A stretch of 64,000 nucleotides of DNA. Origin: Flavobacterium bernardetii (GTDB lineage Bacteria; Bacteroidota; Bacteroidia; Flavobacteriales; Flavobacteriaceae). The notes under the pieces were generated by a model. The model saw nothing but the letters and a program-made list of their open reading frames with translations. It was not told where the DNA came from and did no database searches. The number at the start of each line of letters is the position of its first letter. Positions within the stretch are counted from its first letter, which is position 1. The stretch covers positions 62,001 through 126,000 of the forward strand of contig NZ_JAANOQ010000007.1 of NCBI RefSeq assembly GCF_011305415.1, read 5' to 3'. A program made the position numbers and the translations under genes. This document shows, piece after piece, positions 1 through 64,000 of this stretch.

Positions 1-357
1 GAAATTCCTTGTTATAAAATTACAGAAAACGAAGATTTTATTGCTTTTTTAGATGTGAATCCGAATGCAAAAGGCCATACTTTATGTGTGCCAAAGCAAG
101 AGATTAATAAAATTTTCGACATGGAAGAAGATTTGTATTTAAGACTAATGGCGTTTTCAAGAAAAGTAGCCATTGCTTTAGAAAAAACGGTTCCTTGTAA
201 GCGAATTGGCGTGGCAGTTGTTGGTTTAGAAGTACCACACACACACGTGCATTTGATTCCATTGCAAGATATGGACGATATGCGTTTCCAACGAAAAACA
301 ACTTTAACACCTGAAGAATTTTCAACACTAGCACAACAGATTGCTGAAAATTTATAA
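1..357 (+). CDS. HIT family protein (5' end outside window)
   Basis: The reading frame is open from the first base, so the N-terminus lies outside the window; about 118 residues are visible. Near the C-terminus it carries the histidine-triad motif HTHVHLIP (HxHxHxx), the nucleotide-binding and catalytic signature of HIT hydrolases, which usually cleave adenosine 5'-monophosphoramidates or related dinucleotides in the cytoplasm. The segment LDVNPNAKGHTLCVPK earlier in the protein is the typical first half of the HIT fold. HIT proteins are around 130 residues, so only about 10-15 are missing. A hairpin terminator follows directly. The family call is secure; the physiological substrate cannot be read from sequence. 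Confidence 0.93.
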   Translation, partial: EIPCYKITENEDFIAFLDVNPNAKGHTLCVPKQEINKIFDMEEDLYLRLMAFSRKVAIALEKTVPCKRIGVAVVGLEVPHTHVHLIPLQDMDDMRFQRKTTLTPEEFSTLAQQIAENL

Positions 358-363
358 AACATA

Positions 364-400
364 CATCCACAAATTTTAAATGAGTTTGTGGATTTTTTTT
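364..400 (+). terminator. Rho-independent terminator after the HIT gene
   Basis: A perfect 9-bp stem (ATCCACAAA at 365-373 with TTTGTGGAT at 385-393) is followed by a run of T. It ends about 10 bases before the next start codon, so it separates the HIT gene from the following one. Confidence 0.85.
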
Positions 401-410
401 ATGCTGACTT

Positions 411-1310
411 ATGAAAAAAATCATCTTTCTATTACTATTCACAAATCTTATCTTATCACAAGAAATTGCCTCTGAAAATTATTTTTGGGAATTTAACTAT
501 ATGAATGAAAATGGAATAGAAGCTGTAATTGGAGCAAAAAATTGTTATATCAGACAAGATGCTACATCAAACAGTCAATTATTAGATTCTTTACAAATTG
601 GTGATAAAATTAAAGTCATAAAAAACACAACAGAAAATTTAAACATTAAAGGATTGAATTTATCTTGGGTGGAAATTGAGTATTCCAAAAACAACCAAAT
701 TAAAACCGGTTTTCTTTGGAAAGGATTCATCGCTGTTGGAAATACAACTAAAGGAAACACTACGTTCTTAACCACAATAGATTCCAAATACAGTAAAAAA
801 GTACAACGAGATGATTACGAATACGAGGGAGATTTTTATAGAATCTCTGTAAAAGCCATAAATTCAGAAAATCAAATTATAAGTGAAAAATCATTTTCAA
901 AAGAACTTTCCGAAAGTCATTTTTTCCAAAACTCTGCTATAAGTAGTTGGGGCTTAAAAGATTTAAATTCCATTTACAGAATTTCGTTTAGCGGAGAAGC
1001 TTGTGGTATTCCAACTTTGTATTATTATTTCGGTTGGAACGAAAAAGAATTCTTAGAACTTCCTGAAAAATATGATATGGGAGACGCCGGCGTTTTTTAT
1101 CATTCAGAAGAATTTATTTTCCCAAAAGAGAAAGGCGGACAAACGAACACCATTATTAAAACCATTAAAGAAGCTGAAAACACAGATGAGAATTCAAATA
1201 CTTATGATTTCTTAGTTACAAAAACAACGGAATATTATTCTTGGGATGGAAAAAATTTCAAACTAATAAATACCAAAAAATTAAAACCATACATTGAAAA
1301 AGAAAATTAA
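411..1310 (+). CDS. Secreted protein with SH3-like domain, function unknown
   Basis: A 299-residue protein beginning with a clear signal peptide (MKKIIFLLLFTNLILS, then Q). Residues about 37-107 read as a bacterial SH3-like (SH3b) module: NCYIRQDATSNSQLLDSLQIGD followed by a linker and GFLWKGFIAVG, the usual pattern of an SH3b strand pair. The remaining about 190 residues (charged, beta-rich, with a single Cys in SGEACGIPTLYYYFGW) match nothing I recognise. SH3b modules often bind peptidoglycan or peptides, so a periplasmic or surface role is a reasonable inference only. The ATG follows the upstream terminator by ten bases. The stop codon overlaps the stop of the convergent kinase gene by four bases. 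Confidence 0.8.
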   Translation: MKKIIFLLLFTNLILSQEIASENYFWEFNYMNENGIEAVIGAKNCYIRQDATSNSQLLDSLQIGDKIKVIKNTTENLNIKGLNLSWVEIEYSKNNQIKTGFLWKGFIAVGNTTKGNTTFLTTIDSKYSKKVQRDDYEYEGDFYRISVKAINSENQIISEKSFSKELSESHFFQNSAISSWGLKDLNSIYRISFSGEACGIPTLYYYFGWNEKEFLELPEKYDMGDAGVFYHSEEFIFPKEKGGQTNTIIKTIKEAENTDENSNTYDFLVTKTTEYYSWDGKNFKLINTKKLKPYIEKEN

Positions 1311-2455
1311 CTTTCTTTCTTAAAACTGATTTGCATCGTAGTACCTTTTCCAATTTCTGAATTCACGACTCTGATTCTACCTTTGTGATATTCTTGTACG
1401 ATTCGTTTAGTAAGTGACAAACCTAATCCCCAACCCCGTTTTTTAGAAGTGTAACCTGGTTCAAAAACGGTTTTGAATTTATTCTTCGGAATTCCACTTC
1501 CACTATCGGTAACGGTGATATAGATAAATGAATCGCCTTCCACAATTTCTATAGAAAGCTTCCCTTTTCCTTTCATGGCATCAATCGAATTTTTTACTAA
1601 ATTCTCAATCGTCCAACTGTGTAAAGTTGGATTTAATGACACATAAAGTGGTTTTGAAGGCGCTCTGAAATCGAAACTAACTTGTTTGGAAGTTCTAGCT
1701 TGTAAATATTCAAAAGAAGATTTCGTTTCTTCAACAATGTCTCTTTTTTCTAAAATAGGCTCGCTTCCAATTTTCGAAAACCTATCGGTAATGGTTTGCA
1801 AACGATTAATGTCTTTTTGAATTTCTTCAATCGTACTTTCATCAATATTTTCTAATTTCAACAATTCCAACCAACCAATTAATGAAGACAAAGGTGTTCC
1901 GATTTGATGCGCGGTTTCCTTAGCCATTCCAGCCCAAAGTTTGTTTTGAGTCGCCATTTTCGTAGCGCGGTAGAAATTATATACTACGCCACCAAATAAA
2001 AACGCCACCAACAATAAAGCGATTGGATAGTATTTTAGTTTATTTAATATGGCTGAATCTCCATAATAAAGTAATTGATATTTATCATTGGAAAGTTGAA
2101 CTTTTATAGGAGCGTTTTGTTTTTTAATATCTAATAAAAATTCTTTCAGTTTTAAACTATCTTTTTCAATTGTTTCAACATTGGCACTGCTTAAAATTTT
2201 ACCTTTTGAGTCGGTTAAAATTAAAGGAATCGATTTATTGTTTTGTAAAATAAAAAGAGGCAATTCTATATCCGAAAATTCATTAGCATTTGTTAAACTC
2301 TGCTGTGCTGTAGCCCATAATTCCATTTTATTACGTTCCTCTTCTTTAAACGTTTGGAAAAAGATGTAGGTATTCCATAAAATTAAGGAAGCAATTAAAA
2401 ACGAGGAAATAATGATAATCCAACGTGTAAGATTTCTTTTTTCAGAAAACTGCAT
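1307..2455 (-). CDS. Membrane sensor histidine kinase
   Basis: A 382-residue two-component sensor. It has a transmembrane helix at about 11-33, a periplasmic sensor of about 100 residues, a second helix at about 142-162, and then the HisKA and HATPase_c domains with no HAMP linker. The phosphorylated histidine is H183 in AHQIGTPLSSL. The ATP-binding boxes are all present: N box ENLVKNSIDAM (284-294), G1 DSGSGIP (317-323) and G2 GWGLGLSL (341-348). It should therefore be an active kinase. No response regulator lies next to it, so the partner is elsewhere and the signal is unknown. Its final four bases overlap the stop of the convergent secreted-protein gene (shared TTAA), leaving no room for a terminator between them. 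Confidence 0.93.
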   Translation of the reverse strand: MQFSEKRNLTRWIIIISSFLIASLILWNTYIFFQTFKEEERNKMELWATAQQSLTNANEFSDIELPLFILQNNKSIPLILTDSKGKILSSANVETIEKDSLKLKEFLLDIKKQNAPIKVQLSNDKYQLLYYGDSAILNKLKYYPIALLLVAFLFGGVVYNFYRATKMATQNKLWAGMAKETAHQIGTPLSSLIGWLELLKLENIDESTIEEIQKDINRLQTITDRFSKIGSEPILEKRDIVEETKSSFEYLQARTSKQVSFDFRAPSKPLYVSLNPTLHSWTIENLVKNSIDAMKGKGKLSIEIVEGDSFIYITVTDSGSGIPKNKFKTVFEPGYTSKKRGWGLGLSLTKRIVQEYHKGRIRVVNSEIGKGTTMQISFKKES

Positions 2456-2535
2456 AAAATGTATTTTGAGTAAAAATAGTGAAATTTTAGAATTAAGAAC
2501 AAAGTAAAAAGTAAAAAGATAAAAGGAAATTCGAC

Positions 2536-2543
2536 TATATTTG
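2536..2543 (+). promoter_or_regulatory. Possible -7 promoter element of the flavin reductase gene
   Basis: TATATTTG fits the Bacteroidota -7 consensus TAnnTTTG, 16 bases upstream of the ATG. No convincing TTTG lies about 19 bases further upstream, so this is a half-match. Confidence 0.4.
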
Positions 2544-2559
2544 TAAAAAATTAGAATTT

Positions 2560-3435
2560 ATGTTAAGCATTGATCCAAAAGAAATTTCGCCAGTAAAATT
2601 GCAAGGGTATTTACAAAGTGCTGTAGCGCCTAGACCTATTGCTTTTGCTAGTACTTTAGACATCCACGGAAATCCGAATTTGTCGCCATTTAGTTTTTTT
2701 AATGTGTTTAGCAGCAATCCTCCGATATTGATTTTTTCGCCTGCGCGAAGAGTTCGAGATAATACGATAAAACATACTTTAATTAACGCACAAAACACAA
2801 ATGAAGTTGTGATCAATATTGTAAATTATGATATTGTACAACAAATGAGTTTGTCGAGTACAGAATATCCTGATGGTGTAAATGAATTTGAAAAAGCAGG
2901 ATTTACGATGCTGCCTTCGGATATTGTAAAACCGTTTAGAGTAGCTGAAAGTCCGGTGCAATTTGAGTGTAAAATTAACGACATTATTGCTTTGGGTGAC
3001 CAAGGTGGTGCTGGAAATTTGATTATTTGCGAAGTCGTAAAAATTCACATTCACGAAAGTATTTTAGACGAAAACCAAATGATTGATCAACATAAAATTG
3101 ATGTAGTTTCTCGCTTAGGAGGAAATTGGTACAGCCGTGCGAATGCAGGATTATTTGAAGTAGAAAAACCATTAACTACTTTAGGAATTGGTGTAGATTC
3201 GATTCCGAATTTCATTAAAGAAAGTGGTTATTTCAATGGAAATGATTTAGGAAAATTAGGTAATATAGAAGCTATTCCAAATGAAGAAGAAATTACTATA
3301 TTTGTAAAAGAAAATTTTGAAGTCAAAGCTGTTTTAAGTTCAGACGATTTGGATACGAAATTCGCGAAAGCAAAAGAATATTTAGACAACAATCAAGTTT
3401 TAAACGCTTGGAAGTTATTATTAGCAGAAAAATAA
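2560..3435 (+). CDS. Flavin reductase family protein (FMN-binding split barrel)
   Basis: A 291-residue soluble protein. Its first about 200 residues have the flavin reductase-like / flavoredoxin pattern: VAPRPIAFASTLDIHGNPNLSPFSFFNVFSSNPPILIFSP is a near-canonical FMN-binding stretch (residues about 23-65). The family uses NAD(P)H-derived electrons to reduce FMN, or acts as an electron carrier. The last about 90 residues (after RLGGNWYSRA) are an extension seen in longer members of this family. It is followed 12 bases later by the DUF3127 gene on the same strand, suggesting cotranscription up to the terminator at 3848-3890. The family is clear; the electron partner is not known. Confidence 0.88.
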   Translation: MLSIDPKEISPVKLQGYLQSAVAPRPIAFASTLDIHGNPNLSPFSFFNVFSSNPPILIFSPARRVRDNTIKHTLINAQNTNEVVINIVNYDIVQQMSLSSTEYPDGVNEFEKAGFTMLPSDIVKPFRVAESPVQFECKINDIIALGDQGGAGNLIICEVVKIHIHESILDENQMIDQHKIDVVSRLGGNWYSRANAGLFEVEKPLTTLGIGVDSIPNFIKESGYFNGNDLGKLGNIEAIPNEEEITIFVKENFEVKAVLSSDDLDTKFAKAKEYLDNNQVLNAWKLLLAEK

Positions 3436-3447
3436 ATTATAGAGATT

Positions 3448-3828
3448 ATGGAAGTTATTGGAAAAATCAAAATGATTGGCGCTACTCAAGACGTTAGTGC
3501 TTCATTCAAAAAAAGAGAATTAGTTGTTACTACTGAAGAGCAGTATCCACAACATATTATGGTTGAATTTACGCAAGCAAAAGTTGACGATTTAAATTCA
3601 TACCAAGTTGGAGAACAAGTGAAAGTTTCTATCAATTTAAGAGGAAGAGAATGGGTAAACCCACAAGGTGAAACGAAATATTTCAACTCAATCCAAGGAT
3701 GGAGAATTGAAAGAATGGCTGCTGCTGCACCTGCTGGAGCTCCAGAAATGCCTCCAATGCCAGCTGCTGAAGCTTTCGCTCCTGCCACTAACTTTAAAGA
3801 AGAAGAACACGACGATTTACCTTTCTAA
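3448..3828 (+). CDS. DUF3127 OB-fold-like protein with SSB-like acidic tip
   Basis: A 126-residue protein. Residues about 1-90 match the DUF3127 family, which is common in Bacteroidota and thought to be a small OB-fold nucleic-acid-binding domain; the visible core is EVIGKIKMIGATQDVSASFKKRELVV and GREWVNPQGETKYFNSIQGWRIE. Residues about 91-113 are a flexible linker rich in Ala, Pro and Met. The protein ends EEEHDDLPF, which strongly resembles the DDDIPF tip through which single-stranded DNA-binding protein recruits repair and replication enzymes. Seen: fold-like core, linker and tip. Inference: it binds single-stranded nucleic acid and recruits SSB-interacting proteins. It lies 12 bases behind the flavin reductase gene. 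Confidence 0.85.
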   Translation: MEVIGKIKMIGATQDVSASFKKRELVVTTEEQYPQHIMVEFTQAKVDDLNSYQVGEQVKVSINLRGREWVNPQGETKYFNSIQGWRIERMAAAAPAGAPEMPPMPAAEAFAPATNFKEEEHDDLPF

Positions 3829-3847
3829 AAGATAGTCGTTAGATATC

Positions 3848-3890
3848 AAAAGTCAGAAGTTAAGAGTTTACTTAATTTCTGGCTTTTTTT
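3848..3890 (+). terminator. Terminator after the DUF3127 gene
   Basis: A long, slightly imperfect stem (AAAAGTCAGAAGTTAAG at 3848-3864 with CTTAATTTCTGGCTTTTTT at 3871-3889) ends in a T run, 20 bases past the stop codon. Confidence 0.75.
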
Positions 3891-3931
3891 AATATTTCTA
3901 ATTTGGAATTGATTTTTTTGAAATTAACAAG

Positions 3932-4567
3932 ATGTATTTTTTAACACCCGAACTTTATTTTCCGCCTGCTTCTGAAACTTCACCAGAAGGCATAATTGCT
4001 GTTGGCGGCGATTTGTCTCCAGAAAGATTATTATTGGCGTACCAAAACGGAATTTTTCCTTGGTACGATAATGATGAACCGAAACTTTGGTGGTGTCCGG
4101 AAGAAAGAATGGTGTTGTTTTTCGAAAATTTACGAATTACGAAAAGCATGAGAAACGTTTTGAACAGAAACGAATTTCAAATCACTTTTAATACCGCTTT
4201 TAGAGACGTAATTTCTAATTGCCAGCAAGCACCAAGAAAAGACCAAGACGGTACTTGGATTTCCGATGAAATTATAGAAGCGTATTGCAAACTACACGAA
4301 TTAGGTCATGCCAAAAGCATTGAAGTTTGGCAAAATAACGAATTAGTTGGCGGTTTATACGGAATTGATTTAGGCGATGTGTTTTGTGGAGAAAGTATGT
4401 TTTCTAAAGTGCCAAATGCGAGTAAAGTCGCTTTTATTCATTTGGCGAAACAATTAGAAATGGCGAATTACAAATTATTAGATTGCCAAGTTTACAACGA
4501 TCATTTAAATAGTTTAGGTTGTATTGAAATTGATAGAGAGGAATTTTTAGCGATTTTGACGATGTAG
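3932..4567 (+). CDS. aat: Leucyl/phenylalanyl-tRNA--protein transferase
   Basis: A 211-residue cytoplasmic enzyme that transfers Leu or Phe from aminoacyl-tRNA to the N-terminal Arg or Lys of proteins, marking them for ClpAP under the N-end rule. The family signatures are visible: FPPASETSPEGIIAVGGDLSPERLL near the start, then NGIFPWYD, WWCPEERMVL, and the C-terminal core with GGLYGIDLGDVFCGESMFS and LDCQVYNDHLNSLG. The length is normal. It has its own upstream gap and is followed by a convergent gene. This is an unambiguous single-copy housekeeping call. Confidence 0.97.
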   Translation: MYFLTPELYFPPASETSPEGIIAVGGDLSPERLLLAYQNGIFPWYDNDEPKLWWCPEERMVLFFENLRITKSMRNVLNRNEFQITFNTAFRDVISNCQQAPRKDQDGTWISDEIIEAYCKLHELGHAKSIEVWQNNELVGGLYGIDLGDVFCGESMFSKVPNASKVAFIHLAKQLEMANYKLLDCQVYNDHLNSLGCIEIDREEFLAILTM

Positions 4568-4634
4568 TTGTCACACAGAGATTCGCTAAGTAACACAGAG
4601 AATCACAGAGTTTTTTATTAACTTATAAGTTTGA

Positions 4635-4862
4635 TTATTTTCGTAAATCTTTAGCTGAAGGATCTTTTAAATACATTTTTCCATCTTTGTCAAAAGACCA
4701 AACATTAGAAATCTCTCTTAATCTACTTAGGTTAATTTCTCCCTTTTTAACTTGAATTTTTACTTTTCTTCGAAGTTTTCTATTCGCATTTTTTTTATTC
4801 TCTTTTTCAGTTTCTGAAGTAGTAATGCCTCTTTTTGGCGTGTTTCTTTTAGATCTACTCAT
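4635..4862 (-). CDS. Small basic conserved protein, function unknown
   Basis: A 75-residue, strongly basic protein (many Lys and Arg in MSRSKRNTPKRG and NANRKLRRKVKIQVKKGEI) with no membrane segment or signal peptide. I recall similar small proteins in other Flavobacteriaceae but know no function; the charge suggests binding to RNA, ribosomes or DNA. Its start lies 11 bases downstream of the VF530-family gene, so the two are probably cotranscribed. The 67 bases between it and the convergent aat contain short CACAGAG repeats and no clear terminator. Confidence 0.75.
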   Translation of the reverse strand: MSRSKRNTPKRGITTSETEKENKKNANRKLRRKVKIQVKKGEINLSRLREISNVWSFDKDGKMYLKDPSAKDLRK

Positions 4863-4873
4863 TGTTTATTGTA

Positions 4874-5089
4874 TTATCTTGCATCAAACTTTTTCAAGCT
4901 TCTCACATATAATTCTTCTACTTTTTTACGCGCCCATTCGGTTTTTCGTAAAAAAGTTAAACTTGATTTTATTGATGGATTTTCTTTAAAACACTTGATA
5001 TTTATTAATTCGCCAAGCGCATCAAAACCATAAAAATCGACTAGTTTTTCGAGAATTGCTTTTAACGTTATGCCGTGAAGTGGATCCAT
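4874..5089 (-). CDS. VF530 family DNA-binding protein (DUF2132)
   Basis: A 71-residue protein matching the VF530/DUF2132 family, small four-helix proteins described as DNA-binding. The characteristic features are [25 protein letters not shown] at the start, ECF-like centre [22 protein letters not shown], and the C-terminal [11 protein letters not shown]. The length is exactly that of the family. It precedes the small basic protein gene. The identification is strong; the cellular role of the family is not well defined. Confidence 0.88.
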
Positions 5090-5193
5090 TTTATTTACGA
5101 TTTATGATTTGGGATTTACGATGTGTTGTAAATACTGATATTTTTTTTAACTTTTTTTTTTCTAAAACTGCGACTATTCACTTCGACTAAAAC

Positions 5194-5751
5194 CTAACCT
5201 CTCACCCAACAATCTTCCACATGATCATTAACCATTCCGGTAGCTTGCATGTGTGCATAAACCACGGTTGAACCGACAAATTTAAAACCTCTTTTTTTCA
5301 AATCTTTACTTAAAGCATCAGAAATCTCAGTCGTTGCTGGAACATCTTTTAATGTTTTTCGATTATTATCAATTGGTTTTCCATCTACAAAAGCCCAAAT
5401 GTATTTGGAAAAACTCCCAAATTCTTCTTGTACTTTTATGAAAGCTTGTGCATTAGTAACCGCTGCTTTTATCTTTAATTTATTTCTGATAATTCCAACA
5501 TCTTCTGCTAAAACTTGCAATTTGGAATCAGAAAATTTGGCAACTTTTTGTACATCGAAACCTGCAAATGCTTTTCTGAAATTATCTCGTTTGACCAAAA
5601 CCGTATACCAACTTAAACCTGCTTGAAACGTTTCTAAAATTAGAAATTCAAACAAAGTCGCATCATCATAAACGGGTTTTCCCCATTCGTTATCGTGATA
5701 GTCTTTATATAAATCGGTTTTTTCGCACCAAGCGCAACGTTTCTTAGTCAT
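5194..5751 (-). CDS. tag: DNA-3-methyladenine glycosylase I
   Basis: A 185-residue base-excision repair enzyme that removes 3-methyladenine from alkylated DNA. The zinc ligands expected from E. coli Tag are present: C6 and H19 (RCAWC ... YHDNEWG) and H177 and C181 (NDHVEDCW). The helix-hairpin-helix core appears as LETFQAGLSWYTVLVKRDNF, and VGSTVVYAHMQATGMVNDH is the expected C-terminal block. Its start overlaps the end of the upstream transporter gene by eight bases, so it is the last gene of a three-gene operon with the transporter and the large GumN gene. Confidence 0.97.
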   Translation of the reverse strand: MTKKRCAWCEKTDLYKDYHDNEWGKPVYDDATLFEFLILETFQAGLSWYTVLVKRDNFRKAFAGFDVQKVAKFSDSKLQVLAEDVGIIRNKLKIKAAVTNAQAFIKVQEEFGSFSKYIWAFVDGKPIDNNRKTLKDVPATTEISDALSKDLKKRGFKFVGSTVVYAHMQATGMVNDHVEDCWVRG

Positions 5752-6412
5752 TTACTATTGGTTTTTCGTTGTTGTGAATGTATTTATTAATCAAAAAATG
5801 ACCTAAATAGATTAATGGCGTTAAGCAAATTGCGATGATTAATTTAAAAGAATATCCAGTTAAAGAAAATTCTATATATTGTTTGGTATTCCAAATTCCG
5901 GGTAAATAAAAAGCAATTCCACCCACAATAAAAGAATCTATTAATTGAGAAAACACGGTTGAACCTGTACTTCGTAACCAAATCATTTTTTCGCCAGTTT
6001 TCTTTTTGAAATAACTAAAAATAGTTACATCTAAAAATTGTGCGACTAAAAACGCAATAATCGAACCTACAATAATTAAATTACTTTGTCCGAAAACGGC
6101 AATAAATTGTTCGTTAGAAACTGGACTTATTCCTTTCGCTTCTGGGATTTTCATCGAAAAAAACAAAACTACAAAACAATAGGCAATTAAGCCAGCTGTG
6201 ATGTAACTTAATCTTTTTACACCTTGTTTTCCAAAATATTCATTTATTAAATCGGTAGTAATAAATACAATTGGCCAAGGTAAAATTCCCATACTTAACA
6301 CAAAAGGACCAACTTGAATAAGTTTCCCTCCAATAAGTTCGGCAGTGATGGCGTTGGTTATAAAAATTCCCGCCAAAATAATATATACTATTTCTTTTTT
6401 GGTTCTTAGCAT
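5744..6412 (-). CDS. Queuosine precursor transporter (VUT/YhhQ family)
   Basis: A 222-residue inner-membrane protein with about six hydrophobic segments. It matches the VUT (YhhQ) family, which imports queuine-pathway precursors such as preQ0 or preQ1 for tRNA modification. The motifs GGKLIQVGPFVLSMGILPWPIVFITTDLINEYFGK and WLRSTGSTVFSQLIDSFIV are typical (the latter containing the conserved S-T-x-x-S-Q-x-x-D). It starts immediately after the stop of the giant GumN gene and overlaps tag by eight bases, so translation is probably coupled across the operon. There is no queuosine biosynthesis gene nearby. Confidence 0.93.
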   Translation of the reverse strand: MLRTKKEIVYIILAGIFITNAITAELIGGKLIQVGPFVLSMGILPWPIVFITTDLINEYFGKQGVKRLSYITAGLIAYCFVVLFFSMKIPEAKGISPVSNEQFIAVFGQSNLIIVGSIIAFLVAQFLDVTIFSYFKKKTGEKMIWLRSTGSTVFSQLIDSFIVGGIAFYLPGIWNTKQYIEFSLTGYSFKLIIAICLTPLIYLGHFLINKYIHNNEKPIVND

Positions 6413-9400
6413 TTAGTCTTCGTAATATTCTGTTTCATCATAACCATTACTGTTACCATTCGAGAAACTCACGCGCAAATGATTGTCGTTTAAAGATTCG
6501 TTAATCATCGTTTTTATGATTTGATTTATTTCTTTGTCTTCGATAATTTTTACTTCATCAAATCTTCTGAATGCTTTTAAATTTAGTTTGTTATTTTCGT
6601 CGTGAACAAAAGCAATTGCCGTCAATTTTTCGGAATTTTTCCCGTAAGAATCCTCTTCAACGTCAATTTTCTTGTAGAAGAAATAAGATATTTTTTTATC
6701 TTTTACTGTGATTACTTTTTCATCCAACATTACAATTGAATCATTTTTTTCATTGAAATCCTCGTAATAATGAATGGCTGTTTTTACAATAGAATCTCTA
6801 TTAAACTTGTTTAATTCATCATTTTGTTTGTTATGATACAACATTTGAAAAGCCGTATATTTGGTTTTCGGGTTTTCAATTAATTTTTGAATACTGTTTT
6901 TGTCTAATTTTTTATTTCTTGCCAATTCTCTGTTGGCAATTGCAACATTTAAATCGTCGATATTTAATTTATCAGCTTTTTGATACAACTGACTAATTTC
7001 TTTTTCGTTTTTAAACGGATATAAAATAGACAAATAGCTATTAAATGCTTCTATTGGTGCGCCATCATCATCGTTATAATCATATTCATCTTCTTCGCTT
7101 GCTTCCTCTTCAGATTTCCAACTTGCAACTCGTTTGTATTCTAATTTTGCATTAGTCAACAACATTTTTTTGTACGATTTTAGTTTTTTCGATTGCGCTT
7201 TTTGGGAATTTAATAACACTTTTACAAAATCAACAATTGGTTCATGAAACTCGTTAATGCTATAATATTCTAAAATATTTGGATATAACACTTGTGAATT
7301 TTCCAAATCTGAAGTAAATAAATTAAACAATCCAGAAATAACATAATTATCAGAAATTGGTAAATCGTATTCTAATAATTCCGCTATTTTTTTGTACGCT
7401 ATTTTACTTTTTTGAAACGTTAACGCTCTTAAAATTGAAAATTGCGTTTGAGTAGAAACATCTTGTACTTTATAGGCTTGCTCTAAAAACGGAATAACTT
7501 CAGCGGATTTTAAAGAACCAATACTTTCGTATAAATCACCTTTAAATTCCATTTCTTCTTTACGGAATTCGAAGTTTTCAATTAACGCTTTTAATTTAGA
7601 AAAATCCGTTTCTTCGATTCTTAAATCGCTGTAAGATTTTATTGCCGAATATCTAATACTATCGTGTTCACTATTTAAATCTTCTTCAAAAATGCTGAAT
7701 TTATTCTCAAAAAAGGTTCTAGACGTAATTTTATCTTCTACTTTAAACGTGTTAAACACCTTTTCTATAAACGGATTGTCGTTTTTATAATTCTTGTCAA
7801 CTAGAGTCGTAAGGGTATAATATTCCCCTTTTTTAAGTACAATTTTATACTTTATAGCTTGCCTGCTTTTTGGTTTTGTAGCTAAAACTTCATACACATA
7901 ATAATCACTCGCTTCGTCTTTAGTGAATTTCTCATTGATTAATTCTAATTTTTGATTGGTAGATAAAGCCAATGTTTTATCCCAAGTTGTCGATTTATAA
8001 TCTAACGGATTAAATTTCTCTTCCTCTTTTTCTTCGTTTAAAGTGGCTACAGAAGTTAAATTTAAAGCATCAGTTGCGGCTGCATCGACTACTGTCGCCA
8101 CATCTAAATCTGCATAATCATTATTTCTAGAATAATTTTTAGCTTCAAAATCTGTAGAAATATTTTTCTTAACTTTATTAAAAAGTGAATCTAAAACCGC
8201 ATAACTTTCATATCTATGTGGTTGAGAATACGTGATTTCAACTGCATTTTTATTTGGAGAAAATATTTCGAACGTTTTAAATTTAACTTCAAAATGATTG
8301 GTTTTATCGGCATCATCATATCGTTTTTTTCTATCGAATTTAAAATCTAAATATTCGTTTTGTTGTTTTGGAATTTCTACAGAAAAATGCGCGGTTGAAT
8401 CTTTAAACGTTTTGTATACAATTTCTTCTTTAGCAGGTGTAATTTCAAACGAATTGAAGAAAGCATCTACTTTGTTTTTAGAAGTATTTACAGTTCCTAG
8501 TAAATAATATTTATTTCCTTTTAAAACCGATTTCAAATAAATATTTTTCTCTTTTAATTTAGATTGAGAAGTAAATTCGAACTTGTTTTTATCGAAATGT
8601 GTTTGCGTAGAATCTAATTCGTGAGTAGTATAAAATTCATAATGCATTCTTTTCAATTCGTATTCCGAATCTTCCAAATTAGAAATATCCATTAACGTGC
8701 TTTCCATTAAGAAATAGTGCGCGTTTTCTTGCTCATCGAATGCGTAAATTTCCGTATCTTCTAGTTTTTTATTATCGTTTTTATTTCCCACAAACGAATA
8801 ATAAGAAGGCATTTTGACTTTAAAATTTTGTTTATTTGGAACAATACTTACAAATTCTTGTTTGTACGATTTGATTTTGATGTTATTATACACCTCATCT
8901 TCATATCTTCTTACATAATCCCCTTCACCGCTCATAATTACAGCAATAATTTCCAGTGGCGTAATGTAATATCTGTATCTTTCGTTTTTACCCGTTTTGG
9001 TTTTACTTTTAATATCGTACACAAAATTATTTTTTTCTTGGTACGCTTTTTTCTCCAAAATTTCACCTGGTATGTTTTCGAAAAACAAACTGTCTAATGT
9101 TTTATGATTGAATTTTTCGTCTTTTTTACTGATGAAATCTTTTAACAACATGCGTTTTACGTTGATATATCCACCATTACCTAAATCTGGAGATTCTAAG
9201 TTTTCTTCATTTTTCAAGACCAAAGGAAATAAAGGTAAAGAAACCATTTCGTCTGAAGTTGTATTCACTTCAAAAACGGGTTTTACAAAATACTCTTCAA
9301 TTTGTTTTTTAAGTTTTTTTCCTTTTTCCGTATAATCAGAAATAATTGGCGTTACCGTATATCCTTTTTTACGTAACATTTCAATCATTCCATTTTTCCC

Positions 9401-10180
9401 AGGTAAATGTGCGGCACCAACTGCTGCGAACAAACTTCCTGTTTTCATGATAGAATCCATGCTTTTAGTCATTACTTCATTTCTGTCAAAAAGCATCGCT
9501 TTATTGTATGATTTTGGAGAAGAAAGCATGTTTAACGTGTCAATTAAATCTAAATCTTTTTCACGATACGCATCACGTAAAACCTCAGCATAAGAACGTT
9601 TTTTTAAGATTTTTAAAAAAGCTTGTTTATTTCCGTCAATTTCACTGATATCCATTTGAGATTGGGCTCTCTCAATATTTAATGTCGTCGTTTTTACGTT
9701 TTCTAATCCTAAAGTTTTTTTACCATATTTTCTTCCTGTTCTGTAAATGAACATATCTAAATACGTTTCTTCTTGGTATTCTTGATTGGCTTGATTGGTT
9801 CGAGATAATAAGCCAATTAAATTATAATTAGAACCTCTAAAAAGAGAAGATAAATTATCTTTTTCTACAGGTGAAGTATAAAAATTAGAGTAGAAATTTC
9901 CACTAGTTTTTGTTGACCTGTAAAAACCAAATAAATCGTATAATTCGGTCCAAGTATTCGGTTCGCTTTCGTTAGCGATAAAATCTGAGGCTAATAATTT
10001 TTCGAAAAACGAATCCGATAAATGAAAAGAAACCTTGTCAGAAACGTGCATGGTTCCATACATATATGATTTTTTGGTTAATCCGTTTCCAGAAATTTCC
10101 CAAAATAAACTTTGATATTTTTTTTCTTGTGCTAAGGCAGAAATCGACAAAAATGTCAGTAAAAATAAAATCTTCTTCAA
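6413..10180 (-). CDS. Giant TraB/GumN-domain exported protein
   Basis: A 1,255-residue protein that starts at TTG: in-frame stop TAA lies four codons upstream and no ATG is available, and the TTG opens an ideal signal peptide (KKILFLLTFLSISALAQ). Residues about 20-290 are a TraB/GumN domain with the paired motifs YGTMHVS and AVGAAHLPGKNGM, the putative metal/catalytic histidines of TIKI-type proteases. The usual family length is about 290-300, so roughly 950 residues are extra. These contain repeated beta-rich blocks (about 430-780) and an alpha-helical, HEAT-like stretch (about 840-1,000), with no membrane helix. It heads the operon with the queuosine transporter and tag. A second, normal-sized GumN lies at 47991-48863. 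Function unknown. Confidence 0.85.
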   Translation of the reverse strand: MKKILFLLTFLSISALAQEKKYQSLFWEISGNGLTKKSYMYGTMHVSDKVSFHLSDSFFEKLLASDFIANESEPNTWTELYDLFGFYRSTKTSGNFYSNFYTSPVEKDNLSSLFRGSNYNLIGLLSRTNQANQEYQEETYLDMFIYRTGRKYGKKTLGLENVKTTTLNIERAQSQMDISEIDGNKQAFLKILKKRSYAEVLRDAYREKDLDLIDTLNMLSSPKSYNKAMLFDRNEVMTKSMDSIMKTGSLFAAVGAAHLPGKNGMIEMLRKKGYTVTPIISDYTEKGKKLKKQIEEYFVKPVFEVNTTSDEMVSLPLFPLVLKNEENLESPDLGNGGYINVKRMLLKDFISKKDEKFNHKTLDSLFFENIPGEILEKKAYQEKNNFVYDIKSKTKTGKNERYRYYITPLEIIAVIMSGEGDYVRRYEDEVYNNIKIKSYKQEFVSIVPNKQNFKVKMPSYYSFVGNKNDNKKLEDTEIYAFDEQENAHYFLMESTLMDISNLEDSEYELKRMHYEFYTTHELDSTQTHFDKNKFEFTSQSKLKEKNIYLKSVLKGNKYYLLGTVNTSKNKVDAFFNSFEITPAKEEIVYKTFKDSTAHFSVEIPKQQNEYLDFKFDRKKRYDDADKTNHFEVKFKTFEIFSPNKNAVEITYSQPHRYESYAVLDSLFNKVKKNISTDFEAKNYSRNNDYADLDVATVVDAAATDALNLTSVATLNEEKEEEKFNPLDYKSTTWDKTLALSTNQKLELINEKFTKDEASDYYVYEVLATKPKSRQAIKYKIVLKKGEYYTLTTLVDKNYKNDNPFIEKVFNTFKVEDKITSRTFFENKFSIFEEDLNSEHDSIRYSAIKSYSDLRIEETDFSKLKALIENFEFRKEEMEFKGDLYESIGSLKSAEVIPFLEQAYKVQDVSTQTQFSILRALTFQKSKIAYKKIAELLEYDLPISDNYVISGLFNLFTSDLENSQVLYPNILEYYSINEFHEPIVDFVKVLLNSQKAQSKKLKSYKKMLLTNAKLEYKRVASWKSEEEASEEDEYDYNDDDGAPIEAFNSYLSILYPFKNEKEISQLYQKADKLNIDDLNVAIANRELARNKKLDKNSIQKLIENPKTKYTAFQMLYHNKQNDELNKFNRDSIVKTAIHYYEDFNEKNDSIVMLDEKVITVKDKKISYFFYKKIDVEEDSYGKNSEKLTAIAFVHDENNKLNLKAFRRFDEVKIIEDKEINQIIKTMINESLNDNHLRVSFSNGNSNGYDETEYYED

Positions 10181-10208
10181 AACGAATGATTATTAAGTTA
10201 AGTTCCTT

Positions 10209-10216
10209 CAAATATA
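10209..10216 (-). promoter_or_regulatory. Possible -7 element for the giant GumN operon
   Basis: On the minus strand TATATTTG matches TAnnTTTG, 28 bases upstream of the TTG start. The -33 half is not evident. Confidence 0.4.
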
Positions 10217-10375
10217 ACAAATAGAAATAAACTTTTTAAGGATTTAACACTTGTTATGTTGAAAGTTTTTCATTTAATTGAGTTCTATGTTTTTACAGAT
10301 CGAATAATCTAATTTAAAAGTGTAACATTTTAAAAATTCTTCTACTAATTTAAAAAAACTAAAAACTTAAAAAAT

Positions 10376-11173
10376 ATGAATGCTCACGAAATAGATTACC
10401 ATATTTATGGTGAAGAAATGCAATATGTAGAAATTGAATTAGATCCACAAGAAGTTGTAATTGCTGAAGCTGGCGGATTTATGATGATGGAAGATGGTAT
10501 TAAAATGGAAACGATTTTTGGTGATGGGAGTCAACAACAACAAGCTGGTTTTATGGGTAAATTACTTTCCGCTGGAAAACGAGTTTTAACAGGCGAAAGT
10601 TTGTTTATGACTGCTTTTCAAAACCAAGCTTCTGGAAAAAAGAAAGTTTCTTTTGCTGCTCCGTATCCAGGAAAAATTATAGCTATTGATTTAAAAGCGT
10701 ATCACGGAAAATTCATTTGTCAGAAAGATGCTTTCTTATGTGCGGCGAAAGGCGTTTCAGTTGGCATTGAGTTTTCTAAAAAAATTGGAAGAGCTTTATT
10801 TGGAGGTGAAGGATTTATCATGCAAAAAATTGAAGGCGACGGAATGGCTTTCGTGCATTCTGGCGGAACATTAGCTAAAAAAGAATTAGCATCTGGTGAA
10901 ATCATGCGAATTGACACCGGTTGTGTGGTTGGTTACACGCAAGATATAGATTTTGATATTGAAATGGTTGGCGGTGTAAAAAACACCATTTTTGGTGGAG
11001 AAGGAATGTTTTACGCAACACTTCGCGGACCAGGAACTGTATTTATACAATCCTTACCTTTTAGCCGATTAGCTGGAAGAATTTTAGCTAACGCGCCACA
11101 AAATGGCGGCGGAAAAGAAGAAGGAAGTGTATTAGGTGGTGTAGGAAGATTATTAAACGGAGATAATTTTTAA
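10376..11173 (+). CDS. AIM24 / TIGR00266 family protein
   Basis: A 265-residue cytoplasmic protein of the AIM24-like family (TIGR00266), a double-barrel beta fold rich in glycine. Typical stretches are EAGGFMMMEDGIKMETIFGDG, the repeat-like GGEGFIMQKIEGDGMAFVHSGG and TGCVVGYTQDIDFDIEMVGG followed by KNTIFGGEGMFYATLRGPG. Mitochondrial AIM24 helps organise inner-membrane structure, but the role of the bacterial relatives is not established. The gene stands alone: divergent from the GumN operon and separated from the convergent oligopeptidase by a shared terminator. Confidence 0.92.
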   Translation: MNAHEIDYHIYGEEMQYVEIELDPQEVVIAEAGGFMMMEDGIKMETIFGDGSQQQQAGFMGKLLSAGKRVLTGESLFMTAFQNQASGKKKVSFAAPYPGKIIAIDLKAYHGKFICQKDAFLCAAKGVSVGIEFSKKIGRALFGGEGFIMQKIEGDGMAFVHSGGTLAKKELASGEIMRIDTGCVVGYTQDIDFDIEMVGGVKNTIFGGEGMFYATLRGPGTVFIQSLPFSRLAGRILANAPQNGGGKEEGSVLGGVGRLLNGDNF

Positions 11174-11176
11174 AAT

Positions 11177-11205
11177 AAAAAATGCGGCCAATGGCCGCAT
11201 TTTCT
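11177..11205. terminator. Bidirectional terminator between convergent genes
   Basis: The perfect 9-bp stem AATGCGGCC/GGCCGCATT with a three-base loop is flanked by A-rich sequence on the left and T-rich on the right, so it can terminate both the AIM24-like gene and the convergent prolyl oligopeptidase gene. Confidence 0.9.
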
Positions 11206-11220
11206 ATATATACTCTTTGC

Positions 11221-13326
11221 TTATTTCTTTACTTTTTTGATTCCCATATTAAACAAAGTAAACGCTTGCATATCCACTTGCTCATTTATAATAGCATCGG
11301 TTGATTTTCCTGCGCCGTGTCCGGCATTCACATCAATTCGAATTAACATAGGTTGAGAACCTGAATATTTATCTTGTAATTCGGCAGCAAATTTAAAACT
11401 ATGTGCTGGCACTACTCTATCATCATGATCACCAGTGGTTACCATTGTTGCTGGATAATTCACCCCTGATTTCACATTATGAACTGGAGAATATTTTTTA
11501 ATGTATTGAAACATTTCTTCACTTTGTTCAGACGTTCCATAATCGTATGCCCAACCTGCTCCAGCTGTAAAAGTATGGTAACGCAACATATCTAAAACAC
11601 CAACGGCTGGCAATGCGACTTTAAATAAATCTGGTCGTTGTAACATTGTTGCTCCAACTAACAAACCGCCATTCGAACCGCCTTTTATAGCTAAAAATTG
11701 TGATGAAGTATATTTTTGTGCTATTAAATATTCGGCTGCAGCAATAAAATCGTCAAATACATTTTGCTTTTTCAATTGAATTCCTCCATTGTGCCATTGC
11801 TTTCCATATTCGCCACCACCGCGTAAATTCGCCACTACATAAACACCACCATTTTCTAACCAAACGGCATTTGAAATACTAAAAGCCGGAGTTAAACTTA
11901 CATTAAATCCACCATAACCGTATAAAATAGTTGGATTTTTTCCGTTTAATTTCAATCCTTTTTTATGTGTGATAATCATTGGAATTTTAGTTCCATCTTT
12001 TGAAGTATAGAATACTTGTTTCGATTCGTATTTCTCTGATTTGAAATCCACTTTTGGTTTTTGATATACGGCAGAATTTCCTGTTTTCACATCAAATGCA
12101 TAAATAGAACTTGGAGTCGTATAATTCGTAAAAGAATAATATAACGTTTTCTCTTCTTTTTTTCCTCCAAAACCTGAAGCTGTTCCTATTCCAGGTAATT
12201 TAACTTCTGTGATTAAAGCACCATCATAATCGTATTGTTTCACTACAGAAATGGCGTCTTTCATATAATTCGCAAAAATATAATTTCCACCTGTTGAAAC
12301 CGATAAAACGTTCTCCGTTTCAGGAATGACTTCTAACCAATTTGGCAATTCTGGATTATTCGCATCAATAATCATTAATTTCTTATTTGGCGCGTTGTTG
12401 TTGGTAATAACATATAACTTGCTTCCGCGATTGTCGATAATATCATAATCATAAACCATGTTATCAACTAATGTTTTAATCTCGAATTTTGGTTGGGTCA
12501 AATCTACTAAATACAATTCGTTAGAACTTGTCGCATTGGCTGCTGAAATTACCAAAAATAAATTATCTTCTGTAACACTTCCACCAACATATCTTCTTTT
12601 TATATCACCACCAAAAACCACTTTATCTTCCGATTGCGCTGTTCCTAATTTATGATAATATAATTTATGTTGATCTGTTTTGGCAGATAATTCGCTACCT
12701 GTTGGTTTGTCGTAACTAGAATAATAAAACCCTTCATTTTTGTACCAAGAAACGCCGCTGAATTTCACGTCGACTAACGTTTTACCAATTTTTTCTTTTG
12801 TAACAGCATTCAAAACAATTACTTTTCGCCAATCTGAACCTGCTTCTGAAATTTGGTAGGCCAATAAACTTCCATCTTGCGTGAAATTAATTCCAGCTAA
12901 AGATGTCGAACCATCTTTTGAAAACGTATTCGGATCTAAAAAAACTTTTTCTTTTCCAGAAGCGTCTTTTCTAAATAAAACCGATTGGTTTTGAAGTCCG
13001 TTATTCTTATAGAAATACGTGTATTTTCCTTCTACGAATGGCGCAGAAATTTTTTCGTAATTCCACAGTTTTTCCATTCTAGCTTTGATGTTTTTTCGGA
13101 ATGGAATTTGGTCTAAATAGTTATAAGTAACTACATTTTGAGCTTTTACCCAACTTTCCGTTTCCGCACTTCTGTCGTCTTCTAACCAGCGATAAGGATC
13201 AATAACTTCGGTATTAAAATAAACATCTTTATGGTCTATTTTCTTTGTTTTTGGATACGTAATTTTATTTTGAGCCATAATTCCGACAGAACTAATTAAA
13301 GTTGCAAAAATGATTGATTTTTTCAT
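11221..13326 (-). CDS. Exported prolyl oligopeptidase (S9 family)
   Basis: A 701-residue serine peptidase that cleaves after proline in short peptides. A signal peptide (MKKSIIFATLISSVGIMAQ) places it in the periplasm. The N-terminal half is the seven-bladed propeller (beginning TKKIDHKDVYFNTEVIDPYRWLEDD) and the C-terminal half the alpha/beta-hydrolase. The catalytic triad is visible: Ser in KGGSNGGLL (about 550), Asp in GDHDDRVVP (about 635) and His in NAGHGAG (about 670). YGYGGFNVSLTPAF and NLRGGGEYGKQWH are further S9A hallmarks. The length matches family S9A, and the catalytic residues are intact. Likely transcribed alone. Confidence 0.96.
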   Translation of the reverse strand: MKKSIIFATLISSVGIMAQNKITYPKTKKIDHKDVYFNTEVIDPYRWLEDDRSAETESWVKAQNVVTYNYLDQIPFRKNIKARMEKLWNYEKISAPFVEGKYTYFYKNNGLQNQSVLFRKDASGKEKVFLDPNTFSKDGSTSLAGINFTQDGSLLAYQISEAGSDWRKVIVLNAVTKEKIGKTLVDVKFSGVSWYKNEGFYYSSYDKPTGSELSAKTDQHKLYYHKLGTAQSEDKVVFGGDIKRRYVGGSVTEDNLFLVISAANATSSNELYLVDLTQPKFEIKTLVDNMVYDYDIIDNRGSKLYVITNNNAPNKKLMIIDANNPELPNWLEVIPETENVLSVSTGGNYIFANYMKDAISVVKQYDYDGALITEVKLPGIGTASGFGGKKEEKTLYYSFTNYTTPSSIYAFDVKTGNSAVYQKPKVDFKSEKYESKQVFYTSKDGTKIPMIITHKKGLKLNGKNPTILYGYGGFNVSLTPAFSISNAVWLENGGVYVVANLRGGGEYGKQWHNGGIQLKKQNVFDDFIAAAEYLIAQKYTSSQFLAIKGGSNGGLLVGATMLQRPDLFKVALPAVGVLDMLRYHTFTAGAGWAYDYGTSEQSEEMFQYIKKYSPVHNVKSGVNYPATMVTTGDHDDRVVPAHSFKFAAELQDKYSGSQPMLIRIDVNAGHGAGKSTDAIINEQVDMQAFTLFNMGIKKVKK

Positions 13327-13348
13327 TCGTGTTTGTTTTGTTGTGTTA

Positions 13349-13356
13349 CAAATATA
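13349..13356 (-). promoter_or_regulatory. Possible -7 element for the prolyl oligopeptidase gene
   Basis: TATATTTG on the minus strand, 22 bases before the ATG, fits TAnnTTTG. The -33 element is not clear. Confidence 0.45.
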
Positions 13357-13362
13357 TAGTTT

Positions 13363-15573
13363 CTACAAATCAAAATTTACACCTAAAACTATATTTCTTC
13401 CCATATTATATATTCCGTCTGCTTTTAAGCGAGATAAATGCGCTACATATTCTTTGTTTAATAAGTTTGTAGCCGTTAAATATAAATTGAATTTCGATTT
13501 ATTCATCTGAATATCTGTTCCAATTCCTGATGAAAGCAGCAAATAATCGTTGGTTTTTGTTTCGAATTGGCTGATATTATTTTGGTTAAATGTGTAATTC
13601 GCTTGCAAGAAAATAAAACTGTTTTTTATGTTTTTCGATACATCAAAATTCGCTCTAAAATTGTTTTTCCATTGATTAGCAGGAAGTAAAGGCAAACTCG
13701 AATTATTGTTTAATTGTCCAATTACGATTTCATAACTACTGGTCATGTGTAACCAATCTATTTCGTGTAAATGCAAGTGAATTCCGGTTTCTCCACCAAA
13801 TAAAACGGCATTATTTTGTAAATAATCGTACACGAAATTATCGTCAATAGTGTTTCCGTTTGGCGAAATAAAAATATAATTATTGATGTTATTGTAAAAT
13901 CCGTTCGCAAAGAAATCGAAATGTTCTGCGTTATAATCGACATTTAAATCGACTTGAAAATTTTGTTCGTTTTTCAAGTTTGGATTTCCAATTTCATAAC
14001 GATTGCTTCCTTCATGAACACCATTTGAAGATAATTCTGATAAATTTGGTGCTCTGAAACCGGTTGCTACATTGATTCTTGTTGTAATTTTTTCTGTAAT
14101 TTCTGTTTTAAATCCGAAGGAAGCGTTGATACTTTCGAAGTTTTTATCCAATTTTTGAAAAGAACCTTCTGTACCGAATTCTCCAAATTCTTGAATAGTT
14201 ACGTTTCTAAAATCGTATCGCACCCCAAATTGCAACAGGTTTTTATTGAATTTATATTGCGAAGTTCCGAAGAAACCAATATCAGCAATTTTCGCATTTG
14301 GAATCAATCTTTCTTCTCCAAAATTTCTATTTTCTTGATTCATTCCTTGAAAACCAATAATTGTTTCGAACTTCCCGAAATCTGGCAAATAATATCTTAC
14401 GTTATAATTGAACGTTTTCAATTTCATAAAAAGAGCAATTTCATCAATGCTTTCTAACTCTTTTCTGTCGTTAAAAACATAACCTGCTGTAGCTTCTAAT
14501 TTGGAATTTTTGAAGAATACTTTCTGATTAAAACTCAACAAATGATTTTCAATTTTCTGACTTGGAAATAAAGGAGTTCTAAATCTTGAATCTTCAATTT
14601 CTTCTTCTGGTAAACCTAAATTTAAATCGTTATAGTTGTAACGAAAATCGGCTACATAACGTGAAGTGGCAAAAGAAGTTCCGATTTTAAAATCTTTTTC
14701 AATAAAACGTGTATTGACTACCGTTTCACCATTTGGAGTTTTATAATCGGCGTGAGTGGTATAATTATTTTGAACTAAAAACTTAAATTTCTCTTCCGAA
14801 GCTTTTACCGTTACCGAACTATTTGAGCCTTGCGTATTGCTATTTACAACCTGATTTACAGCTAATTCCGTTTTATTATTAGCCGCATATTTTTCTGGAT
14901 TGAAATACAAAACACCTCCCATCGCATCCGAACCATATAATAAAGAAGCGGGTCCTTTTATGATTTCTACACTTTCTTGTCCATTGGCATTTAATCCTAA
15001 ACCGTGTTCTTCACCAAATTGTTGGTTTTCTAATCGGATGCCTTGTGCATATGTTAAAACTCTATTTCCACTTAAACCACGAATAACAGGTTTTCCGATA
15101 GAAACACCAGTCGAAACTACACTTACACCCGGATTTGTAGCCAAAGCATCTGATAAATTGATAGCCCCAGCATTTTGAATTTGTTTTAGATTAATGTGAT
15201 CAATTTTTACCACATTTTCGTTTTGTGTTTTGTTGAAAACAGAAGAAACTAAGATTTCATCTATGTGATGTTCTTCATTTTCTAAGATAATATCTAGAAT
15301 TTTTTGTTCTTGATTTCCGATAGAAACTTGTTCAGATTTAATTTCGAATTTATCTTTTTTGAAAATTAAAATCCATTTTCCAATTGGTAAATTTTTAATT
15401 TCAAATTGTCCTTTTTCGTTAGATTTTGTTTGAATGACCGCATCGGAAACCGAAATTTCAACGTTAGAAATAGTTTCGTTGTTTCTGTTTTTAATTGTTC
15501 CTGAAACGGAATTTTGAGCTAAGCCCATAGTTGTAAAGCCCATCAAGATGATGAGAAAAATATATTTTTTCAT
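13363..15573 (-). CDS. TonB-dependent outer-membrane receptor
   Basis: A 736-residue outer-membrane transporter. In order: signal peptide (1-19, ending GLAQ), a carboxypeptidase-regulatory-like domain (about 20-100), a TonB plug (about 115-225, with LSDALATNPGVSVV, KPVIRGLSGNRVLT and VEIIKGPASLLYGSDAMGGVL), and a 22-strand barrel to the C-terminus with the late motif GFRAPNLSELSSNGVHEGSNR. The ENQQFGEEHGLGL stretch in the plug resembles metal-uptake (Zn/Cu-type) receptors more than siderophore ones. The gene upstream encodes a small exported His/Cys protein. Inference: uptake of a transition metal ion or complex; the ligand is not proved. No SusD partner is present, which argues against glycan uptake. 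Confidence 0.93.
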   Translation of the reverse strand: MKKYIFLIILMGFTTMGLAQNSVSGTIKNRNNETISNVEISVSDAVIQTKSNEKGQFEIKNLPIGKWILIFKKDKFEIKSEQVSIGNQEQKILDIILENEEHHIDEILVSSVFNKTQNENVVKIDHINLKQIQNAGAINLSDALATNPGVSVVSTGVSIGKPVIRGLSGNRVLTYAQGIRLENQQFGEEHGLGLNANGQESVEIIKGPASLLYGSDAMGGVLYFNPEKYAANNKTELAVNQVVNSNTQGSNSSVTVKASEEKFKFLVQNNYTTHADYKTPNGETVVNTRFIEKDFKIGTSFATSRYVADFRYNYNDLNLGLPEEEIEDSRFRTPLFPSQKIENHLLSFNQKVFFKNSKLEATAGYVFNDRKELESIDEIALFMKLKTFNYNVRYYLPDFGKFETIIGFQGMNQENRNFGEERLIPNAKIADIGFFGTSQYKFNKNLLQFGVRYDFRNVTIQEFGEFGTEGSFQKLDKNFESINASFGFKTEITEKITTRINVATGFRAPNLSELSSNGVHEGSNRYEIGNPNLKNEQNFQVDLNVDYNAEHFDFFANGFYNNINNYIFISPNGNTIDDNFVYDYLQNNAVLFGGETGIHLHLHEIDWLHMTSSYEIVIGQLNNNSSLPLLPANQWKNNFRANFDVSKNIKNSFIFLQANYTFNQNNISQFETKTNDYLLLSSGIGTDIQMNKSKFNLYLTATNLLNKEYVAHLSRLKADGIYNMGRNIVLGVNFDL

Positions 15574-15691
15574 GTGTATAAGTTTAAAATAAATATAATA
15601 GTGATATTAAAAACACGGATTTCACAGATTAGCACAAATAAAACATTTGAGTAACAAGTGTAACCCTATTTTAATAAATCAAATAGAGAAA

Positions 15692-15710
15692 TACTGAAAC
15701 AAGTTCAGTA
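15692..15710 (-). terminator. Possible terminator after the small His/Cys protein gene
   Basis: A perfect 7-bp inverted repeat (TACTGAA/TTCAGTA, five-base loop) lies nine bases past the stop codon. The T tract on the minus strand is short, so termination may be weak. Confidence 0.45.
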
Positions 15711-15718
15711 CAAAAAAC

Positions 15719-16051
15719 TTATACTACCGGTGGACCTCGATGTGAGAAATATAAAAATTCCTTTTCTTTTACGATAGATTCGTACGTATTAGAAAAATGA
15801 AATTTATGTTGTGGATTTATAAAATCAAAAGTAAAAATTTCAGTAGAAAGAAAAGCGGCGAATTGGAAATCACAGACTGGACAATCGGTTTGAGTATCCG
15901 CAGATACCTGCGTTTTAGAAGTATCTTCTTGAGTAACCGCGTCATGAAAATGATGGGCTTCATCTGTAAAAATATGTAACGACTGATAGCATATGGCAAA
16001 AAGTATTGCCAATGCCATCAGAACATTATATTTTACATAGTTTTTTTGCAT
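15719..16051 (-). CDS. Small exported His- and Cys-containing protein
   Basis: A 110-residue protein with an N-terminal hydrophobic segment (about 8-24) that looks like a signal peptide or anchor, followed by a His cluster (EAHHFHDAV) and a CPVC pair (DCPVCDFQFAAF), and another His near the C-terminus. This order (hydrophobic start, HxxH-rich patch, CPxC) resembles the small DUF2946-like proteins often found beside metal-related TonB receptors. Its ATG overlaps the asd stop by one base (TAATG), so translation is coupled to asd, and the TonB receptor gene follows after 145 bases. Inference: a metal-binding accessory to the receptor. Family assignment uncertain. Confidence 0.7.
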   Translation of the reverse strand: MQKNYVKYNVLMALAILFAICYQSLHIFTDEAHHFHDAVTQEDTSKTQVSADTQTDCPVCDFQFAAFLSTEIFTFDFINPQHKFHFSNTYESIVKEKEFLYFSHRGPPVV

Positions 16052-17040
16052 TATACTAGGTTATTCGCAACTAGATACTCCGCAATTTGAACCGTATTTG
16101 TAGCCGCGCCCTTTCGTAAATTATCCGCAACAATCCACATGTTTAAGGTGTTAGGCTGACTTCCATCTCTACGGATTCTTCCCACAAAAACATCGTCTTT
16201 ACCTTCTGCATAAAATGGCATTGGATAAGTAAAAGTATCAATATTATCTTGAACTGTAATTCCTGGAGTGTTATGTAAAAGTGTACGAACTTCGTTCACA
16301 TCAAAATCGTTATGAAATTCTACGTTTACCGCTTCACTATGTCCACCAACAACCGGAATTCTTACTGCAGTTGCTGTAACACCAATTGTTTTGTCGTTTA
16401 ATATTTTTTGTGTTTCACGAACCAATTTCATTTCTTCTTTGGTATAATCGTTTTCTTCAAACACATCACATTGTGGAATTGCATTTCTATGAATTTGGTA
16501 TTTATAAGCCATTTCGCCTTTAATACCAGCATATTCGTTTTCTAATTGTTGCACACCCTTAACACCAGTTCCAGTGATAGATTGGTATGTAGAAACAATA
16601 ACGCGTTTGATTTTATATTTCTTATGTAAGGGTGCTAAAGCCATCACTAATTGAATCGTAGAACAATTCGCATTTGGAATAATTTTGTCGTCTTTAGTTA
16701 AAATATCTGCATTGATTTCTGGAACCACTAATTTCTTAGTTTCATCCATTCTCCATGCTGAAGAATTATCAATTACTGTAGTTCCCGCTGCAGCAAATTT
16801 TGGTGCCCAAGCTAAAGAAGTTTCACCACCTGCAGAAAACAAAGCAATATCTGCTTTCATATCCACTGCTGTTTGTAAACTAACTACTTTATAAGTTTTT
16901 CCGTTGAATTCAATTTCTTTACCCACAGATTTTTCTGAGGCAACAGGAATTAATTCCGTAACCGGAAAATTTCTTTCTTTTAATATTTGAAGCATTACTT
17001 CTCCCACCATTCCAGTGGCTCCAACAACGGCTACTTTCAT
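16051..17040 (-). CDS. asd: Aspartate-semialdehyde dehydrogenase
   Basis: A 329-residue cytoplasmic enzyme reducing aspartyl phosphate to aspartate semialdehyde with NADPH, the branch point to lysine/diaminopimelate, threonine and methionine. Seen: the NADP-binding start VAVVGATGMVGEVMLQIL, the catalytic cysteine in PNANCSTIQLV (about residue 127), the GTGVKGVQQLENE block, and the active-site histidine in VVGGHSEAVNVEF. The length is right for the bacterial family. Its stop overlaps the start of the following small exported protein gene by one base, an odd coupling of a core biosynthetic gene to a likely metal-uptake cluster. Confidence 0.98.
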   Translation of the reverse strand: MKVAVVGATGMVGEVMLQILKERNFPVTELIPVASEKSVGKEIEFNGKTYKVVSLQTAVDMKADIALFSAGGETSLAWAPKFAAAGTTVIDNSSAWRMDETKKLVVPEINADILTKDDKIIPNANCSTIQLVMALAPLHKKYKIKRVIVSTYQSITGTGVKGVQQLENEYAGIKGEMAYKYQIHRNAIPQCDVFEENDYTKEEMKLVRETQKILNDKTIGVTATAVRIPVVGGHSEAVNVEFHNDFDVNEVRTLLHNTPGITVQDNIDTFTYPMPFYAEGKDDVFVGRIRRDGSQPNTLNMWIVADNLRKGAATNTVQIAEYLVANNLV

Positions 17041-17068
17041 TTGTTTAGATTTTATTTTTTAGAGGTAA

Positions 17069-17076
17069 CAAATGTA
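17069..17076 (-). promoter_or_regulatory. Possible -7 element for asd
   Basis: TACATTTG on the minus strand, 28 bases upstream of the ATG, fits TAnnTTTG; no strong -33 partner is seen. Confidence 0.4.
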
Positions 17077-17212
17077 TCACTTTTATATTATTTGGTATTT
17101 GCTTAAGCAATACATTTTTATTAGTGATTTCATCTTTATATGTATTATTTTTTAGCTAGGCAAAAGTATAAAACTTATTGCTAACATTTTTATCAAAAAA
17201 AGTTAATAATCA

Positions 17213-17237
17213 TAAAAAAACTGCTCGAAAGCAGTTC
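17213..17237 (-). terminator. Terminator after the TlpA-like gene
   Basis: The stem AACTGCT/AGCAGTT with a CGAA-type tetraloop is followed on the minus strand by seven T residues, 17 bases beyond the stop codon. Confidence 0.88.
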
Positions 17238-17253
17238 CTTTATTTTTTGTGAT

Positions 17254-18249
17254 TTATTTTACTAACGAGTCTAATAAAGTCACTAATTCTGGTGATGAAG
17301 GTCTTGGCGCATCAGCGTTTACAATTTTTCCTTCTGGACTAATTAAAATAAATCTTGGAATTCCGTTAATTTTATATCCTTGTACAAAATCAGATTTCCA
17401 ATCTTTATCCGCTAATAATTGAATACCACCTAAATTTTTATCTTTTACAAATTGATTCCATTTCTCATGATTTATTTGCTCATCAACAGAAATACTTACG
17501 AATTCGATATTTTTACCATGATAAGCTTCTTCCGTTTTTTGTAAAAAAGGAATTTCTTGACGACAAGGTCCGCACCAAGTTGCCCAAACATCAATATATA
17601 CATATTTCCCTTTTAAACTTTCTAATGTAGTAAAACCTCCTTTATGATTTTCGAAATTAAATGAAGGTGAAGTAGTTCCGTTTAATTTTTTCAATTCAAA
17701 AGCAGCAGATAAATATTGAACCATACCTTTCATACCGTTTTCCACATCTGCTTTATATTTAGCTACAAAACCAGCTTCTAAACCTTGAGGCATTGCCGCA
17801 AAAATACTTTCTTTGTACTTAGCAACTTCTGCATTTAAAGCTTCTAAATTTTCAGCTTTCATCATTGGTTCAAAGGCAGTTTGATCCGCTTGTTTTAAAG
17901 TTTCAGCTGCTAAAAAAGTATTTTCATTTGCACCTTTACCTTTAAATTTAATCGTATTATCAAAATCTTTATAATCTAAAGCTACTTGAATAGCAGTTGT
18001 ATTTGTTAAATACAAATCAGCATATTGCTCATCAACTTCTAATTTAAACATACCATCAGTTACATTAAAAGTTGAATTGAAATTCCCTTTTTTATCAGCA
18101 ACTATCATTTGGCTAAAACCTCTCGATTTTACATAAATCGTATCTGTTGGCTTGTTAGCAATTTTTGCTGAAAATTTAACTTGAGCGCTTGCTGTTAAAG
18201 AAAAAACACCCGCTACTACTGAAAATAAAAATGTTTTGTTGTGTGTCAT
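17254..18249 (-). CDS. TlpA-like thiol-disulfide oxidoreductase with DUF4369-like N-terminus
   Basis: A 331-residue exported protein. A signal peptide (about 1-22, ending TASA) is followed by a beta-rich DUF4369-like domain (about 25-115), a helical linker, and a thioredoxin fold (about 200-331) with the redox motif WATWCGPCRQEIPFL. NGIPRFILISPEGKI contains the cis-proline that shapes the active site. Such proteins are common in Bacteroidota and reduce disulfides in the periplasm, for example for cytochrome c maturation or redox homeostasis. The gene is alone between terminators and divergent from aspS. The exact substrate is unknown. Confidence 0.93.
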   Translation of the reverse strand: MTHNKTFLFSVVAGVFSLTASAQVKFSAKIANKPTDTIYVKSRGFSQMIVADKKGNFNSTFNVTDGMFKLEVDEQYADLYLTNTTAIQVALDYKDFDNTIKFKGKGANENTFLAAETLKQADQTAFEPMMKAENLEALNAEVAKYKESIFAAMPQGLEAGFVAKYKADVENGMKGMVQYLSAAFELKKLNGTTSPSFNFENHKGGFTTLESLKGKYVYIDVWATWCGPCRQEIPFLQKTEEAYHGKNIEFVSISVDEQINHEKWNQFVKDKNLGGIQLLADKDWKSDFVQGYKINGIPRFILISPEGKIVNADAPRPSSPELVTLLDSLVK

Positions 18250-18360
18250 TTTTTAAATTTTAAAAATACAAAGCGTAAATATAATAGAATTAAAAATAGA
18301 ATTATCTAAAAAATTGTTAAGATTATCAGCCATTAAACTTAATAAAATTTAAAATTATTA

Positions 18361-18368
18361 TACTTTTG
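18361..18368 (+). promoter_or_regulatory. Possible -7 element for aspS
   Basis: TACTTTTG fits TAnnTTTG and ends 16 bases before the ATG; the -33 half is not evident. Confidence 0.5.
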
Positions 18369-18384
18369 CAAAAAATAAAAAACA

Positions 18385-20139
18385 ATGTTTAGAAGTTTTA
18401 CTTGTGGTGAATTAAACGCTACACATATTAATCAGGAAGTTACATTAGCAGGTTGGGTTCAAAAAACGCGTGATAAAGGTTTTATGATTTGGGTTGATTT
18501 GCGTGACCGATATGGTATTACGCAATTAATTTTAGACGAAACCAGAACGGACAAAGCTATTTTTGATAAAGCAAAATCTTTAGGTCGTGAATTCGTAGTT
18601 CAAGTAAAAGGAACGGTAATTGAGCGTGAATCTAAAAACAAAAACATACCAACTGGTGAAATTGAAATTTTAGTTTCTGAATTAACCATTCTAAACGACT
18701 CTTTGACGCCTCCATTTACTATTGAAGATGAAACGGACGGTGGTGAAGACATCAGAATGAAATATCGTTATTTAGATATTCGTAGAAATCCAGTTAAAAA
18801 CAGCTTATTATTCCGTCATAAAGTGGCGCAAGAAGTAAGAAACTATTTATCTAACGAAGGTTTTTGTGAGGTGGAAACACCATATTTAATTAAATCTACT
18901 CCAGAAGGTGCTCGTGATTTCGTTGTACCAAGTAGAATGAATGAAGGACAATTTTACGCGTTACCACAATCGCCACAAACTTTTAAACAATTGTTGATGG
19001 TGGGCGGAATGGATAAATATTTCCAAATTGTGAAATGTTTCCGTGATGAAGATTTACGTGCCGACAGACAACCAGAATTTACACAAATCGACTGCGAAAT
19101 GGCTTTCGTAGAACAAGAAGATATTTTAAATCAGTTTGAAGGATTAACGCGTCATTTACTGAAAGAAGTAAAAGGCATTGAAGTAGATAAATTTCCTCGT
19201 ATTACCTACGATTACGCAATGAAAACGTACGGTAATGACAAACCAGACATTCGTTTCGGAATGGAATTTGGTGAGTTAAACGAAGTGACAAAACATAAAG
19301 ATTTTCCTGTATTTAATGCTGCTGAATTTGTAGTTGGAATTGCCGCTCCAGGTTGTGCATCGTACACAAGAAAAGAAATTGACGCATTAATTGACTGGGT
19401 AAAACGCCCACAAATTGGTGCAACAGGAATGATTTATTGTAAATATGAATTAGACGGAAGTTTAAAATCATCTGTAGATAAATTTTTCGATCAAGAAGAC
19501 TTAAAAAAATGGGCAGAAATTACAGGCGCGAAACCTGGAGATATGATCTTTGTTTTATGTGGAAATACAGATAAGACTAGAACACAACTTTCAGCCTTAC
19601 GTATGGAATTAGCAACTCGTTTAGGATTGAGAAATCCGGATGTATTTGCACCACTTTGGGTTTTAGATTTCCCTTTATTAGAATGGGATGAAGAATCTGA
19701 AAGATATCATGCGATGCACCATCCATTCACTTCTCCAAAACCAGAAGACATGCATTTAATTACTACCGATCCAGGTAAAATTAGAGCCAATGCTTACGAT
19801 ATGGTTTTAAACGGAAATGAAATTGGTGGAGGTTCAATTCGTATTCACGATAGAGACTTACAAGCTAGAATGTTCGAATTGTTAGGTTTCTCAAAAGAAG
19901 AAGCAGAAAATCAATTTGGTTTCTTAATGAATGCTTTCCAATACGGCGCACCACCACACGGAGGTTTAGCTTTCGGATTGGACAGATTAGTTGCTATTTT
20001 AGGCGGACAAGAGACAATTAGAGATTTTATTGCCTTCCCTAAAAACAATTCTGGAAGAGATGTTATGATTGATGCACCTTCACAAATTGACGATAAACAA
20101 TTAGAAGAACTAAGTATTAAGTTAAATATCACAAAATAA
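18385..20139 (+). CDS. aspS: Aspartyl-tRNA synthetase
   Basis: A 584-residue class II aminoacyl-tRNA synthetase charging tRNA-Asp. The N-terminal OB-fold anticodon-binding domain (about 1-105, with [24 protein letters not shown]) is followed by the catalytic core: [28 protein letters not shown], and motif 2 [18 protein letters not shown]. The bacterial GAD insertion occupies about 280-400, and motif 3 is [15 protein letters not shown] near the C-terminus. The presence of the GAD domain and the length identify the bacterial rather than the archaeal type. It is followed by the cold-shock gene, which has its own promoter. Confidence 0.98.
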
Positions 20140-20152
20140 AATCACATTTTTC

Positions 20153-20182
20153 TTGCTTGTGTCAAATAAATTTATATATTTG
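20153..20182 (+). promoter_or_regulatory. Promoter of the cold-shock gene
   Basis: TTG at 20153-20155, a 19-base spacer and TATATTTG at 20175-20182 match the Bacteroidota pattern TTTG-N19-TAnnTTTG closely. Transcription would begin about 20-25 bases before the ATG. Confidence 0.75.
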
Positions 20183-20211
20183 CTCATTATTAATAATTAA
20201 ATACGCATATA

Positions 20212-20412
20212 ATGCAAACAGGAACAGTAAAATTCTTCAATGAGACTAAAGGTTTTGGTTTCATCACTAACGAAGATACAGGTAAGGACATTTTTGTTCA
20301 CGCTACAGGAATCAAGGTTGAAAACTTAAACGAAGGAGACCGTGTTAGTTACGAAGAAGAAGAAGGAAGAAAAGGAATTGTAGCAACAAACGTTGTAATA
20401 TTAAACGATTAA
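20212..20412 (+). CDS. Cold-shock protein (CspA family)
   Basis: A 66-residue cold-shock domain protein, an RNA chaperone that melts structured mRNA. RNP1 appears as KGFGFITNE and RNP2 as DIFVHAT, within the standard GTVKFFNETKGFGFI start. Full length for the family, with no extension. It sits between aspS and the nuo operon, with its own promoter upstream and a strong terminator behind. Several paralogues usually exist per genome, so I give no letter. Confidence 0.97.
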   Translation: MQTGTVKFFNETKGFGFITNEDTGKDIFVHATGIKVENLNEGDRVSYEEEEGRKGIVATNVVILND

Positions 20413-20426
20413 TTTATTACCCTCTA

Positions 20427-20458
20427 AAAACGCTCCCCATAAAGGAGCGTTTTTTTTG
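20427..20458 (+). terminator. Terminator after the cold-shock gene
   Basis: The stem CGCTCC (20431-20436) with GGAGCG (20444-20449), extended by flanking A and T residues, is followed by eight T. Confidence 0.92.
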
Positions 20459-20533
20459 TGCCTTATTCTTTATTTAGAATGATTATAAATGTATTCATTT
20501 TAATGAAATTACTATTCTTATTAGGGTTTAAAT

Positions 20534-20564
20534 TTTGATAATACCACAATACAAATTATTTTTG
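20534..20564 (+). promoter_or_regulatory. Promoter of the nuo operon
   Basis: TTTG at 20534-20537, exactly 19 bases of spacer, then TATTTTTG at 20557-20564: a full match to TTTG-N19-TAnnTTTG. It lies 25 bases before the nuoA start and is the only good promoter seen for the following 12.8 kb operon. Confidence 0.85.
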
Positions 20565-20589
20565 TAGCTATTTTCAAATCAACACTAAA

Positions 20590-20955
20590 ATGCAAAATTC
20601 TCAAATCGATTTTATACCTATTCTGATGCAAGTTGTTCTTGCTGTAGGGTTTGTTGCTTTAACTATATTTGGCTCAAGCCTTTTAGGTCCAAAAAGATCC
20701 TCTGCAAACAAAGATAAAAGTTTCGAATGCGGAATTGAATCTGTTGGAAACGCACGTATTCCTTTTTCTGTAAAATACTTTTTAGTAGCTATTTTATTCG
20801 TTCTTTTTGACGTGGAAGTAATTTTCATGTATCCTTGGGCTGTAAATTTCAAAGAAATGGGCGTGGATGGATTAATTAAAATGAGTATTTTCATGATTTT
20901 ATTACTAATTGGTTTCTTCTATGTAATTAAGAAGAAAGCGTTAGTTTGGGAATAA
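20590..20955 (+). CDS. nuoA: NADH-quinone oxidoreductase subunit A
   Basis: A 121-residue membrane subunit of respiratory complex I with three transmembrane helices (about 8-30, 60-82 and 92-115). The loop after helix 1 has the conserved [21 protein letters not shown] with the Cys that lines the quinone entry region, and helix 2 carries the conserved acidic [13 protein letters not shown]. First gene of the operon. The length is normal. Confidence 0.97.
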
Positions 20956-20968
20956 CAAATTGGAACGA

Positions 20969-21517
20969 ATGGAAAAGAATAAAGTAAATATGGTTGACGC
21001 TCCAGAAGGGCATGTTGGTGAAGGTTTTTTCGCTACGAAATTAGACCAAGTAGTTGGTTTAGCTCGTGCCAATTCATTATGGCCATTGCCATTCGCTACT
21101 TCATGTTGTGGTATTGAATTTATGGCAACAATGGCTTCACATTACGATTTAGCTCGTTTTGGCTCTGAACGTGTGAGTTTTTCTCCTCGTCAGGCGGATA
21201 TGCTATTAGTAATGGGAACCATCTCTAAAAAAATGGCGCCAATTTTACGTCAAGTTTACGAACAAATGTCAGAACCTCGTTGGGTAATTGCCGTTGGAGC
21301 TTGTGCTTCTTCAGGTGGTATTTTTGATACGTATTCTGTTTTACAAGGAATTGACAAAGTAATCCCAGTAGACGTTTATGTACCTGGTTGCCCGCCACGT
21401 CCGGAACAAATCGTAGATGGCGTAATGCAATTACAAGAACTAGTGAAAAGTGAATCTCAAAGAAGAAGACATTCTGCAGAATACAAAGAATTGTTGGCTT
21501 CCTATAACATAGAATAA
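20969..21517 (+). CDS. nuoB: NADH-quinone oxidoreductase subunit B
   Basis: This peripheral-arm subunit holds cluster N2, the last iron-sulfur centre before quinone. The four cysteine ligands are visible: the adjacent pair in [10 protein letters not shown], then VGACASSGG and [10 protein letters not shown] chose the ATG at 20969 (protein starting [10 protein letters not shown], 182 residues) rather than a TTG three codons earlier. It begins 13 bases after nuoA. The C-terminal tail is basic ([11 protein letters not shown]). Confidence 0.97.
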
Positions 21518-21519
21518 TA

Positions 21520-22047
21520 ATGGCTTTAGAATCATTAGACATACAAAACAAACTGCAAGAAACTTTTGGTGAGCATGTAAAGTATTTCAGAACAGAATAC
21601 GACATGTTTGTTTTAGAAGCAAATGCAGATGTAGTGTATAACGTAATCAAGTTTTTAAAAGAAGAACCTTCTTTGAACTTTAATTTTCTTACTGACCTTT
21701 GTGGTGTTCATTATCCAGATAGTGAAGAAAACGAACAATTTTGTGTCGTATATCATTTACACAATTGGTACGAAAACAAAAGAATTAGAGTGAAAACTTT
21801 TTTAAACGGAACCACTCCTGAAGTAAAATCTGTCACTTCTTTATACAATTGCGCAGATTGGATGGAAAGAGAAACTTTCGATTTCTACGGAATCATTTTC
21901 AAAGGGCATCCAAATTTAGTTCGTATTTTAAATATGGACGAAATGGTTTCTTTCCCAATGAGAAAAGAATTCCCAATGGAAGATTCAGGAAGAACAGACA
22001 AAGACGACCGTTTCTTTGGTAGAACCATTAACAATTCAACAATTTAA
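21520..22047 (+). CDS. nuoC: NADH-quinone oxidoreductase subunit C
   Basis: A 175-residue 30-kDa-type subunit of the peripheral arm, separate from NuoD (not fused as in E. coli). The family signature is the stretch around WMERETFDFYGIIFKGHPNLVRILNMDE, followed by PMRKEFPMEDSGR. It starts two bases after the nuoB stop. It has no cofactor of its own and helps assemble the quinone site with NuoB and NuoD. Confidence 0.96.
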   Translation: MALESLDIQNKLQETFGEHVKYFRTEYDMFVLEANADVVYNVIKFLKEEPSLNFNFLTDLCGVHYPDSEENEQFCVVYHLHNWYENKRIRVKTFLNGTTPEVKSVTSLYNCADWMERETFDFYGIIFKGHPNLVRILNMDEMVSFPMRKEFPMEDSGRTDKDDRFFGRTINNSTI

Positions 22048-22048
22048 G

Positions 22049-23287
22049 ATGGGAACAGTAGCATTACCAGCAGATCACAGATATTACAAATACATAGAGG
22101 AACGTCACAACGAAGATGGTAGCGAATTAGCTATCTTAAACTTAGGACCTACTCACCCTGCCACTCACGGAATTTTTCAAAACATCTTATTAATGGATGG
22201 TGAAAGAATTTTAGACGCAGAACCTACAATCGGATACATTCATAGAGCCTTTGAAAAAATTGCTGAAAACCGTCCGTTTTATCAAATTACTCCTTTAACA
22301 GACCGTATGAACTATTGCTCATCGCCAATCAATAATATGGCTTGGTGGATGACTTTAGAAAAATTATTAGACATCGAAGTTCCAAAACGTGCACAATATT
22401 TACGTGTGATTGTGATGGAATTAGCTCGTATCACGGACCATTTAATTTGTAACTCAATTTTAGGAGTGGATACTGGTGCGTATACAGGTTTCTTATATGT
22501 GTTTCAATTCCGTGAAAAAGTTTATGAAATTTACGAAGAAATTTGTGGTGCTCGTTTAACCACAAATATGGGAAGAATTGGTGGTTTCGAAAGAGACTGG
22601 TCGCCAAGAGCTTTTGAATTATTAGATACTTTCTTAAAAGATTTCCCAGTTGCCTGGAAAGAATTTGAAGATTTATTTACAAGAAATAGAATTTTTATTG
22701 ATCGTACAGTTAATGTAGGTGCGATTACTGCAGAAAGCGCAATGTCATACGGATTTACTGGTCCGAATTTAAGAGCAGCAGGTGTGGATTACGATGTTCG
22801 TGTCGCACAACCTTACTCTTCTTATGAAGATTTCGAATTTAATATTCCTGTTGGAAAATCAGGTGATACGTACGACAGATTCTGTGTAAGAAATGCTGAA
22901 GTTTGGGAAAGTTTAAGCATTATCCGTCAGGCTTTAGAAAAAATGCCAGAAGGGAATGTATTCCACGCAGATGTTCCTGATTATTACCTTCCTCCAAAAG
23001 AAGACGTATACCATAATATGGAAGCTTTAATTTATCACTTTAAAATTGTAATGGGTGAAGTTCCTGTTCCAGTTGCCGAAGTATATCATCCTGTTGAAGG
23101 TGGTAACGGTGAATTAGGTTTTTATTTAATTACAGACGGAAGTAGAACTCCATATAGATTACATTTCAGAAGACCAAGTTTTATATATTATCAAGCCTAC
23201 CCTGAAATGATTAAAGGTTCAATGTTGTCAGATGCCATTGTAATCTTATCAAGTTTAAATGTAATTGCTGGCGAATTAGACGCTTAA
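22049..23287 (+). CDS. nuoD: NADH-quinone oxidoreductase subunit D
   Basis: A 412-residue 49-kDa subunit that forms the quinone-binding cavity with NuoB. The conserved LGPTHPATHGIFQ near residue 33 supplies the quinone-site histidine, and RMNYCSSPINN, GRIGGFERDW and RGELGFYLITDGSRTPYRLHFR-like segments follow the family order. I start it at the ATG one base after the nuoC stop (MGTVALPADH); an in-frame TTG 33 bases earlier would overlap nuoC and is less likely. The next gene follows after 56 A+T-rich bases. Confidence 0.96.
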   Translation: MGTVALPADHRYYKYIEERHNEDGSELAILNLGPTHPATHGIFQNILLMDGERILDAEPTIGYIHRAFEKIAENRPFYQITPLTDRMNYCSSPINNMAWWMTLEKLLDIEVPKRAQYLRVIVMELARITDHLICNSILGVDTGAYTGFLYVFQFREKVYEIYEEICGARLTTNMGRIGGFERDWSPRAFELLDTFLKDFPVAWKEFEDLFTRNRIFIDRTVNVGAITAESAMSYGFTGPNLRAAGVDYDVRVAQPYSSYEDFEFNIPVGKSGDTYDRFCVRNAEVWESLSIIRQALEKMPEGNVFHADVPDYYLPPKEDVYHNMEALIYHFKIVMGEVPVPVAEVYHPVEGGNGELGFYLITDGSRTPYRLHFRRPSFIYYQAYPEMIKGSMLSDAIVILSSLNVIAGELDA

Positions 23288-23343
23288 TAAATTATAAATG
23301 ATGAGTTTTAAAATCTTAAAATTCAAAATTTAAAATAAGACAA

Positions 23344-23874
23344 ATGGAAATATCAAATATCAAACAAGAGATAAACATAACTGAAGCGTTAATGACTCGT
23401 ATTAACGAATTAATCAGTCATTATCCTGCAGATAAAAAGAAATCGGCATTAATCCCAGTTTTGCATGAAGTACAAGATGCTCATGACAACTGGTTAAGTG
23501 TAGAATTACAACAAAAAGTGGCTGAAATATTGGAAATTCTTCCAATTGAAGTGTACGAAGTGGTAACTTTCTATACGATGTTTAACACAAAACCTGTAGC
23601 TAAATATATGTTCGAATTTTGTAGAACTTCATGTTGTGCTACTCGTGGTGTAGAAGATTTAATGGATTACGCTTGTTCAAAACTTGGCGTGAAAGAAGGA
23701 GAAATTACTTCAGACGGCTTGTTTCAAGTAGTTGGTGTAGAATGTTTAGGCGCTTGTGGATATGCTCCAATGTTGCAATTAGGCGATTTTTATCACGAAA
23801 AACTATCAAAGGAATCCTTCGATAATTTGATTGAAGATTGCAAAGCAGAAAAAATAACTTTACACGATAAATAA
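23344..23874 (+). CDS. nuoE: NADH-quinone oxidoreductase subunit E
   Basis: A 176-residue 24-kDa-type subunit carrying the [2Fe-2S] cluster N1a near the NADH site. Cysteine ligands appear in EFCRTSCCATRGVED and VECLGACGYAP, with the usual spacing. The helical N-terminal part ends with VYEVVTFYTMFNTKP, also typical. Together with NuoF and NuoG it makes the NADH-dehydrogenase module. The presence of nuoE, nuoF and nuoG shows that the complex oxidises NADH rather than ferredoxin alone. Confidence 0.96.
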   Translation: MEISNIKQEINITEALMTRINELISHYPADKKKSALIPVLHEVQDAHDNWLSVELQQKVAEILEILPIEVYEVVTFYTMFNTKPVAKYMFEFCRTSCCATRGVEDLMDYACSKLGVKEGEITSDGLFQVVGVECLGACGYAPMLQLGDFYHEKLSKESFDNLIEDCKAEKITLHDK

Positions 23875-23878
23875 TATC

Positions 23879-25243
23879 ATGGGAAAGAAAATATTATTAG
23901 ACAAAATAAATATTCCAGGAATTAAAACCTATGAAGTATACCGCGGAAATGGCGGTTATAAATCAGTGGAAAAAGCATTAACCATGCAACCAGACGATAT
24001 TACGGAAGAAGTAAAAGCTTCAGGACTTCGTGGTCGTGGTGGTGCCGGTTTCCCAGTAGGAATGAAATGGAGTTTTATCGATAAAAAATCAGGAAAACCT
24101 CGTCACTTAGTTTGTAATGCAGACGAATCTGAACCTGGTACTTTCAAAGACCGTTTCTTAATGGAATATATTCCTCACCTTTTAATCGAAGGAATGATTA
24201 CTTCAAGTTTCGCACTTGGCGCTAATCTTTCTTACATCTATATTAGAGGGGAATATATGTGGGTTTACAAAATTTTAGAAAAAGCCATCAAAGAAGCTTA
24301 TGCTGCGGGTTGGTTAGGAAAAAATATTAAAGGTTCTGGTTTCGATTTAGATTTATATGTTCACGTTGGTGCGGGAGCTTATATTTGTGGAGAAGAAACA
24401 GCTTTAATTGAATCTTTAGAAGGAAAAAGAGGAAATCCTCGTATCAAACCACCGTTTCCTGCAATATCAGGATTATGGGCAAACCCAACTGTAGTAAATA
24501 ATGTTGAATCAATTGCTGCTGTGCCTTGGATTGTAATGAATTCTGGTGCCGAATATGCAAAAATTGGTTTAGAACGTTCTACGGGTACTAAATTAATTTC
24601 TGCTTCTGGACATATTAAAAATCCAGGTGTATACGAAATTGAAATGGGAATTACTGTAGAAGAATTTATGAATTCTGACGAATACTGTGGCGGTATGATT
24701 GACGACAGACCTTTAAAGGCTTTGGTTCCTGGAGGTTCTTCTGTGCCAATTTTACCAGCACATTTAATATATAAAACTGCTGCTGGAACTGACAGATTAA
24801 TGACTTACGAGTCTTTATCTGACGGAGGTTTCGCAACTGGTTCGATGTTAGGTTCTGGAGGTTTCATCGTATATAATGATACTACTTGTATTGTTAGAAA
24901 TACTTGGAATTTTTCTCGTTTCTACCACCATGAAAGTTGTGGACAATGTACACCATGTCGTGAAGGAACAGGTTGGTTAGAAAAAATCTTGTGGAGAATT
25001 GAAAACGGTCAAGGTCGTGAAGAAGATATCGATTTATTATGGAATATTCAATCTAAAATTGAAGGAAACACGATTTGCCCATTAGGTGATGCTGCTTCTT
25101 GGCCAGTAGCTGCTGCTATTCGTCACTTCAGAGAAGAATTTGAATACCATGTAAGATTCCCAGAAAAAATTAAAGATAGAAACCATTTTGTGAACGAACC
25201 ATTTGAAAAAGTACGTCACTTAATTGGAAAACAAACTGTTTAA
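23879..25243 (+). CDS. nuoF: NADH-quinone oxidoreductase subunit F
   Basis: A 454-residue 51-kDa-type subunit that binds NADH, FMN and the [4Fe-4S] cluster N3. Seen: the NADH/FMN glycine-rich loop GLRGRGGAGFPVGMKWSF (about 50-70), the FMN-binding NADESEPGTFKDR and GAGAYICGEETALIESLEGKR, and the cluster ligands ESCGQCTPCREGTGW plus the distant NTICPLGDA. It starts four bases after nuoE. This is the electron entry point of the complex. Confidence 0.97.
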   Translation: MGKKILLDKINIPGIKTYEVYRGNGGYKSVEKALTMQPDDITEEVKASGLRGRGGAGFPVGMKWSFIDKKSGKPRHLVCNADESEPGTFKDRFLMEYIPHLLIEGMITSSFALGANLSYIYIRGEYMWVYKILEKAIKEAYAAGWLGKNIKGSGFDLDLYVHVGAGAYICGEETALIESLEGKRGNPRIKPPFPAISGLWANPTVVNNVESIAAVPWIVMNSGAEYAKIGLERSTGTKLISASGHIKNPGVYEIEMGITVEEFMNSDEYCGGMIDDRPLKALVPGGSSVPILPAHLIYKTAAGTDRLMTYESLSDGGFATGSMLGSGGFIVYNDTTCIVRNTWNFSRFYHHESCGQCTPCREGTGWLEKILWRIENGQGREEDIDLLWNIQSKIEGNTICPLGDAASWPVAAAIRHFREEFEYHVRFPEKIKDRNHFVNEPFEKVRHLIGKQTV

Positions 25244-25287
25244 TAAAAATTCAAAAATGATTCCACTAGGAATCAAACATTTATAAC

Positions 25288-26307
25288 ATGAAAGTAACCA
25301 TAGACGGACAAAGCGTTGAAGTAGAACCGGGAACAACGATCCTGCAAGCTGCGCGTATGATTGGAGGCGATTTAGTGCCACCAGCCATGTGTTATTATTC
25401 TAAATTAAAAGGAAGCGGTGGAAAATGTCGTTGCTGTTTAGTCGAAGTGGCTAAAGGTAGCGAAGCCGATCCAAGACCAATGCCAAAATTAATGGCATCT
25501 TGTGTAACAGGATGTATGGACGGTATGGAAGTGAATAGTAAAAATTCGGACAGAGTAACTGAAGCAAGAAAATCAGTAACGGAATTCTTATTAATCAACC
25601 ACCCTTTAGATTGTCCCGTTTGTGACCAAGCCGGAGAATGTAATTTACAAGATTTAAGTTTCGAACACGGAAAATCAGAAACACGTTTCATTGAAGAAAA
25701 AAGAACTTTTGAACCAGAAAACATTGGCGATAAAATTCAATTACATATGAACCGTTGTATTTTATGTCAACGTTGTACAACTTTAGCTGACCAATTAACA
25801 GATAAAAGAGTTCATGGTGTTTTAAACCGTGGAGATCATGCACAAATTTCAACTTGTGTTTCTGCTGCAATTGACAATGAATTTTCTGGAAATATGATTG
25901 ATGTTTGTCCTGTTGGAGCTTTAACTGATAAAACATTCCGTTTTAAAAGTAGAGTTTGGTTTAACAAACCTTTCAATGCACACAGAGAATGTACAACATG
26001 TTGTGGAAAAACTACAGTTTGGATGTTCGGAAACGAAATTCAAAGAGTTACAGGTAGAAAAGACCAATATGGTGAAGTAGAGGAATTCATTTGTAATACG
26101 TGTCGTTTCGATAAAAAAGAAGTGTCAGATTGGACAATCGAAGGTCCGAAAGTATTCAATAAAGATTCAGTTATCAACCAAAATAATTACACACGTCCTT
26201 TGGAAAAAGTAATTATCGATACAGAGAAAAACATATTATTAGGTCGTGATGAAGATCGTATAAAAATTAGTATGTCAGGTGTTCCATTAAAAAATACTCA
26301 AAAATAA
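25288..26307 (+). CDS. nuoG: NADH-quinone oxidoreductase subunit G, short form
   Basis: A 339-residue iron-sulfur subunit. The N-terminal ferredoxin-like domain has the [2Fe-2S] cysteines (MCYYSKLKGSGGKCRCCLVE and MASCVTGC), then the His-Cys cluster HPLDCPVCDQAGEC, then [4Fe-4S] motifs NRCILCQRCTT and DVCPVGALTDK. A further four-Cys patch (ECTTCCGK and CNTCR) begins the molybdopterin-like region, but the protein stops there; E. coli NuoG is about 900 residues. Similar short forms are, as far as I recall, normal in Flavobacteriia, so this is a lineage trait rather than a broken gene. Its stop overlaps nuoH by one base. Confidence 0.93.
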   Translation: MKVTIDGQSVEVEPGTTILQAARMIGGDLVPPAMCYYSKLKGSGGKCRCCLVEVAKGSEADPRPMPKLMASCVTGCMDGMEVNSKNSDRVTEARKSVTEFLLINHPLDCPVCDQAGECNLQDLSFEHGKSETRFIEEKRTFEPENIGDKIQLHMNRCILCQRCTTLADQLTDKRVHGVLNRGDHAQISTCVSAAIDNEFSGNMIDVCPVGALTDKTFRFKSRVWFNKPFNAHRECTTCCGKTTVWMFGNEIQRVTGRKDQYGEVEEFICNTCRFDKKEVSDWTIEGPKVFNKDSVINQNNYTRPLEKVIIDTEKNILLGRDEDRIKISMSGVPLKNTQK

Positions 26308-27338
26308 TGGATAGTGCATTTATCATAGAAAAAAGTGTTGTAATTGTTGCCGTTTTTGCATTAACCATGTTTATGGCGATGTATTCAACTTGGGCAGAAC
26401 GTAAAGTTGCCGCATTTTTACAAGACCGTGTTGGACCAAACCGTGCAGGTTGGGGTGGATTATTACAACCACTTGCCGATGGAGCCAAATTATTTACAAA
26501 AGAAGAATTTTTCCCAAACACACCTAATAGATTTCTATTTATTTTAGGACCAGCTATCGCCATGAGTACCGCATTAATTACGAGTGCTGTAATTCCATGG
26601 GGAGATAAAATTCATGTTTTCGGAAGAGATGTAGTGCTTCAAGCAACAGATATTGATGTTTCAATTTTGTATGTTTTTGGAGTTTTATCAATCGGAGTTT
26701 ACGGAATTATGATTGGTGCTTGGGCTTCTAACAACAAATATTCCTTAATGTCTGCGGTTCGTGCTTCTTCTCAAATGATTTCTTATGAAGTGGCGATGGG
26801 ATTAGCAATCATTTCTATCTTAATGATGTCTGGTTCTTTATCTTTAAAAGCCATTACAGAAATGCAAACAACTGGTGGTTGGAATGTGATTTATCAACCA
26901 GTTGCTTTCCTTATTTTCTTAATTTGTTCGTTTGCAGAAACCAACAGAACGCCATTCGATTTAGCAGAATGTGAATCAGAGTTAATTGGTGGATATCATA
27001 CCGAATATTCTTCAATGAAAATGGGATTCTATTTATTTGCTGAATATGCGAATATGTTTATTTCAGCAACAATCATTTCAGTTATATTCTTTGGTGGGTA
27101 CCACTTCCCTTTTATGGCAGAATGTAAAGAAGCGATTGGAATGAATTTAACAGCACTAATTGGTTTCTTAGCTTTATTTGCAAAAATATGTTTCTTCATC
27201 TTTTTCTACATGTGGGTAAGATGGACGATTCCACGTTTCAGATACGATCAATTAATGCATTTAGGTTGGAAAATATTAATTCCGTTAGCTGTTATCAATA
27301 TTATTGTAACGGGAATTGTAATGGTTATATTTAATTAG
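26307..27338 (+). CDS. nuoH: NADH-quinone oxidoreductase subunit H
   Basis: A 343-residue membrane subunit with about eight helices that joins the peripheral arm to the membrane arm and forms part of the quinone tunnel. Signatures: AERKVAAFLQDRVGPNRAG in the first loop and FAETNRTPFDLAECESELIGGYHTEYS, with the conserved acidic residues of the E-channel. It overlaps the nuoG stop by one base (TAATG). Confidence 0.97.
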   Translation: MDSAFIIEKSVVIVAVFALTMFMAMYSTWAERKVAAFLQDRVGPNRAGWGGLLQPLADGAKLFTKEEFFPNTPNRFLFILGPAIAMSTALITSAVIPWGDKIHVFGRDVVLQATDIDVSILYVFGVLSIGVYGIMIGAWASNNKYSLMSAVRASSQMISYEVAMGLAIISILMMSGSLSLKAITEMQTTGGWNVIYQPVAFLIFLICSFAETNRTPFDLAECESELIGGYHTEYSSMKMGFYLFAEYANMFISATIISVIFFGGYHFPFMAECKEAIGMNLTALIGFLALFAKICFFIFFYMWVRWTIPRFRYDQLMHLGWKILIPLAVINIIVTGIVMVIFN

Positions 27339-27345
27339 TAAGAAA

Positions 27346-27891
27346 ATGTCAGTACAACAAATATCATTATCAGGAAGAAAAATTGAAGTTTCCAACAAGG
27401 AAATGACATTTTTAGAACGAATTTACGTTTGGACAATTCTGAAAGGTTTATGGACTACTTTAAAACATTTGTTTAGAAGAAAAGTGACCATAAAATACCC
27501 GGAAGAAGTACGTGAAATGAGTCCAGTAGCACGTTTACAACACATGTTAATGCGTGACGATCAAGGCAGAGAAAGATGTACCGCTTGCGGATTATGTGCT
27601 TTATCTTGTCCGGCTGAAGCCATTACAATGAAAGCTGCTGAAAGAAAACCAGAAGAAAAAAACTTATATAGAGAAGAAAAATACGCAGAGATTTATGAAA
27701 TAAATATGTTGCGTTGTATTTTCTGTGGTTTATGTGAAGAAGCTTGTCCAAAAGAAGCCATTTACTTAACAACTTCTAAAAAAATTGTAAAATCGGGTTA
27801 CGAAAGAGAAGATTTTATCTACGGAAAAGACAAATTGGTTATGCCTTTAGACATGGCTATTAAAAACACCCAATCTAATACAGTAAATTAA
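27346..27891 (+). CDS. nuoI: NADH-quinone oxidoreductase subunit I
   Basis: A 181-residue peripheral subunit with two [4Fe-4S] clusters (N6a and N6b). The ligands are in CTACGLCALSCPAEA and CIFCGLCEEACPKEA, the two standard ferredoxin motifs about 45 residues apart. Clusters pass electrons from NuoG to NuoB. It starts seven bases after nuoH. Confidence 0.97.
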   Translation: MSVQQISLSGRKIEVSNKEMTFLERIYVWTILKGLWTTLKHLFRRKVTIKYPEEVREMSPVARLQHMLMRDDQGRERCTACGLCALSCPAEAITMKAAERKPEEKNLYREEKYAEIYEINMLRCIFCGLCEEACPKEAIYLTTSKKIVKSGYEREDFIYGKDKLVMPLDMAIKNTQSNTVN

Positions 27892-27893
27892 TC

Positions 27894-28397
27894 ATGTTAG
27901 AAATAGTTTTTTATATATTATCAGCCATTACATTAGGAACTGCTTTCTTAACAGTTTTTAGTAAAAACGCTATTCATAGTGCGATTTATTTAGTGATTTG
28001 CTTCTTTTCGTTAGCAGGTCATTACTTAATGTTCAACGCACAATTTTTAGCCATCGTTCATATTATTGTTTATGCTGGAGCCATTATGGTATTGTTATTA
28101 TTTACCTTAATGTTAATGAATCTAGACCATGAAGATGAAACTTCAAAACCATTATTGGCAAAATTCGCAGCTGTTTTTTCTGCTGGAATTTTAGGTTTAG
28201 TTTTAATTGCTGCTTTACGTAAAGCACAACCAGAAAATATTGAATATGTTAATTCTGGAGTAGATTATCAATCAATTAAAGTTTTAGGAAAAGTGTTATT
28301 AAACGAATACCAAGTTCCTTTCGAATTTGCCTCTATCCTACTTTTAGTTTCTATGATTGGTGCCGTTTTAATTTCTAAAAAAGAAGAAAAAATATAA
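27894..28397 (+). CDS. nuoJ: NADH-quinone oxidoreductase subunit J
   Basis: A 167-residue membrane subunit with five hydrophobic helices. The conserved helix-3 region reads [24 protein letters not shown], whose flexible pi-bulge is important for proton coupling in complex I. It starts two bases after the nuoI stop and ends two bases before nuoK. Confidence 0.96.
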
Positions 28398-28399
28398 TT

Positions 28400-28717
28400 A
28401 TGAACATATTAGAACACGTTGGTATTGAAAACTACCTTACACTTTCAGCATTGCTATTTTGTATTGGTGCGTTTGGTCTTTTATACAGAAGAAATGCCAT
28501 AATCATGTTTATGTCTATTGAAATTATGCTAAATGCCGTAAACTTACTTTTAGTTGCTTTTTCTTCTTATCATGAAGATCCATCTGGGCAAGTATTTGTA
28601 TTTTTTACTATGGCTGTTGCCGCAGCTGAAGTAGCTGTTGGTTTAGCTATATTAGTTTCGGTATTTAGAAATATTGGAAATATTGACATCGATAATTTAA
28701 AAAATCTAAAAGGATAA
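28400..28717 (+). CDS. nuoK: NADH-quinone oxidoreductase subunit K
   Basis: A 105-residue MrpC-like membrane subunit with three helices. The two conserved glutamates of the proton path are seen in [13 protein letters not shown] and [13 protein letters not shown]. The length is exactly that of the family. It lies two bases after nuoJ. Confidence 0.97.
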
Positions 28718-28724
28718 TTCTGAA

Positions 28725-30605
28725 ATGAATACTACTATATTACTCTTATTATTTGCACCACTTGTTGGTTTTTTAACTACGCTTTTCTTAGGAAAAAAGT
28801 TAGGAAAAACCGTTTCGGGTGTGATTGGAACTTTAGCCGTTGCACTTTCATTTGTTGCAACTCTAACATTATTTTTCAGCATTAACGCTGACGGAAAAGC
28901 AATTACTTTTCATTTAGCAGATTGGTTTTCAATTGGAAATATCAAAATTAATTTTTCTTTCTTATTCGATCAATTATCTGTTTTATGGTTGTTGTTTGTA
29001 ACAGGAATTGGATCTTTAATTCACATCTACTCTATCAGCTATATGCATGAAGATGAAAATATGCACAAATTTTTCTCTTATTTAAATTTGTTCGTATTCT
29101 TCATGATCACTTTAGTGGCTGGAAGTAACCTTTTAATTATGTTCATTGGTTGGGAAGGCGTTGGATTATGTTCTTACTTACTAATCGGATTTTGGTATAA
29201 AAACCAAGATTATAATGATGCGGCTAAAAAAGCCTTCATCATGAACCGTATTGGAGATTTAGGTTTCTTAATTGGAATTTTCATCTTAGGACATTTATTC
29301 GGTACTTTAGAATTCTTAGAAATAAAAGCTTTATTAGGAAAAGATGTAATCACTCCTAGCCTATTATCCATCGCAGCTTTATGTTTATTCATTGGAGCTT
29401 GTGGTAAATCGGCTCAATTACCTTTGGCGACTTGGTTACCAGACGCGATGGCTGGACCAACACCTGTTTCTGCCTTAATTCACGCAGCAACAATGGTAAC
29501 AGCTGGTATCTTTATGATTACTAGAATGAATTTCTTATTCGACTTAACTCCAGATGTTCAAAATGTAATTGCTATTGTTGGTGCTATCACAGCAATTGTT
29601 GCAGCATCAATTGGTTTGGTTCAAAACGATATTAAAAAAGTATTAGCTTATTCTACAGTTTCGCAATTAGGATTAATGTTTTTAGCCTTAGGTTTAGGAG
29701 CTTATGAAGTTGCTGTATTCCACGTAATTACGCACGCTTTCTTTAAAGCTTGTTTGTTCTTAGGTTCAGGTTCTGTAATTCATGCATTACACGGAGAACA
29801 AGACATGAGAAATATGGGTGGTTTAAGAAAAGTAATGCCAATTACTTTCTGGACAATGATGATTTCAACGTTAGCAATTTCAGGAATTTTTCCTTTCTCA
29901 GGATTCTGGTCTAAAGACGAAATTTTAATGACAGCTTTCCACGGAAATATTCCATTATGGATTATCGGTTCGATTGCTTCTATTATGACAGCATTTTATA
30001 TGTTCCGATTGATGTATTTAACTTTCTTCAACGACTTTAGAGGAACGGAAGAACAAAAACATCATTTACATGAAAGTCCAGCTTTAATCACTATTCCTTT
30101 AGTAATTCTAGCAACATTAGCTGCAATTGGTGGAGCTATTAGCTTACCAGGAAACAGTTGGTTAAATCATTATTTAGCTCCTTTATTCAAAAAGCATGAA
30201 GCACATCATTTAGATGGTCAAGCTTATATGTTAATGGCTATCGCTACAGTTGGAGCTTTAGTTGGAATCGGTATCGCATATTCTAAATATTTAAAGAAAA
30301 AAGAAATTCCAGTAGCAGATTCAGAAATAAAAGGTTTACACAAAGTTTTATCGAACAAATATTATTTAGATGAAATTTATATGGCAACAATTGTGAAACC
30401 TATCTATATGATTTCAAGTTTTGCTAAAAAATATGTGGAGAAATTCATTTCAAAAGCAGTTATTGGTTTAGGTGGTGCTACTTATGCATTATCTATAAAA
30501 GGAAAGAAAATTCAAAATGGTAATATTGGTGTGTATTTATTCGCATTCATATTCGGAATGGTTGGGTTTTTAGTTTATGTATTTATAATTCGAGATTTAA
30601 AATAA
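28725..30605 (+). CDS. nuoL: NADH-quinone oxidoreductase subunit L
   Basis: A 626-residue antiporter-like subunit, the distal proton pump of complex I with its long lateral helix. Typical motifs are MFIGWEGVGLCSYLLIGFW (conserved Glu), LPDAMAGPTPVSALIHAATMV (conserved Lys/His path) and HAFFKACLFLGSGSVIH. The C-terminal about 100 residues contain the lateral helix and a final membrane anchor (VYLFAFIFGMVGFLVYVF). Its stop overlaps the nuoM start by one base. Confidence 0.97.
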   Translation: MNTTILLLLFAPLVGFLTTLFLGKKLGKTVSGVIGTLAVALSFVATLTLFFSINADGKAITFHLADWFSIGNIKINFSFLFDQLSVLWLLFVTGIGSLIHIYSISYMHEDENMHKFFSYLNLFVFFMITLVAGSNLLIMFIGWEGVGLCSYLLIGFWYKNQDYNDAAKKAFIMNRIGDLGFLIGIFILGHLFGTLEFLEIKALLGKDVITPSLLSIAALCLFIGACGKSAQLPLATWLPDAMAGPTPVSALIHAATMVTAGIFMITRMNFLFDLTPDVQNVIAIVGAITAIVAASIGLVQNDIKKVLAYSTVSQLGLMFLALGLGAYEVAVFHVITHAFFKACLFLGSGSVIHALHGEQDMRNMGGLRKVMPITFWTMMISTLAISGIFPFSGFWSKDEILMTAFHGNIPLWIIGSIASIMTAFYMFRLMYLTFFNDFRGTEEQKHHLHESPALITIPLVILATLAAIGGAISLPGNSWLNHYLAPLFKKHEAHHLDGQAYMLMAIATVGALVGIGIAYSKYLKKKEIPVADSEIKGLHKVLSNKYYLDEIYMATIVKPIYMISSFAKKYVEKFISKAVIGLGGATYALSIKGKKIQNGNIGVYLFAFIFGMVGFLVYVFIIRDLK

Positions 30606-32035
30606 TGGATATTAGTATCGTTTTAATTGTATTATTAGTTGGCGCTTTAGTCACCTATTTATCTGGAAACAAGTTCGCTTCTAAAATAGCTTTAGTTTCA
30701 AGTATTGCTGCTTTCGGAGCAACAGTATTGGCTTTAAATGCTTATCAAGCTGGCGAAAATTTAGATGTGAATTTACCTTGGATTTCTCAACTAAACATAA
30801 ACTTCGCCTTACATGTTGATGGTTTATCTTTAGTGATGTTATTATTAACAACAGGTTTGTTACCACTAATTATCTTATCTGGATTTATCACAAAATTTGA
30901 AAATTCAAAATCAATATATGCCTTAATGTTATTCATGGGATTTGCTATGGCAGGAACCTTCTTAGCATCAGACGGATTTTTATATTATATCTTTTGGGAA
31001 ATTGCTTTAATTCCGATTTATTTCATCGCCTTAAATTGGGGTAACGGAGATTTAGAAGAACGTAAAAAAGCCATTTTAAAATTCTTCATTTACACATTTG
31101 CAGGTTCATTGTTTATGCTTTTAGCATTCATTTACTTGTACACAAAAGGTGGAAGTTTTGACATCAATAAATTATATGCATTACAATTAACTCATGTTGA
31201 AAAAACATATATTTTCTTCGCGTTCTTTTTAGCGTATGCGATTAAAATCCCATTAATTCCTTTTCATACTTGGCAAGCGAATACGTATAGCAAAGCACCA
31301 GCAGTTGGTACGATGTTATTATCTGGAATTATGTTGAAAATGGGATTATACAGTGTATTAAGATGGCAATTACCATTGTCTGATAGTGCTGCTAAAGAAT
31401 ATATGCCAATTATTTTGGCGTTATCAATTGCTGGAATTATTTACGGTGCGATTGTAACTTTAAAACAAAAAGACATTAAGAAATTCTTAGCGTATTCTTC
31501 TTTATCACACGTTGGATTAATTGCTGCAGGTTTATATTCTTTAACTATTGAAGGATTTCAAGGTGCGGTTTTACAAATGCTTTCTCACGGTATTGTAATT
31601 GTTGGATTATTCTATGTGGTAGAATTAATTTACAGCAGATACAACACATATGAAATCAAACAAATGGGTGGCATCAGAATTCAAGATACGTATTTTGCTT
31701 CTTTATTTATGATTATCATGTTGGCTTCAGTAGCTTTACCAACAACTTTCAACTTTATTGGTGAATTCAATTTACTATATAGTTTATTCAAAGTGAACAT
31801 TTGGTATGCAGTAATTGCAGGAACAACAATTATTTTAGGAGCGTTTTATATGTTAAGAATGTTTCAAAAAGTAATGTTAGGTTCTGAAACAAAAACGTTT
31901 CATAAAATATCAAAACAAGAGAGTATTGTTTTAGTAATTGTAGTAGGTTTAACTATTTTCTTCGGATTATTTCCACAACCAATTATCGATTTAATTACGC
32001 CAAGTTTACAATCAATTTTAACACAAATTAAATAA
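30605..32035 (+). CDS. nuoM: NADH-quinone oxidoreductase subunit M
   Basis: A 476-residue antiporter-like proton-pumping subunit with about fourteen helices. Conserved elements: FWEIALIPIYFIALNWG (pump Glu), IPLIPFHTWQANTYSKAPAVGTMLLSGIMLKMGLYS, KKFLAYSSLSHVG and LQMLSHGIVIVGLFY. It overlaps nuoL by one base and precedes nuoN by 13 bases. Confidence 0.97.
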   Translation: MDISIVLIVLLVGALVTYLSGNKFASKIALVSSIAAFGATVLALNAYQAGENLDVNLPWISQLNINFALHVDGLSLVMLLLTTGLLPLIILSGFITKFENSKSIYALMLFMGFAMAGTFLASDGFLYYIFWEIALIPIYFIALNWGNGDLEERKKAILKFFIYTFAGSLFMLLAFIYLYTKGGSFDINKLYALQLTHVEKTYIFFAFFLAYAIKIPLIPFHTWQANTYSKAPAVGTMLLSGIMLKMGLYSVLRWQLPLSDSAAKEYMPIILALSIAGIIYGAIVTLKQKDIKKFLAYSSLSHVGLIAAGLYSLTIEGFQGAVLQMLSHGIVIVGLFYVVELIYSRYNTYEIKQMGGIRIQDTYFASLFMIIMLASVALPTTFNFIGEFNLLYSLFKVNIWYAVIAGTTIILGAFYMLRMFQKVMLGSETKTFHKISKQESIVLVIVVGLTIFFGLFPQPIIDLITPSLQSILTQIK

Positions 32036-32048
32036 TAATCATCATAAA

Positions 32049-33416
32049 ATGACTACATTAATTGCTATAATAGGAATCGGAATATTTTGTTTATTAGCAG
32101 AAATAATGAATCTAAAAAAGATTATTATTCCTGTGTCAATTGTGTCTTTGATGGCATTATTTGGTTTAAACATTACTGGTCAATTACCTGAAATTACAGG
32201 CTACGAATCTATGATTGAGGTGAATAAATTCTCAGTTGCATTTTCAAGTTTATTTATATTATTAACGGCACTTTTAATTTTAATGAGTGCACCGAGTTAC
32301 GCTAAAAGTTCAAAATTATCTGACTTCATTTCTATAAAAGTATTTATGCTTTCTGGAGCTGTGGCTATGGTAAGTTTCAGTAATATGGCGATGTTCTTTT
32401 TAGGTATCGAAGTTTTATCTATTGGATTATACGTATTAGCGGGAAGCGACAGATTAAACATTAAAAGTAACGAAGCCGGAATGAAATATTTCCTAATGGG
32501 TTCATTTGCATCAGGAATTTTATTATTCGGAATTACGATGTTATATGGTGCTACAGGAACTTTTGATGTAGGAACTTTATACGAAGCGTCTATTTCTGCA
32601 AGTACAGAATTTTGGTTTTACATTGGTGTAATTTTAATTACTATTGGAATGTTGTTTAAAGTAGCAGCAACTCCAATGCACTTTTGGGCTCCAGATGTTT
32701 ACGAAGGTGCGCCAACTCAAGTAACAGCTATCATGAGTACACTTGCAAAAGTGGCAGCTATGGCTTCTTTCTTTAAATTGATTACGATTTTAAACAGTCA
32801 AATGTTATACAGTTATACACAAGTAATTGTGGTTGTTGTTATTGCAACGATGTTATTTGGTAACGTAATGGCATTGCGTCAGAAAAAAGTAAAACGTGTG
32901 ATTGCGTATTCTGGTATTTCTCATACTGGGTTTATGTTAATGACTTTATTAAATATCAACTCTGCAGAAAATAATTTACTTTTTTACGCAACTTCTTATG
33001 CGATTGCAGGTTTAGCAGCGTTTTCAGTAATTTTATTCGTAGTTAAAAACGAAGACAACGACTTTATTGATAACTTCAATGGTTTAGGTAAAAAACATCC
33101 ATTAATGGCTTTCGTAATGACAATTGCTTTATTGTCTATGGCGGGTATTCCAATTTTAGCAGGTTTCTTTGCTAAGTTTTTCTTATTGAATCAAATTATT
33201 TCAAGTGGATTTATTGGTTTAGCAATTGTTGCGATTATCAACTCGATGATTGCGGTATTTTACTACTTCAAAATTGTAGTGGCGATGTACACAAAAGAAC
33301 CAAATTACGGCAAAGTATATGCGAACCATTCTGAATATTATATTGTTGGAATTGTAGCAACGGTTTTATTAGTACTTATTGGTATCTTCCCAGATGCGAT
33401 TATGAATTTGATTTAA
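32049..33416 (+). CDS. nuoN: NADH-quinone oxidoreductase subunit N
   Basis: A 455-residue antiporter-like subunit, last of the operon. Signatures: FFLGIEVLSIGLYVLAG, ATPMHFWAPDVYEGAPTQVTA, VIAYSGISHTGFMLM and the late helix MAGIPILAGFFAKFFLL. With it the operon holds all fourteen subunits A to N in canonical order. A strong terminator follows 20 bases after the stop. Confidence 0.97.
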   Translation: MTTLIAIIGIGIFCLLAEIMNLKKIIIPVSIVSLMALFGLNITGQLPEITGYESMIEVNKFSVAFSSLFILLTALLILMSAPSYAKSSKLSDFISIKVFMLSGAVAMVSFSNMAMFFLGIEVLSIGLYVLAGSDRLNIKSNEAGMKYFLMGSFASGILLFGITMLYGATGTFDVGTLYEASISASTEFWFYIGVILITIGMLFKVAATPMHFWAPDVYEGAPTQVTAIMSTLAKVAAMASFFKLITILNSQMLYSYTQVIVVVVIATMLFGNVMALRQKKVKRVIAYSGISHTGFMLMTLLNINSAENNLLFYATSYAIAGLAAFSVILFVVKNEDNDFIDNFNGLGKKHPLMAFVMTIALLSMAGIPILAGFFAKFFLLNQIISSGFIGLAIVAIINSMIAVFYYFKIVVAMYTKEPNYGKVYANHSEYYIVGIVATVLLVLIGIFPDAIMNLI

Positions 33417-33436
33417 GACCAAAATAATTTATATAG

Positions 33437-33474
33437 AAAATCCCAACTTTTAGAAATTAGAAGTTGGGATTTTT
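33437..33474 (+). terminator. Terminator of the nuo operon
   Basis: AAAATCCCAACTT (33437-33449) pairs with AAGTTGGGATTTT (33461-33473) around an 11-base loop, ending in T residues. The same TCCCAAC/GTTGGGA stem is used by the two minus-strand T9SS genes downstream. Confidence 0.9.
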
Positions 33475-33493
33475 ATTTTAAAGATTGTGTTGA

Positions 33494-33774
33494 TAGGCAC
33501 GCCGATTTGAAGGATTTGAAAGATTTACAATTTGGGATTTACGAATTACGATTGGATTATGAGATGCTTCGACAAGCTCAGCATGACAAGATTGTGGGTA
33601 AGTTGGAGTTAATAGGCACGCAGATTAAAAGGATTTGAAGGATTAACAATTTGGGATTTACGAATTACGATTGGATTATGAATTGCTTCGGCAAGTTCAG
33701 CATGACAAGATTGTGGGTAAGTTGGAGTTAATAGGCACGCAGATTAAAAGGATTTGAAGGATTTATTTGAGTTG
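33494..33774. repeat. 119-bp tandem repeat, about 2.4 copies
   Basis: Marker TAGGCAC occurs at 33494, 33613 and 33732, exactly 119 bases apart. Copies one and two are full and nearly identical in their second halves (TTTGGGATTTACGAATTACG; CAGCATGACAAGATTGTGGG); the third is cut after about 43 bases. The unit contains CTTCGACAAGCTCAGCATGA, of which a relative sits inside bioF. No coding potential is seen. Confidence 0.9.
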
Positions 33775-33790
33775 AATTGGTGATGTGGAT

Positions 33791-33939
33791 TGCGTGAGAC
33801 CCTTTCAGGGTGGCAAACGATGTGTGTAATATTTTTACCGCAGATTCGCTAATTAAATCAAATTTGAAATCTGCGAATTTGCGGTTTATTTTGATAATAA
33901 TCTCACCGAAAACTTGTCACCTTGAAAGGGTCTAACACA
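33791..33939. repeat. Nested palindromic element
   Basis: The outer arms TGCGTGAGACCCTTTCAGGG (from 33791) and the complement of the segment ending at 33939 pair over about 25 bases with few mismatches. Inside them CCGCAGATTCGC (33838-33849) pairs with GCGAATTTGCGG (33873-33884). The whole could fold as one long, interrupted hairpin. No ORF is present; it looks like a REP-like or non-autonomous repeat. Confidence 0.7.
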
Positions 33940-33953
33940 AACTATATAAAACC

Positions 33954-33987
33954 AAAAAAATCCCAACCTGTTGCCAAGTTGGGATTT
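33954..33987 (-). terminator. Terminator of the delta-60 repeat protein gene
   Basis: AAATCCCAAC (33958-33967) pairs with GTTGGGATTT (33978-33987); on the minus strand it is followed by seven T. The core 27 bases recur exactly at 36851-36877. Confidence 0.85.
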
Positions 33988-34049
33988 AGATTTTAAGCAT
34001 ATGATAACTGAAAGACTATAGAACTTCTTTCAGATTGACTTTTACAAAC

Positions 34050-36719
34050 CTACTTTTTTATAATTTGAATAGATTGACTACCATTTGCTGTTGTTAATTT
34101 CAGAAAATAATTTCCTGAAGTTAAGTTTTGGTTTAATTCAATTGGTAAATTATGATTCCCCGAAGCCATTTCTTTGTTTGTTGCAATAGTTTGTACCAAT
34201 TTACCTTGAACATTGTATAATTCTATTGTAATATTTTCAGGATTAAGTAAAGTAAACTCAAAAGTGGCTGAAGTTTCAATCGGATTTGGATAAATTGAAA
34301 GTGCATTATTAGTTGAAGAAAAATCTAAAGTACCTAAAGTAGTATTAGTTAAACGAACTAAAGTAGAAAGTTGAGAAGACCCATCAAAAGAATTACCACC
34401 TAAAATTATTTTACCATCAGGTTGAAGTAGTATTTTAGAAAAACTTGATTCTACAAAATCCCAATCTGTATCAATACCTAAACTCACTACATTTACCTCA
34501 CCGTTTATTCCAAAAGTAGTATCAATACTTCCATTTACATTATAACGACTTATAGAAAATTGTTCATTTTTCTTACCAGCCTTTAAAATTTTACCATCTG
34601 GTTGAACTGCCATTGCGTAGTTTGTTGTTCCAATAACATCGTTTGAAACACCATTTGTACCATGAGATAAATTTACATTACCATTCGTTAAGAATTTTAC
34701 ATTTTTATAAACTCCATTTATATTTACAAAAGAATAAACTGAATTGTCGTTTAAAATAAATACATTGTTTACAACATTATCTAATGGACCAGTAGAAAAT
34801 TGCATAGAATTTTTCCCACTTGTTCCATAACTTGAGTCTAAAACACCATTTAAATTAAGCCTTAGAGAAATATATTTATTATTAGAACCATTAATTAATT
34901 GAGAAAAACCGACAACAACAATTTTTCCGTCATTTTGGAAAAGTATTCTTCTAGGAAACTCCATTATATTTAAATCGCTTTCAAATCTAGTAGTATATAG
35001 TCCATTATTAGCAAAACTATTTATTAAAATTCCATTGTTTGAAATTTTTAAAATCCCATATGATATTGAAAACGGGCTGTTTATTATTAAATCAACGGCT
35101 AAAAATAAATTACCTAATTCATCAATTTTAAAATCATTTATATATTGAAGAGCATAATTAGAATTGTTAGCAACTATTAAATCATTGATAGTTATTTTAC
35201 CATCACTATCAAAAGTTACATCTGGTGTTCCATTACTATTAAATTTATAAATTTCAGTGTTTGTAGAAACATATATTTTATCAGAAAAAACATTAATATA
35301 TGATTCCGTTAAGATATTATCAGATGACGACATATTTACAATTCCACTAACCCCAAAAGTAACATCAATGCTTCCATCAGGTAAATATTTGATTAATCTA
35401 ACTAAATTCAAATAATGTATATATATTAATTTAAGATAACTCCCATCAGATAACACTTGAAAGTCTTTAAAATAATTTTCATTGTAAAGAAAATTAGTAC
35501 TACTATTTACTGTTAATCCATTATTGGATATAAATCCATCAAATATTTTAAAATTGCCATTTGAAGTAGCTGATGTAGTGGTGCCTGTAAAAATTATACC
35601 ACCTGAACTGTTAAAACGAAAAGAACTTGCCGTATCAATATCATTAGTAACTACAACAACTCCATTTGTTCCATAAGTTGTATCTGACTGGCCATTTGTT
35701 TGAAGCTTCATAAATTTAACATCACTATTTGAAGTACCGTTAAGTATCATTTTACCATCAGGCAGAACTTTAATCTTTGGTATTAAATGAACTGAAGTTG
35801 GTGTTATTCCTGTTGACATTGAAAGTAAATCAGTAAATGTTTTTTTTCCAGAACTTCCAAAACTTGTATCTAAGCTTATTCCATCAGCATCTAATTTCAT
35901 ACAACCAAATGTACCTGCAACTTGCCCAAATATTACTATTTTACCATCTGACAATATTTCAAATGATCTTGCTCTATCTATGGAACTTGTAGCATAATCT
36001 ATTGTTTTTTTTCCTGTTCCGTTAAATGTAGTATCCAAAGAACCGTTTGTATTTAATCTTACAATGGCAAAATCATAATTAGCAATAAATGATTCTCCAA
36101 CTACTACAATTTTACCGTCAGTTTGCATTTTATGAGAAAAAGCTTGTTCATTACTTGTTCCTAGAGCAATAGTTTGCATACCATCACTATCAAAAGTGGT
36201 ATCAAAAGACCCATCAACATTTAACCTTGCAATAGCAAAATCGTTATTTGTACCGTTAGAAACATATCCAGAAACTACTATTTTACCGTCAGCTTGTGTA
36301 GAAATACATTTAATATTCATTGGAAAAGTCCCAAAATTAATTGTTTGGTTTCCAGAAGTATTAAACGAAGTATCAAAATTATTATTTGGTAAAATTCGAT
36401 ATATTTTGTTTTGACCAGCAGTTACTACTTTATCGTCTGCTTGAAAACATACAGTCTGTAAAGCAACAGAACCGACTTCTTTATTCATGAAAATTCCAGA
36501 AGTATTATATCCTGCAATTATACCTTTAATAACATTATTACGTCTTACATAACCTACTCGATATAAAATGTCATTTTGAATAACTTCATCATAAATTACT
36601 TGGGAAGAATTTACAGTATTTTGATATTCTGTTGAAACACCATTATAACCAAAAGTTGTATCTAAACTTTGAGCGGTTGTAAATATTGAAAATAAAAGGA
36701 AAAGTAATGTTTTTTTCAT
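34050..36719 (-). CDS. T9SS-exported delta-60 repeat protein
   Basis: An 889-residue surface or secreted protein. A signal peptide (1-16, ending FTTAQ) precedes about twelve delta-60-type repeats whose units contain patterns such as GSLDTTFNGTGK, LQPDGKIILGG and VSGYVSNGTNNDFAIARL; these build a beta-propeller-like fold. The last about 75 residues are a type A T9SS sorting domain: SIYPNPIETSATFEF, ITIELYNVQGKLVQ, LTSGNYFLKLTT and the basic end IQIIKK. Substrates of the type IX system pass the outer membrane and may be anchored to lipopolysaccharide. The ligand or partner is unknown. The terminator behind it is shared in sequence with the neighbouring T9SS gene. Confidence 0.92.
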   Translation of the reverse strand: MKKTLLFLLFSIFTTAQSLDTTFGYNGVSTEYQNTVNSSQVIYDEVIQNDILYRVGYVRRNNVIKGIIAGYNTSGIFMNKEVGSVALQTVCFQADDKVVTAGQNKIYRILPNNNFDTSFNTSGNQTINFGTFPMNIKCISTQADGKIVVSGYVSNGTNNDFAIARLNVDGSFDTTFDSDGMQTIALGTSNEQAFSHKMQTDGKIVVVGESFIANYDFAIVRLNTNGSLDTTFNGTGKKTIDYATSSIDRARSFEILSDGKIVIFGQVAGTFGCMKLDADGISLDTSFGSSGKKTFTDLLSMSTGITPTSVHLIPKIKVLPDGKMILNGTSNSDVKFMKLQTNGQSDTTYGTNGVVVVTNDIDTASSFRFNSSGGIIFTGTTTSATSNGNFKIFDGFISNNGLTVNSSTNFLYNENYFKDFQVLSDGSYLKLIYIHYLNLVRLIKYLPDGSIDVTFGVSGIVNMSSSDNILTESYINVFSDKIYVSTNTEIYKFNSNGTPDVTFDSDGKITINDLIVANNSNYALQYINDFKIDELGNLFLAVDLIINSPFSISYGILKISNNGILINSFANNGLYTTRFESDLNIMEFPRRILFQNDGKIVVVGFSQLINGSNNKYISLRLNLNGVLDSSYGTSGKNSMQFSTGPLDNVVNNVFILNDNSVYSFVNINGVYKNVKFLTNGNVNLSHGTNGVSNDVIGTTNYAMAVQPDGKILKAGKKNEQFSISRYNVNGSIDTTFGINGEVNVVSLGIDTDWDFVESSFSKILLQPDGKIILGGNSFDGSSQLSTLVRLTNTTLGTLDFSSTNNALSIYPNPIETSATFEFTLLNPENITIELYNVQGKLVQTIATNKEMASGNHNLPIELNQNLTSGNYFLKLTTANGSQSIQIIKK

Positions 36720-36846
36720 TTGGAGGAAAAGTTAAATTCCCTACAAAGAAATAAGAAAAACCACACATTTCCAAGTGCTTATAAAATAAATACCTGTTAA
36801 GTTTACTTTAAGTGGTAAATAAGTAAAAACAGCAACTTAATTGTAC

Positions 36847-36877
36847 TAAAAATCCCAACCTGTTGCCAAGTTGGGAT
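36847..36877 (-). terminator. Terminator of the 1,612-residue T9SS gene (second copy)
   Basis: The same hairpin as at 33958-33987, with identical stem and loop (AATCCCAACC then TGTTGCCAAGTTGGGATT), lies 40 bases past the stop codon; minus-strand T run is short. Confidence 0.75.
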
Positions 36878-36916
36878 TAATTATATGAGTTATAAATCAT
36901 CTTACTTATTTTATAC

Positions 36917-39900
36917 TTATTTTATACTTATTTTTTTACTAAAACTTCCGTTAGTGGTTTCTATTTTTACAATGTAAACTCCTGTACTGTTTGCGTGCAT
37001 TGGAATTTGAATGTTAGTTTGATTTTCGTTTCTAACATCCCAAGTATTTACTAATTGTCCAACTACATTATATAAATACACTTGGTTAACCGTTGCGTTT
37101 CTATCTTCATTGGTAATTTGTAATACTTCATTGGTGTTTACATATTTTGCATCTATCAATCCATTATCATTCACATCAACATCAGAATTTGTTTTGATTT
37201 GATTTGAAGCTACTGATGATGTGTTTTCTTTCGTAAAAGTTAAATAAAATCTATCATTATAAACTCCAGCATTTAACTTAACACTAAAAGGTTGAGATTT
37301 AATATTATGATATAAACCCGTTTGAGTATCAAAAATGTATATTCTTCTGTTCGCATCAAAATTTTCAATTCCATCCAGTACAATTTTTACAAGACCTGTT
37401 TGATTTACTTTTACACTTAAGGAATGTCTTTTACTTTCATTAAAATAACCAACACCTTGAATAATTAAGTTGGTGTTGTGTGTTCTAAAATACATGTCAT
37501 TTGGTTGATCATCTAAAAGTACGCCATCAAAACCACGATCAATATTATCAGAAGCTCTTTCGTTCATAAATCCTAATAATATTTGTCTGTGGTAATTATT
37601 TGCAGAATTAAATCCTAAACGAATTTTAGCATATTCAGCTACGCTATAAGAATCATTAGCATTTTTAATCGCATTCGGATTTGCAGCTGTTGTATGGTTT
37701 GATTTAAACATTTCAAAAGAATTAGGATCATTTTCTTTTACAAATAGTCTTTGAGTATTATTAAAATTAATATTTCCACCAGTTGCACTTCCGAAAACGA
37801 AGAAACCTTGTCCTACAGGAATGAAACGTTGCGCAATTTTAGTATTTCCTCCTAACCCATTAATTCCGGGAGGTGCAATTGGTGGTGTTCCTCCAACTTT
37901 TGTGTACGCCGCATAACCACCTTGGTAACCTTGTAAAACATGTGTATTATTTAATGGTGAATGTTCCCAGTAATAAATGGTTCCTGTTGTGCTAGAATCT
38001 CCAGCAACAGAAGAAATATTATCATCAATAAATTTATCCGCATCAATAGCTGAAGCATAAGGATTTCCACTTAAATTTAAGTTATTCGCAGAAATTGGAT
38101 TGGTGATTACGCCGTTAAAAGGTTTTCCAACGAAAGTATAATTTTGTTTTGGAGTTGCTGCTCCACTTCCTTTCAACGTAAATCCTTGCGATGGACTTAA
38201 AGCTCCCGTTTGTAAAACTTGAGACCAATTGGCATAAACACCAGAAACATTTTGAAATTTATAAATCCAGTATCCAGCAAGGCTAATTGGACTTGTTGGC
38301 GCACCATTATATCCACCAATCCAGTTAATTGACGTTGGACTTGCAGGATTTGTACCATCTCTTAAAACAGTTTCAACTGTATAATTATTGTTATTTGTAC
38401 TACCGTTAATTGGTCCAACTGGAGAAGACCAATAGTTGTAATTGAAAACATTTGAAGATCCTTGTTGGTCTCTTTCAATCCAACCATCACTTGTTGGTTC
38501 TAAATCACTTTGAGTAGTTTGTACCAATTGAGAACGACCTACTAAATCAATTACTCCATCTAGTAATAAATACCAATCGTTTTGTAATTTATTATCATTT
38601 ATCATATTAATAGTAGCACCTGGATTTAAAATCAATCCTAAATCTGTAGAGTTGGAAGTTTCAGTAATATTATGACTTACATTTACAATTGACCAATCGT
38701 AATCCATAATATCTAATCCTCTAATTTCTTTTGTTGGACTATTTACAGCAGTTGCAAAATCTCCAGTTCTTTCCGTTAAGAATGGCATTGGCGCTTGTTG
38801 TACATTAATCACTTTATGGTTGAAAATTTTTGTTCCTACCAAGTCAATTGCTGGAGTTGATAAATCGTCGATAATGTCATCTTTATACACGTCCATTCTA
38901 TAGTATCTTACTAAATTAACAAAAGGCAAAGTTCCTACATCTTTTGGTACTATTTCACCTCTAACCTGAGTTGCGTTATTTCTAACTTCTTGATACACCA
39001 TTCTTTGTAATTGAGCAACGGTTAATCCGATGTTAAACACACGAACCTCATCAATTTTCCCATTAAAATAAGAATTATTTGCGATTGGATTTTTTCCTAA
39101 AGTTAGTAAAGAAACATCTGCTGCAATGTTTCCCGCTAATGCTTGAGAAGCGACTTGTAATCCGTTTAAATATAATCTTACACTTCCACCAGAATAAATG
39201 GCTGCCACATAATACCATTGATTGGTATTTAAAGCCGTATTGAATGTAACTGTAGTTCCATTTACAGTAGCTTGTAATCTTCTGATGTTAGATATTTTTA
39301 ATTGGAAATTATTTTGTCCAACTATGACTCCATCTGCATTATATCCGTTTGCTAAATTTATCCACGACATTAAAGTTGCAGAAGGCAAACCACCTAATAT
39401 TGCAGTACTTTGAGCGTAATCGTTTCTACCATCAAATTCTAATAATAGTTTTCTGTTTAAATCTCTTGGCGAACCGAAATATGCTGTATTGGTATCAAAA
39501 GCATCAAGAATTCCATCTTTATCAATATCTGTGTTACCATCAATAATCCCGTTGCTGTTAGCATCTAAAGAAGCATAAAGTGTATTGGCAATATCAAAAC
39601 TTCCGTTGCTTGTTACATCTAAATAATTCGGAGAACCGTCACCATCAGAATCTAAAACATAATTTAAAAATGGAGCAATCAGAGTTCCTTGATCTAAATT
39701 ACCATATATATTTAAACCATAATCGTATAAATCTAAAATTCCATCTCCGAAGCCTTCAACAATTCCGTCCCCATTTGTGTCTTTGCTTCTAAAATTTTCT
39801 GTGTCTGCACCATCGCCTCTTCCATCTCCTGTAATATCTCCATCACCATTTACATATCCTGGAACTGCATTTGTATTTCCAGCACCAGATTCATCTACAT

Positions 39901-41755
39901 CAAAAAGGGTATCATTATCAGAATCTAAATCCATATAATTTGCAGCACCATCACCATCAAAATCAGGCGCAGATAAAATTCCTTCAGCGCTATCATGTAA
40001 ACCATTAGCATTAGCATCCATCCAAGCTACATCCATTCTTCCTTTTGCATTGCTTAAATTCCCTAAACCTACTTCAATAATATCTTCAATTCCGTCGTTA
40101 TCAGAATCTAAATCGAAAACATCCGCCACACCATCTAAGTCAAGATCGCATAAAGCTTGCGTAATTAAAATATCATCTAAAGCTAAGTCGTTTCCTAAAC
40201 CACCCGTTTCGTTATTGATAAAAGTTACATTAAAAGCATCCACGTTTAAGTTTAAACTTGCTGTAAACTGAACCCAATCTCCAGCTAAATTACCTGCAGT
40301 TGTTGGCGCAATATTACCCGTGCTAATTGAAGTTAAAAGGTTGTTGTTTATATCTCTAAATTCTACTCTTACGTTTGGACGAAGTCTGGTTGCGATTCCT
40401 GGAGCATCGGTTCTGTCAATATTTAACACCCAGAAACTATAAGTGATTGGAATATTAGGTAAAGCACCTGTGATTGAAGCGGTGTAAAAAATTCCTGGAG
40501 TATAGGAAGCATTGAAAATAGCCATTCTTCCGTTTGCATCACCCGTGTGATCTCTACCCATGTGCCAATATGTTGGTGCCCAAGATGCGATTTGACAACT
40601 TGAAGCTACCGCATATTCACCATCGTTTAAATCGATAGAACTTAAAGTTGGACAAGCGGCTGTATTTGGCGCACCTATTCCGTTTTCATAGCAATAAGTA
40701 GTAATAGCGTTATAAGTTGTATTAATTGTAGTTCTTGTTCCTGCGCCAAAACTTTCATTTAAAAATTTATAGTTTACTTTAGGACCGTTGGCGTTATTAC
40801 AGTTTGTTTCTTCAATTGTATCTCGAATTCCATCATTATCATCATCGATATCTACATTATCAAAAATTCCATCACCATCACTATCAAAAAAAGTTTGAAT
40901 ACAAACTCCTTGTAAATTATAGTTGTATGGGTTTTCATTTGAATCATTATTTACAATTGAAATTGTAGCAGTTTTTGTTCCAATTGACGGTGGTGTAAAT
41001 GTTACTACAAAAGAAGTATTTCCTCCTGGAGCAACAATTGCTGAAGGAGCAGTTGTAACTGAAAAATCACCAGGATTAGCTCCTGAAAATGTTATAAGAC
41101 CTAAATTTAAATTTACATTACCAGTATTAAATACAAAATAAGTTCTAGTAACTCCTATTCCGACAGAAGTAGTACCGTAATCTGTAAAATCTATGATTGA
41201 TGGCGTAACATCCCCATCAACAATAGAGTTTGCATTTCCTTGAACATCCATTTCTGGGGAAGAAACTGCATTTCCTCTTATTGCATATACATAAGTAAGA
41301 ACCCCGCCATTATTTGTATATCTAACAGTAATAGTTGCATTTTTAAATCCGACTGGAGCTGCAGGAGTAAAACGAATTACCAAATCAGGAGAAAAAACAG
41401 TTCCACCTCCATTTAAAGTATTTCCAGGATTTGGTCCTGACACTATTGAAAATTGTGCTGCATTGACACCAGAGATTACCACAGAAGGATTTGAAAACGT
41501 TATTCTACGAGAAGCATTAGTTCCGCCAACACCATTATTTCGTAATACGAATGTATTATCTTGGGTAGCACCAATATTTACATTTCCAAAATCAGTAAAA
41601 TCTAATAAACTTGGCGTAATATCACCATTTGCAATAATAGCACCATTTCCAGATATCACTAAATTTGCATTTTGAGAAAAACTTACTGAAGTAAGTAAAA
41701 AGAAAACTATTGTAGTTAATAGAAATCTTTTAAAAGGAGTATTTTTTTTAATCAT
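36917..41755 (-). CDS. Giant T9SS-exported multidomain surface protein
   Basis: A 1,612-residue protein. In order: signal peptide (about 1-28, ending VSFSQ); two choice-of-anchor D/ASPM-like immunoglobulin-type domains (about 33-160 and 165-283); calcium-binding thrombospondin type 3 repeats such as DSDGDGIFDNVDIDDDNDG, recurring at about 289-310 and 535-750; between them a jelly-roll-like domain (about 330-530); a LamG/concanavalin-like lectin domain (about 768-915, from KLLLEFDGRNDYAQS); a long region with YWSSPVGPI and LSGNPYASAIDADKFI motifs; and a type A T9SS sorting domain (last about 75 residues, VYLYNVVGQLVNTW ... GVYIVKIET ... SIK). It is likely an adhesin or matrix protein displayed on the cell surface. 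Specific ligand unknown. Confidence 0.92.
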   Translation of the reverse strand: MIKKNTPFKRFLLTTIVFFLLTSVSFSQNANLVISGNGAIIANGDITPSLLDFTDFGNVNIGATQDNTFVLRNNGVGGTNASRRITFSNPSVVISGVNAAQFSIVSGPNPGNTLNGGGTVFSPDLVIRFTPAAPVGFKNATITVRYTNNGGVLTYVYAIRGNAVSSPEMDVQGNANSIVDGDVTPSIIDFTDYGTTSVGIGVTRTYFVFNTGNVNLNLGLITFSGANPGDFSVTTAPSAIVAPGGNTSFVVTFTPPSIGTKTATISIVNNDSNENPYNYNLQGVCIQTFFDSDGDGIFDNVDIDDDNDGIRDTIEETNCNNANGPKVNYKFLNESFGAGTRTTINTTYNAITTYCYENGIGAPNTAACPTLSSIDLNDGEYAVASSCQIASWAPTYWHMGRDHTGDANGRMAIFNASYTPGIFYTASITGALPNIPITYSFWVLNIDRTDAPGIATRLRPNVRVEFRDINNNLLTSISTGNIAPTTAGNLAGDWVQFTASLNLNVDAFNVTFINNETGGLGNDLALDDILITQALCDLDLDGVADVFDLDSDNDGIEDIIEVGLGNLSNAKGRMDVAWMDANANGLHDSAEGILSAPDFDGDGAANYMDLDSDNDTLFDVDESGAGNTNAVPGYVNGDGDITGDGRGDGADTENFRSKDTNGDGIVEGFGDGILDLYDYGLNIYGNLDQGTLIAPFLNYVLDSDGDGSPNYLDVTSNGSFDIANTLYASLDANSNGIIDGNTDIDKDGILDAFDTNTAYFGSPRDLNRKLLLEFDGRNDYAQSTAILGGLPSATLMSWINLANGYNADGVIVGQNNFQLKISNIRRLQATVNGTTVTFNTALNTNQWYYVAAIYSGGSVRLYLNGLQVASQALAGNIAADVSLLTLGKNPIANNSYFNGKIDEVRVFNIGLTVAQLQRMVYQEVRNNATQVRGEIVPKDVGTLPFVNLVRYYRMDVYKDDIIDDLSTPAIDLVGTKIFNHKVINVQQAPMPFLTERTGDFATAVNSPTKEIRGLDIMDYDWSIVNVSHNITETSNSTDLGLILNPGATINMINDNKLQNDWYLLLDGVIDLVGRSQLVQTTQSDLEPTSDGWIERDQQGSSNVFNYNYWSSPVGPINGSTNNNNYTVETVLRDGTNPASPTSINWIGGYNGAPTSPISLAGYWIYKFQNVSGVYANWSQVLQTGALSPSQGFTLKGSGAATPKQNYTFVGKPFNGVITNPISANNLNLSGNPYASAIDADKFIDDNISSVAGDSSTTGTIYYWEHSPLNNTHVLQGYQGGYAAYTKVGGTPPIAPPGINGLGGNTKIAQRFIPVGQGFFVFGSATGGNINFNNTQRLFVKENDPNSFEMFKSNHTTAANPNAIKNANDSYSVAEYAKIRLGFNSANNYHRQILLGFMNERASDNIDRGFDGVLLDDQPNDMYFRTHNTNLIIQGVGYFNESKRHSLSVKVNQTGLVKIVLDGIENFDANRRIYIFDTQTGLYHNIKSQPFSVKLNAGVYNDRFYLTFTKENTSSVASNQIKTNSDVDVNDNGLIDAKYVNTNEVLQITNEDRNATVNQVYLYNVVGQLVNTWDVRNENQTNIQIPMHANSTGVYIVKIETTNGSFSKKISIK

Positions 41756-42136
41756 ATCCGGGGAAGATTTGAGGTTAAACTAAAGTCAATGCATTTTGTA
41801 TTATTTTATTGTTAATAAACAGTTGTTTTTTGTTAAAATTTATTAAAATATATCTAATTATTTTGTTAAAAGTATGAATTATATTCTAACAAAAAAAGTA
41901 TTTCATATTAAATATCTAAAATTTAGATGTTTTTTTTATGTTTTTAACAATAGATGTATTTTTTGTTAAGATTTTATATAATAAAAAAATAATAGGCCGA
42001 AACTATCGATATTTTGCTTTAGAAAATCGATGTAAAACACTTAATAATTTGATAAACTTAAAAAACAAAATTATTGTAAGAAATAGATTCACAACACAGA
42101 ATCATTTCAAAAACAAGAAAAAAAAAGGAAAAAAAA
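41756..42136. other. 381-bp A+T-rich intergenic region
   Basis: This stretch separates the giant T9SS gene from the ketosynthase gene, both on the minus strand. It should hold the promoter of the T9SS gene, but no full TTTG-N19-TAnnTTTG match is visible. A 73-codon frame on the plus strand (from 41938) runs into the ketosynthase gene and looks like chance. A weak 5-bp stem (GATTC/GAATC near 42086) precedes an A-rich block and may serve as terminator of the ketosynthase gene. Confidence 0.6.
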
Positions 42137-43285
42137 CTACAATTCTACTAAAACACTAACCGCATTACCGCCAAAACCAACGGCATTAACAAGTATTTTT
42201 TTTAGATTTTTAGAATTTGAATTTTCGTAAAAAGGTGAGGCTACAAAATGTTGATTTTGCAACATTAAAATAGCTAATTCAAGACTTAACAAACCAGAAG
42301 TGGCAAAAGTGTGCCCAACTTTCCATTTGTTTGAAGTTAACATAGGTAAGTTATTACCAAAAATAACTTTAATGGCTTCAAATTCTGTACTATCACCTTG
42401 AATTGTTCCAGGTGCGTGCATCACAACTGCATCAATATCCTCTAAATTATTAGAACCAATAGCCATTTTCATAGATTTTTGAAAACATTTTGCATCAGAT
42501 GAAATAGAAGTGCTGCTTGATAAAACTTCTGTTGCATACCCAATCCCTGTAATTTTAGCAATCGCATTATCTGGAGAAAGTGATAAAGACAAACAAGCCG
42601 CTGCTTCACCTAAAACCATAGTATTGGCATTTTTAGAAAAATCTAAACTTCTATTAGCAAAAGAATTCTCTTCATTAGAATACACTTTTAAAGCAGATAA
42701 TTGGCTTAATGTAAAAGGTGTTAAAGGCGCTTCACTTGCTCCAACTAAAAACTGATTAGACATTCCTGATAGCAACCAAGCAACTCCATTCAATAAAGCA
42801 TGTAAACCTGTGGAACACGTTATAGAATGTGAAATTTCTGGACCATCCGTTTGTAAATCATGTGAAACCCAACTAGAAATATTTCCTAAAGTTGTGGCTG
42901 GAGAAGTAAACGTAGAAACGGTTCCTTCATTTATAAAATCAGAATGATGTTTTTCAAATAAAGTCGTAGCACCACGAGACGAGCCAAAATTAATACCGAC
43001 ATTTTTATCTGAAAAATGACTGTTTTCGAAACACTTTCTAGCCACCAAAATAGCCATAACCACCGATTTATCTAAATGTTTATATTTAGAATCAGAAGTT
43101 ATTATTTCTTCCAGAAGTTGACATTCTTTTTCGGAAAATTTAGACACCCAATAGTGTTTCTGATTGGCAGCCATTTTTTGAAACAAAGAATTTTCATGCA
43201 AATAATTGTTCCAAATCTCAGCAGAAGTAGTTCCTAAAGCAGAAATGGAAGCAATTGAATTAATAAAAACCGGTTGTTTTAACAT
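42137..43285 (-). CDS. FabF-like beta-ketoacyl synthase in the biotin cluster
   Basis: A 382-residue condensing enzyme of the KAS I/II type, somewhat shorter and more divergent than FabF (about 415). The Cys-His-His triad is present: C157 in HSITCSTGLHA, H290 in VVMHAPGTIQGDSTE, and H325 in NKWKVGHTFATSG, with the supporting Lys just before. It should therefore be able to condense acyl thioesters with malonyl-ACP. Its start overlaps the bioA stop region by seven bases, so the two are translationally coupled. Inference: it makes the pimeloyl-type precursor for biotin, or is a specialised fatty-acid elongation enzyme. No ACP or ketoreductase gene lies next to it. Confidence 0.88.
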   Translation of the reverse strand: MLKQPVFINSIASISALGTTSAEIWNNYLHENSLFQKMAANQKHYWVSKFSEKECQLLEEIITSDSKYKHLDKSVVMAILVARKCFENSHFSDKNVGINFGSSRGATTLFEKHHSDFINEGTVSTFTSPATTLGNISSWVSHDLQTDGPEISHSITCSTGLHALLNGVAWLLSGMSNQFLVGASEAPLTPFTLSQLSALKVYSNEENSFANRSLDFSKNANTMVLGEAAACLSLSLSPDNAIAKITGIGYATEVLSSSTSISSDAKCFQKSMKMAIGSNNLEDIDAVVMHAPGTIQGDSTEFEAIKVIFGNNLPMLTSNKWKVGHTFATSGLLSLELAILMLQNQHFVASPFYENSNSKNLKKILVNAVGFGGNAVSVLVEL

Positions 43286-44556
43286 GGAATCTCGTTTAAT
43301 GCTTGTTCGATGGTGGCGTAAATTTGTTGCAAACTTTCTTCGGAAATAATGTAAGAAGGTAAAATATAAATGATATTTCCCACTGGGCGCAAAATTACAC
43401 CTTTCTCTATGAAAAAATTATAAAATTGATTGCGTAAATTACTGTAATAGTCTTGTTTTTCGGAAACTTGAACTTCTAAAGCGAAAATGACACCTAAAAC
43501 TCGAGTTGTTTTTACTTTATGATGTTGTGCAATATGTTTTTCAAATTGAAGATGCGAAGCATTTATTTTATGAATACTTTCAAATATTTCTGGTTTTTTC
43601 AATAATGAAATACTTGCCAATGCCGCTGCACAACCTGTTGGATTCGCCGTAAAAGTATGTCCGTGAAATAAGGCGTGATTGACATTATCGCTTACAAAAC
43701 CATCAAAAATTTCTTGAGTAAAAGTTGTAATAGCCATTGGAATAGTTCCACCAGTTAGTGCTTTACTCAAACACATCATATCCGGTTGGTTTTTCAAATA
43801 ATTACAAGCGAACATTTTACCCGTTTTTCCGAAACCTGTCATTACTTCATCTGCGATGGTAAACACATTGTTTTCTTTACAAATTGAAATCAAAACATCT
43901 AATTCCGAAGCTTCATACATAACCATTCCAGCTGCTCCTAAAACCAAAGGTTCAAAAATAAAAGCCGCGACTTCATTCTCTGAAATTGCTTTTTGTAAAG
44001 CTGCTTTTGAAATGGCTTCATTCCCTTTTGTTGGAACCGGAATTCGGATTACATTTATTAATGCATCTTGAAAAGCTTCTGTAAATAAACCAATTCCACT
44101 TACTGCCATCGCTCCGAAAGTATCGCCGTGAAAAGCATCTTCAAAAGCAATAATGGTATTTTTCACTACACCTTTATTATAATGAAATTGAAAGGAAGCT
44201 TTTATCGCCACTTCGACCGCTGTCGAACCATTATCAGAATAGAAAAACTTTCTTTGATTGGAAGGTAAAATTTCGACTAATTTCTCCGCTAATTCTACCA
44301 CAACATTATGTGTAAAACCACCAAATAAAACGTGTTCTAAAGTGGTCAGTTGTTTGTAAATCGCATCAGCAATAAATGTGTTACTATGTCCGAATGGATT
44401 CACCCACCATGAGGCAATCGCATCAATATATTGTTTCCCGTTTTCATCCCATAAAAATTCATCTTTACCTTTTACTATAGCTGGAAAATGTGAATTAATT
44501 TTATGTTGTGTATAGGGATGCCAGTTGTATAAACTATCTTTTTCTGAAAGTGTCAT
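43279..44556 (-). CDS. bioA: Adenosylmethionine--8-amino-7-oxononanoate transaminase
   Basis: A 425-residue PLP enzyme of biotin synthesis that turns 8-amino-7-oxononanoate (KAPA) into 7,8-diaminopelargonate with S-adenosylmethionine as amino donor. Substrate-binding WHPYTQ at the start, ASWWVNPFGHSN, FYSDNGSTAVEVAIK, and the PLP lysine in LSKALTGGTIPMA identify it. ADEVMTGFGKTGKMFA is the class III aminotransferase block. It overlaps the ketosynthase gene by seven bases and lies 203 bases downstream of a lipoprotein gene. Confidence 0.97.
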   Translation of the reverse strand: MTLSEKDSLYNWHPYTQHKINSHFPAIVKGKDEFLWDENGKQYIDAIASWWVNPFGHSNTFIADAIYKQLTTLEHVLFGGFTHNVVVELAEKLVEILPSNQRKFFYSDNGSTAVEVAIKASFQFHYNKGVVKNTIIAFEDAFHGDTFGAMAVSGIGLFTEAFQDALINVIRIPVPTKGNEAISKAALQKAISENEVAAFIFEPLVLGAAGMVMYEASELDVLISICKENNVFTIADEVMTGFGKTGKMFACNYLKNQPDMMCLSKALTGGTIPMAITTFTQEIFDGFVSDNVNHALFHGHTFTANPTGCAAALASISLLKKPEIFESIHKINASHLQFEKHIAQHHKVKTTRVLGVIFALEVQVSEKQDYYSNLRNQFYNFFIEKGVILRPVGNIIYILPSYIISEESLQQIYATIEQALNEIPC

Positions 44557-44593
44557 TTTGTTAGTGACTAGAGTTTGTAATTAGTCGTGAGTG

Positions 44594-44601
44594 CAAAGGT
44601 A
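44594..44601 (-). promoter_or_regulatory. Possible -7 element for the bioA operon
   Basis: TACCTTTG on the minus strand fits TAnnTTTG, 37 bases before the bioA ATG. No clear -33 is seen and no obvious BirA-type operator was recognised. Confidence 0.45.
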
Positions 44602-44619
44602 AACAAACATTTTTATTTT

Positions 44620-44718
44620 GGCGTTCCCTTTTAGGTCGTGAGTTCCGTTATATCTTTTTTTTTGCCTTTCTTATTCCTTAGAAAAAAAAGGATGCCACTT
44701 CACCCACTAACGCAAACC
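44620..44718. repeat. Degenerate flavobacterial interspersed hairpin repeat
   Basis: The order GGCGTTCCC, TTCCGTTATATC, a T8/A8 hairpin (44655-44689), then GGATGCCACTTC and CTAACGC resembles an intergenic repeat I recall from many Flavobacteriaceae genomes (core CGCTATATCTTTT ... AAAAGGATGCCGCTTC ... CTAACGC). It sits between the lipoprotein gene and bioA. Confidence 0.6.
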
Positions 44719-44759
44719 CGTATTTAAAATTTTAAACAAATTAGAATCAACTTTTTTAA

Positions 44760-45689
44760 TTATTTATTAATTTGATTGTTCTTGGATTTTAATTTCATTT
44801 TCTTTTCATACATGACATCGAGATACCTTTCAAACTCTTTAATCATATCCCTATTATGATATAAACTTGGCAAACCAATTTTTCTTCTATTTCTATTTAC
44901 TTGAGCGGAGTCTTTAATTGCATGAGGTGATCTATAAGCTGCATAAATAGAATTTGTTGTGTCACGACGAACACCAAACACACTTTCTCTGTCTACAAAT
45001 TCTGCATATACAATTGGTCTTATATAACCTTTCTTAACACATTTATATAATTCTTCTTTAAAATATTCAAACCTTTTTGTACTACTACCAATGTGAAGCG
45101 TAATAATTTTTATTGGGTAATCAGATCCACCTGCGTAACCAATTTTATCAATGGTTGGAAAATTATTACTCTTTATCAATTTTAATATTAAATCTTCATT
45201 CTTTCTATCATTTAAAAGCAATAATTTTTCATCAAAATTTTTTCTGTAATATTGATCTCTTTCGAATGCAACCTTAAAAGAATCAACTAAAACTTTATCT
45301 AAACTTTTTTCCCACTTATCAAATCTCCTCACAACTTCAAGACTATCAATACCATATTTTTTTAAAATACCATAACCATAGAAATATTCTCTATTTGGAG
45401 CCTCTAAATTTATTAATTTTCTTAATGTTTTTTTGCCACCAAAATTCATTTTGAATTTATCACAAAAGTCTATATAATGTTCTAATTCTCTTTTCCCGTA
45501 TTGATTTCTAGGTTCAAATTCTTTAAAAACATTTTTATATATTTTAATGGCTTTAAGTGTGTCTTTTTCATACCTAAAAACACTATCCGCTTCATTTATT
45601 TTAGAATAATATTCTATATAGTTAACTTCTTTTGATTTACAGTTTATCAATAAAAAAACAAGTAGGATTAGATAAAATATTCTTTTCAT
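44760..45689 (-). CDS. Lipoprotein of unknown function
   Basis: A 309-residue lipoprotein: the signal MKRIFYLILLVFLLINC ends in a lipobox with C17 as acylation site. The rest is highly charged and helical (many Lys, Asp, Tyr), without a domain I recognise; a short hydrophobic-polar stretch IKIITLHIGSSTKRFEYFKEELYKCVKKGYI sits at about residues 195-225. It starts two bases after the bioD stop, within what should be a biotin operon, and is separated from bioA by an interspersed repeat. Its very A+T-rich codon use is a little different from the bio genes. Probably an unrelated insertion. Confidence 0.75.
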   Translation of the reverse strand: MKRIFYLILLVFLLINCKSKEVNYIEYYSKINEADSVFRYEKDTLKAIKIYKNVFKEFEPRNQYGKRELEHYIDFCDKFKMNFGGKKTLRKLINLEAPNREYFYGYGILKKYGIDSLEVVRRFDKWEKSLDKVLVDSFKVAFERDQYYRKNFDEKLLLLNDRKNEDLILKLIKSNNFPTIDKIGYAGGSDYPIKIITLHIGSSTKRFEYFKEELYKCVKKGYIRPIVYAEFVDRESVFGVRRDTTNSIYAAYRSPHAIKDSAQVNRNRRKIGLPSLYHNRDMIKEFERYLDVMYEKKMKLKSKNNQINK

Positions 45690-45691
45690 AA

Positions 45692-46312
45692 TTATTCTAT
45701 TTTCAATAGGTTTTCTCTAAACAAATCGGCGTAATATTTAATTACATTTTGGTCAAAATACGGTTCGTTGTCAATTCTTCCAATCATTGGAACATTTGTT
45801 TTTTCGAGAATAATAATTTCTGTAGCTTTATTTTCATCTCCAGAAAAAATAATTCCTGCTACATCTAAATTTCTTGATTTTAATATTTCGATAGTCATTA
45901 ACGTATGATTGATACTTCCCAAATAATGACGAGAAACCACAATGACTTTATAATCAGGTTGAATTAAATCGATGACGCAATCTGAATTATTTAAAGGAAC
46001 ATAAATTCCACCAGCGCCTTCAACTACTAAATGATTTTTAGTTGTTGGTTCGATAATTTTCTTTAATTCTATTGTAATTCCATCAATTTCAGCAGCTAAA
46101 TTCGGACTTGCAGGCGTTTGCAACGCATAAGCGTTTTTATGGAATTTAGTAGTGGAATTTGAGACATACTTCTCCACTTTATTTGTGTCGGAATTATCTA
46201 AATCGCCAGCTTGAATCGGTTTCCAATAATCCGCTTCTAAAGCTTCTACAATAATTGATGAGGCGATAGTTTTGCCTACATCAGTTCCAATTCCTGTAAT
46301 AAATAGTTTCAT
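45692..46312 (-). CDS. bioD: Dethiobiotin synthetase
   Basis: A 206-residue ATP-dependent enzyme forming the ureido ring of dethiobiotin from 7,8-diaminopelargonate and CO2. The P-loop GIGTDVGKT lies at residues 7-15; YWKPIQAGD provides the conserved Lys, and EGAGGIYVPL is the second signature (about 95-105). Slightly short but complete. It is two bases upstream of the lipoprotein gene and about 90 bases downstream of the DUF2007 gene, with a small tandem repeat in between. Confidence 0.96.
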   Translation of the reverse strand: MKLFITGIGTDVGKTIASSIIVEALEADYWKPIQAGDLDNSDTNKVEKYVSNSTTKFHKNAYALQTPASPNLAAEIDGITIELKKIIEPTTKNHLVVEGAGGIYVPLNNSDCVIDLIQPDYKVIVVSRHYLGSINHTLMTIEILKSRNLDVAGIIFSGDENKATEIIILEKTNVPMIGRIDNEPYFDQNVIKYYADLFRENLLKIE

Positions 46313-46324
46313 AAGTTTTATTTA

Positions 46325-46366
46325 ACCGCAAAGTTCGCAAAGAATTTGCAAGGTTCGCAAAGAAAG
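46325..46366. repeat. Short tandem repeat upstream of bioD
   Basis: Two 20-base units, ACCGCAAAGTTCGCAAAGAA and a near copy with TTGCAAGGTTCGCAAAGAA, lie back to back. Related GCAGATT/CACAGAG-type fragments occur at 4573-4610, 15614-15640 and 33838-33884. Confidence 0.75.
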
Positions 46367-46401
46367 TGTCTTAATGTTTTGTGAAAATTTGGATAATAAA
46401 T

Positions 46402-46809
46402 TTAAAATTCAAAATTACAGCTTTCGCATTTATATTTTTGCTTCGAAAATAATGGCATTGATAGGGTGAGAAGTCCATAAACAAAAGCAAAAAAAGATTT
46501 CACATCTTTAATACTAGTTACCATTGTAATGGTAGTAGAGCCACAATTCGGACAAGATAACAATTCACCTTTATCATTAACAGAATATTCCGGAATAGCA
46601 TCTAAAATTTGTTTGGCTTTCATGACATCTTCAGATTTTACAAATAACTTTACGCCACCAAGAGCATTACTTAATAAAGGATCGGTGTTAATTGTGTTTT
46701 CATTTTGCAAAAAAACTTTAATTCCTTCAGATTGTAGTTTAGCTTTGTATAAATACGCTTCAGATGCATATTGATAATTGGCAATTTTTATAAATTTAGA
46801 ATTTTCCAT
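46402..46809 (-). CDS. DUF2007 protein with zinc ribbon
   Basis: A 135-residue cytoplasmic protein, taking the ATG at 46809 (MENSKFIKIANYQ) rather than a TTG two codons earlier. Residues about 1-75 match DUF2007, a small ferredoxin-like fold described as a putative signal-transducing protein (YASEAYLYKAKLQSEGIKVFLQNE and GGVKLFVKSEDVMKAKQILD). The C-terminal part is a zinc ribbon: CPNCGS and, 35 residues later, CESCNFEF, separated by a hydrophobic stretch that could be a short membrane hairpin. Function unknown. Confidence 0.85.
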   Translation of the reverse strand: MENSKFIKIANYQYASEAYLYKAKLQSEGIKVFLQNENTINTDPLLSNALGGVKLFVKSEDVMKAKQILDAIPEYSVNDKGELLSCPNCGSTTITMVTSIKDVKSFFAFVYGLLTLSMPLFSKQKYKCESCNFEF

Positions 46810-46843
46810 GAACAAATTTATAAAATACTTGTCAGCTTAACAT

Positions 46844-46870
46844 AAAAAAAGCCCATCATATTGACAGGCT
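46844..46870 (-). terminator. Terminator after the ECF-sigma operon
   Basis: On the minus strand AGCCTGTCA pairs with TGATGGGCT (two G-U pairs) around a three-base loop, followed by seven T; it lies eight bases past the stop codon. Confidence 0.8.
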
Positions 46871-46877
46871 AATTTAT

Positions 46878-47492
46878 TTAATCTTCTTTTAATTCGTCGA
46901 TTACTTTTCTAATTTCCTTTGCGTATTTTCCATAGAAGTATTGAACCCACCATTCCAAAGCTAAGCCCATAAATAATATAAAAATTGCAACAACAACAAA
47001 CAACCCTATAAAGTGCGAATTATGTAAATTACTTAACACAATTTCTCCTGATTTCGACCATTGATAATATCCCGCACCAACAATAAATAAAACCATAAAG
47101 GGAGTTAAGGCAAAACCAAACGTTTTATACAATTCCATATTCAATCGGATGTCAAAATATGTTTCATATAAACTATCTTTTGTGTTTAGCGACACGTTGT
47201 TTAATCGTTTATAAAATAAATATAATTTTACTAAATAATAAATACTTACAGCTACAAACATGCTAAACAACAAATAAAAAGGCTTTACCATTGTTGAGGG
47301 GAAATCATTCATAACTGGTAAAAAACCAATTAACACAATAGAAATTATTTGATAGAAAAATTCATTCCTTAAATTTTTTCTAATTTTATCCAATGGCGTA
47401 TTTGCCGATTGAATTTTTTCTAAATTTTCAGGAAGTTTGATATTTTCATTCGTATCATTATTCCATGCATTTTGCATATCATTAAAATCCAT
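46878..47492 (-). CDS. Four-helix membrane protein, probable anti-sigma factor
   Basis: A 204-residue protein with a cytoplasmic N-terminus of about 45 residues (MDFNDMQNAWNND ...) and four transmembrane helices (about 48-66, 72-95, 125-145 and 158-182), then a short cytoplasmic tail. Bacteroidota proteins that begin with this M-x-LQ-x-x-W pattern are often encoded behind ECF sigma genes and are thought to hold the sigma factor at the membrane. Here its start overlaps the sigma gene by 11 bases. No zinc-binding HxxxCxxC motif is present, so it is not a ZAS-type anti-sigma factor. The role is inferred from position. Confidence 0.75.
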   Translation of the reverse strand: MDFNDMQNAWNNDTNENIKLPENLEKIQSANTPLDKIRKNLRNEFFYQIISIVLIGFLPVMNDFPSTMVKPFYLLFSMFVAVSIYYLVKLYLFYKRLNNVSLNTKDSLYETYFDIRLNMELYKTFGFALTPFMVLFIVGAGYYQWSKSGEIVLSNLHNSHFIGLFVVVAIFILFMGLALEWWVQYFYGKYAKEIRKVIDELKED

Positions 47493-47985
47493 ATCCTTGA
47501 TTTTTAATTAATTCTTTTAATTTTTCTTTTGCTCTATTTAATTTTACTCGTGCATTCCCTTCAGAAATACCCAAGTTCTCGCCAATTTCTTTATGTGAAA
47601 ACCCTTCTAATTGATAGAAAATTATGGCTTTGTCAATTTTTTCCAATTTTTGAACAGCTTTATAGAAATGTTCAATTTGTTTTTCTTTTACTTCTGAATC
47701 GTTTTCTTCTTCACGAATATTCGTAGAAGGCAATTCATAATTGTCTACCTTACGTTTTTCTTTTTTTAAAAAAACAATAGCTGTATTAATAGCCACCCGA
47801 TACATCCAGGTTGAAAATTGACTTTCACCTTTAAATGAATCGTAAGCCTTCCATAATTGGCAAACAATTTCTTGAAACAAATCTTCTTGATCATCTATAT
47901 TGTCCATGTACATTTTGGAAACTTTGTAAAGTATTCCTTTATGCTTTTCAATTCGAGATAAAAATTCTTGTTCTTTAACTTTCAA
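47482..47985 (-). CDS. ECF-type RNA polymerase sigma factor
   Basis: A 167-residue sigma-70 family factor with only regions 2 and 4. Region 2 is seen in DQEDLFQEIVCQLWKAYDSFKGESQFSTWMYRVAINTAI (about 32-70) and region 4 in YQLEGFSHKEIGENLGISEGNARVKLNRAKEKL (about 125-157), with a helix-turn-helix. It begins five bases after the GumN gene and overlaps the following membrane protein by 11 bases. It probably responds to an envelope signal and the operon may regulate itself. Confidence 0.95.
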   Translation of the reverse strand: MKVKEQEFLSRIEKHKGILYKVSKMYMDNIDDQEDLFQEIVCQLWKAYDSFKGESQFSTWMYRVAINTAIVFLKKEKRKVDNYELPSTNIREEENDSEVKEKQIEHFYKAVQKLEKIDKAIIFYQLEGFSHKEIGENLGISEGNARVKLNRAKEKLKELIKNQGYGF

Positions 47986-47990
47986 AACGC

Positions 47991-48863
47991 TTATTTTTCT
48001 ATAGGTTTTACTGTATAACCAGCTTGTTTTAATAAATTTATCACACCATTATTACCTGGTAAATGTGCTGCACCTACTGCAAAGAAAACACTATGTTGCT
48101 GCATCATTTCTGGCATTTTTTTAATCCAATTTTTATTTCTACTATCTAACATTAAATTTTGAGCTTCAGCATCCATAAATTTATCATTAGTGGTCATTTC
48201 AAGAATATTAGACAATTCTTCATTTTTATAAAAACCATACAATTGCTCAAAATAACTAGAATCATACTCGCTAAATTGATTTATAAATTCTTCATTAGTA
48301 AAGGAACCTGAAAAAGTTCTAATTTGATCTTCAACGGTTTCTAACCCGTGAATAACCGTTTTTTTCCCTTTAGTCATCTTCAAAAATTCAATTTCATACA
48401 TTTTAGGTGGGCAATTTAATTGTTTAAACATTATTGTACTCATAATACCAATTAAATTAAAGTTTTCAAATTGCTTAATATCTAATGCATACTTATTTTT
48501 TAACAAATTTTCTAATTTTACATATTCTTCTTTTGACAATGCTTGAGATAAAGGAACAGAAGACACTGCTAATTTTTGCATGTTTTGCAATTCTTTAGGA
48601 TCATCGAAATCTAATTCTAAAGCTAATTCTTCCGATTTATTAAATGCTATAGTTACTTTTTCTTTTAAAACATAATCGTTTTCGCAAATCATATGGACTG
48701 TACCAAACAAATAAGATGGTTTTTCTAACCCATTACCAGTAATTTCCCAAAGCAAAGAATTTTCAATTTTATTTACTTCCGATTTTTTTGTAGTTTGAGC
48801 ATTTCCAAAATTTGCAATTAACAATACTACAGCTAGTAAAGCTGATTTTACTATTTTTTTCAT
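47991..48863 (-). CDS. Exported TraB/GumN family protein
   Basis: A 290-residue protein with signal peptide (about 1-22, ending NFGNAQ). It has the two hallmark histidine motifs, YLFGTVHMI near residue 50 and FAVGAAHLPGNNGV near the C-terminus, as in TIKI-type metalloproteases and GumN. NSLLWEITGNGLEKPSYLFGT is almost the same opening as in the giant paralogue at 6413-10180. It is the first gene of an operon with an ECF sigma factor and a membrane protein, so it may be a periplasmic sensor or protease acting in that signalling path; this is inference from context only. Confidence 0.92.
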   Translation of the reverse strand: MKKIVKSALLAVVLLIANFGNAQTTKKSEVNKIENSLLWEITGNGLEKPSYLFGTVHMICENDYVLKEKVTIAFNKSEELALELDFDDPKELQNMQKLAVSSVPLSQALSKEEYVKLENLLKNKYALDIKQFENFNLIGIMSTIMFKQLNCPPKMYEIEFLKMTKGKKTVIHGLETVEDQIRTFSGSFTNEEFINQFSEYDSSYFEQLYGFYKNEELSNILEMTTNDKFMDAEAQNLMLDSRNKNWIKKMPEMMQQHSVFFAVGAAHLPGNNGVINLLKQAGYTVKPIEK

Positions 48864-48912
48864 TTTTGATTGATTTTAAATTTGATGATTGAAACTCTAT
48901 ATAAGTTATTGC

Positions 48913-49119
48913 TTACTTTTTTGTTAATGAAATTATGTTTTTAGAAAACACAATTACCGATACTATAAATAGTGGCAAAATTGAAGACCATTTTACTTCT
49001 GTTTCCAATTGCATAAAATATTTTACAACTGAATACCCAATTCCGAAAGCTGATAAAAATAACATTACATAACTAGCTCCGTTTTTTACTTTTTGTGAAT
49101 TTACTGTTTTTGTTTCCAT
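48913..49119 (-). CDS. Small membrane protein with two helices
   Basis: A 68-residue protein with two hydrophobic segments (about 14-32, SYVMLFLSAFGIGYSVVKYF, and 42-62, SILPLFIVSVIVFSKNIISL) joined by a short loop containing ETEVKW. It has basic ends on the cytoplasmic side. I do not recognise a family. It lies between bioF and the GumN-sigma operon on the same strand, with about 50-75 bases on either side. Confidence 0.65.
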   Translation of the reverse strand: METKTVNSQKVKNGASYVMLFLSAFGIGYSVVKYFMQLETEVKWSSILPLFIVSVIVFSKNIISLTKK

Positions 49120-49195
49120 AATTTAAAAGTTTAATTTGATTACAACTCGTAAGTAAAAGAAAAACAAAAACGTTACAAAAAAAATATATTTTTTT

Positions 49196-50377
49196 TTAAA
49201 GAAGTGAGTAAAGACAGTTGATTACGGCTGATATTTCTTCTGTAGAATTGTAACTATGTAAACAAAAACGCAATCTTTCTTGTCCTTCTGGAACAGTTGG
49301 TGAAAGAATGGCTTTCACTTCAAAACCTTTTTCTTGTAATTGAGCAGCAATATGTTTTACTTTTTCATTACCTGGAATAATGGCCGAATGAATCGCTGAT
49401 TTACTATATACAAATAAAGGTTTGATGCCTAATAATTGCTTTTGTTGATTGAAAAAATTGATATTTTCTTTTAATTTTTGAAGTTCCGTTGACTGATTCA
49501 CATTTTGATACGCTACTAAAATTGTAGCAACCGAATGCGGTGAAAGTCCGGTTGTATAAATAAAACTTCTGGCGAAATTGACTAAATATTCTTTTAAACT
49601 AGCACTTCCTAAAATGGCAGCGCCGTGACAACCTAAGCCTTTACCGAAAGTCATAATTCTGGCAAAAACTTTATCTTGAAGATTTTGTGATTGCATTAAA
49701 CCTTCCCCTTTTTCTCCAAAAACACCTAAAGCGTGCGCTTCATCTACCACTAAAAGCGCGTTGAATTTCTCTGAAAGTTGCACTAAAGTTTCCATGTTTG
49801 GTGCATCGCCATCCATGGAGAAAACGGATTCTGTAACAATATAAATAGTGGGAAGCTGGGAGTTGGGAGTTGGGAGTTGCCCTTCAACAAGCTCAGAGTT
49901 AGAAGTCTGAAATTTACTTAATAAAGCTTCTAAATCTTCATAATCATTATGTTGAAATTTATAAGATTTAGCATGACTCATTTGAATGCCATCGCGAATG
50001 GAAGCGTGACATAATTCGTCAAAAAGTATAATATCATTTCGTTGCGGAACAGCGCTGAAAAAACCCACATTCGCATCGTAACCTGAATTAAAAATTAAAG
50101 CAGCTTCCGATTGATGAAATTTAGCAATATAATTTTCTGTAACTGAATATAGATTATGATTTCCAGAGATTAATCGTGAACCCGTTGCACCGTTTATTTT
50201 TATGTTGTTTTCTACTAAATATTGGTGAGTCGCATCAAATACATTTTCATTTTTCGCAAAACCTAAATAATCGTTTGATGAAAAATCGATACCATTTGTG
50301 GGAATAGGCAATTTTCGTAAAGCATTAGTTTCGATACGAAGGTTTAATTTTTGCTGAAGTACGTTTGGAATTTTCAT
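49196..50377 (-). CDS. bioF: 8-amino-7-oxononanoate synthase
   Basis: A 393-residue PLP enzyme that condenses pimeloyl-ACP (or -CoA) with L-alanine to KAPA, the first ring-forming step of biotin synthesis. Seen: GIDFSSNDYLGFA and GATGSRLISGNHNLY near the start, FDELCHASIRDG, ESVFSMDGDAPNM, VVDEAHALGVFGEKGEG and the PLP lysine in MTFGKGLGCHGAAILG. Odd: residues 158-177 (TSNSELVEGQ then LPTPNSQLPT) are an in-frame insertion of repeat-type DNA just before the IYIVTESVFSMDGD strand. The frame is kept and all catalytic motifs remain, so the enzyme is probably active. It is separated from bioD and bioA by 3 kb. Confidence 0.95.
   Translation of the reverse strand: MKIPNVLQQKLNLRIETNALRKLPIPTNGIDFSSNDYLGFAKNENVFDATHQYLVENNIKINGATGSRLISGNHNLYSVTENYIAKFHQSEAALIFNSGYDANVGFFSAVPQRNDIILFDELCHASIRDGIQMSHAKSYKFQHNDYEDLEALLSKFQTSNSELVEGQLPTPNSQLPTIYIVTESVFSMDGDAPNMETLVQLSEKFNALLVVDEAHALGVFGEKGEGLMQSQNLQDKVFARIMTFGKGLGCHGAAILGSASLKEYLVNFARSFIYTTGLSPHSVATILVAYQNVNQSTELQKLKENINFFNQQKQLLGIKPLFVYSKSAIHSAIIPGNEKVKHIAAQLQEKGFEVKAILSPTVPEGQERLRFCLHSYNSTEEISAVINCLYSLL
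49847..49906 (-). repeat. In-frame repeat insertion inside bioF
   Basis: Sixty bases made of a CAACTCC-C tandem (CAACTCCCAACTCCCAACTC on the minus strand) and CTTCAACAAGCTCAG on the plus strand. The latter differs by one base from CTTCGACAAGCTCAG at 33568-33582 in the non-coding tandem repeat. It adds 20 codons without breaking the frame. Confidence 0.8.
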
Positions 50378-50390
50378 TAGGTAAAAATAA

Positions 50391-50423
50391 AAAAATCCCG
50401 ATAAGAAAACACTTATCGGGATT
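50391..50423 (-). terminator. Terminator of the atpD-atpC operon
   Basis: AATCCCGATAAG (50394-50405) pairs perfectly with CTTATCGGGATT (50412-50423); a T run follows on the minus strand, 23 bases beyond the atpC stop. Confidence 0.92.
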
Positions 50424-50445
50424 GATATTTTAATAAAAAACTGAA

Positions 50446-50727
50446 TTAGTCTGCTAAAACAATTACTTTATTGTTATTCATTTCTATAGTACCAGAGTTA
50501 ATTGCTAACCAATATGTTTGCTCATTTACTTTTGTAAATTTTGCTAAATTGGCTTTATCAATATTAAAACTTGTTGCACTAATTTTAATGTTCCCTTTTT
50601 GTAAAATGGAAACAATAGCAGCGTGATTATTTAACATTTGAAACTCGCCATTGATTCCTGGAACAGATACTGATGTAACTTCTCCTGAAAATAAGGTTGC
50701 TTCTGGTGATACTATTTCTAAAATCAT
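50446..50727 (-). CDS. atpC: ATP synthase epsilon subunit, short form
   Basis: A 93-residue F1 subunit on the central stalk. The N-terminal beta-sandwich is complete (EIVSPEATLFSGEVTSVSVPGINGEFQML, NNHAAIVSILQKGNIKI), but the protein ends at about the point where the two C-terminal inhibitory helices would start; typical epsilon is about 135 residues. Short forms occur in Bacteroidota. It follows atpD after 86 bases that hold short GAAGATGG and CTTCTGGC repeats. The other ATP synthase genes are not in this window, which is usual for this group. Confidence 0.94.
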   Translation of the reverse strand: MILEIVSPEATLFSGEVTSVSVPGINGEFQMLNNHAAIVSILQKGNIKISATSFNIDKANLAKFTKVNEQTYWLAINSGTIEMNNNKVIVLAD

Positions 50728-50734
50728 ATTTTCT

Positions 50735-50810
50735 TAAGTTTGAAGATGGAAGTTTGAAGATGGAAGATGAAGGTTTAACTTCTGGCTTCTCGCTTCTGGC
50801 ATCCAGCTTT
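50735..50810. repeat. Simple repeats between atpD and atpC
   Basis: The gap contains GTTTGAAGATGGAAG twice in tandem followed by a third GAAGATG unit, then TTCTGGC/CTTCTCG/CTTCTGGC repeats. It lies inside the transcribed operon and is not coding. Confidence 0.65.
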
Positions 50811-50813
50811 TTA

Positions 50814-52328
<1,515 letters not shown>

Positions 52329-52385
52329 TTATGTATTTATTTAATAGCTATTTATATTTGAAAAAAACATACTTTTTTCAGAGTG

Positions 52386-52417
52386 CAAAGATAGTTTTTT
52401 TAGATGCAATTATGCAA
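52386..52417 (-). promoter_or_regulatory. Promoter of the atpD-atpC operon
   Basis: On the minus strand TTG (52417-52415) and, 21 bases on, TATCTTTG (52393-52386) fit the -33/-7 pattern TTTG-N19-TAnnTTTG with slightly long spacing; about 60 bases upstream of the atpD ATG. Confidence 0.65.
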
Positions 52418-52442
52418 TATGTTTTTTAAATTTTTTTCAATA

Positions 52443-52484
52443 AAAAAGCGAAATAACTAATATTTAGCTTTTTTAGGTTATTCT
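52443..52484. repeat. Direct repeat copy A (glmS-end/terminator duplicate)
   Basis: Forty-two bases that match 54077-54118 at 40 positions (differences at 52457 and 52466). This copy stands 41 bases downstream of the ABC ATPase stop, and includes a weakened form of the glmS terminator hairpin plus the complement of the glmS end, TTATTCT. It probably still terminates the ABC transcript. Confidence 0.9.
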
Positions 52485-52525
52485 GAGTAGTAGATTTTGA
52501 GAGAATTGGTGACTTTTAAATTTAT

Positions 52526-53167
52526 TTACACAAAAAGAGTCTCTTCAATTAAATTAAAATTTTGTTTTTCAAATTTTACAACTGTTTTATTATTTAGTAC
52601 AAAAATTTCTAAACAATTTGCATATAATATTTCCATGATATGCGACGAAATTATAATTACACTATTTTGGGCTTGTTTTTTTAAAAACTGAATTAATATA
52701 AAATTAGACTCTAAGTCTAATCCATTAAATGGTTCGTCTAAAAAATAAACTGGATAAGCTTTTTGAAAGACTGCATTTAAATATACTTTCTTTTTCATTC
52801 CTGTTGAAAACTCTCGTATTAATTTATCTTTTGGAATTTCAAACAATAAATTATTAGCATTGGTTTTATTCTTTTTAACATCTAACAATTTCCTGTAAAA
52901 ATCATAAAATTCATCGGAAGTTAATTCACCATAAACCGAAGGTTCAGTAGGACACCATGCCACATTTTGCTTTTTAATGTTTTCTGAATTAAATGTACAT
53001 GTTCCTGTGAATTTTTCTAAACCTAATACACATTTAAACAAAGTAGTTTTTCCTTGTCCGTTTTTACCAACTAAACCGAAAATACCAGGTTTGTCAATAT
53101 TAATAGTTATGTTTTTAAGAAGTATTTCTTGAGTAAATTTCTTTTCTTTTATATTAATTGCTAACAT
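52526..53167 (-). CDS. ABC transporter ATP-binding protein
   Basis: A 213-residue ABC ATPase. Walker A is GLVGKNGQGKTTLFK (about 32-46), the signature is REFSTGMKKKVYLNAV (an exporter-type FSTGMKKK variant of LSGGQ), Walker B is PVYFLDEPFNGLD, and the switch histidine lies in VIIISSHIME. The Q-loop is around VAWCPTEPSVYGE. It is short but has all nucleotide-site elements. It overlaps the membrane gene upstream by 14 bases. Signature variants like this occur in small exporters, antibiotic/bacteriocin immunity and gliding-related ABC systems; the substrate is unknown. Both genes are enclosed by direct repeats. Confidence 0.92.
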   Translation of the reverse strand: MLAINIKEKKFTQEILLKNITINIDKPGIFGLVGKNGQGKTTLFKCVLGLEKFTGTCTFNSENIKKQNVAWCPTEPSVYGELTSDEFYDFYRKLLDVKKNKTNANNLLFEIPKDKLIREFSTGMKKKVYLNAVFQKAYPVYFLDEPFNGLDLESNFILIQFLKKQAQNSVIIISSHIMEILYANCLEIFVLNNKTVVKFEKQNFNLIEETLFV

Positions 53168-54059
53168 ACTTAATTGAGTTTAGGCTTGAAATTGCCTTTT
53201 TATAAAAATATGGAATTAGTAACATAGGCAAACCAAATAACGAAATTAACAAAACCACAAATATTGCAAAAACCAACTGTTGTAGCATAATGTTATTAAA
53301 ATAAATATATTTCAGAAGGGTTGCAGTAATCGAAATTACAAAAACAGGAAGAAAATAAACTAACATTTCCAAATTTAAAATTAAAAAAAGAAACATTGCA
53401 GGAAACAAAACAAAAGAAGAATTAATTAAAGTGTTTTTCAGCTGAAAAAACAAATATTTTTCAGAATTAAATGGGCTTATTATTATTTCTTCTGTGTTTT
53501 CTCTTTCAAAAGTTGCAATAATCGAAACTAAAGTAAGTAACAATAACCCAAAAAATAAAACGTTCTCGTTTTTATGCAAATAATAGATATAACAAAGCGT
53601 AAAAATTATGGGATAAACAAAAAGCAATTTATGTTTTCTAAAACTAATGTGCCAAAACACATTAAAAAGATCAAAAGGATATGAAATAATTTTAAATGAA
53701 AGTTTTGGTAAATTGATTAAAATAATATTTAAAAGCAAAAAAACTACAATATACAACCACTCGAGTTTTAAAAACAATACAATTATATAAGGCAACAAAT
53801 AAAATATATATTCAAAAAAAAGAATGACTTTATAATTTTTACTAAGCTTTAAAAAAGAAGAATCGACTCGGTTTGCATTAAAAGCAACAACATCGAAAAA
53901 ACATAAAAATATATAATTTTTATATTCTTCAAAATAATAATAAAAAAATAAAGCCCCTAAAGAATGTAATAATAACAATAAAAAATAAGCTAAATAATCA
54001 TCTTTTGAAACCCATTTTCTCAATCTGATTACTAGTAAATATTTTAATATTTGTAACAC
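53154..54059 (-). CDS. Polytopic membrane protein, probable ABC permease
   Basis: A 301-residue, very hydrophobic protein with roughly eight membrane segments (for example YFLLLLLHSLGALFFYYYF, YIIVLFLKLEWLYIVVFLLL and VFAIFVVLLISLFGLPMLLI). It starts at GTG, only 17 bases behind the glmS terminator, with no ATG available nearby. It shows no recognised permease signature, but its 14-base overlap with the ATPase gene makes it the likely membrane half of the transporter. There is no room for a normal promoter between the terminator and the start, so expression may depend on read-through from glmS. Codon use is very A+T rich. Confidence 0.75.
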   Translation of the reverse strand: MLQILKYLLVIRLRKWVSKDDYLAYFLLLLLHSLGALFFYYYFEEYKNYIFLCFFDVVAFNANRVDSSFLKLSKNYKVILFFEYIFYLLPYIIVLFLKLEWLYIVVFLLLNIILINLPKLSFKIISYPFDLFNVFWHISFRKHKLLFVYPIIFTLCYIYYLHKNENVLFFGLLLLTLVSIIATFERENTEEIIISPFNSEKYLFFQLKNTLINSSFVLFPAMFLFLILNLEMLVYFLPVFVISITATLLKYIYFNNIMLQQLVFAIFVVLLISLFGLPMLLIPYFYKKAISSLNSIKYVSN

Positions 54060-54076
54060 TTTTATATTTTAAATAT

Positions 54077-54118
54077 AAAAAGCGAAATAATTAATATTTC
54101 GCTTTTTTAGGTTATTCT
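54077..54118 (-). terminator. glmS terminator and direct repeat copy B
   Basis: AAAAAGCGAAATA (54077-54089) pairs perfectly with TATTTCGCTTTTT (54095-54107), five-base loop, and is flanked by T on the minus strand and A on the plus. The last seven bases belong to glmS. The whole 42 bases recur at 52443-52484. Confidence 0.9.
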
Positions 54119-55959
54119 ACGGTCACTGATTTTGCCAAATTCCTAGGCTGATCCACATTACAACCTCTTAATACTGCAATATGATAGGATAACAATTGCA
54201 ATGGAATTGTAGTTAATAATGGCGTTAACGCTTCTGAAGTTTCTGGAATTTCAATTACGTGATCTGCTAAAGCTTTCACTTGCGTGTCTCCTTTAGTGAC
54301 TACGGCAATAATTTTTCCGCTTCTTGATTTTATTTCTTGAATATTACTTACAACTTTGTCGTAATGTCCTTTATTTGGCGCAATAACTATAACTGGCATT
54401 TGTTCGTCAATTAAGGCAATTGGTCCGTGCTTCATTTCTGCAGCTGGATAACCTTCTGCGTGAATGTATGAAATCTCTTTTAATTTCAATGCTCCTTCTA
54501 AAGCTACTGGAAAATTAAATCCACGACCCAAATACAAAGCATTTGGCACATCTTTATAAATTTCAGCTATTTGTTTAGCAACATCATTAGTCTGTAAAGC
54601 TTCTTGTACTTTTTCAGGAATCATTTCTAATTCTAACAAATAACGTTGGTAATCAGATTGATTCATCGTTCCTTTTGCTTTTGCTAAACGTAAAGCAATA
54701 AGTGTCAGAATTGTAATTTGAGTTGTAAATGCTTTTGTTGAAGCCACACCAATTTCTGGTCCAGCATGCGTATAAGCACCTGCATCAGTTTCTCTAGAAA
54801 TAGAAGAACCCACTACATTACACACTCCAAAAACAAACGCTCCGTTTTCTTTCGCTAATTTTATGGCTGCTAAAGTATCAGCTGTTTCTCCAGATTGCGA
54901 AATTGCAATTACTACATCATCTTTATTTATAATCGGATTTCTGTATCTGAATTCTGAAGCATATTCTACTTCAACAGGAATTCTTGCAAATTCTTCGATA
55001 ACATATTCAGCAACTAAACCGGCATGCCAAGAAGTTCCACAAGCGATAATTAGAATTCGTTTCGCATTCGTGAATTTTTCTAAATTATCTTCTACGCCAG
55101 ACATTTGAATAATGCCTTTGTTAGCCAATAATCTTCCTCTATAAGTATCTTTAATTACGTTAGGTTGTTCGTAAATTTCTTTTAACATGAAATGTTCGTA
55201 ACCTCCTTTTTCGATTTGCTCTAAATTCATTTGCAATTCTTGAACGTAAGGGTCTACTAAAGAATCATCTTTAATTTTACGAACTTTCATTGGTTTATTC
55301 AAACGAATAATTGCCATTTCTTCATCTTCTAAATAAATAGCATTTGAAGTAAATTCAATAAACGGAGAGGCGTCTGAAGCAACGAAATATTCATCTTCAC
55401 CAATACCAATTGCTAAAGGCGAACCTAAACGTGCACAAACTAATTCGTCTGGCTTGTTTACATCGAATACCACAATTGCATAAGCTCCAACAACTTGATT
55501 TAAGGCAACTTGAACTGCTTTTCCTAATTTTAAATTATCTGTTTTCTGAACATCTTCAATTAAGTTAATTAAAACTTCAGTATCTGTATCAGAATGAAAA
55601 ACATACCCTCTTTTAATTAATTCTTTTTTTAATGGCTCATAATTTTCAATAATCCCATTATGAACAATTGCTAATTTTCCAGAATTTGAAAAATGTGGAT
55701 GCGAGTTTACATCATTTGGTACACCATGAGTAGCCCAACGTGTATGTCCAAATCCAATATGTCCTTCTGTAGATATTTCTTTAGCAACTTTTTCTTCTAA
55801 ATCGGAAACTTTCCCTTTAGTTTTACAAAGTTTCAAATCTTTACCATCATATAAAACAAGACCAGCACTATCGTATCCACGATATTCTAATCTTTTTAAT
55901 CCTTTAATAATAATTGGATATGCTTCTCTATGACCAATATAACCTACGATTCCACACAT
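54112..55959 (-). CDS. glmS: Glutamine--fructose-6-phosphate aminotransferase
   Basis: A 615-residue enzyme making glucosamine-6-phosphate, the first step to UDP-GlcNAc for peptidoglycan and lipopolysaccharide. The N-terminal glutaminase uses Cys1 (after Met removal) in MCGIVGYIG; GHTRWATHGVPNDVNSHPH and the HNGIIENY loop are also conserved. Two SIS sugar-isomerase domains follow (about 290-420 and 460-600), with CGTSWHAGLVAEY and the C-terminal PRNLAKSVTVE. It follows the DUF4270 gene by 12 bases. Its end has been duplicated behind the ABC module. Confidence 0.98.
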   Translation of the reverse strand: MCGIVGYIGHREAYPIIIKGLKRLEYRGYDSAGLVLYDGKDLKLCKTKGKVSDLEEKVAKEISTEGHIGFGHTRWATHGVPNDVNSHPHFSNSGKLAIVHNGIIENYEPLKKELIKRGYVFHSDTDTEVLINLIEDVQKTDNLKLGKAVQVALNQVVGAYAIVVFDVNKPDELVCARLGSPLAIGIGEDEYFVASDASPFIEFTSNAIYLEDEEMAIIRLNKPMKVRKIKDDSLVDPYVQELQMNLEQIEKGGYEHFMLKEIYEQPNVIKDTYRGRLLANKGIIQMSGVEDNLEKFTNAKRILIIACGTSWHAGLVAEYVIEEFARIPVEVEYASEFRYRNPIINKDDVVIAISQSGETADTLAAIKLAKENGAFVFGVCNVVGSSISRETDAGAYTHAGPEIGVASTKAFTTQITILTLIALRLAKAKGTMNQSDYQRYLLELEMIPEKVQEALQTNDVAKQIAEIYKDVPNALYLGRGFNFPVALEGALKLKEISYIHAEGYPAAEMKHGPIALIDEQMPVIVIAPNKGHYDKVVSNIQEIKSRSGKIIAVVTKGDTQVKALADHVIEIPETSEALTPLLTTIPLQLLSYHIAVLRGCNVDQPRNLAKSVTVE

Positions 55960-55971
55960 ATATATAAGAGT

Positions 55972-57831
55972 TTAATTTGGTTTTGTAATATGAATTGTTA
56001 GTTTTAATCTATATTTTTCAGTATCTTCAGGTGACAAACCTACAGGATGAGTTCCATATAAAACCGTTCCTTGTTGTGCTAAAACTGAAGCAAGTGGGAA
56101 AAATTTAATATCGTCATCTAAATTCGATGGAGTATTATTAATATCCAAAGGACTTTTATAATAAGCATTTCTATTTTCTGCAATATTTTCTGTTACACAA
56201 AGTCCAAGTCTTAAGTTTTTATTCAAATTTTCATTAGTACTATTAATAAGGTTATTAATATGTCTTGTAATTCTAATTTTATATTTTATTCCTTTATCAT
56301 CCGTATTATCCCTTTGAATGATACCACCATGAACTATTTTGTTTCTTTTTGGACTTGAACTAGTGCTCGTGTCATAAACATAGTCAACAAGAGCTTCTTG
56401 ATTTGTCGCATCAAACAAATACAACCTCTCAGGTTCTTGATATTTAGAATTTGCAGACATAGCTGACCTATCAATATAAAACTCTAAATATGCATCGTTA
56501 ATTAACACTTTTTCTAATCTTAAAAGATCTAACTCATCTGGAATTTTGTTTCCTGGCTGTCCCGTATCAGGATCCGTATAAGGAAGTCCATCTTTTCCTA
56601 ATACATCAGCATCCCCAAAAACATCCATATACACAACAGAACCTTTACCGCCCTTTACATATAATCTATCATTTTGTCCAAAAGTTATACTACCAAAAGT
56701 ATTGGCTGGATTTGATAAACCTGTATTATAATCACCTGTATAAGCAAAATTTTGCAACGAAACAGTATTACCACTAGCGTTTGTTCCTAAGTTCATAACA
56801 AAAGCTTTAGAAGTATGCACAGCAGCTGCACCTGTAGCTCCTTCATTTATTGAACTATAATTTAAGTTTAACTTTGCCTTATTAAAATTCAGCATAGCCA
56901 TTGCTCCTTCATCAATAGCGCCTATGTTTTCTTGCTCTATTTTAAAATATAAACCTTTAAAATATTCTCTGAATTTATTCGTATTAAACAAATTACTTGC
57001 AGGAGATTCTATTATTTTCTTCTTGAAAAATTCTTTATTTAACTTTAAGTAAATTCCTGGCGCCAAACGCTCTTTTACAACCCATTTAGCAGGATTAGTT
57101 TGATCTATTGCTGGTAACACATTACCATTAATATCTGTATATTCTTGAACTAGAGTTACTGGATTAAATTTAGTTTCATAAGTAACAATTTCTTCTTTGT
57201 TAAAAAAGAATTGGTCATTTTCTGCAACATCTGGACTATCATTTAATCTAGCTCCTCCCTGAATAGAGTTACCTGCACCAATAATACCTATTTTTAGATA
57301 ATCAAAGTCAATAGCACCTCCATTAGAAGATCCATCACTATAATAACGTTGGCTATCCTGAAAGTCAGTATTAGCATCTAAATTATTTATAAAATATCCG
57401 TTTTCATAAACACTAAGTTTCATTTTACTTTCTTTGTTTGCCCCGTAAATTGAATCTAAAGTATATTCTTTAGAACCATCAGAATTTGTTGATTCTACAT
57501 CACTAAAAAACGGAATGTATAATATTACATCTTCAACATGAACGCTTGTTCCAAATTTTGGTTGCGGATTTACTAACGCTAATTGAGTTACGAAGTTTGC
57601 TTTTGTTTCTCCAAAAAAAGGATTATTGTAAATTCCTAAAGGATTTATTGGCAAATTATTAGTTTGCACCTCATTTGTACGAACTGAATATGCTTTTAAA
57701 CTTGCTTCACGCTTCTCAAAATCAAAATGTTCATCACCTACTAAGTCTGCTCCAATTGTATTAAACTCCTGATCACAAGAAATAAAAACCATTGAAAAAA
57801 CTAAGAATAAAACTGCTATTTTCTTTTTCAT
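55972..57831 (-). CDS. DUF4270 lipoprotein
   Basis: A 619-residue lipoprotein of the Bacteroidota-specific DUF4270 family; lipobox FISC with C19 as acylation site, followed by DQEFNTIGADLVGDEHFDF, which is the usual family opening. The body is beta-rich with motifs GIYNNPFFGETKANFVTQL near the start and YRLKLTIHITKPN at the end. The family is found widely in Flavobacteriaceae beside starch-synthase-like and glmS genes, but its function is unknown. It lies five bases after the synthase-like gene and 12 before glmS, giving one operon. Confidence 0.93.
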   Translation of the reverse strand: MKKKIAVLFLVFSMVFISCDQEFNTIGADLVGDEHFDFEKREASLKAYSVRTNEVQTNNLPINPLGIYNNPFFGETKANFVTQLALVNPQPKFGTSVHVEDVILYIPFFSDVESTNSDGSKEYTLDSIYGANKESKMKLSVYENGYFINNLDANTDFQDSQRYYSDGSSNGGAIDFDYLKIGIIGAGNSIQGGARLNDSPDVAENDQFFFNKEEIVTYETKFNPVTLVQEYTDINGNVLPAIDQTNPAKWVVKERLAPGIYLKLNKEFFKKKIIESPASNLFNTNKFREYFKGLYFKIEQENIGAIDEGAMAMLNFNKAKLNLNYSSINEGATGAAAVHTSKAFVMNLGTNASGNTVSLQNFAYTGDYNTGLSNPANTFGSITFGQNDRLYVKGGKGSVVYMDVFGDADVLGKDGLPYTDPDTGQPGNKIPDELDLLRLEKVLINDAYLEFYIDRSAMSANSKYQEPERLYLFDATNQEALVDYVYDTSTSSSPKRNKIVHGGIIQRDNTDDKGIKYKIRITRHINNLINSTNENLNKNLRLGLCVTENIAENRNAYYKSPLDINNTPSNLDDDIKFFPLASVLAQQGTVLYGTHPVGLSPEDTEKYRLKLTIHITKPN

Positions 57832-57836
57832 TATAA

Positions 57837-58643
57837 TTATTGTACTTTATTTTTAATAAACTCTAAATATGCTTCTTTGAAAATTTCTTTCGGGGTGAAA
57901 GGTAAAAAAGGTTTTTTCGAAGTTTCTATATATTTTGTTAAATCTGCTGACAAGTCGTTAGATGCAATAATAATTCCATCTGAATGGTCAATTGTTGCTT
58001 TCATTAAGTTGCTAAAAACCGGTTCTTTGTAGATTGAAATGGCATCAGCTGGTAAGTTATCGTAAGCTAATTTATTCATCATTTCTGGATCTAAAGCCCC
58101 TTCAAAGTCAGTAGCATAAACAGATGTGATAATTTTTGTGTCTTCAAAAATACCTTCGTCTTTATAGTAATGCTTCAAATAAACAGGCAATAAAGAAGCC
58201 ATCCAGCCGTGAACGTGGATAATATCTGGTACCCAATTTAATTTTTTTACGGTTTCAACTACACCTTTTGCAAAGAAAATGGCTCTTTCATCGTTATCTG
58301 GATACAACACACCTTCTTCGTCAGAAAAAGTCGCTTTTCTTTTAAAATATTCGTCATTATCTATAAAATAAACCTGAATTCTCTCTTTTGGTATAGATGC
58401 CACTTTGATAATTAAAGGCATATCCATATCATTTACTACCAAATTCATCCCAGATAGTCTAATTACTTCATGTAATTGATGTCTGCGTTCATTGATATTT
58501 CCATATCTTGGCATAAAAATTCTTATCTGCCCTCCTACTTCATTTATCATTTTTGGCAGTTCATAAGAATGTAATGACACTTCATTTTCAGCTAAATAAG
58601 GCACTACTTCAGATGATACATATAATATCCTCTTGTCATTCAT
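57837..58643 (-). CDS. Starch-synthase-like catalytic-domain protein (half length)
   Basis: A 268-residue protein, taking the ATG at 58643 (MNDKRILYVSSEVVPYL) rather than a TTG 33 bases upstream. It covers the GT5 N-terminal domain: the ADP-glucose-type opening ILYVSSEVVPY, MPRYGNINERRHQLHEV and DIIHVHGWMASLLPVYLKHY. Full GlgA is about 475 residues; the whole C-terminal GT1-type half with the nucleotide-binding EAGRP motif is absent and no second ORF continues it. The K-x-G-G-L motif of GlgA is replaced (AENEVSLHSYELPKMINEVGG). It may not be a glycosyltransferase at all. First gene of the DUF4270-glmS operon. Confidence 0.85.
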   Translation of the reverse strand: MNDKRILYVSSEVVPYLAENEVSLHSYELPKMINEVGGQIRIFMPRYGNINERRHQLHEVIRLSGMNLVVNDMDMPLIIKVASIPKERIQVYFIDNDEYFKRKATFSDEEGVLYPDNDERAIFFAKGVVETVKKLNWVPDIIHVHGWMASLLPVYLKHYYKDEGIFEDTKIITSVYATDFEGALDPEMMNKLAYDNLPADAISIYKEPVFSNLMKATIDHSDGIIIASNDLSADLTKYIETSKKPFLPFTPKEIFKEAYLEFIKNKVQ

Positions 58644-58673
58644 ATAATAAATGTTATATTTTTGTTTAATATG

Positions 58674-58681
58674 CAAAATTA
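58674..58681 (-). promoter_or_regulatory. Possible -7 element for the synthase-DUF4270-glmS operon
   Basis: TAATTTTG on the minus strand fits TAnnTTTG, 30 bases before the ATG; the -33 half is weak. Confidence 0.5.
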
Positions 58682-58689
58682 TAAAAATT

Positions 58690-58720
58690 TATGGACTTAT
58701 CTACTAAAATAGTAAGTTTG
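58690..58720 (+). promoter_or_regulatory. Promoter of panC
   Basis: TATG at 58690-58693, 19 bases of spacer, then TAAGTTTG at 58713-58720, close to TTTG-N19-TAnnTTTG, 19 bases before the ATG. It overlaps the divergent promoter region. Confidence 0.65.
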
Positions 58721-58739
58721 CACTTTATAATAATATTCT

Positions 58740-59588
58740 ATGCACGTTTTTCAAACACAAAAAGAGCTTCAAATTGAACTAAATAAAGCTGAGAATCAAT
58801 CTAAAAAAATTGGTTTTGTCCCTACAATGGGCGCATTACACCAAGGCCACTTGTCTTTATTAGAACAATCATTGAGTGAAAATGAGGTTACTGTTTTAAG
58901 TATTTTTGTGAATCCAACTCAGTTTAATAACGCTGATGATTTAAAAAAATACCCGCGAACTTTAGAAAAAGACGTGGAACTTGTTGAAAAACTAAATAAA
59001 AATATTCTTGTTTATGCTCCAAGTGTAACAGATATTTATGAAGGAAATACAATTTCAACTTCTTTCAATTATGATGGATTAGAAAATCAAATGGAAGGCA
59101 AACATCGACCTGGTCATTTTGATGGCGTGGGAACAATTGTGAAAAAATTATTTGAAATAGTAAAACCAACTAATGCTTATTTTGGAGAAAAAGATTTTCA
59201 ACAACTTCAAATTGTAAAAAAATTAGTTACAAAATATAAAATTCCGGTTAATATTATTGGTTGCGACATTTTCAGAGAAGCCAGTGGTTTAGCGATGAGC
59301 AGTAGAAATGAAAGACTTTCTGAAAGTGCCAGAAACGAATCGAAATTAATTTTTCAAATACTTTCTCAAGCTAAAGAAAAATTTGAATCAAAATCGGCAA
59401 ACGAAGTAGTTTCATTTGTGGAGAAAGAATTCAAAAAACACACTAATTTCACACTAGAATATTTTGAAATTGCAGCCGAAGACACGCTTTTAACCTGCAA
59501 AAGAAAAGTAAAAAATAAAAAATACAGGGGTTTTATAGCTGTTTTTATTGAAAATATCAGATTAATTGATAATATTTCGTTAAAATAA
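58740..59588 (+). CDS. panC: Pantoate--beta-alanine ligase
   Basis: A 282-residue cytoplasmic enzyme joining pantoate and beta-alanine with ATP to give pantothenate, the precursor of CoA. Nucleotide-binding VPTMGALHQGHLSLLEQ (about 25-41), FVNPTQFNNADDLKKYPR, HRPGHFDGVGTIVKKLF, YFGEKDFQQLQIV and the KMSKS-like LAMSSRNERLS are all present. It is followed by panD after 36 bases, so both beta-alanine supply and use are in one operon. Confidence 0.98.
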   Translation: MHVFQTQKELQIELNKAENQSKKIGFVPTMGALHQGHLSLLEQSLSENEVTVLSIFVNPTQFNNADDLKKYPRTLEKDVELVEKLNKNILVYAPSVTDIYEGNTISTSFNYDGLENQMEGKHRPGHFDGVGTIVKKLFEIVKPTNAYFGEKDFQQLQIVKKLVTKYKIPVNIIGCDIFREASGLAMSSRNERLSESARNESKLIFQILSQAKEKFESKSANEVVSFVEKEFKKHTNFTLEYFEIAAEDTLLTCKRKVKNKKYRGFIAVFIENIRLIDNISLK

Positions 59589-59624
59589 ATAATAAAATTT
59601 ATTCGAATTAATTAACTTTGCAAA

Positions 59625-59975
59625 ATGCAAATACAAGTAGTAAAATCTAAAATACACAGAGTTTCTGTTACTGGAGCCGATTTAAATTATATTGGAAGTA
59701 TTACAATTGACGAAGCTTTGCTTGAAGCGGCCAATATTGTAGAAGGCGAAAAAGTTGCCATTGTTAATGTTAATAATGGAGAACGTTTGGAAACTTATGC
59801 CATAAAAGGCCCAAGAAATACAGGTGAAATTACTTTAAATGGTCCAGCAGCCAGAAAAGTACACCGTGGTGATATTATTATCATTATCGCTTACGGAATT
59901 ATCGATTTTGAAGAAGCAAAAACATTCAAACCTTGCTTGGTTTTCCCAAATGAAAAAGACAATTCTTTAACATAG
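59625..59975 (+). CDS. panD: Aspartate 1-decarboxylase
   Basis: A 116-residue pyruvoyl enzyme that makes beta-alanine from aspartate. The proenzyme cleavage site is the Gly-Ser of [14 protein letters not shown]; cleavage gives the pyruvoyl group at Ser25. [33 protein letters not shown] is typical. Complete length. It lies between panC and the flippase-like gene, with two bases to the next start. Confidence 0.98.
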
Positions 59976-59977
59976 TT

Positions 59978-60937
59978 TTGAAAGCGAATTTTAGCAAAAT
60001 TGCCTCTTTATTTATTCCGTTACTTCTGGGTTTCGGACTAATTTATTATCAATACACTACATTATCAATTGAAGAGTTAAATAAAATAAAATCTTGCTTT
60101 CAAAAAGCAGATTATTTTTATATTTATCTATCCTTATTTATTGCTTTATTTGGGTATTGGGCAAGAGCGTATCGTTGGAAATATTCACTACAACATTTAG
60201 GTTATCAAACAGATTTTAAAAACGATTTAATGTCGGTTTGCGTTTCCTATTTTATGAATTTAACCATTCCGAGATCAGGAGAAATTACCCGTGCCGCCTT
60301 GTTAAAAAAATACGAAAACGTACCATTTGACAAAGGTTTCGGAACTATTGTAGCCGAAAGAATTGTTGACTTACTTATCTTTTTATTGTTTGTTGGATTG
60401 GCATTTGTATTGCAATTTGAAAAACTATATGGCTTTATCAAACAAAAAATCGCTTTCGAAAAAATTATCTTTTTCGGAATTATTGGAGCAATTTTAGGAA
60501 TCCTTTTTCTTTTAATTTGGATTTATGCTGAATGGAATATCATAAAAAAACTAAAAAACAAATTATCTGGGTTAATTGAAGGCATGTCGAGCATCCTTAA
60601 AATGAAAGACAAATGGAAATACATTTTCTTTTCTTTCTTTATTTGGTTTACTTATTTACTAATGTTTTATGTTACCATTTATGCTTTACCTGAAACCTCA
60701 AATATTACTTTCGATATTGTAATAATGGGCTTCATCTTCGGAAGTTTAGCCGTTGGTTTTACTAATGGTGGACTAGGCGCATATCCACTTGCAATAGCTA
60801 TGATATTTTCATTATATGGCATTTCTAACGATATCGGAACAGCATTTGGCTGGCTAGTTTGGACTTCACAAACTATTTTAACCATTTTACTTGGTTTATT
60901 ATCTTACGCTTTTTTACCACTCTACAATAAAAAATAA
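59978..60937 (+). CDS. Flippase-like integral membrane protein (UPF0104/LPG synthase TM family)
   Basis: A 319-residue protein with seven to eight transmembrane helices. It belongs to the lysylphosphatidylglycerol synthase TM region (UPF0104) family, with WARAYRWKYSLQHLGY, VCVSYFMNLTIPRSGEITRAALLKKYE and ERIVDLLIFLLFVG as landmarks, and GLGAYPLAIAMIF late in the protein. The start is TTG (no ATG for more than 80 codons), two bases after the panD stop. The family is thought to transport or flip lipids or polyprenyl-linked substrates. No catalytic aminoacyltransferase domain is present. Confidence 0.88.
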   Translation: MKANFSKIASLFIPLLLGFGLIYYQYTTLSIEELNKIKSCFQKADYFYIYLSLFIALFGYWARAYRWKYSLQHLGYQTDFKNDLMSVCVSYFMNLTIPRSGEITRAALLKKYENVPFDKGFGTIVAERIVDLLIFLLFVGLAFVLQFEKLYGFIKQKIAFEKIIFFGIIGAILGILFLLIWIYAEWNIIKKLKNKLSGLIEGMSSILKMKDKWKYIFFSFFIWFTYLLMFYVTIYALPETSNITFDIVIMGFIFGSLAVGFTNGGLGAYPLAIAMIFSLYGISNDIGTAFGWLVWTSQTILTILLGLLSYAFLPLYNKK

Positions 60938-60976
60938 TTAGTATATTGCTACATTATTTTACTAAACCAATTTATC

Positions 60977-62197
60977 ATGAAGATGAAATCTATCCTACTA
61001 TTTTTAATGGTTTCTGTTGCTACTTTTGCACAAAAAATTGAAGAAAAAATTCAATCTAAAAAACTAAATGACGAAAGAACTTTTTCTATAATTACACCTG
61101 CTTCATACGAAAGTAATCCAACGAAAAAATACCCTGTTTTAGTTTTATTAGATGGGGAATATTTAGCAGATCCTTTCTCAGGAATTTTAAAATACGGAAA
61201 CTATTGGGATGATTTACCAGAAATGATAATTGTTGCCGTAAATCAAAATTATGGCGAAACACGTTTTAACGATAGCAACTTCGGAGAAGACGGTTTACCT
61301 GCTGAATCTGGTGCGAAATTTTTCGAATTTATTGGTTTCGAATTACTACCATATGTACAACAAAAATACAGAACGTTGCCTTTCAGAATGATAGCCGGAC
61401 ATGATACTACAGCAGGATTTTTAAATTTCTATTTATATAAAGACGACCCCATTTTTAACGCATTTATTTCTCTTTCTCCAGAAATGGCTCCGCTAATGGT
61501 TGATAGAATTGCAGAAAGATTATCAAAAATACAACAACCTGTATTTTATTACCAAGCTACTTCAAAAGCCGATTTAGAAGAAATACAAGAAAACACCAAA
61601 AAGCTTGACGATTTTGCCAAAGAAATAAAAAACCCAAATGTGATTTATAGATACGATGTATTTCAAAATACGTCTCACTATTCTTTAGTTGCAGAAGCTA
61701 TTCCAAGTGCTTTTTATTTTGTCTTTAATGGCTACCAACCAATTTCTAAATTAGAATTTAACGAAAAAATATTAAAATTAGAAAGTGGTTACGCACAATA
61801 TTTAATCGACAAATATGATTATATTGAAAAGAAAATTGGTTTAAAAATTCAACCAAGATATTCAGACTTCAAAGCTATAGAAGCTGCAATTTTAAAAAAC
61901 AAAGCGTATTCAGATTTAGAGATTTTAGGCGCTTATGCAGACAAACAATACCCTAAAACAATGTTAGGAACTTACCATAGAGGTTTATATTTTGAAAAGA
62001 TTGGACAATTTAAAAGAGCTGCAAAAGAATATCAAAACGCGTACACAAAAGCTGAAATTGGTGATTTAACAAAAAGCTATATTTTAGACAGAGCCGAAGC
62101 CCTAAAAGGAAAAAAAGAAGAACCAAAAGCAGAAGAAGTTCCTACTGATACTCCAGTGGAACCAGTTCCTACTGAAGAACCAAAAAAAGACGAATAA
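60977..62197 (+). CDS. Exported esterase-fold protein with altered nucleophile
   Basis: A 406-residue protein with a signal peptide (1-19, ending TFAQ). Residues about 25-260 match the putative esterase (esterase D-like) alpha/beta-hydrolase fold: KKYPVLVLLDGEYLADPF, VAVNQNYGETRF, and the nucleophile elbow MIAGHDTTAGF. At the elbow the usual Ser (GHSxGG) is Asp, D143; the His near the end of the fold is kept (NTSHYSLVAEA, H234). Residues about 325-385 have a TPR-like repeat (TMLGTYHRGLYFEKIGQFKRA), and the tail is a Pro/Glu/Lys-rich segment ending PKKDE. It may be a pseudo-enzyme, or use Asp as in dehalogenases. Confidence 0.87.
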   Translation: MKMKSILLFLMVSVATFAQKIEEKIQSKKLNDERTFSIITPASYESNPTKKYPVLVLLDGEYLADPFSGILKYGNYWDDLPEMIIVAVNQNYGETRFNDSNFGEDGLPAESGAKFFEFIGFELLPYVQQKYRTLPFRMIAGHDTTAGFLNFYLYKDDPIFNAFISLSPEMAPLMVDRIAERLSKIQQPVFYYQATSKADLEEIQENTKKLDDFAKEIKNPNVIYRYDVFQNTSHYSLVAEAIPSAFYFVFNGYQPISKLEFNEKILKLESGYAQYLIDKYDYIEKKIGLKIQPRYSDFKAIEAAILKNKAYSDLEILGAYADKQYPKTMLGTYHRGLYFEKIGQFKRAAKEYQNAYTKAEIGDLTKSYILDRAEALKGKKEEPKAEEVPTDTPVEPVPTEEPKKDE

Positions 62198-62245
62198 ATT
62201 GAGATTCTGAAATCAATTCAGAATAAATAAATCCAGCATAAATAA

Positions 62246-63607
62246 ATGGCTAAACTAAAAACTTCTTTCTTTTGTCAAAGTTGTGGGACTAACTACGCAA
62301 AATGGTTAGGACAATGTACTTCATGCAAACAATGGAATACAATTGTAGAAGAAATTATTCAAAAAGAAGAAAAACAAGCTTGGCGAAGTCCTTCATCTGA
62401 AGCTAAAAAAGTTGCCAAACCTTTAAAAATAAATGAAATTTCGACTTCAGAAGAAGTACGAATGAACACCACGGACGGCGAATTAAATCGCGTTTTAGGT
62501 GGCGGATTAGTACCGGGTTCTTTAACGCTTTTAGGCGGTGAACCTGGAATTGGAAAAAGTACGCTATTACTTCAAATTTCATTAAAACTACCCTACAAAA
62601 CCTTATATGTTTCAGGTGAAGAAAGTCAGAAACAAATAAAAATGCGTGCCGAAAGAATTACAGGTCAAACCGATAATTGTTTCATTTTAACCGAAACCAA
62701 AACACAAAATATCTTTCGTCAAATTGAAGAAATTGAACCAGAAGTGGTGATTATTGATTCGATTCAAACCTTACATACCGAATACATTGAATCTTCAGCG
62801 GGAAGCATTTCTCAAATTAGAGAATGTACTGCTGAACTGATTAAATTCGCCAAAGAAACCAATGTTCCAGTGATTTTAATCGGGCATATTACGAAAGACG
62901 GAACTATCGCTGGTCCGAAAATTCTAGAACATATGGTCGATACCGTTTTACAGTTTGAAGGCGACCGAAATCATGTCTACAGAATTCTTCGTGCCTTAAA
63001 AAACCGTTTTGGTTCTACAGCCGAATTAGGAATTTACGAAATGTTAGGCAACGGATTAAGAGAAGTTTCTAATCCGTCTGAAATACTAATTTCAAACAAA
63101 GACAATTACTTATCAGGAACTGCAATTGCTACAACTATCGAAGGCATGCGTCCGCTAATGATTGAAATTCAAGCTTTAGTTTCAACCGCCGTTTATGGCA
63201 CACCTCAACGTAGTACAACGGGTTATAATCTGAAAAGATTAAACATGATTTTAGCTGTTTTAGAAAAACGTGCAGGTTTTCGATTAGGTGCGAAAGACGT
63301 ATTTTTAAACATCACTGGTGGAATTAATGTGGACGATCCTGCGATTGACTTAGCCGTTGTTGCTGCCATTTTATCTTCGAACGAAGACATAACAATCGAT
63401 AAAGATTTTTGTTTTGCTGGAGAAGTCGGTTTAACTGGTGAAATTCGTCCGGTTAATAAAGTCGAACAACGTATTCATGAAGCAGAAAAATTAGGATTTT
63501 CAACCATTTTCGTATCGAAACACAATAAAATAAATCCAAAAGATTTTAAAATTGATGTACGAATGGTGAGTAAAATTGAAGATTTGGTAGAACAATTGTT
63601 TGGGTAA
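62246..63607 (+). CDS. radA: DNA repair protein RadA
   Basis: A 453-residue RecA-like ATPase that helps process recombination intermediates (branch migration). It begins with a C4 zinc finger, FFCQSCGTNYAKWLGQCTSC; the P-loop is GGEPGIGKSTLLLQ (about 96-109), the RadA-specific KNRFG motif appears as LKNRFGSTAELG, and the C-terminal half is the Lon-protease-like domain (LNITGGINVDDPAIDLAVVAAILSS and FAGEVGLTGEIRPV). Complete length. It stands alone, downstream of the esterase-like gene. Confidence 0.98.
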   Translation: MAKLKTSFFCQSCGTNYAKWLGQCTSCKQWNTIVEEIIQKEEKQAWRSPSSEAKKVAKPLKINEISTSEEVRMNTTDGELNRVLGGGLVPGSLTLLGGEPGIGKSTLLLQISLKLPYKTLYVSGEESQKQIKMRAERITGQTDNCFILTETKTQNIFRQIEEIEPEVVIIDSIQTLHTEYIESSAGSISQIRECTAELIKFAKETNVPVILIGHITKDGTIAGPKILEHMVDTVLQFEGDRNHVYRILRALKNRFGSTAELGIYEMLGNGLREVSNPSEILISNKDNYLSGTAIATTIEGMRPLMIEIQALVSTAVYGTPQRSTTGYNLKRLNMILAVLEKRAGFRLGAKDVFLNITGGINVDDPAIDLAVVAAILSSNEDITIDKDFCFAGEVGLTGEIRPVNKVEQRIHEAEKLGFSTIFVSKHNKINPKDFKIDVRMVSKIEDLVEQLFG

Positions 63608-63613
63608 AATTTG

Positions 63614-63621
63614 TATCTTTG
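63614..63621 (+). promoter_or_regulatory. Possible -7 element of the toxin-antitoxin operon
   Basis: TATCTTTG fits TAnnTTTG, 19 bases before the antitoxin ATG. TTG at 63596 is only 15 bases away, so the -33 spacing is short. Confidence 0.45.
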
Positions 63622-63640
63622 ACTATCAAATGAATGTATT

Positions 63641-63865
63641 ATGGACTTACAATTAGAAAAAATTGAACTAATCGAATTACTTTTAAACACAAAAAAAGAA
63701 GCTGTGTTAAAAAAGTTACGTGCTATTTTAGAAAAAGACCAAGAAATAAATTTAACTACTGAAGACTACGATATTATTGATAAAAGAAGAGAATTACATT
63801 TAAAAAATGAAACTAAATCTTATTCTTGGGAAGAAGTAAAATCAAATGCTCGATTAGCTAAATAA
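63641..63865 (+). CDS. Probable antitoxin of a ParE-type module
   Basis: A 74-residue, helical, charged protein (MDLQLEKIELIELLLNTKKEAVLKK ...) with a C-terminal region YSWEEVKSNARLAK typical of antitoxins that wrap around RelE/ParE toxins. Its stop codon overlaps the toxin ATG by one base (TAATG), the usual arrangement of type II modules. It should bind the toxin and, with it, repress its own promoter. The DNA-binding motif is not clear from the sequence, so the family assignment rests on context and the C-terminus. Confidence 0.82.
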   Translation: MDLQLEKIELIELLLNTKKEAVLKKLRAILEKDQEINLTTEDYDIIDKRRELHLKNETKSYSWEEVKSNARLAK

Positions 63866-64000
63866 TGAAATACCATTTAATAATTAAAGAAGAAGCTAAT
63901 CAGGAAATTATTGATTCTTATTTATATTACGAAAACCAATCTAAAGATTTAGGAGAAAAATTTCTAGAAAATTTAGAAACTTATTTTGATAGAATTCAAA
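63865..64000 (+). CDS. RelE/ParE family toxin (cut by window end)
   Basis: The first 45 residues are visible, starting MKYHLIIKEEANQEIIDSYL and containing YYENQSKDLGEKFLENLE, the classic N-terminal pattern of ParE/RelE toxins (helical pair and the E-A-x-x-E-I-x-D-x-x-x-Y-Y motif). Toxins of this fold inhibit gyrase or cleave mRNA; the part of the protein needed to tell these apart is outside the window. It overlaps the antitoxin by one base. Full length should be about 95-100 residues. Confidence 0.85.
   Translation, partial: MKYHLIIKEEANQEIIDSYLYYENQSKDLGEKFLENLETYFDRIQ

Follow-up and report, generated by a model that had tools for sequence, protein, structure and literature searches.

How did a two-gene ABC exporter come to lie between glmS and atpD in Flavobacterium bernardetii, and what might it do there? 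The locus was studied in a stretch of 64,000 nucleotides of contig NZ_JAANOQ010000007.1 (hereafter the window; its genome is denoted G000). The minus strand carries, in this order, glmS with its stop codon and terminator, a permease gene, an ABC ATPase gene, a second copy of the glmS tail, and atpD (Table 1). Only two open reading frames (ORFs) of at least 60 aa occur on the coding strand between the two glmS-tail copies, those of the permease and the ATPase, in agreement with the original prediction, made from the sequence alone, that the repeats enclose just a membrane protein and an ABC ATPase overlapping by 14 bases. The predicted GTG start of the permease, 17 bases past the repeat and thus behind the glmS terminator, was likewise reproduced, and most homolog alignments start at query residue 1. 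We lean, with modest confidence, towards the reading that a foreign ABC exporter was captured between glmS and atpD with copying of its target and is now an orphan immunity pump.

Table 1. Features of the glmS-atpD locus (window coordinates) and insertions framed by copies of a gene end in G000 and G166.
Feature	Position	Strand	Description
glmS (glutamine-fructose-6-phosphate aminotransferase)	54112..55959	-	615-aa ORF; 3' end duplicated; in 194/199 genus genomes
Repeat copy 1	54077..54118	-	last Glu codon, stop codon and glmS terminator hairpin; 40/42 vs copy 2; hairpin -14.1 kcal/mol
Inserted DNA between copies	52485..54076	.	1.6 kb; 23.3% GC vs 31.6% for the window
ABC permease	53154..54059	-	301 aa, GTG start; C-terminal half resembles ABC-2-type fold (NosY, CcmB)
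ABC ATPase	52526..53167	-	213 aa; shares 14 bases with permease
Repeat copy 2	52443..52484	-	copy of glmS 3' end and terminator; closes the ABC pair, continuous with atpD upstream region
atpD (host neighbour downstream of glmS)	50814..52325	-	ORF; adjoins glmS at empty sites
G000 glmS insertion	window		48/52 copy
G000 insertion	C35:32786-34542		49/50 copy; one gene with NHL repeats and Por_Secre_tail; empty in G166
G000 insertion	C1:263334-268198		112/121 copy of ABC-F gene tail; five ORFs, one with WYL domain; empty in G090, G081, G039
G000 insertion	C1:277562-284477		53/58 copy of glycosyltransferase gene tail; 1437-aa ORF and smaller ones; empty in G166, G039, G081
G166 weaker case			35/39 copy; one 592-aa ORF
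G166 tRNA island			18.3 kb; 46/46 copy of tRNA 3' end

The two copies that frame the insert, 52443-52484 and 54077-54118, were compared directly and were found, as originally reported, to be identical at 40 of 42 bases. Ungapped extension lengthens the pair to 55 nt at 85%, a gapped alignment gives 48/52, and in a self-comparison of the 64-kb window the pair is the second-best direct repeat, behind one local tandem duplication. The glmS-side copy holds GAATAA, the last Glu codon and the stop, together with the terminator, as had been proposed, and its hairpin is the more stable one (-14.1 kcal/mol vs -10.1 in the atpD-side copy). The 42-bp repeat is a near-perfect palindrome, and no inverted pair spanning the ends of the insert scores better than the two terminators themselves. 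An unrelated terminator family common to many genes is ruled out, since a third copy is lacking genome-wide: a 66-bp repeat query against the 3.39-Mb genome returned two strong matches (E 1.7e-28 and 1.8e-14), self-matches of both palindromes in reverse orientation (E 1.6e-5 and 6.6e-4), and remaining matches at E 0.004 or worse.

The original prediction had also hinted at a Tn7-like origin. Tn7 inserts at attTn7, downstream of glmS, and produces a short, 5-bp target duplication. The window insert also lies directly behind glmS, but it has no tns genes, and the 42 bp of target that are duplicated exceed the short transposon type; a Tn7-like origin is not supported.

A search with the glmS 3' DNA covered 398 genus genomes, of which the best 30 loci were read, leaving 29 without the window's own. 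In 25 of these 29 nearest relatives, whose glmS 3' DNA is 82-91% identical, the gap between glmS and atpD measures 152-156 bp and contains a single terminator and no insert. Among the other four, G391 and G400 start a receptor-like gene within 1.5 kb, G081 carries other cargo, and the contig of G425 ends 98 bp past glmS; atpD was not found in this last assembly, which is 75% complete, and G425 is therefore unconfirmed as a third filled site. When the window flanks are joined across the insert, the resulting sequence can be aligned over the whole empty site of G166 and of G039, with ordinary divergence and small gaps as the only differences. These single-copy empty sites and the different cargo of G081 bear out the idea that a small module entered with duplication of its target; the opposite case, in which all relatives would have the ABC genes and both repeats, is contradicted by the 25 empty intervals.

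Direct copies would also allow clean loss, and the empty sites could then be derived, an old clade-wide ABC insertion having disappeared from most species by recombination between the copies. This is very improbable, considering that the 25 empty relatives span the whole range of glmS identity given above, that the G081 cargo is a different one, and that the two G000 copies agree with each other (2 of 35 compared bases differ) better than with any relative (4 to 9 differences from the other eight sequences).

Ranking by GlmS protein gave an overlapping set, also of 29 loci, and in 15 of these atpD lies at most 1.5 kb away, the rest being G081 (1), a stretch that was too short (1), the start of a receptor-like gene (11), and another gene (1). 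A wider look at 20 chosen glmS-atpD intervals found 16 of 4.7-5.0 kb, with the order glmS, a 929-983-aa ORF (receptor-like by reading), a 488-524-aa ORF (lipoprotein-like by reading), and atpD; the other four measure 153 bp, 335 bp, 3.4 kb, and 9.4 kb. The interval is thus variable in the genus, much of which has the 4.7-5.0-kb state, and the ABC pair would have come into a branch, that of the window, whose interval was short.

The different cargo occurs in G081, a close relative and a sister species of the window's. The glmS-atpD interval of G081 encodes a protein of 1069 aa that seems to have a signal peptide and includes fn3 domains, DUF7619, and, for sorting, a Por_Secre_tail domain; this ORF is framed by a copy of the G081 glmS tail (33/34 bases from GAATAA on). 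The duplications in G000 and G081 share their start point, the last glmS codon (GAATAA). The glmS-side copy of G081 differs from its partner at 2 of 35 bases, and equally at 2 from G261; the copied tail thus resembles that of the recipient itself, plainly in G000 and to a lesser degree in G081. No integrase domain was detected by domain search in the single large ORF of the G081 cargo.

Tail copies of this kind are not confined to glmS. When 626 kb of G000 were compared with the corresponding G166 sequence, 36 clean insertions of at least 300 bp were counted (23 in G000 and 13 in G166). The empty-site overlap reached at least 30 bp in 10 of them and was below 30 bp in the other 26, which makes the tail-copying process a minority one. 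Among the ten, the copies were about 90% alike or better in six and 72-78% alike in four, and these four were not counted as scars. Besides glmS, three further G000 insertions have tail copies of 47-118 bp (Table 1), and no recombinase was recognised in any of the three, the family-model scan of C1:277562-284477 covering its 119-aa ORF. At the ABC-F site, five of the seven matching genomes were compared (L249 and L250 were left out), and where the relatives vary, the second copy mostly shows the G000 version, one site agreeing with G039 and G166 instead. The cargo at this site is a different one in G166 and G261, and in G166 a piece of an ABC-F tail (75-78% similar), apparently a donor's, precedes it. 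At the glycosyltransferase site, three of eight genomes had a match and all three were empty. A repeat scan of the 626 kb of G000 gave 21 entries, six of which were followed, the other 15 being tandem arrays and coding pieces. A second window pair, 33956-33986 and 36848-36878 (31/31 bases), resembles these cases, but in G166 similar terminators, one of them inverted, enclose other cargo, and no empty site was seen for it. The pair C1:322769-322843 and C1:325543-325617 was dropped for want of a clean single-copy empty site. No published report of such insertions at Flavobacterium glmS was found in a search that covered few subscription journals.

Two different cargos at glmS, both with copies that begin at GAATAA, are also what a satellite of a site-specific integrative element would produce; the 42-bp copies would then be attL and attR, and a tyrosine recombinase directed to the glmS 3' end would have acted in trans, or its gene would have been lost. 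Recombinase core sites are often palindromic, as the repeat nearly is, and a similar picture is given by islands that restore the 3' end of the gene they enter, the G166 tRNA island being a classic-looking case. Integrase-type genomic islands share with the window insert a direct copy of a gene's 3' end beyond the cargo, a gene whose function is kept, and clean empty sites in relatives. They differ from it in that its cargo is only 1.6 kb and no integrase gene was found in it (ORF list, Pfam, NCBIfam). No recombinase was found in the insert or in the G081 cargo. Moreover, the tails copied at the different sites (34 to about 118 bp) have no evident common sequence, so that each would need an enzyme of its own. 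In the half of the copy on the side of the element, the non-coding bases are those of the host species (AACCT in G000, AACAC in G081), which disfavours an element fresh from another species. A satellite origin is accordingly possible but rather unlikely.

The same layout at unrelated targets in the same genome suggests that entry was probably independent of a cargo-borne recombinase. Under target-copying capture, which we favour, a two-gene ABC exporter of the kind that accompanies small bacteriocin-like peptides with a double-glycine (GG) leader would have been taken in between glmS and atpD at staggered breaks, or by template switching, in cells that took up DNA. Copying of the target would have kept glmS intact and given glmS and the newcomer a terminator each; the insertion presumably survives because the copied tail restores both gene and terminator. 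Capture by Ku-dependent end joining (NHEJ) is unlikely, as Ku (PF02735) was matched in none of eight genomes, G000 included, with a positive Bacillus subtilis control.

Whether this amounts to an undescribed, cargo-independent process in flavobacteria, by which modules of 1.6-7 kb enter gene 3' ends while 34-118 bp of the cell's own target are copied, is speculative, and we hold it to be improbable. If true, such capture would resemble in its outcome the way Cas1-type integration duplicates repeats, though with no CRISPR, transposase, integrase, or Ku in the cargo, and it would seed hotspots without mobile elements. Many hotspots of horizontal transfer have no recognised mobile element or integrase: in one survey, mobile elements were not in evidence for half of the hotspots, 27% had none of the mobility proteins sought, and double homologous recombination at the flanking core genes was suggested (PMC5635113). 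The glmS-atpD interval is like the integrase-free hotspots of that survey, a variable interval between core genes without mobility genes. The insertions described here leave a 34-118-bp target copy, which double homologous recombination does not predict. The scar proposed here is a readable one, a 34-118-bp copy of a gene tail, mostly the recipient's own, with empty sites and alternative cargo, and it makes the entry step of the first foreign gene testable. Its recurrence without a recognised recombinase is the part that merits genome-wide attention, beyond the single glmS case.

The insert looks foreign by its low GC content and its patchy distribution in the genus. The permease and ATPase genes have the lowest GC among the 38 mechanically listed window ORFs of at least 190 aa, and the permease was found in 13 of 199 genus genomes, its own included, the other full-length matches having 33-47% identity. 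The ATPase matches PF00005 at 62.6 bits (cut-off 25), and its motifs GKNGQGKTT, FSTGMKKK, and LDEPFNGLD, which we take to be the Walker and signature motifs of an ABC ATPase, are largely kept across 12 sequences. Its best NCBIfam matches all fall below their cut-offs and include lantibiotic protection (TIGR03740), at 79.8 bits and so far under the cut-off of 309.75. Matches of the ATPase to PADLOC mad3, AriA, and others were taken as generic ATPase similarity.

The permease has no match in Pfam, NCBIfam, PHROG, or PADLOC, and a sequence search for a solved structural relative found none (the best, a CLC antiporter at E 0.22, was taken as chance). A model built from 23 aligned sequences (pLDDT 82.9, pTM 0.59) was compared with known structures by VIA-align, giving Z values of 10.5 for NosY, 8.5-8.7 for CcmB, 8.0 for a mycobacterial efflux pump, and 5.8 for Mce1. 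Rows 1-7 are all ABC permeases or pumps and the first non-ABC row has Z 5.6, where values below about 13 can mean a common helical arrangement; Foldseek alone gave a non-significant best E of 2.5. In the model, the C-terminal half of the permease resembles ABC-2-type permeases, residues 130-296 superposing on NosY (166 residues, 3.5 A). The likeness to the NosFY and CcmAB exporters ends there: sequence identity is 6-9%, residues 1-129 lie outside the matches, and no nos or ccm genes were seen around the permease/ATPase pair. NosY and CcmB have jobs other than peptide immunity.

A scan of named genomes for homologs yielded 27 loci, 24 from Flavobacterium, Flavobacteriaceae, or Myroides and three from metagenome-assembled Bacteroidetes, with the closest permease homologs among them at 44-48% identity. 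The ATPase directly follows the permease in all 27, so that the two form one evolutionary unit. A C39-peptidase exporter lies near the pair in 13 of the 27 loci, a count from which L160 and L164, with partial ABC-exporter matches (26-28%), were left out; the exporter of one tested locus scored 126 bits with Peptidase_C39. In 11 of the 27, the permease is preceded by a double-glycine leader peptide of 43-49 residues, whose end lies 45-85 nt upstream, giving the gene order peptide-permease-ATPase; its cores are such as IIPLVIAVFLLWGTHxAY, and the GTHxAY end is present in 8 of the 11. The permease found no match in 72,556 plasmid records, and of 71 viral stretches that matched a pattern none was confirmed.

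Where the export of a peptide is already provided for, an ABC pair dedicated to it and encoded alongside has the layout of a self-protection pump. GG peptides and C39 exporters occur in the homologous loci and none adjoins the pair in the window, which is hence best read as an orphan exporter of the bacteriocin-immunity type, a function predicted from gene neighbourhoods. The peptide and the C39 exporter would have been lost from the pair or not have come with it; no peptide gene is present at the window locus, where 17 bases separate repeat and permease, and no GTHxAY-type peptide was found by pattern in 644 kb of G000. Such an orphan pump could clear a neighbour's hydrophobic peptide from the inner membrane, and orphan copies may make non-producers immune. 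The cargo itself points to short double-glycine peptides as a family in Flavobacterium that has its own ABC pair. For the branch of the window's permease, peptide immunity is a candidate role, because peptide-less loci are among its closest homologs (L144, L145, L147, L148, and L166, all without peptide and without C39 exporter).

Bacteriocin self-protection transporters of the LanFEG type offer the nearest comparison, also at the level of the ATPase score for lantibiotic protection given above. LanE and LanG are two smaller permeases, whereas the window has a single permease (about 300 aa) that carries an additional membrane part at its N terminus, no peptide or exporter gene beside the pair, and a Gram-negative host. 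Mr10EFGH is another self-protection transporter of this kind (PMC10598978). As in such clusters, an ATPase and a multi-pass permease adjoin the peptide gene in the homologous loci. In enterocins, one self-protection pump is described as shared between bacteriocins (PMC10598978).

The whole of the 3.39-Mb genome has one full-length match to a C39-type exporter, which accompanies an unrelated, proline-rich GG peptide on contig C34, and the pump could serve that peptide instead. Together with the peptide-permease-ATPase order of the 11 homologous loci, this would suit a pair that exports a signalling or antimicrobial peptide, rather than repelling it, as an accessory exporter. We find this unlikely, given that the C39 exporters of the homologous loci should already cover processing and export, and that the peptide on C34 has a different core and sits on another contig.

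The original prediction had left a choice between a cell-wall-related and a self-immunity exporter. Self-immunity has gained from the C39 exporters and GG peptides described above, and synteny has largely refuted housekeeping or cell-wall work linked to GlmS and placed here for co-expression, which is now highly unlikely. The pair does run in the same direction as glmS, but glmS and atpD are absent from 13 homolog stretches in 12 other genus genomes (5-16 kb each), neither was found in any of the 27 named loci, and the permease is as rare in the genus as stated above.

Direct repeats framing the ABC pair were tested for in 26 of the 27 named loci. Four (L144, L145, L148, L166) have 17-bp framing matches, five (L155, L161, L163, L168, L169) have framing repeats of 53-191 bp (81-94%), and the other 17 have none. 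In L155, L161, L163, and L168, the downstream copy coincides with a second GG peptide, and their repeats are read as duplicated peptide-gene regions rather than a gene-tail scar; a link between the two is possible.

As for expression, the -7 promoter motif of Flavobacterium is TAnnTTTG. An exact box is absent from the 121 bases upstream of the permease, where TATATTTA, one base off, is present. This absence, a weak point in favour of co-expression with glmS, says little, because two of three other cargo genes, those with NHL repeats and DUF5122, also lack the box. It is possible that the permease and ATPase are transcribed by read-through from glmS. The cargo of G081 has TATATTTG before its start.

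Small peptides with a double-glycine (GG) leader were found to accompany relatives of the ABC permease and ATPase pair. In 11 of the 27 named loci with homologs of both proteins, a GG-leader peptide of 43-49 residues with a short hydrophobic core is encoded directly upstream of the pair, and eight of the 11 peptides end in GTHxAY at the C terminus. A Pfam scan of two of these peptides gave no match. In five of the loci (L155, L161, L163, L168, and L169) the ABC pair is flanked by direct repeats of 53-191 bp with 81-94% identity. At four of these loci the downstream repeat copy coincides with a second GG peptide; the repeats are probably duplicated peptide-gene regions.

The genome of F. bernardetii itself (G000) encodes a C39-type exporter of 734 residues together with a 444-residue protein, which may be its membrane-fusion partner. 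The GG-leader peptide at this locus is proline-rich and lies in the orientation opposite to the exporter.

Coordinates of peptides, islands, and repeats (loci L, genomes G, and contigs C)
Feature	Location	Details
GG-leader peptide family	L146, L149, L150, L155, L159, L161, L163, L167, L168, L169, L170	ends 45-85 nt upstream of permease (at 10001)
C39-type exporter locus	L218 8206-12655 (G000:C34)	GG-leader peptide of 68 aa
ABC-F-tail island	L237 3334-8198 = G000:C1:263334-268198	4.75 kb; gene-tail copy 118 bp
tRNA-gene island	G166:C8:657654-675949 (in L192 and L193)	18.3 kb; perfect 46-bp copy of tRNA 3' end
Terminator repeat	window 33956-33986 and 36848-36878	31 bp, perfect
Direct repeat behind nuoN	window 33489-33763	156 bp; the copies are shifted by 119 bp and 93.6% identical

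The homologous ABC pair adjoins atpG, another ATP synthase gene, in three Flavobacterium genomes (L154, L156, and L157). The glmS-atpD interval of another genome of the genus, G033 (L106), spans 9.4 kb. Besides two large ORFs it contains a gene for a metallopeptidase M90, and its terminator adjoining atpD resembles those of empty sites.

Behind an ABC-F gene of G000 lies an island with five ORFs, including one for a WYL-domain protein. This is possibly a defence island, although no ORF in it other than that of the WYL-domain protein has PADLOC matches. The tRNA-gene island of G166, a further genome of the genus, is a classic island that serves as a contrast case, and one of its ORFs may encode a tyrosine recombinase, judging by its sequence.

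The perfect terminator repeat within the window encloses a single gene, encoding an 889-residue protein with DUF5122/Por_Secre_tail. The site of G166 that matches window 33956-36878 holds different cargo, a 241-residue ORF, with similar terminators on either side, one of them inverted. The direct repeat behind nuoN has a third, partial copy.
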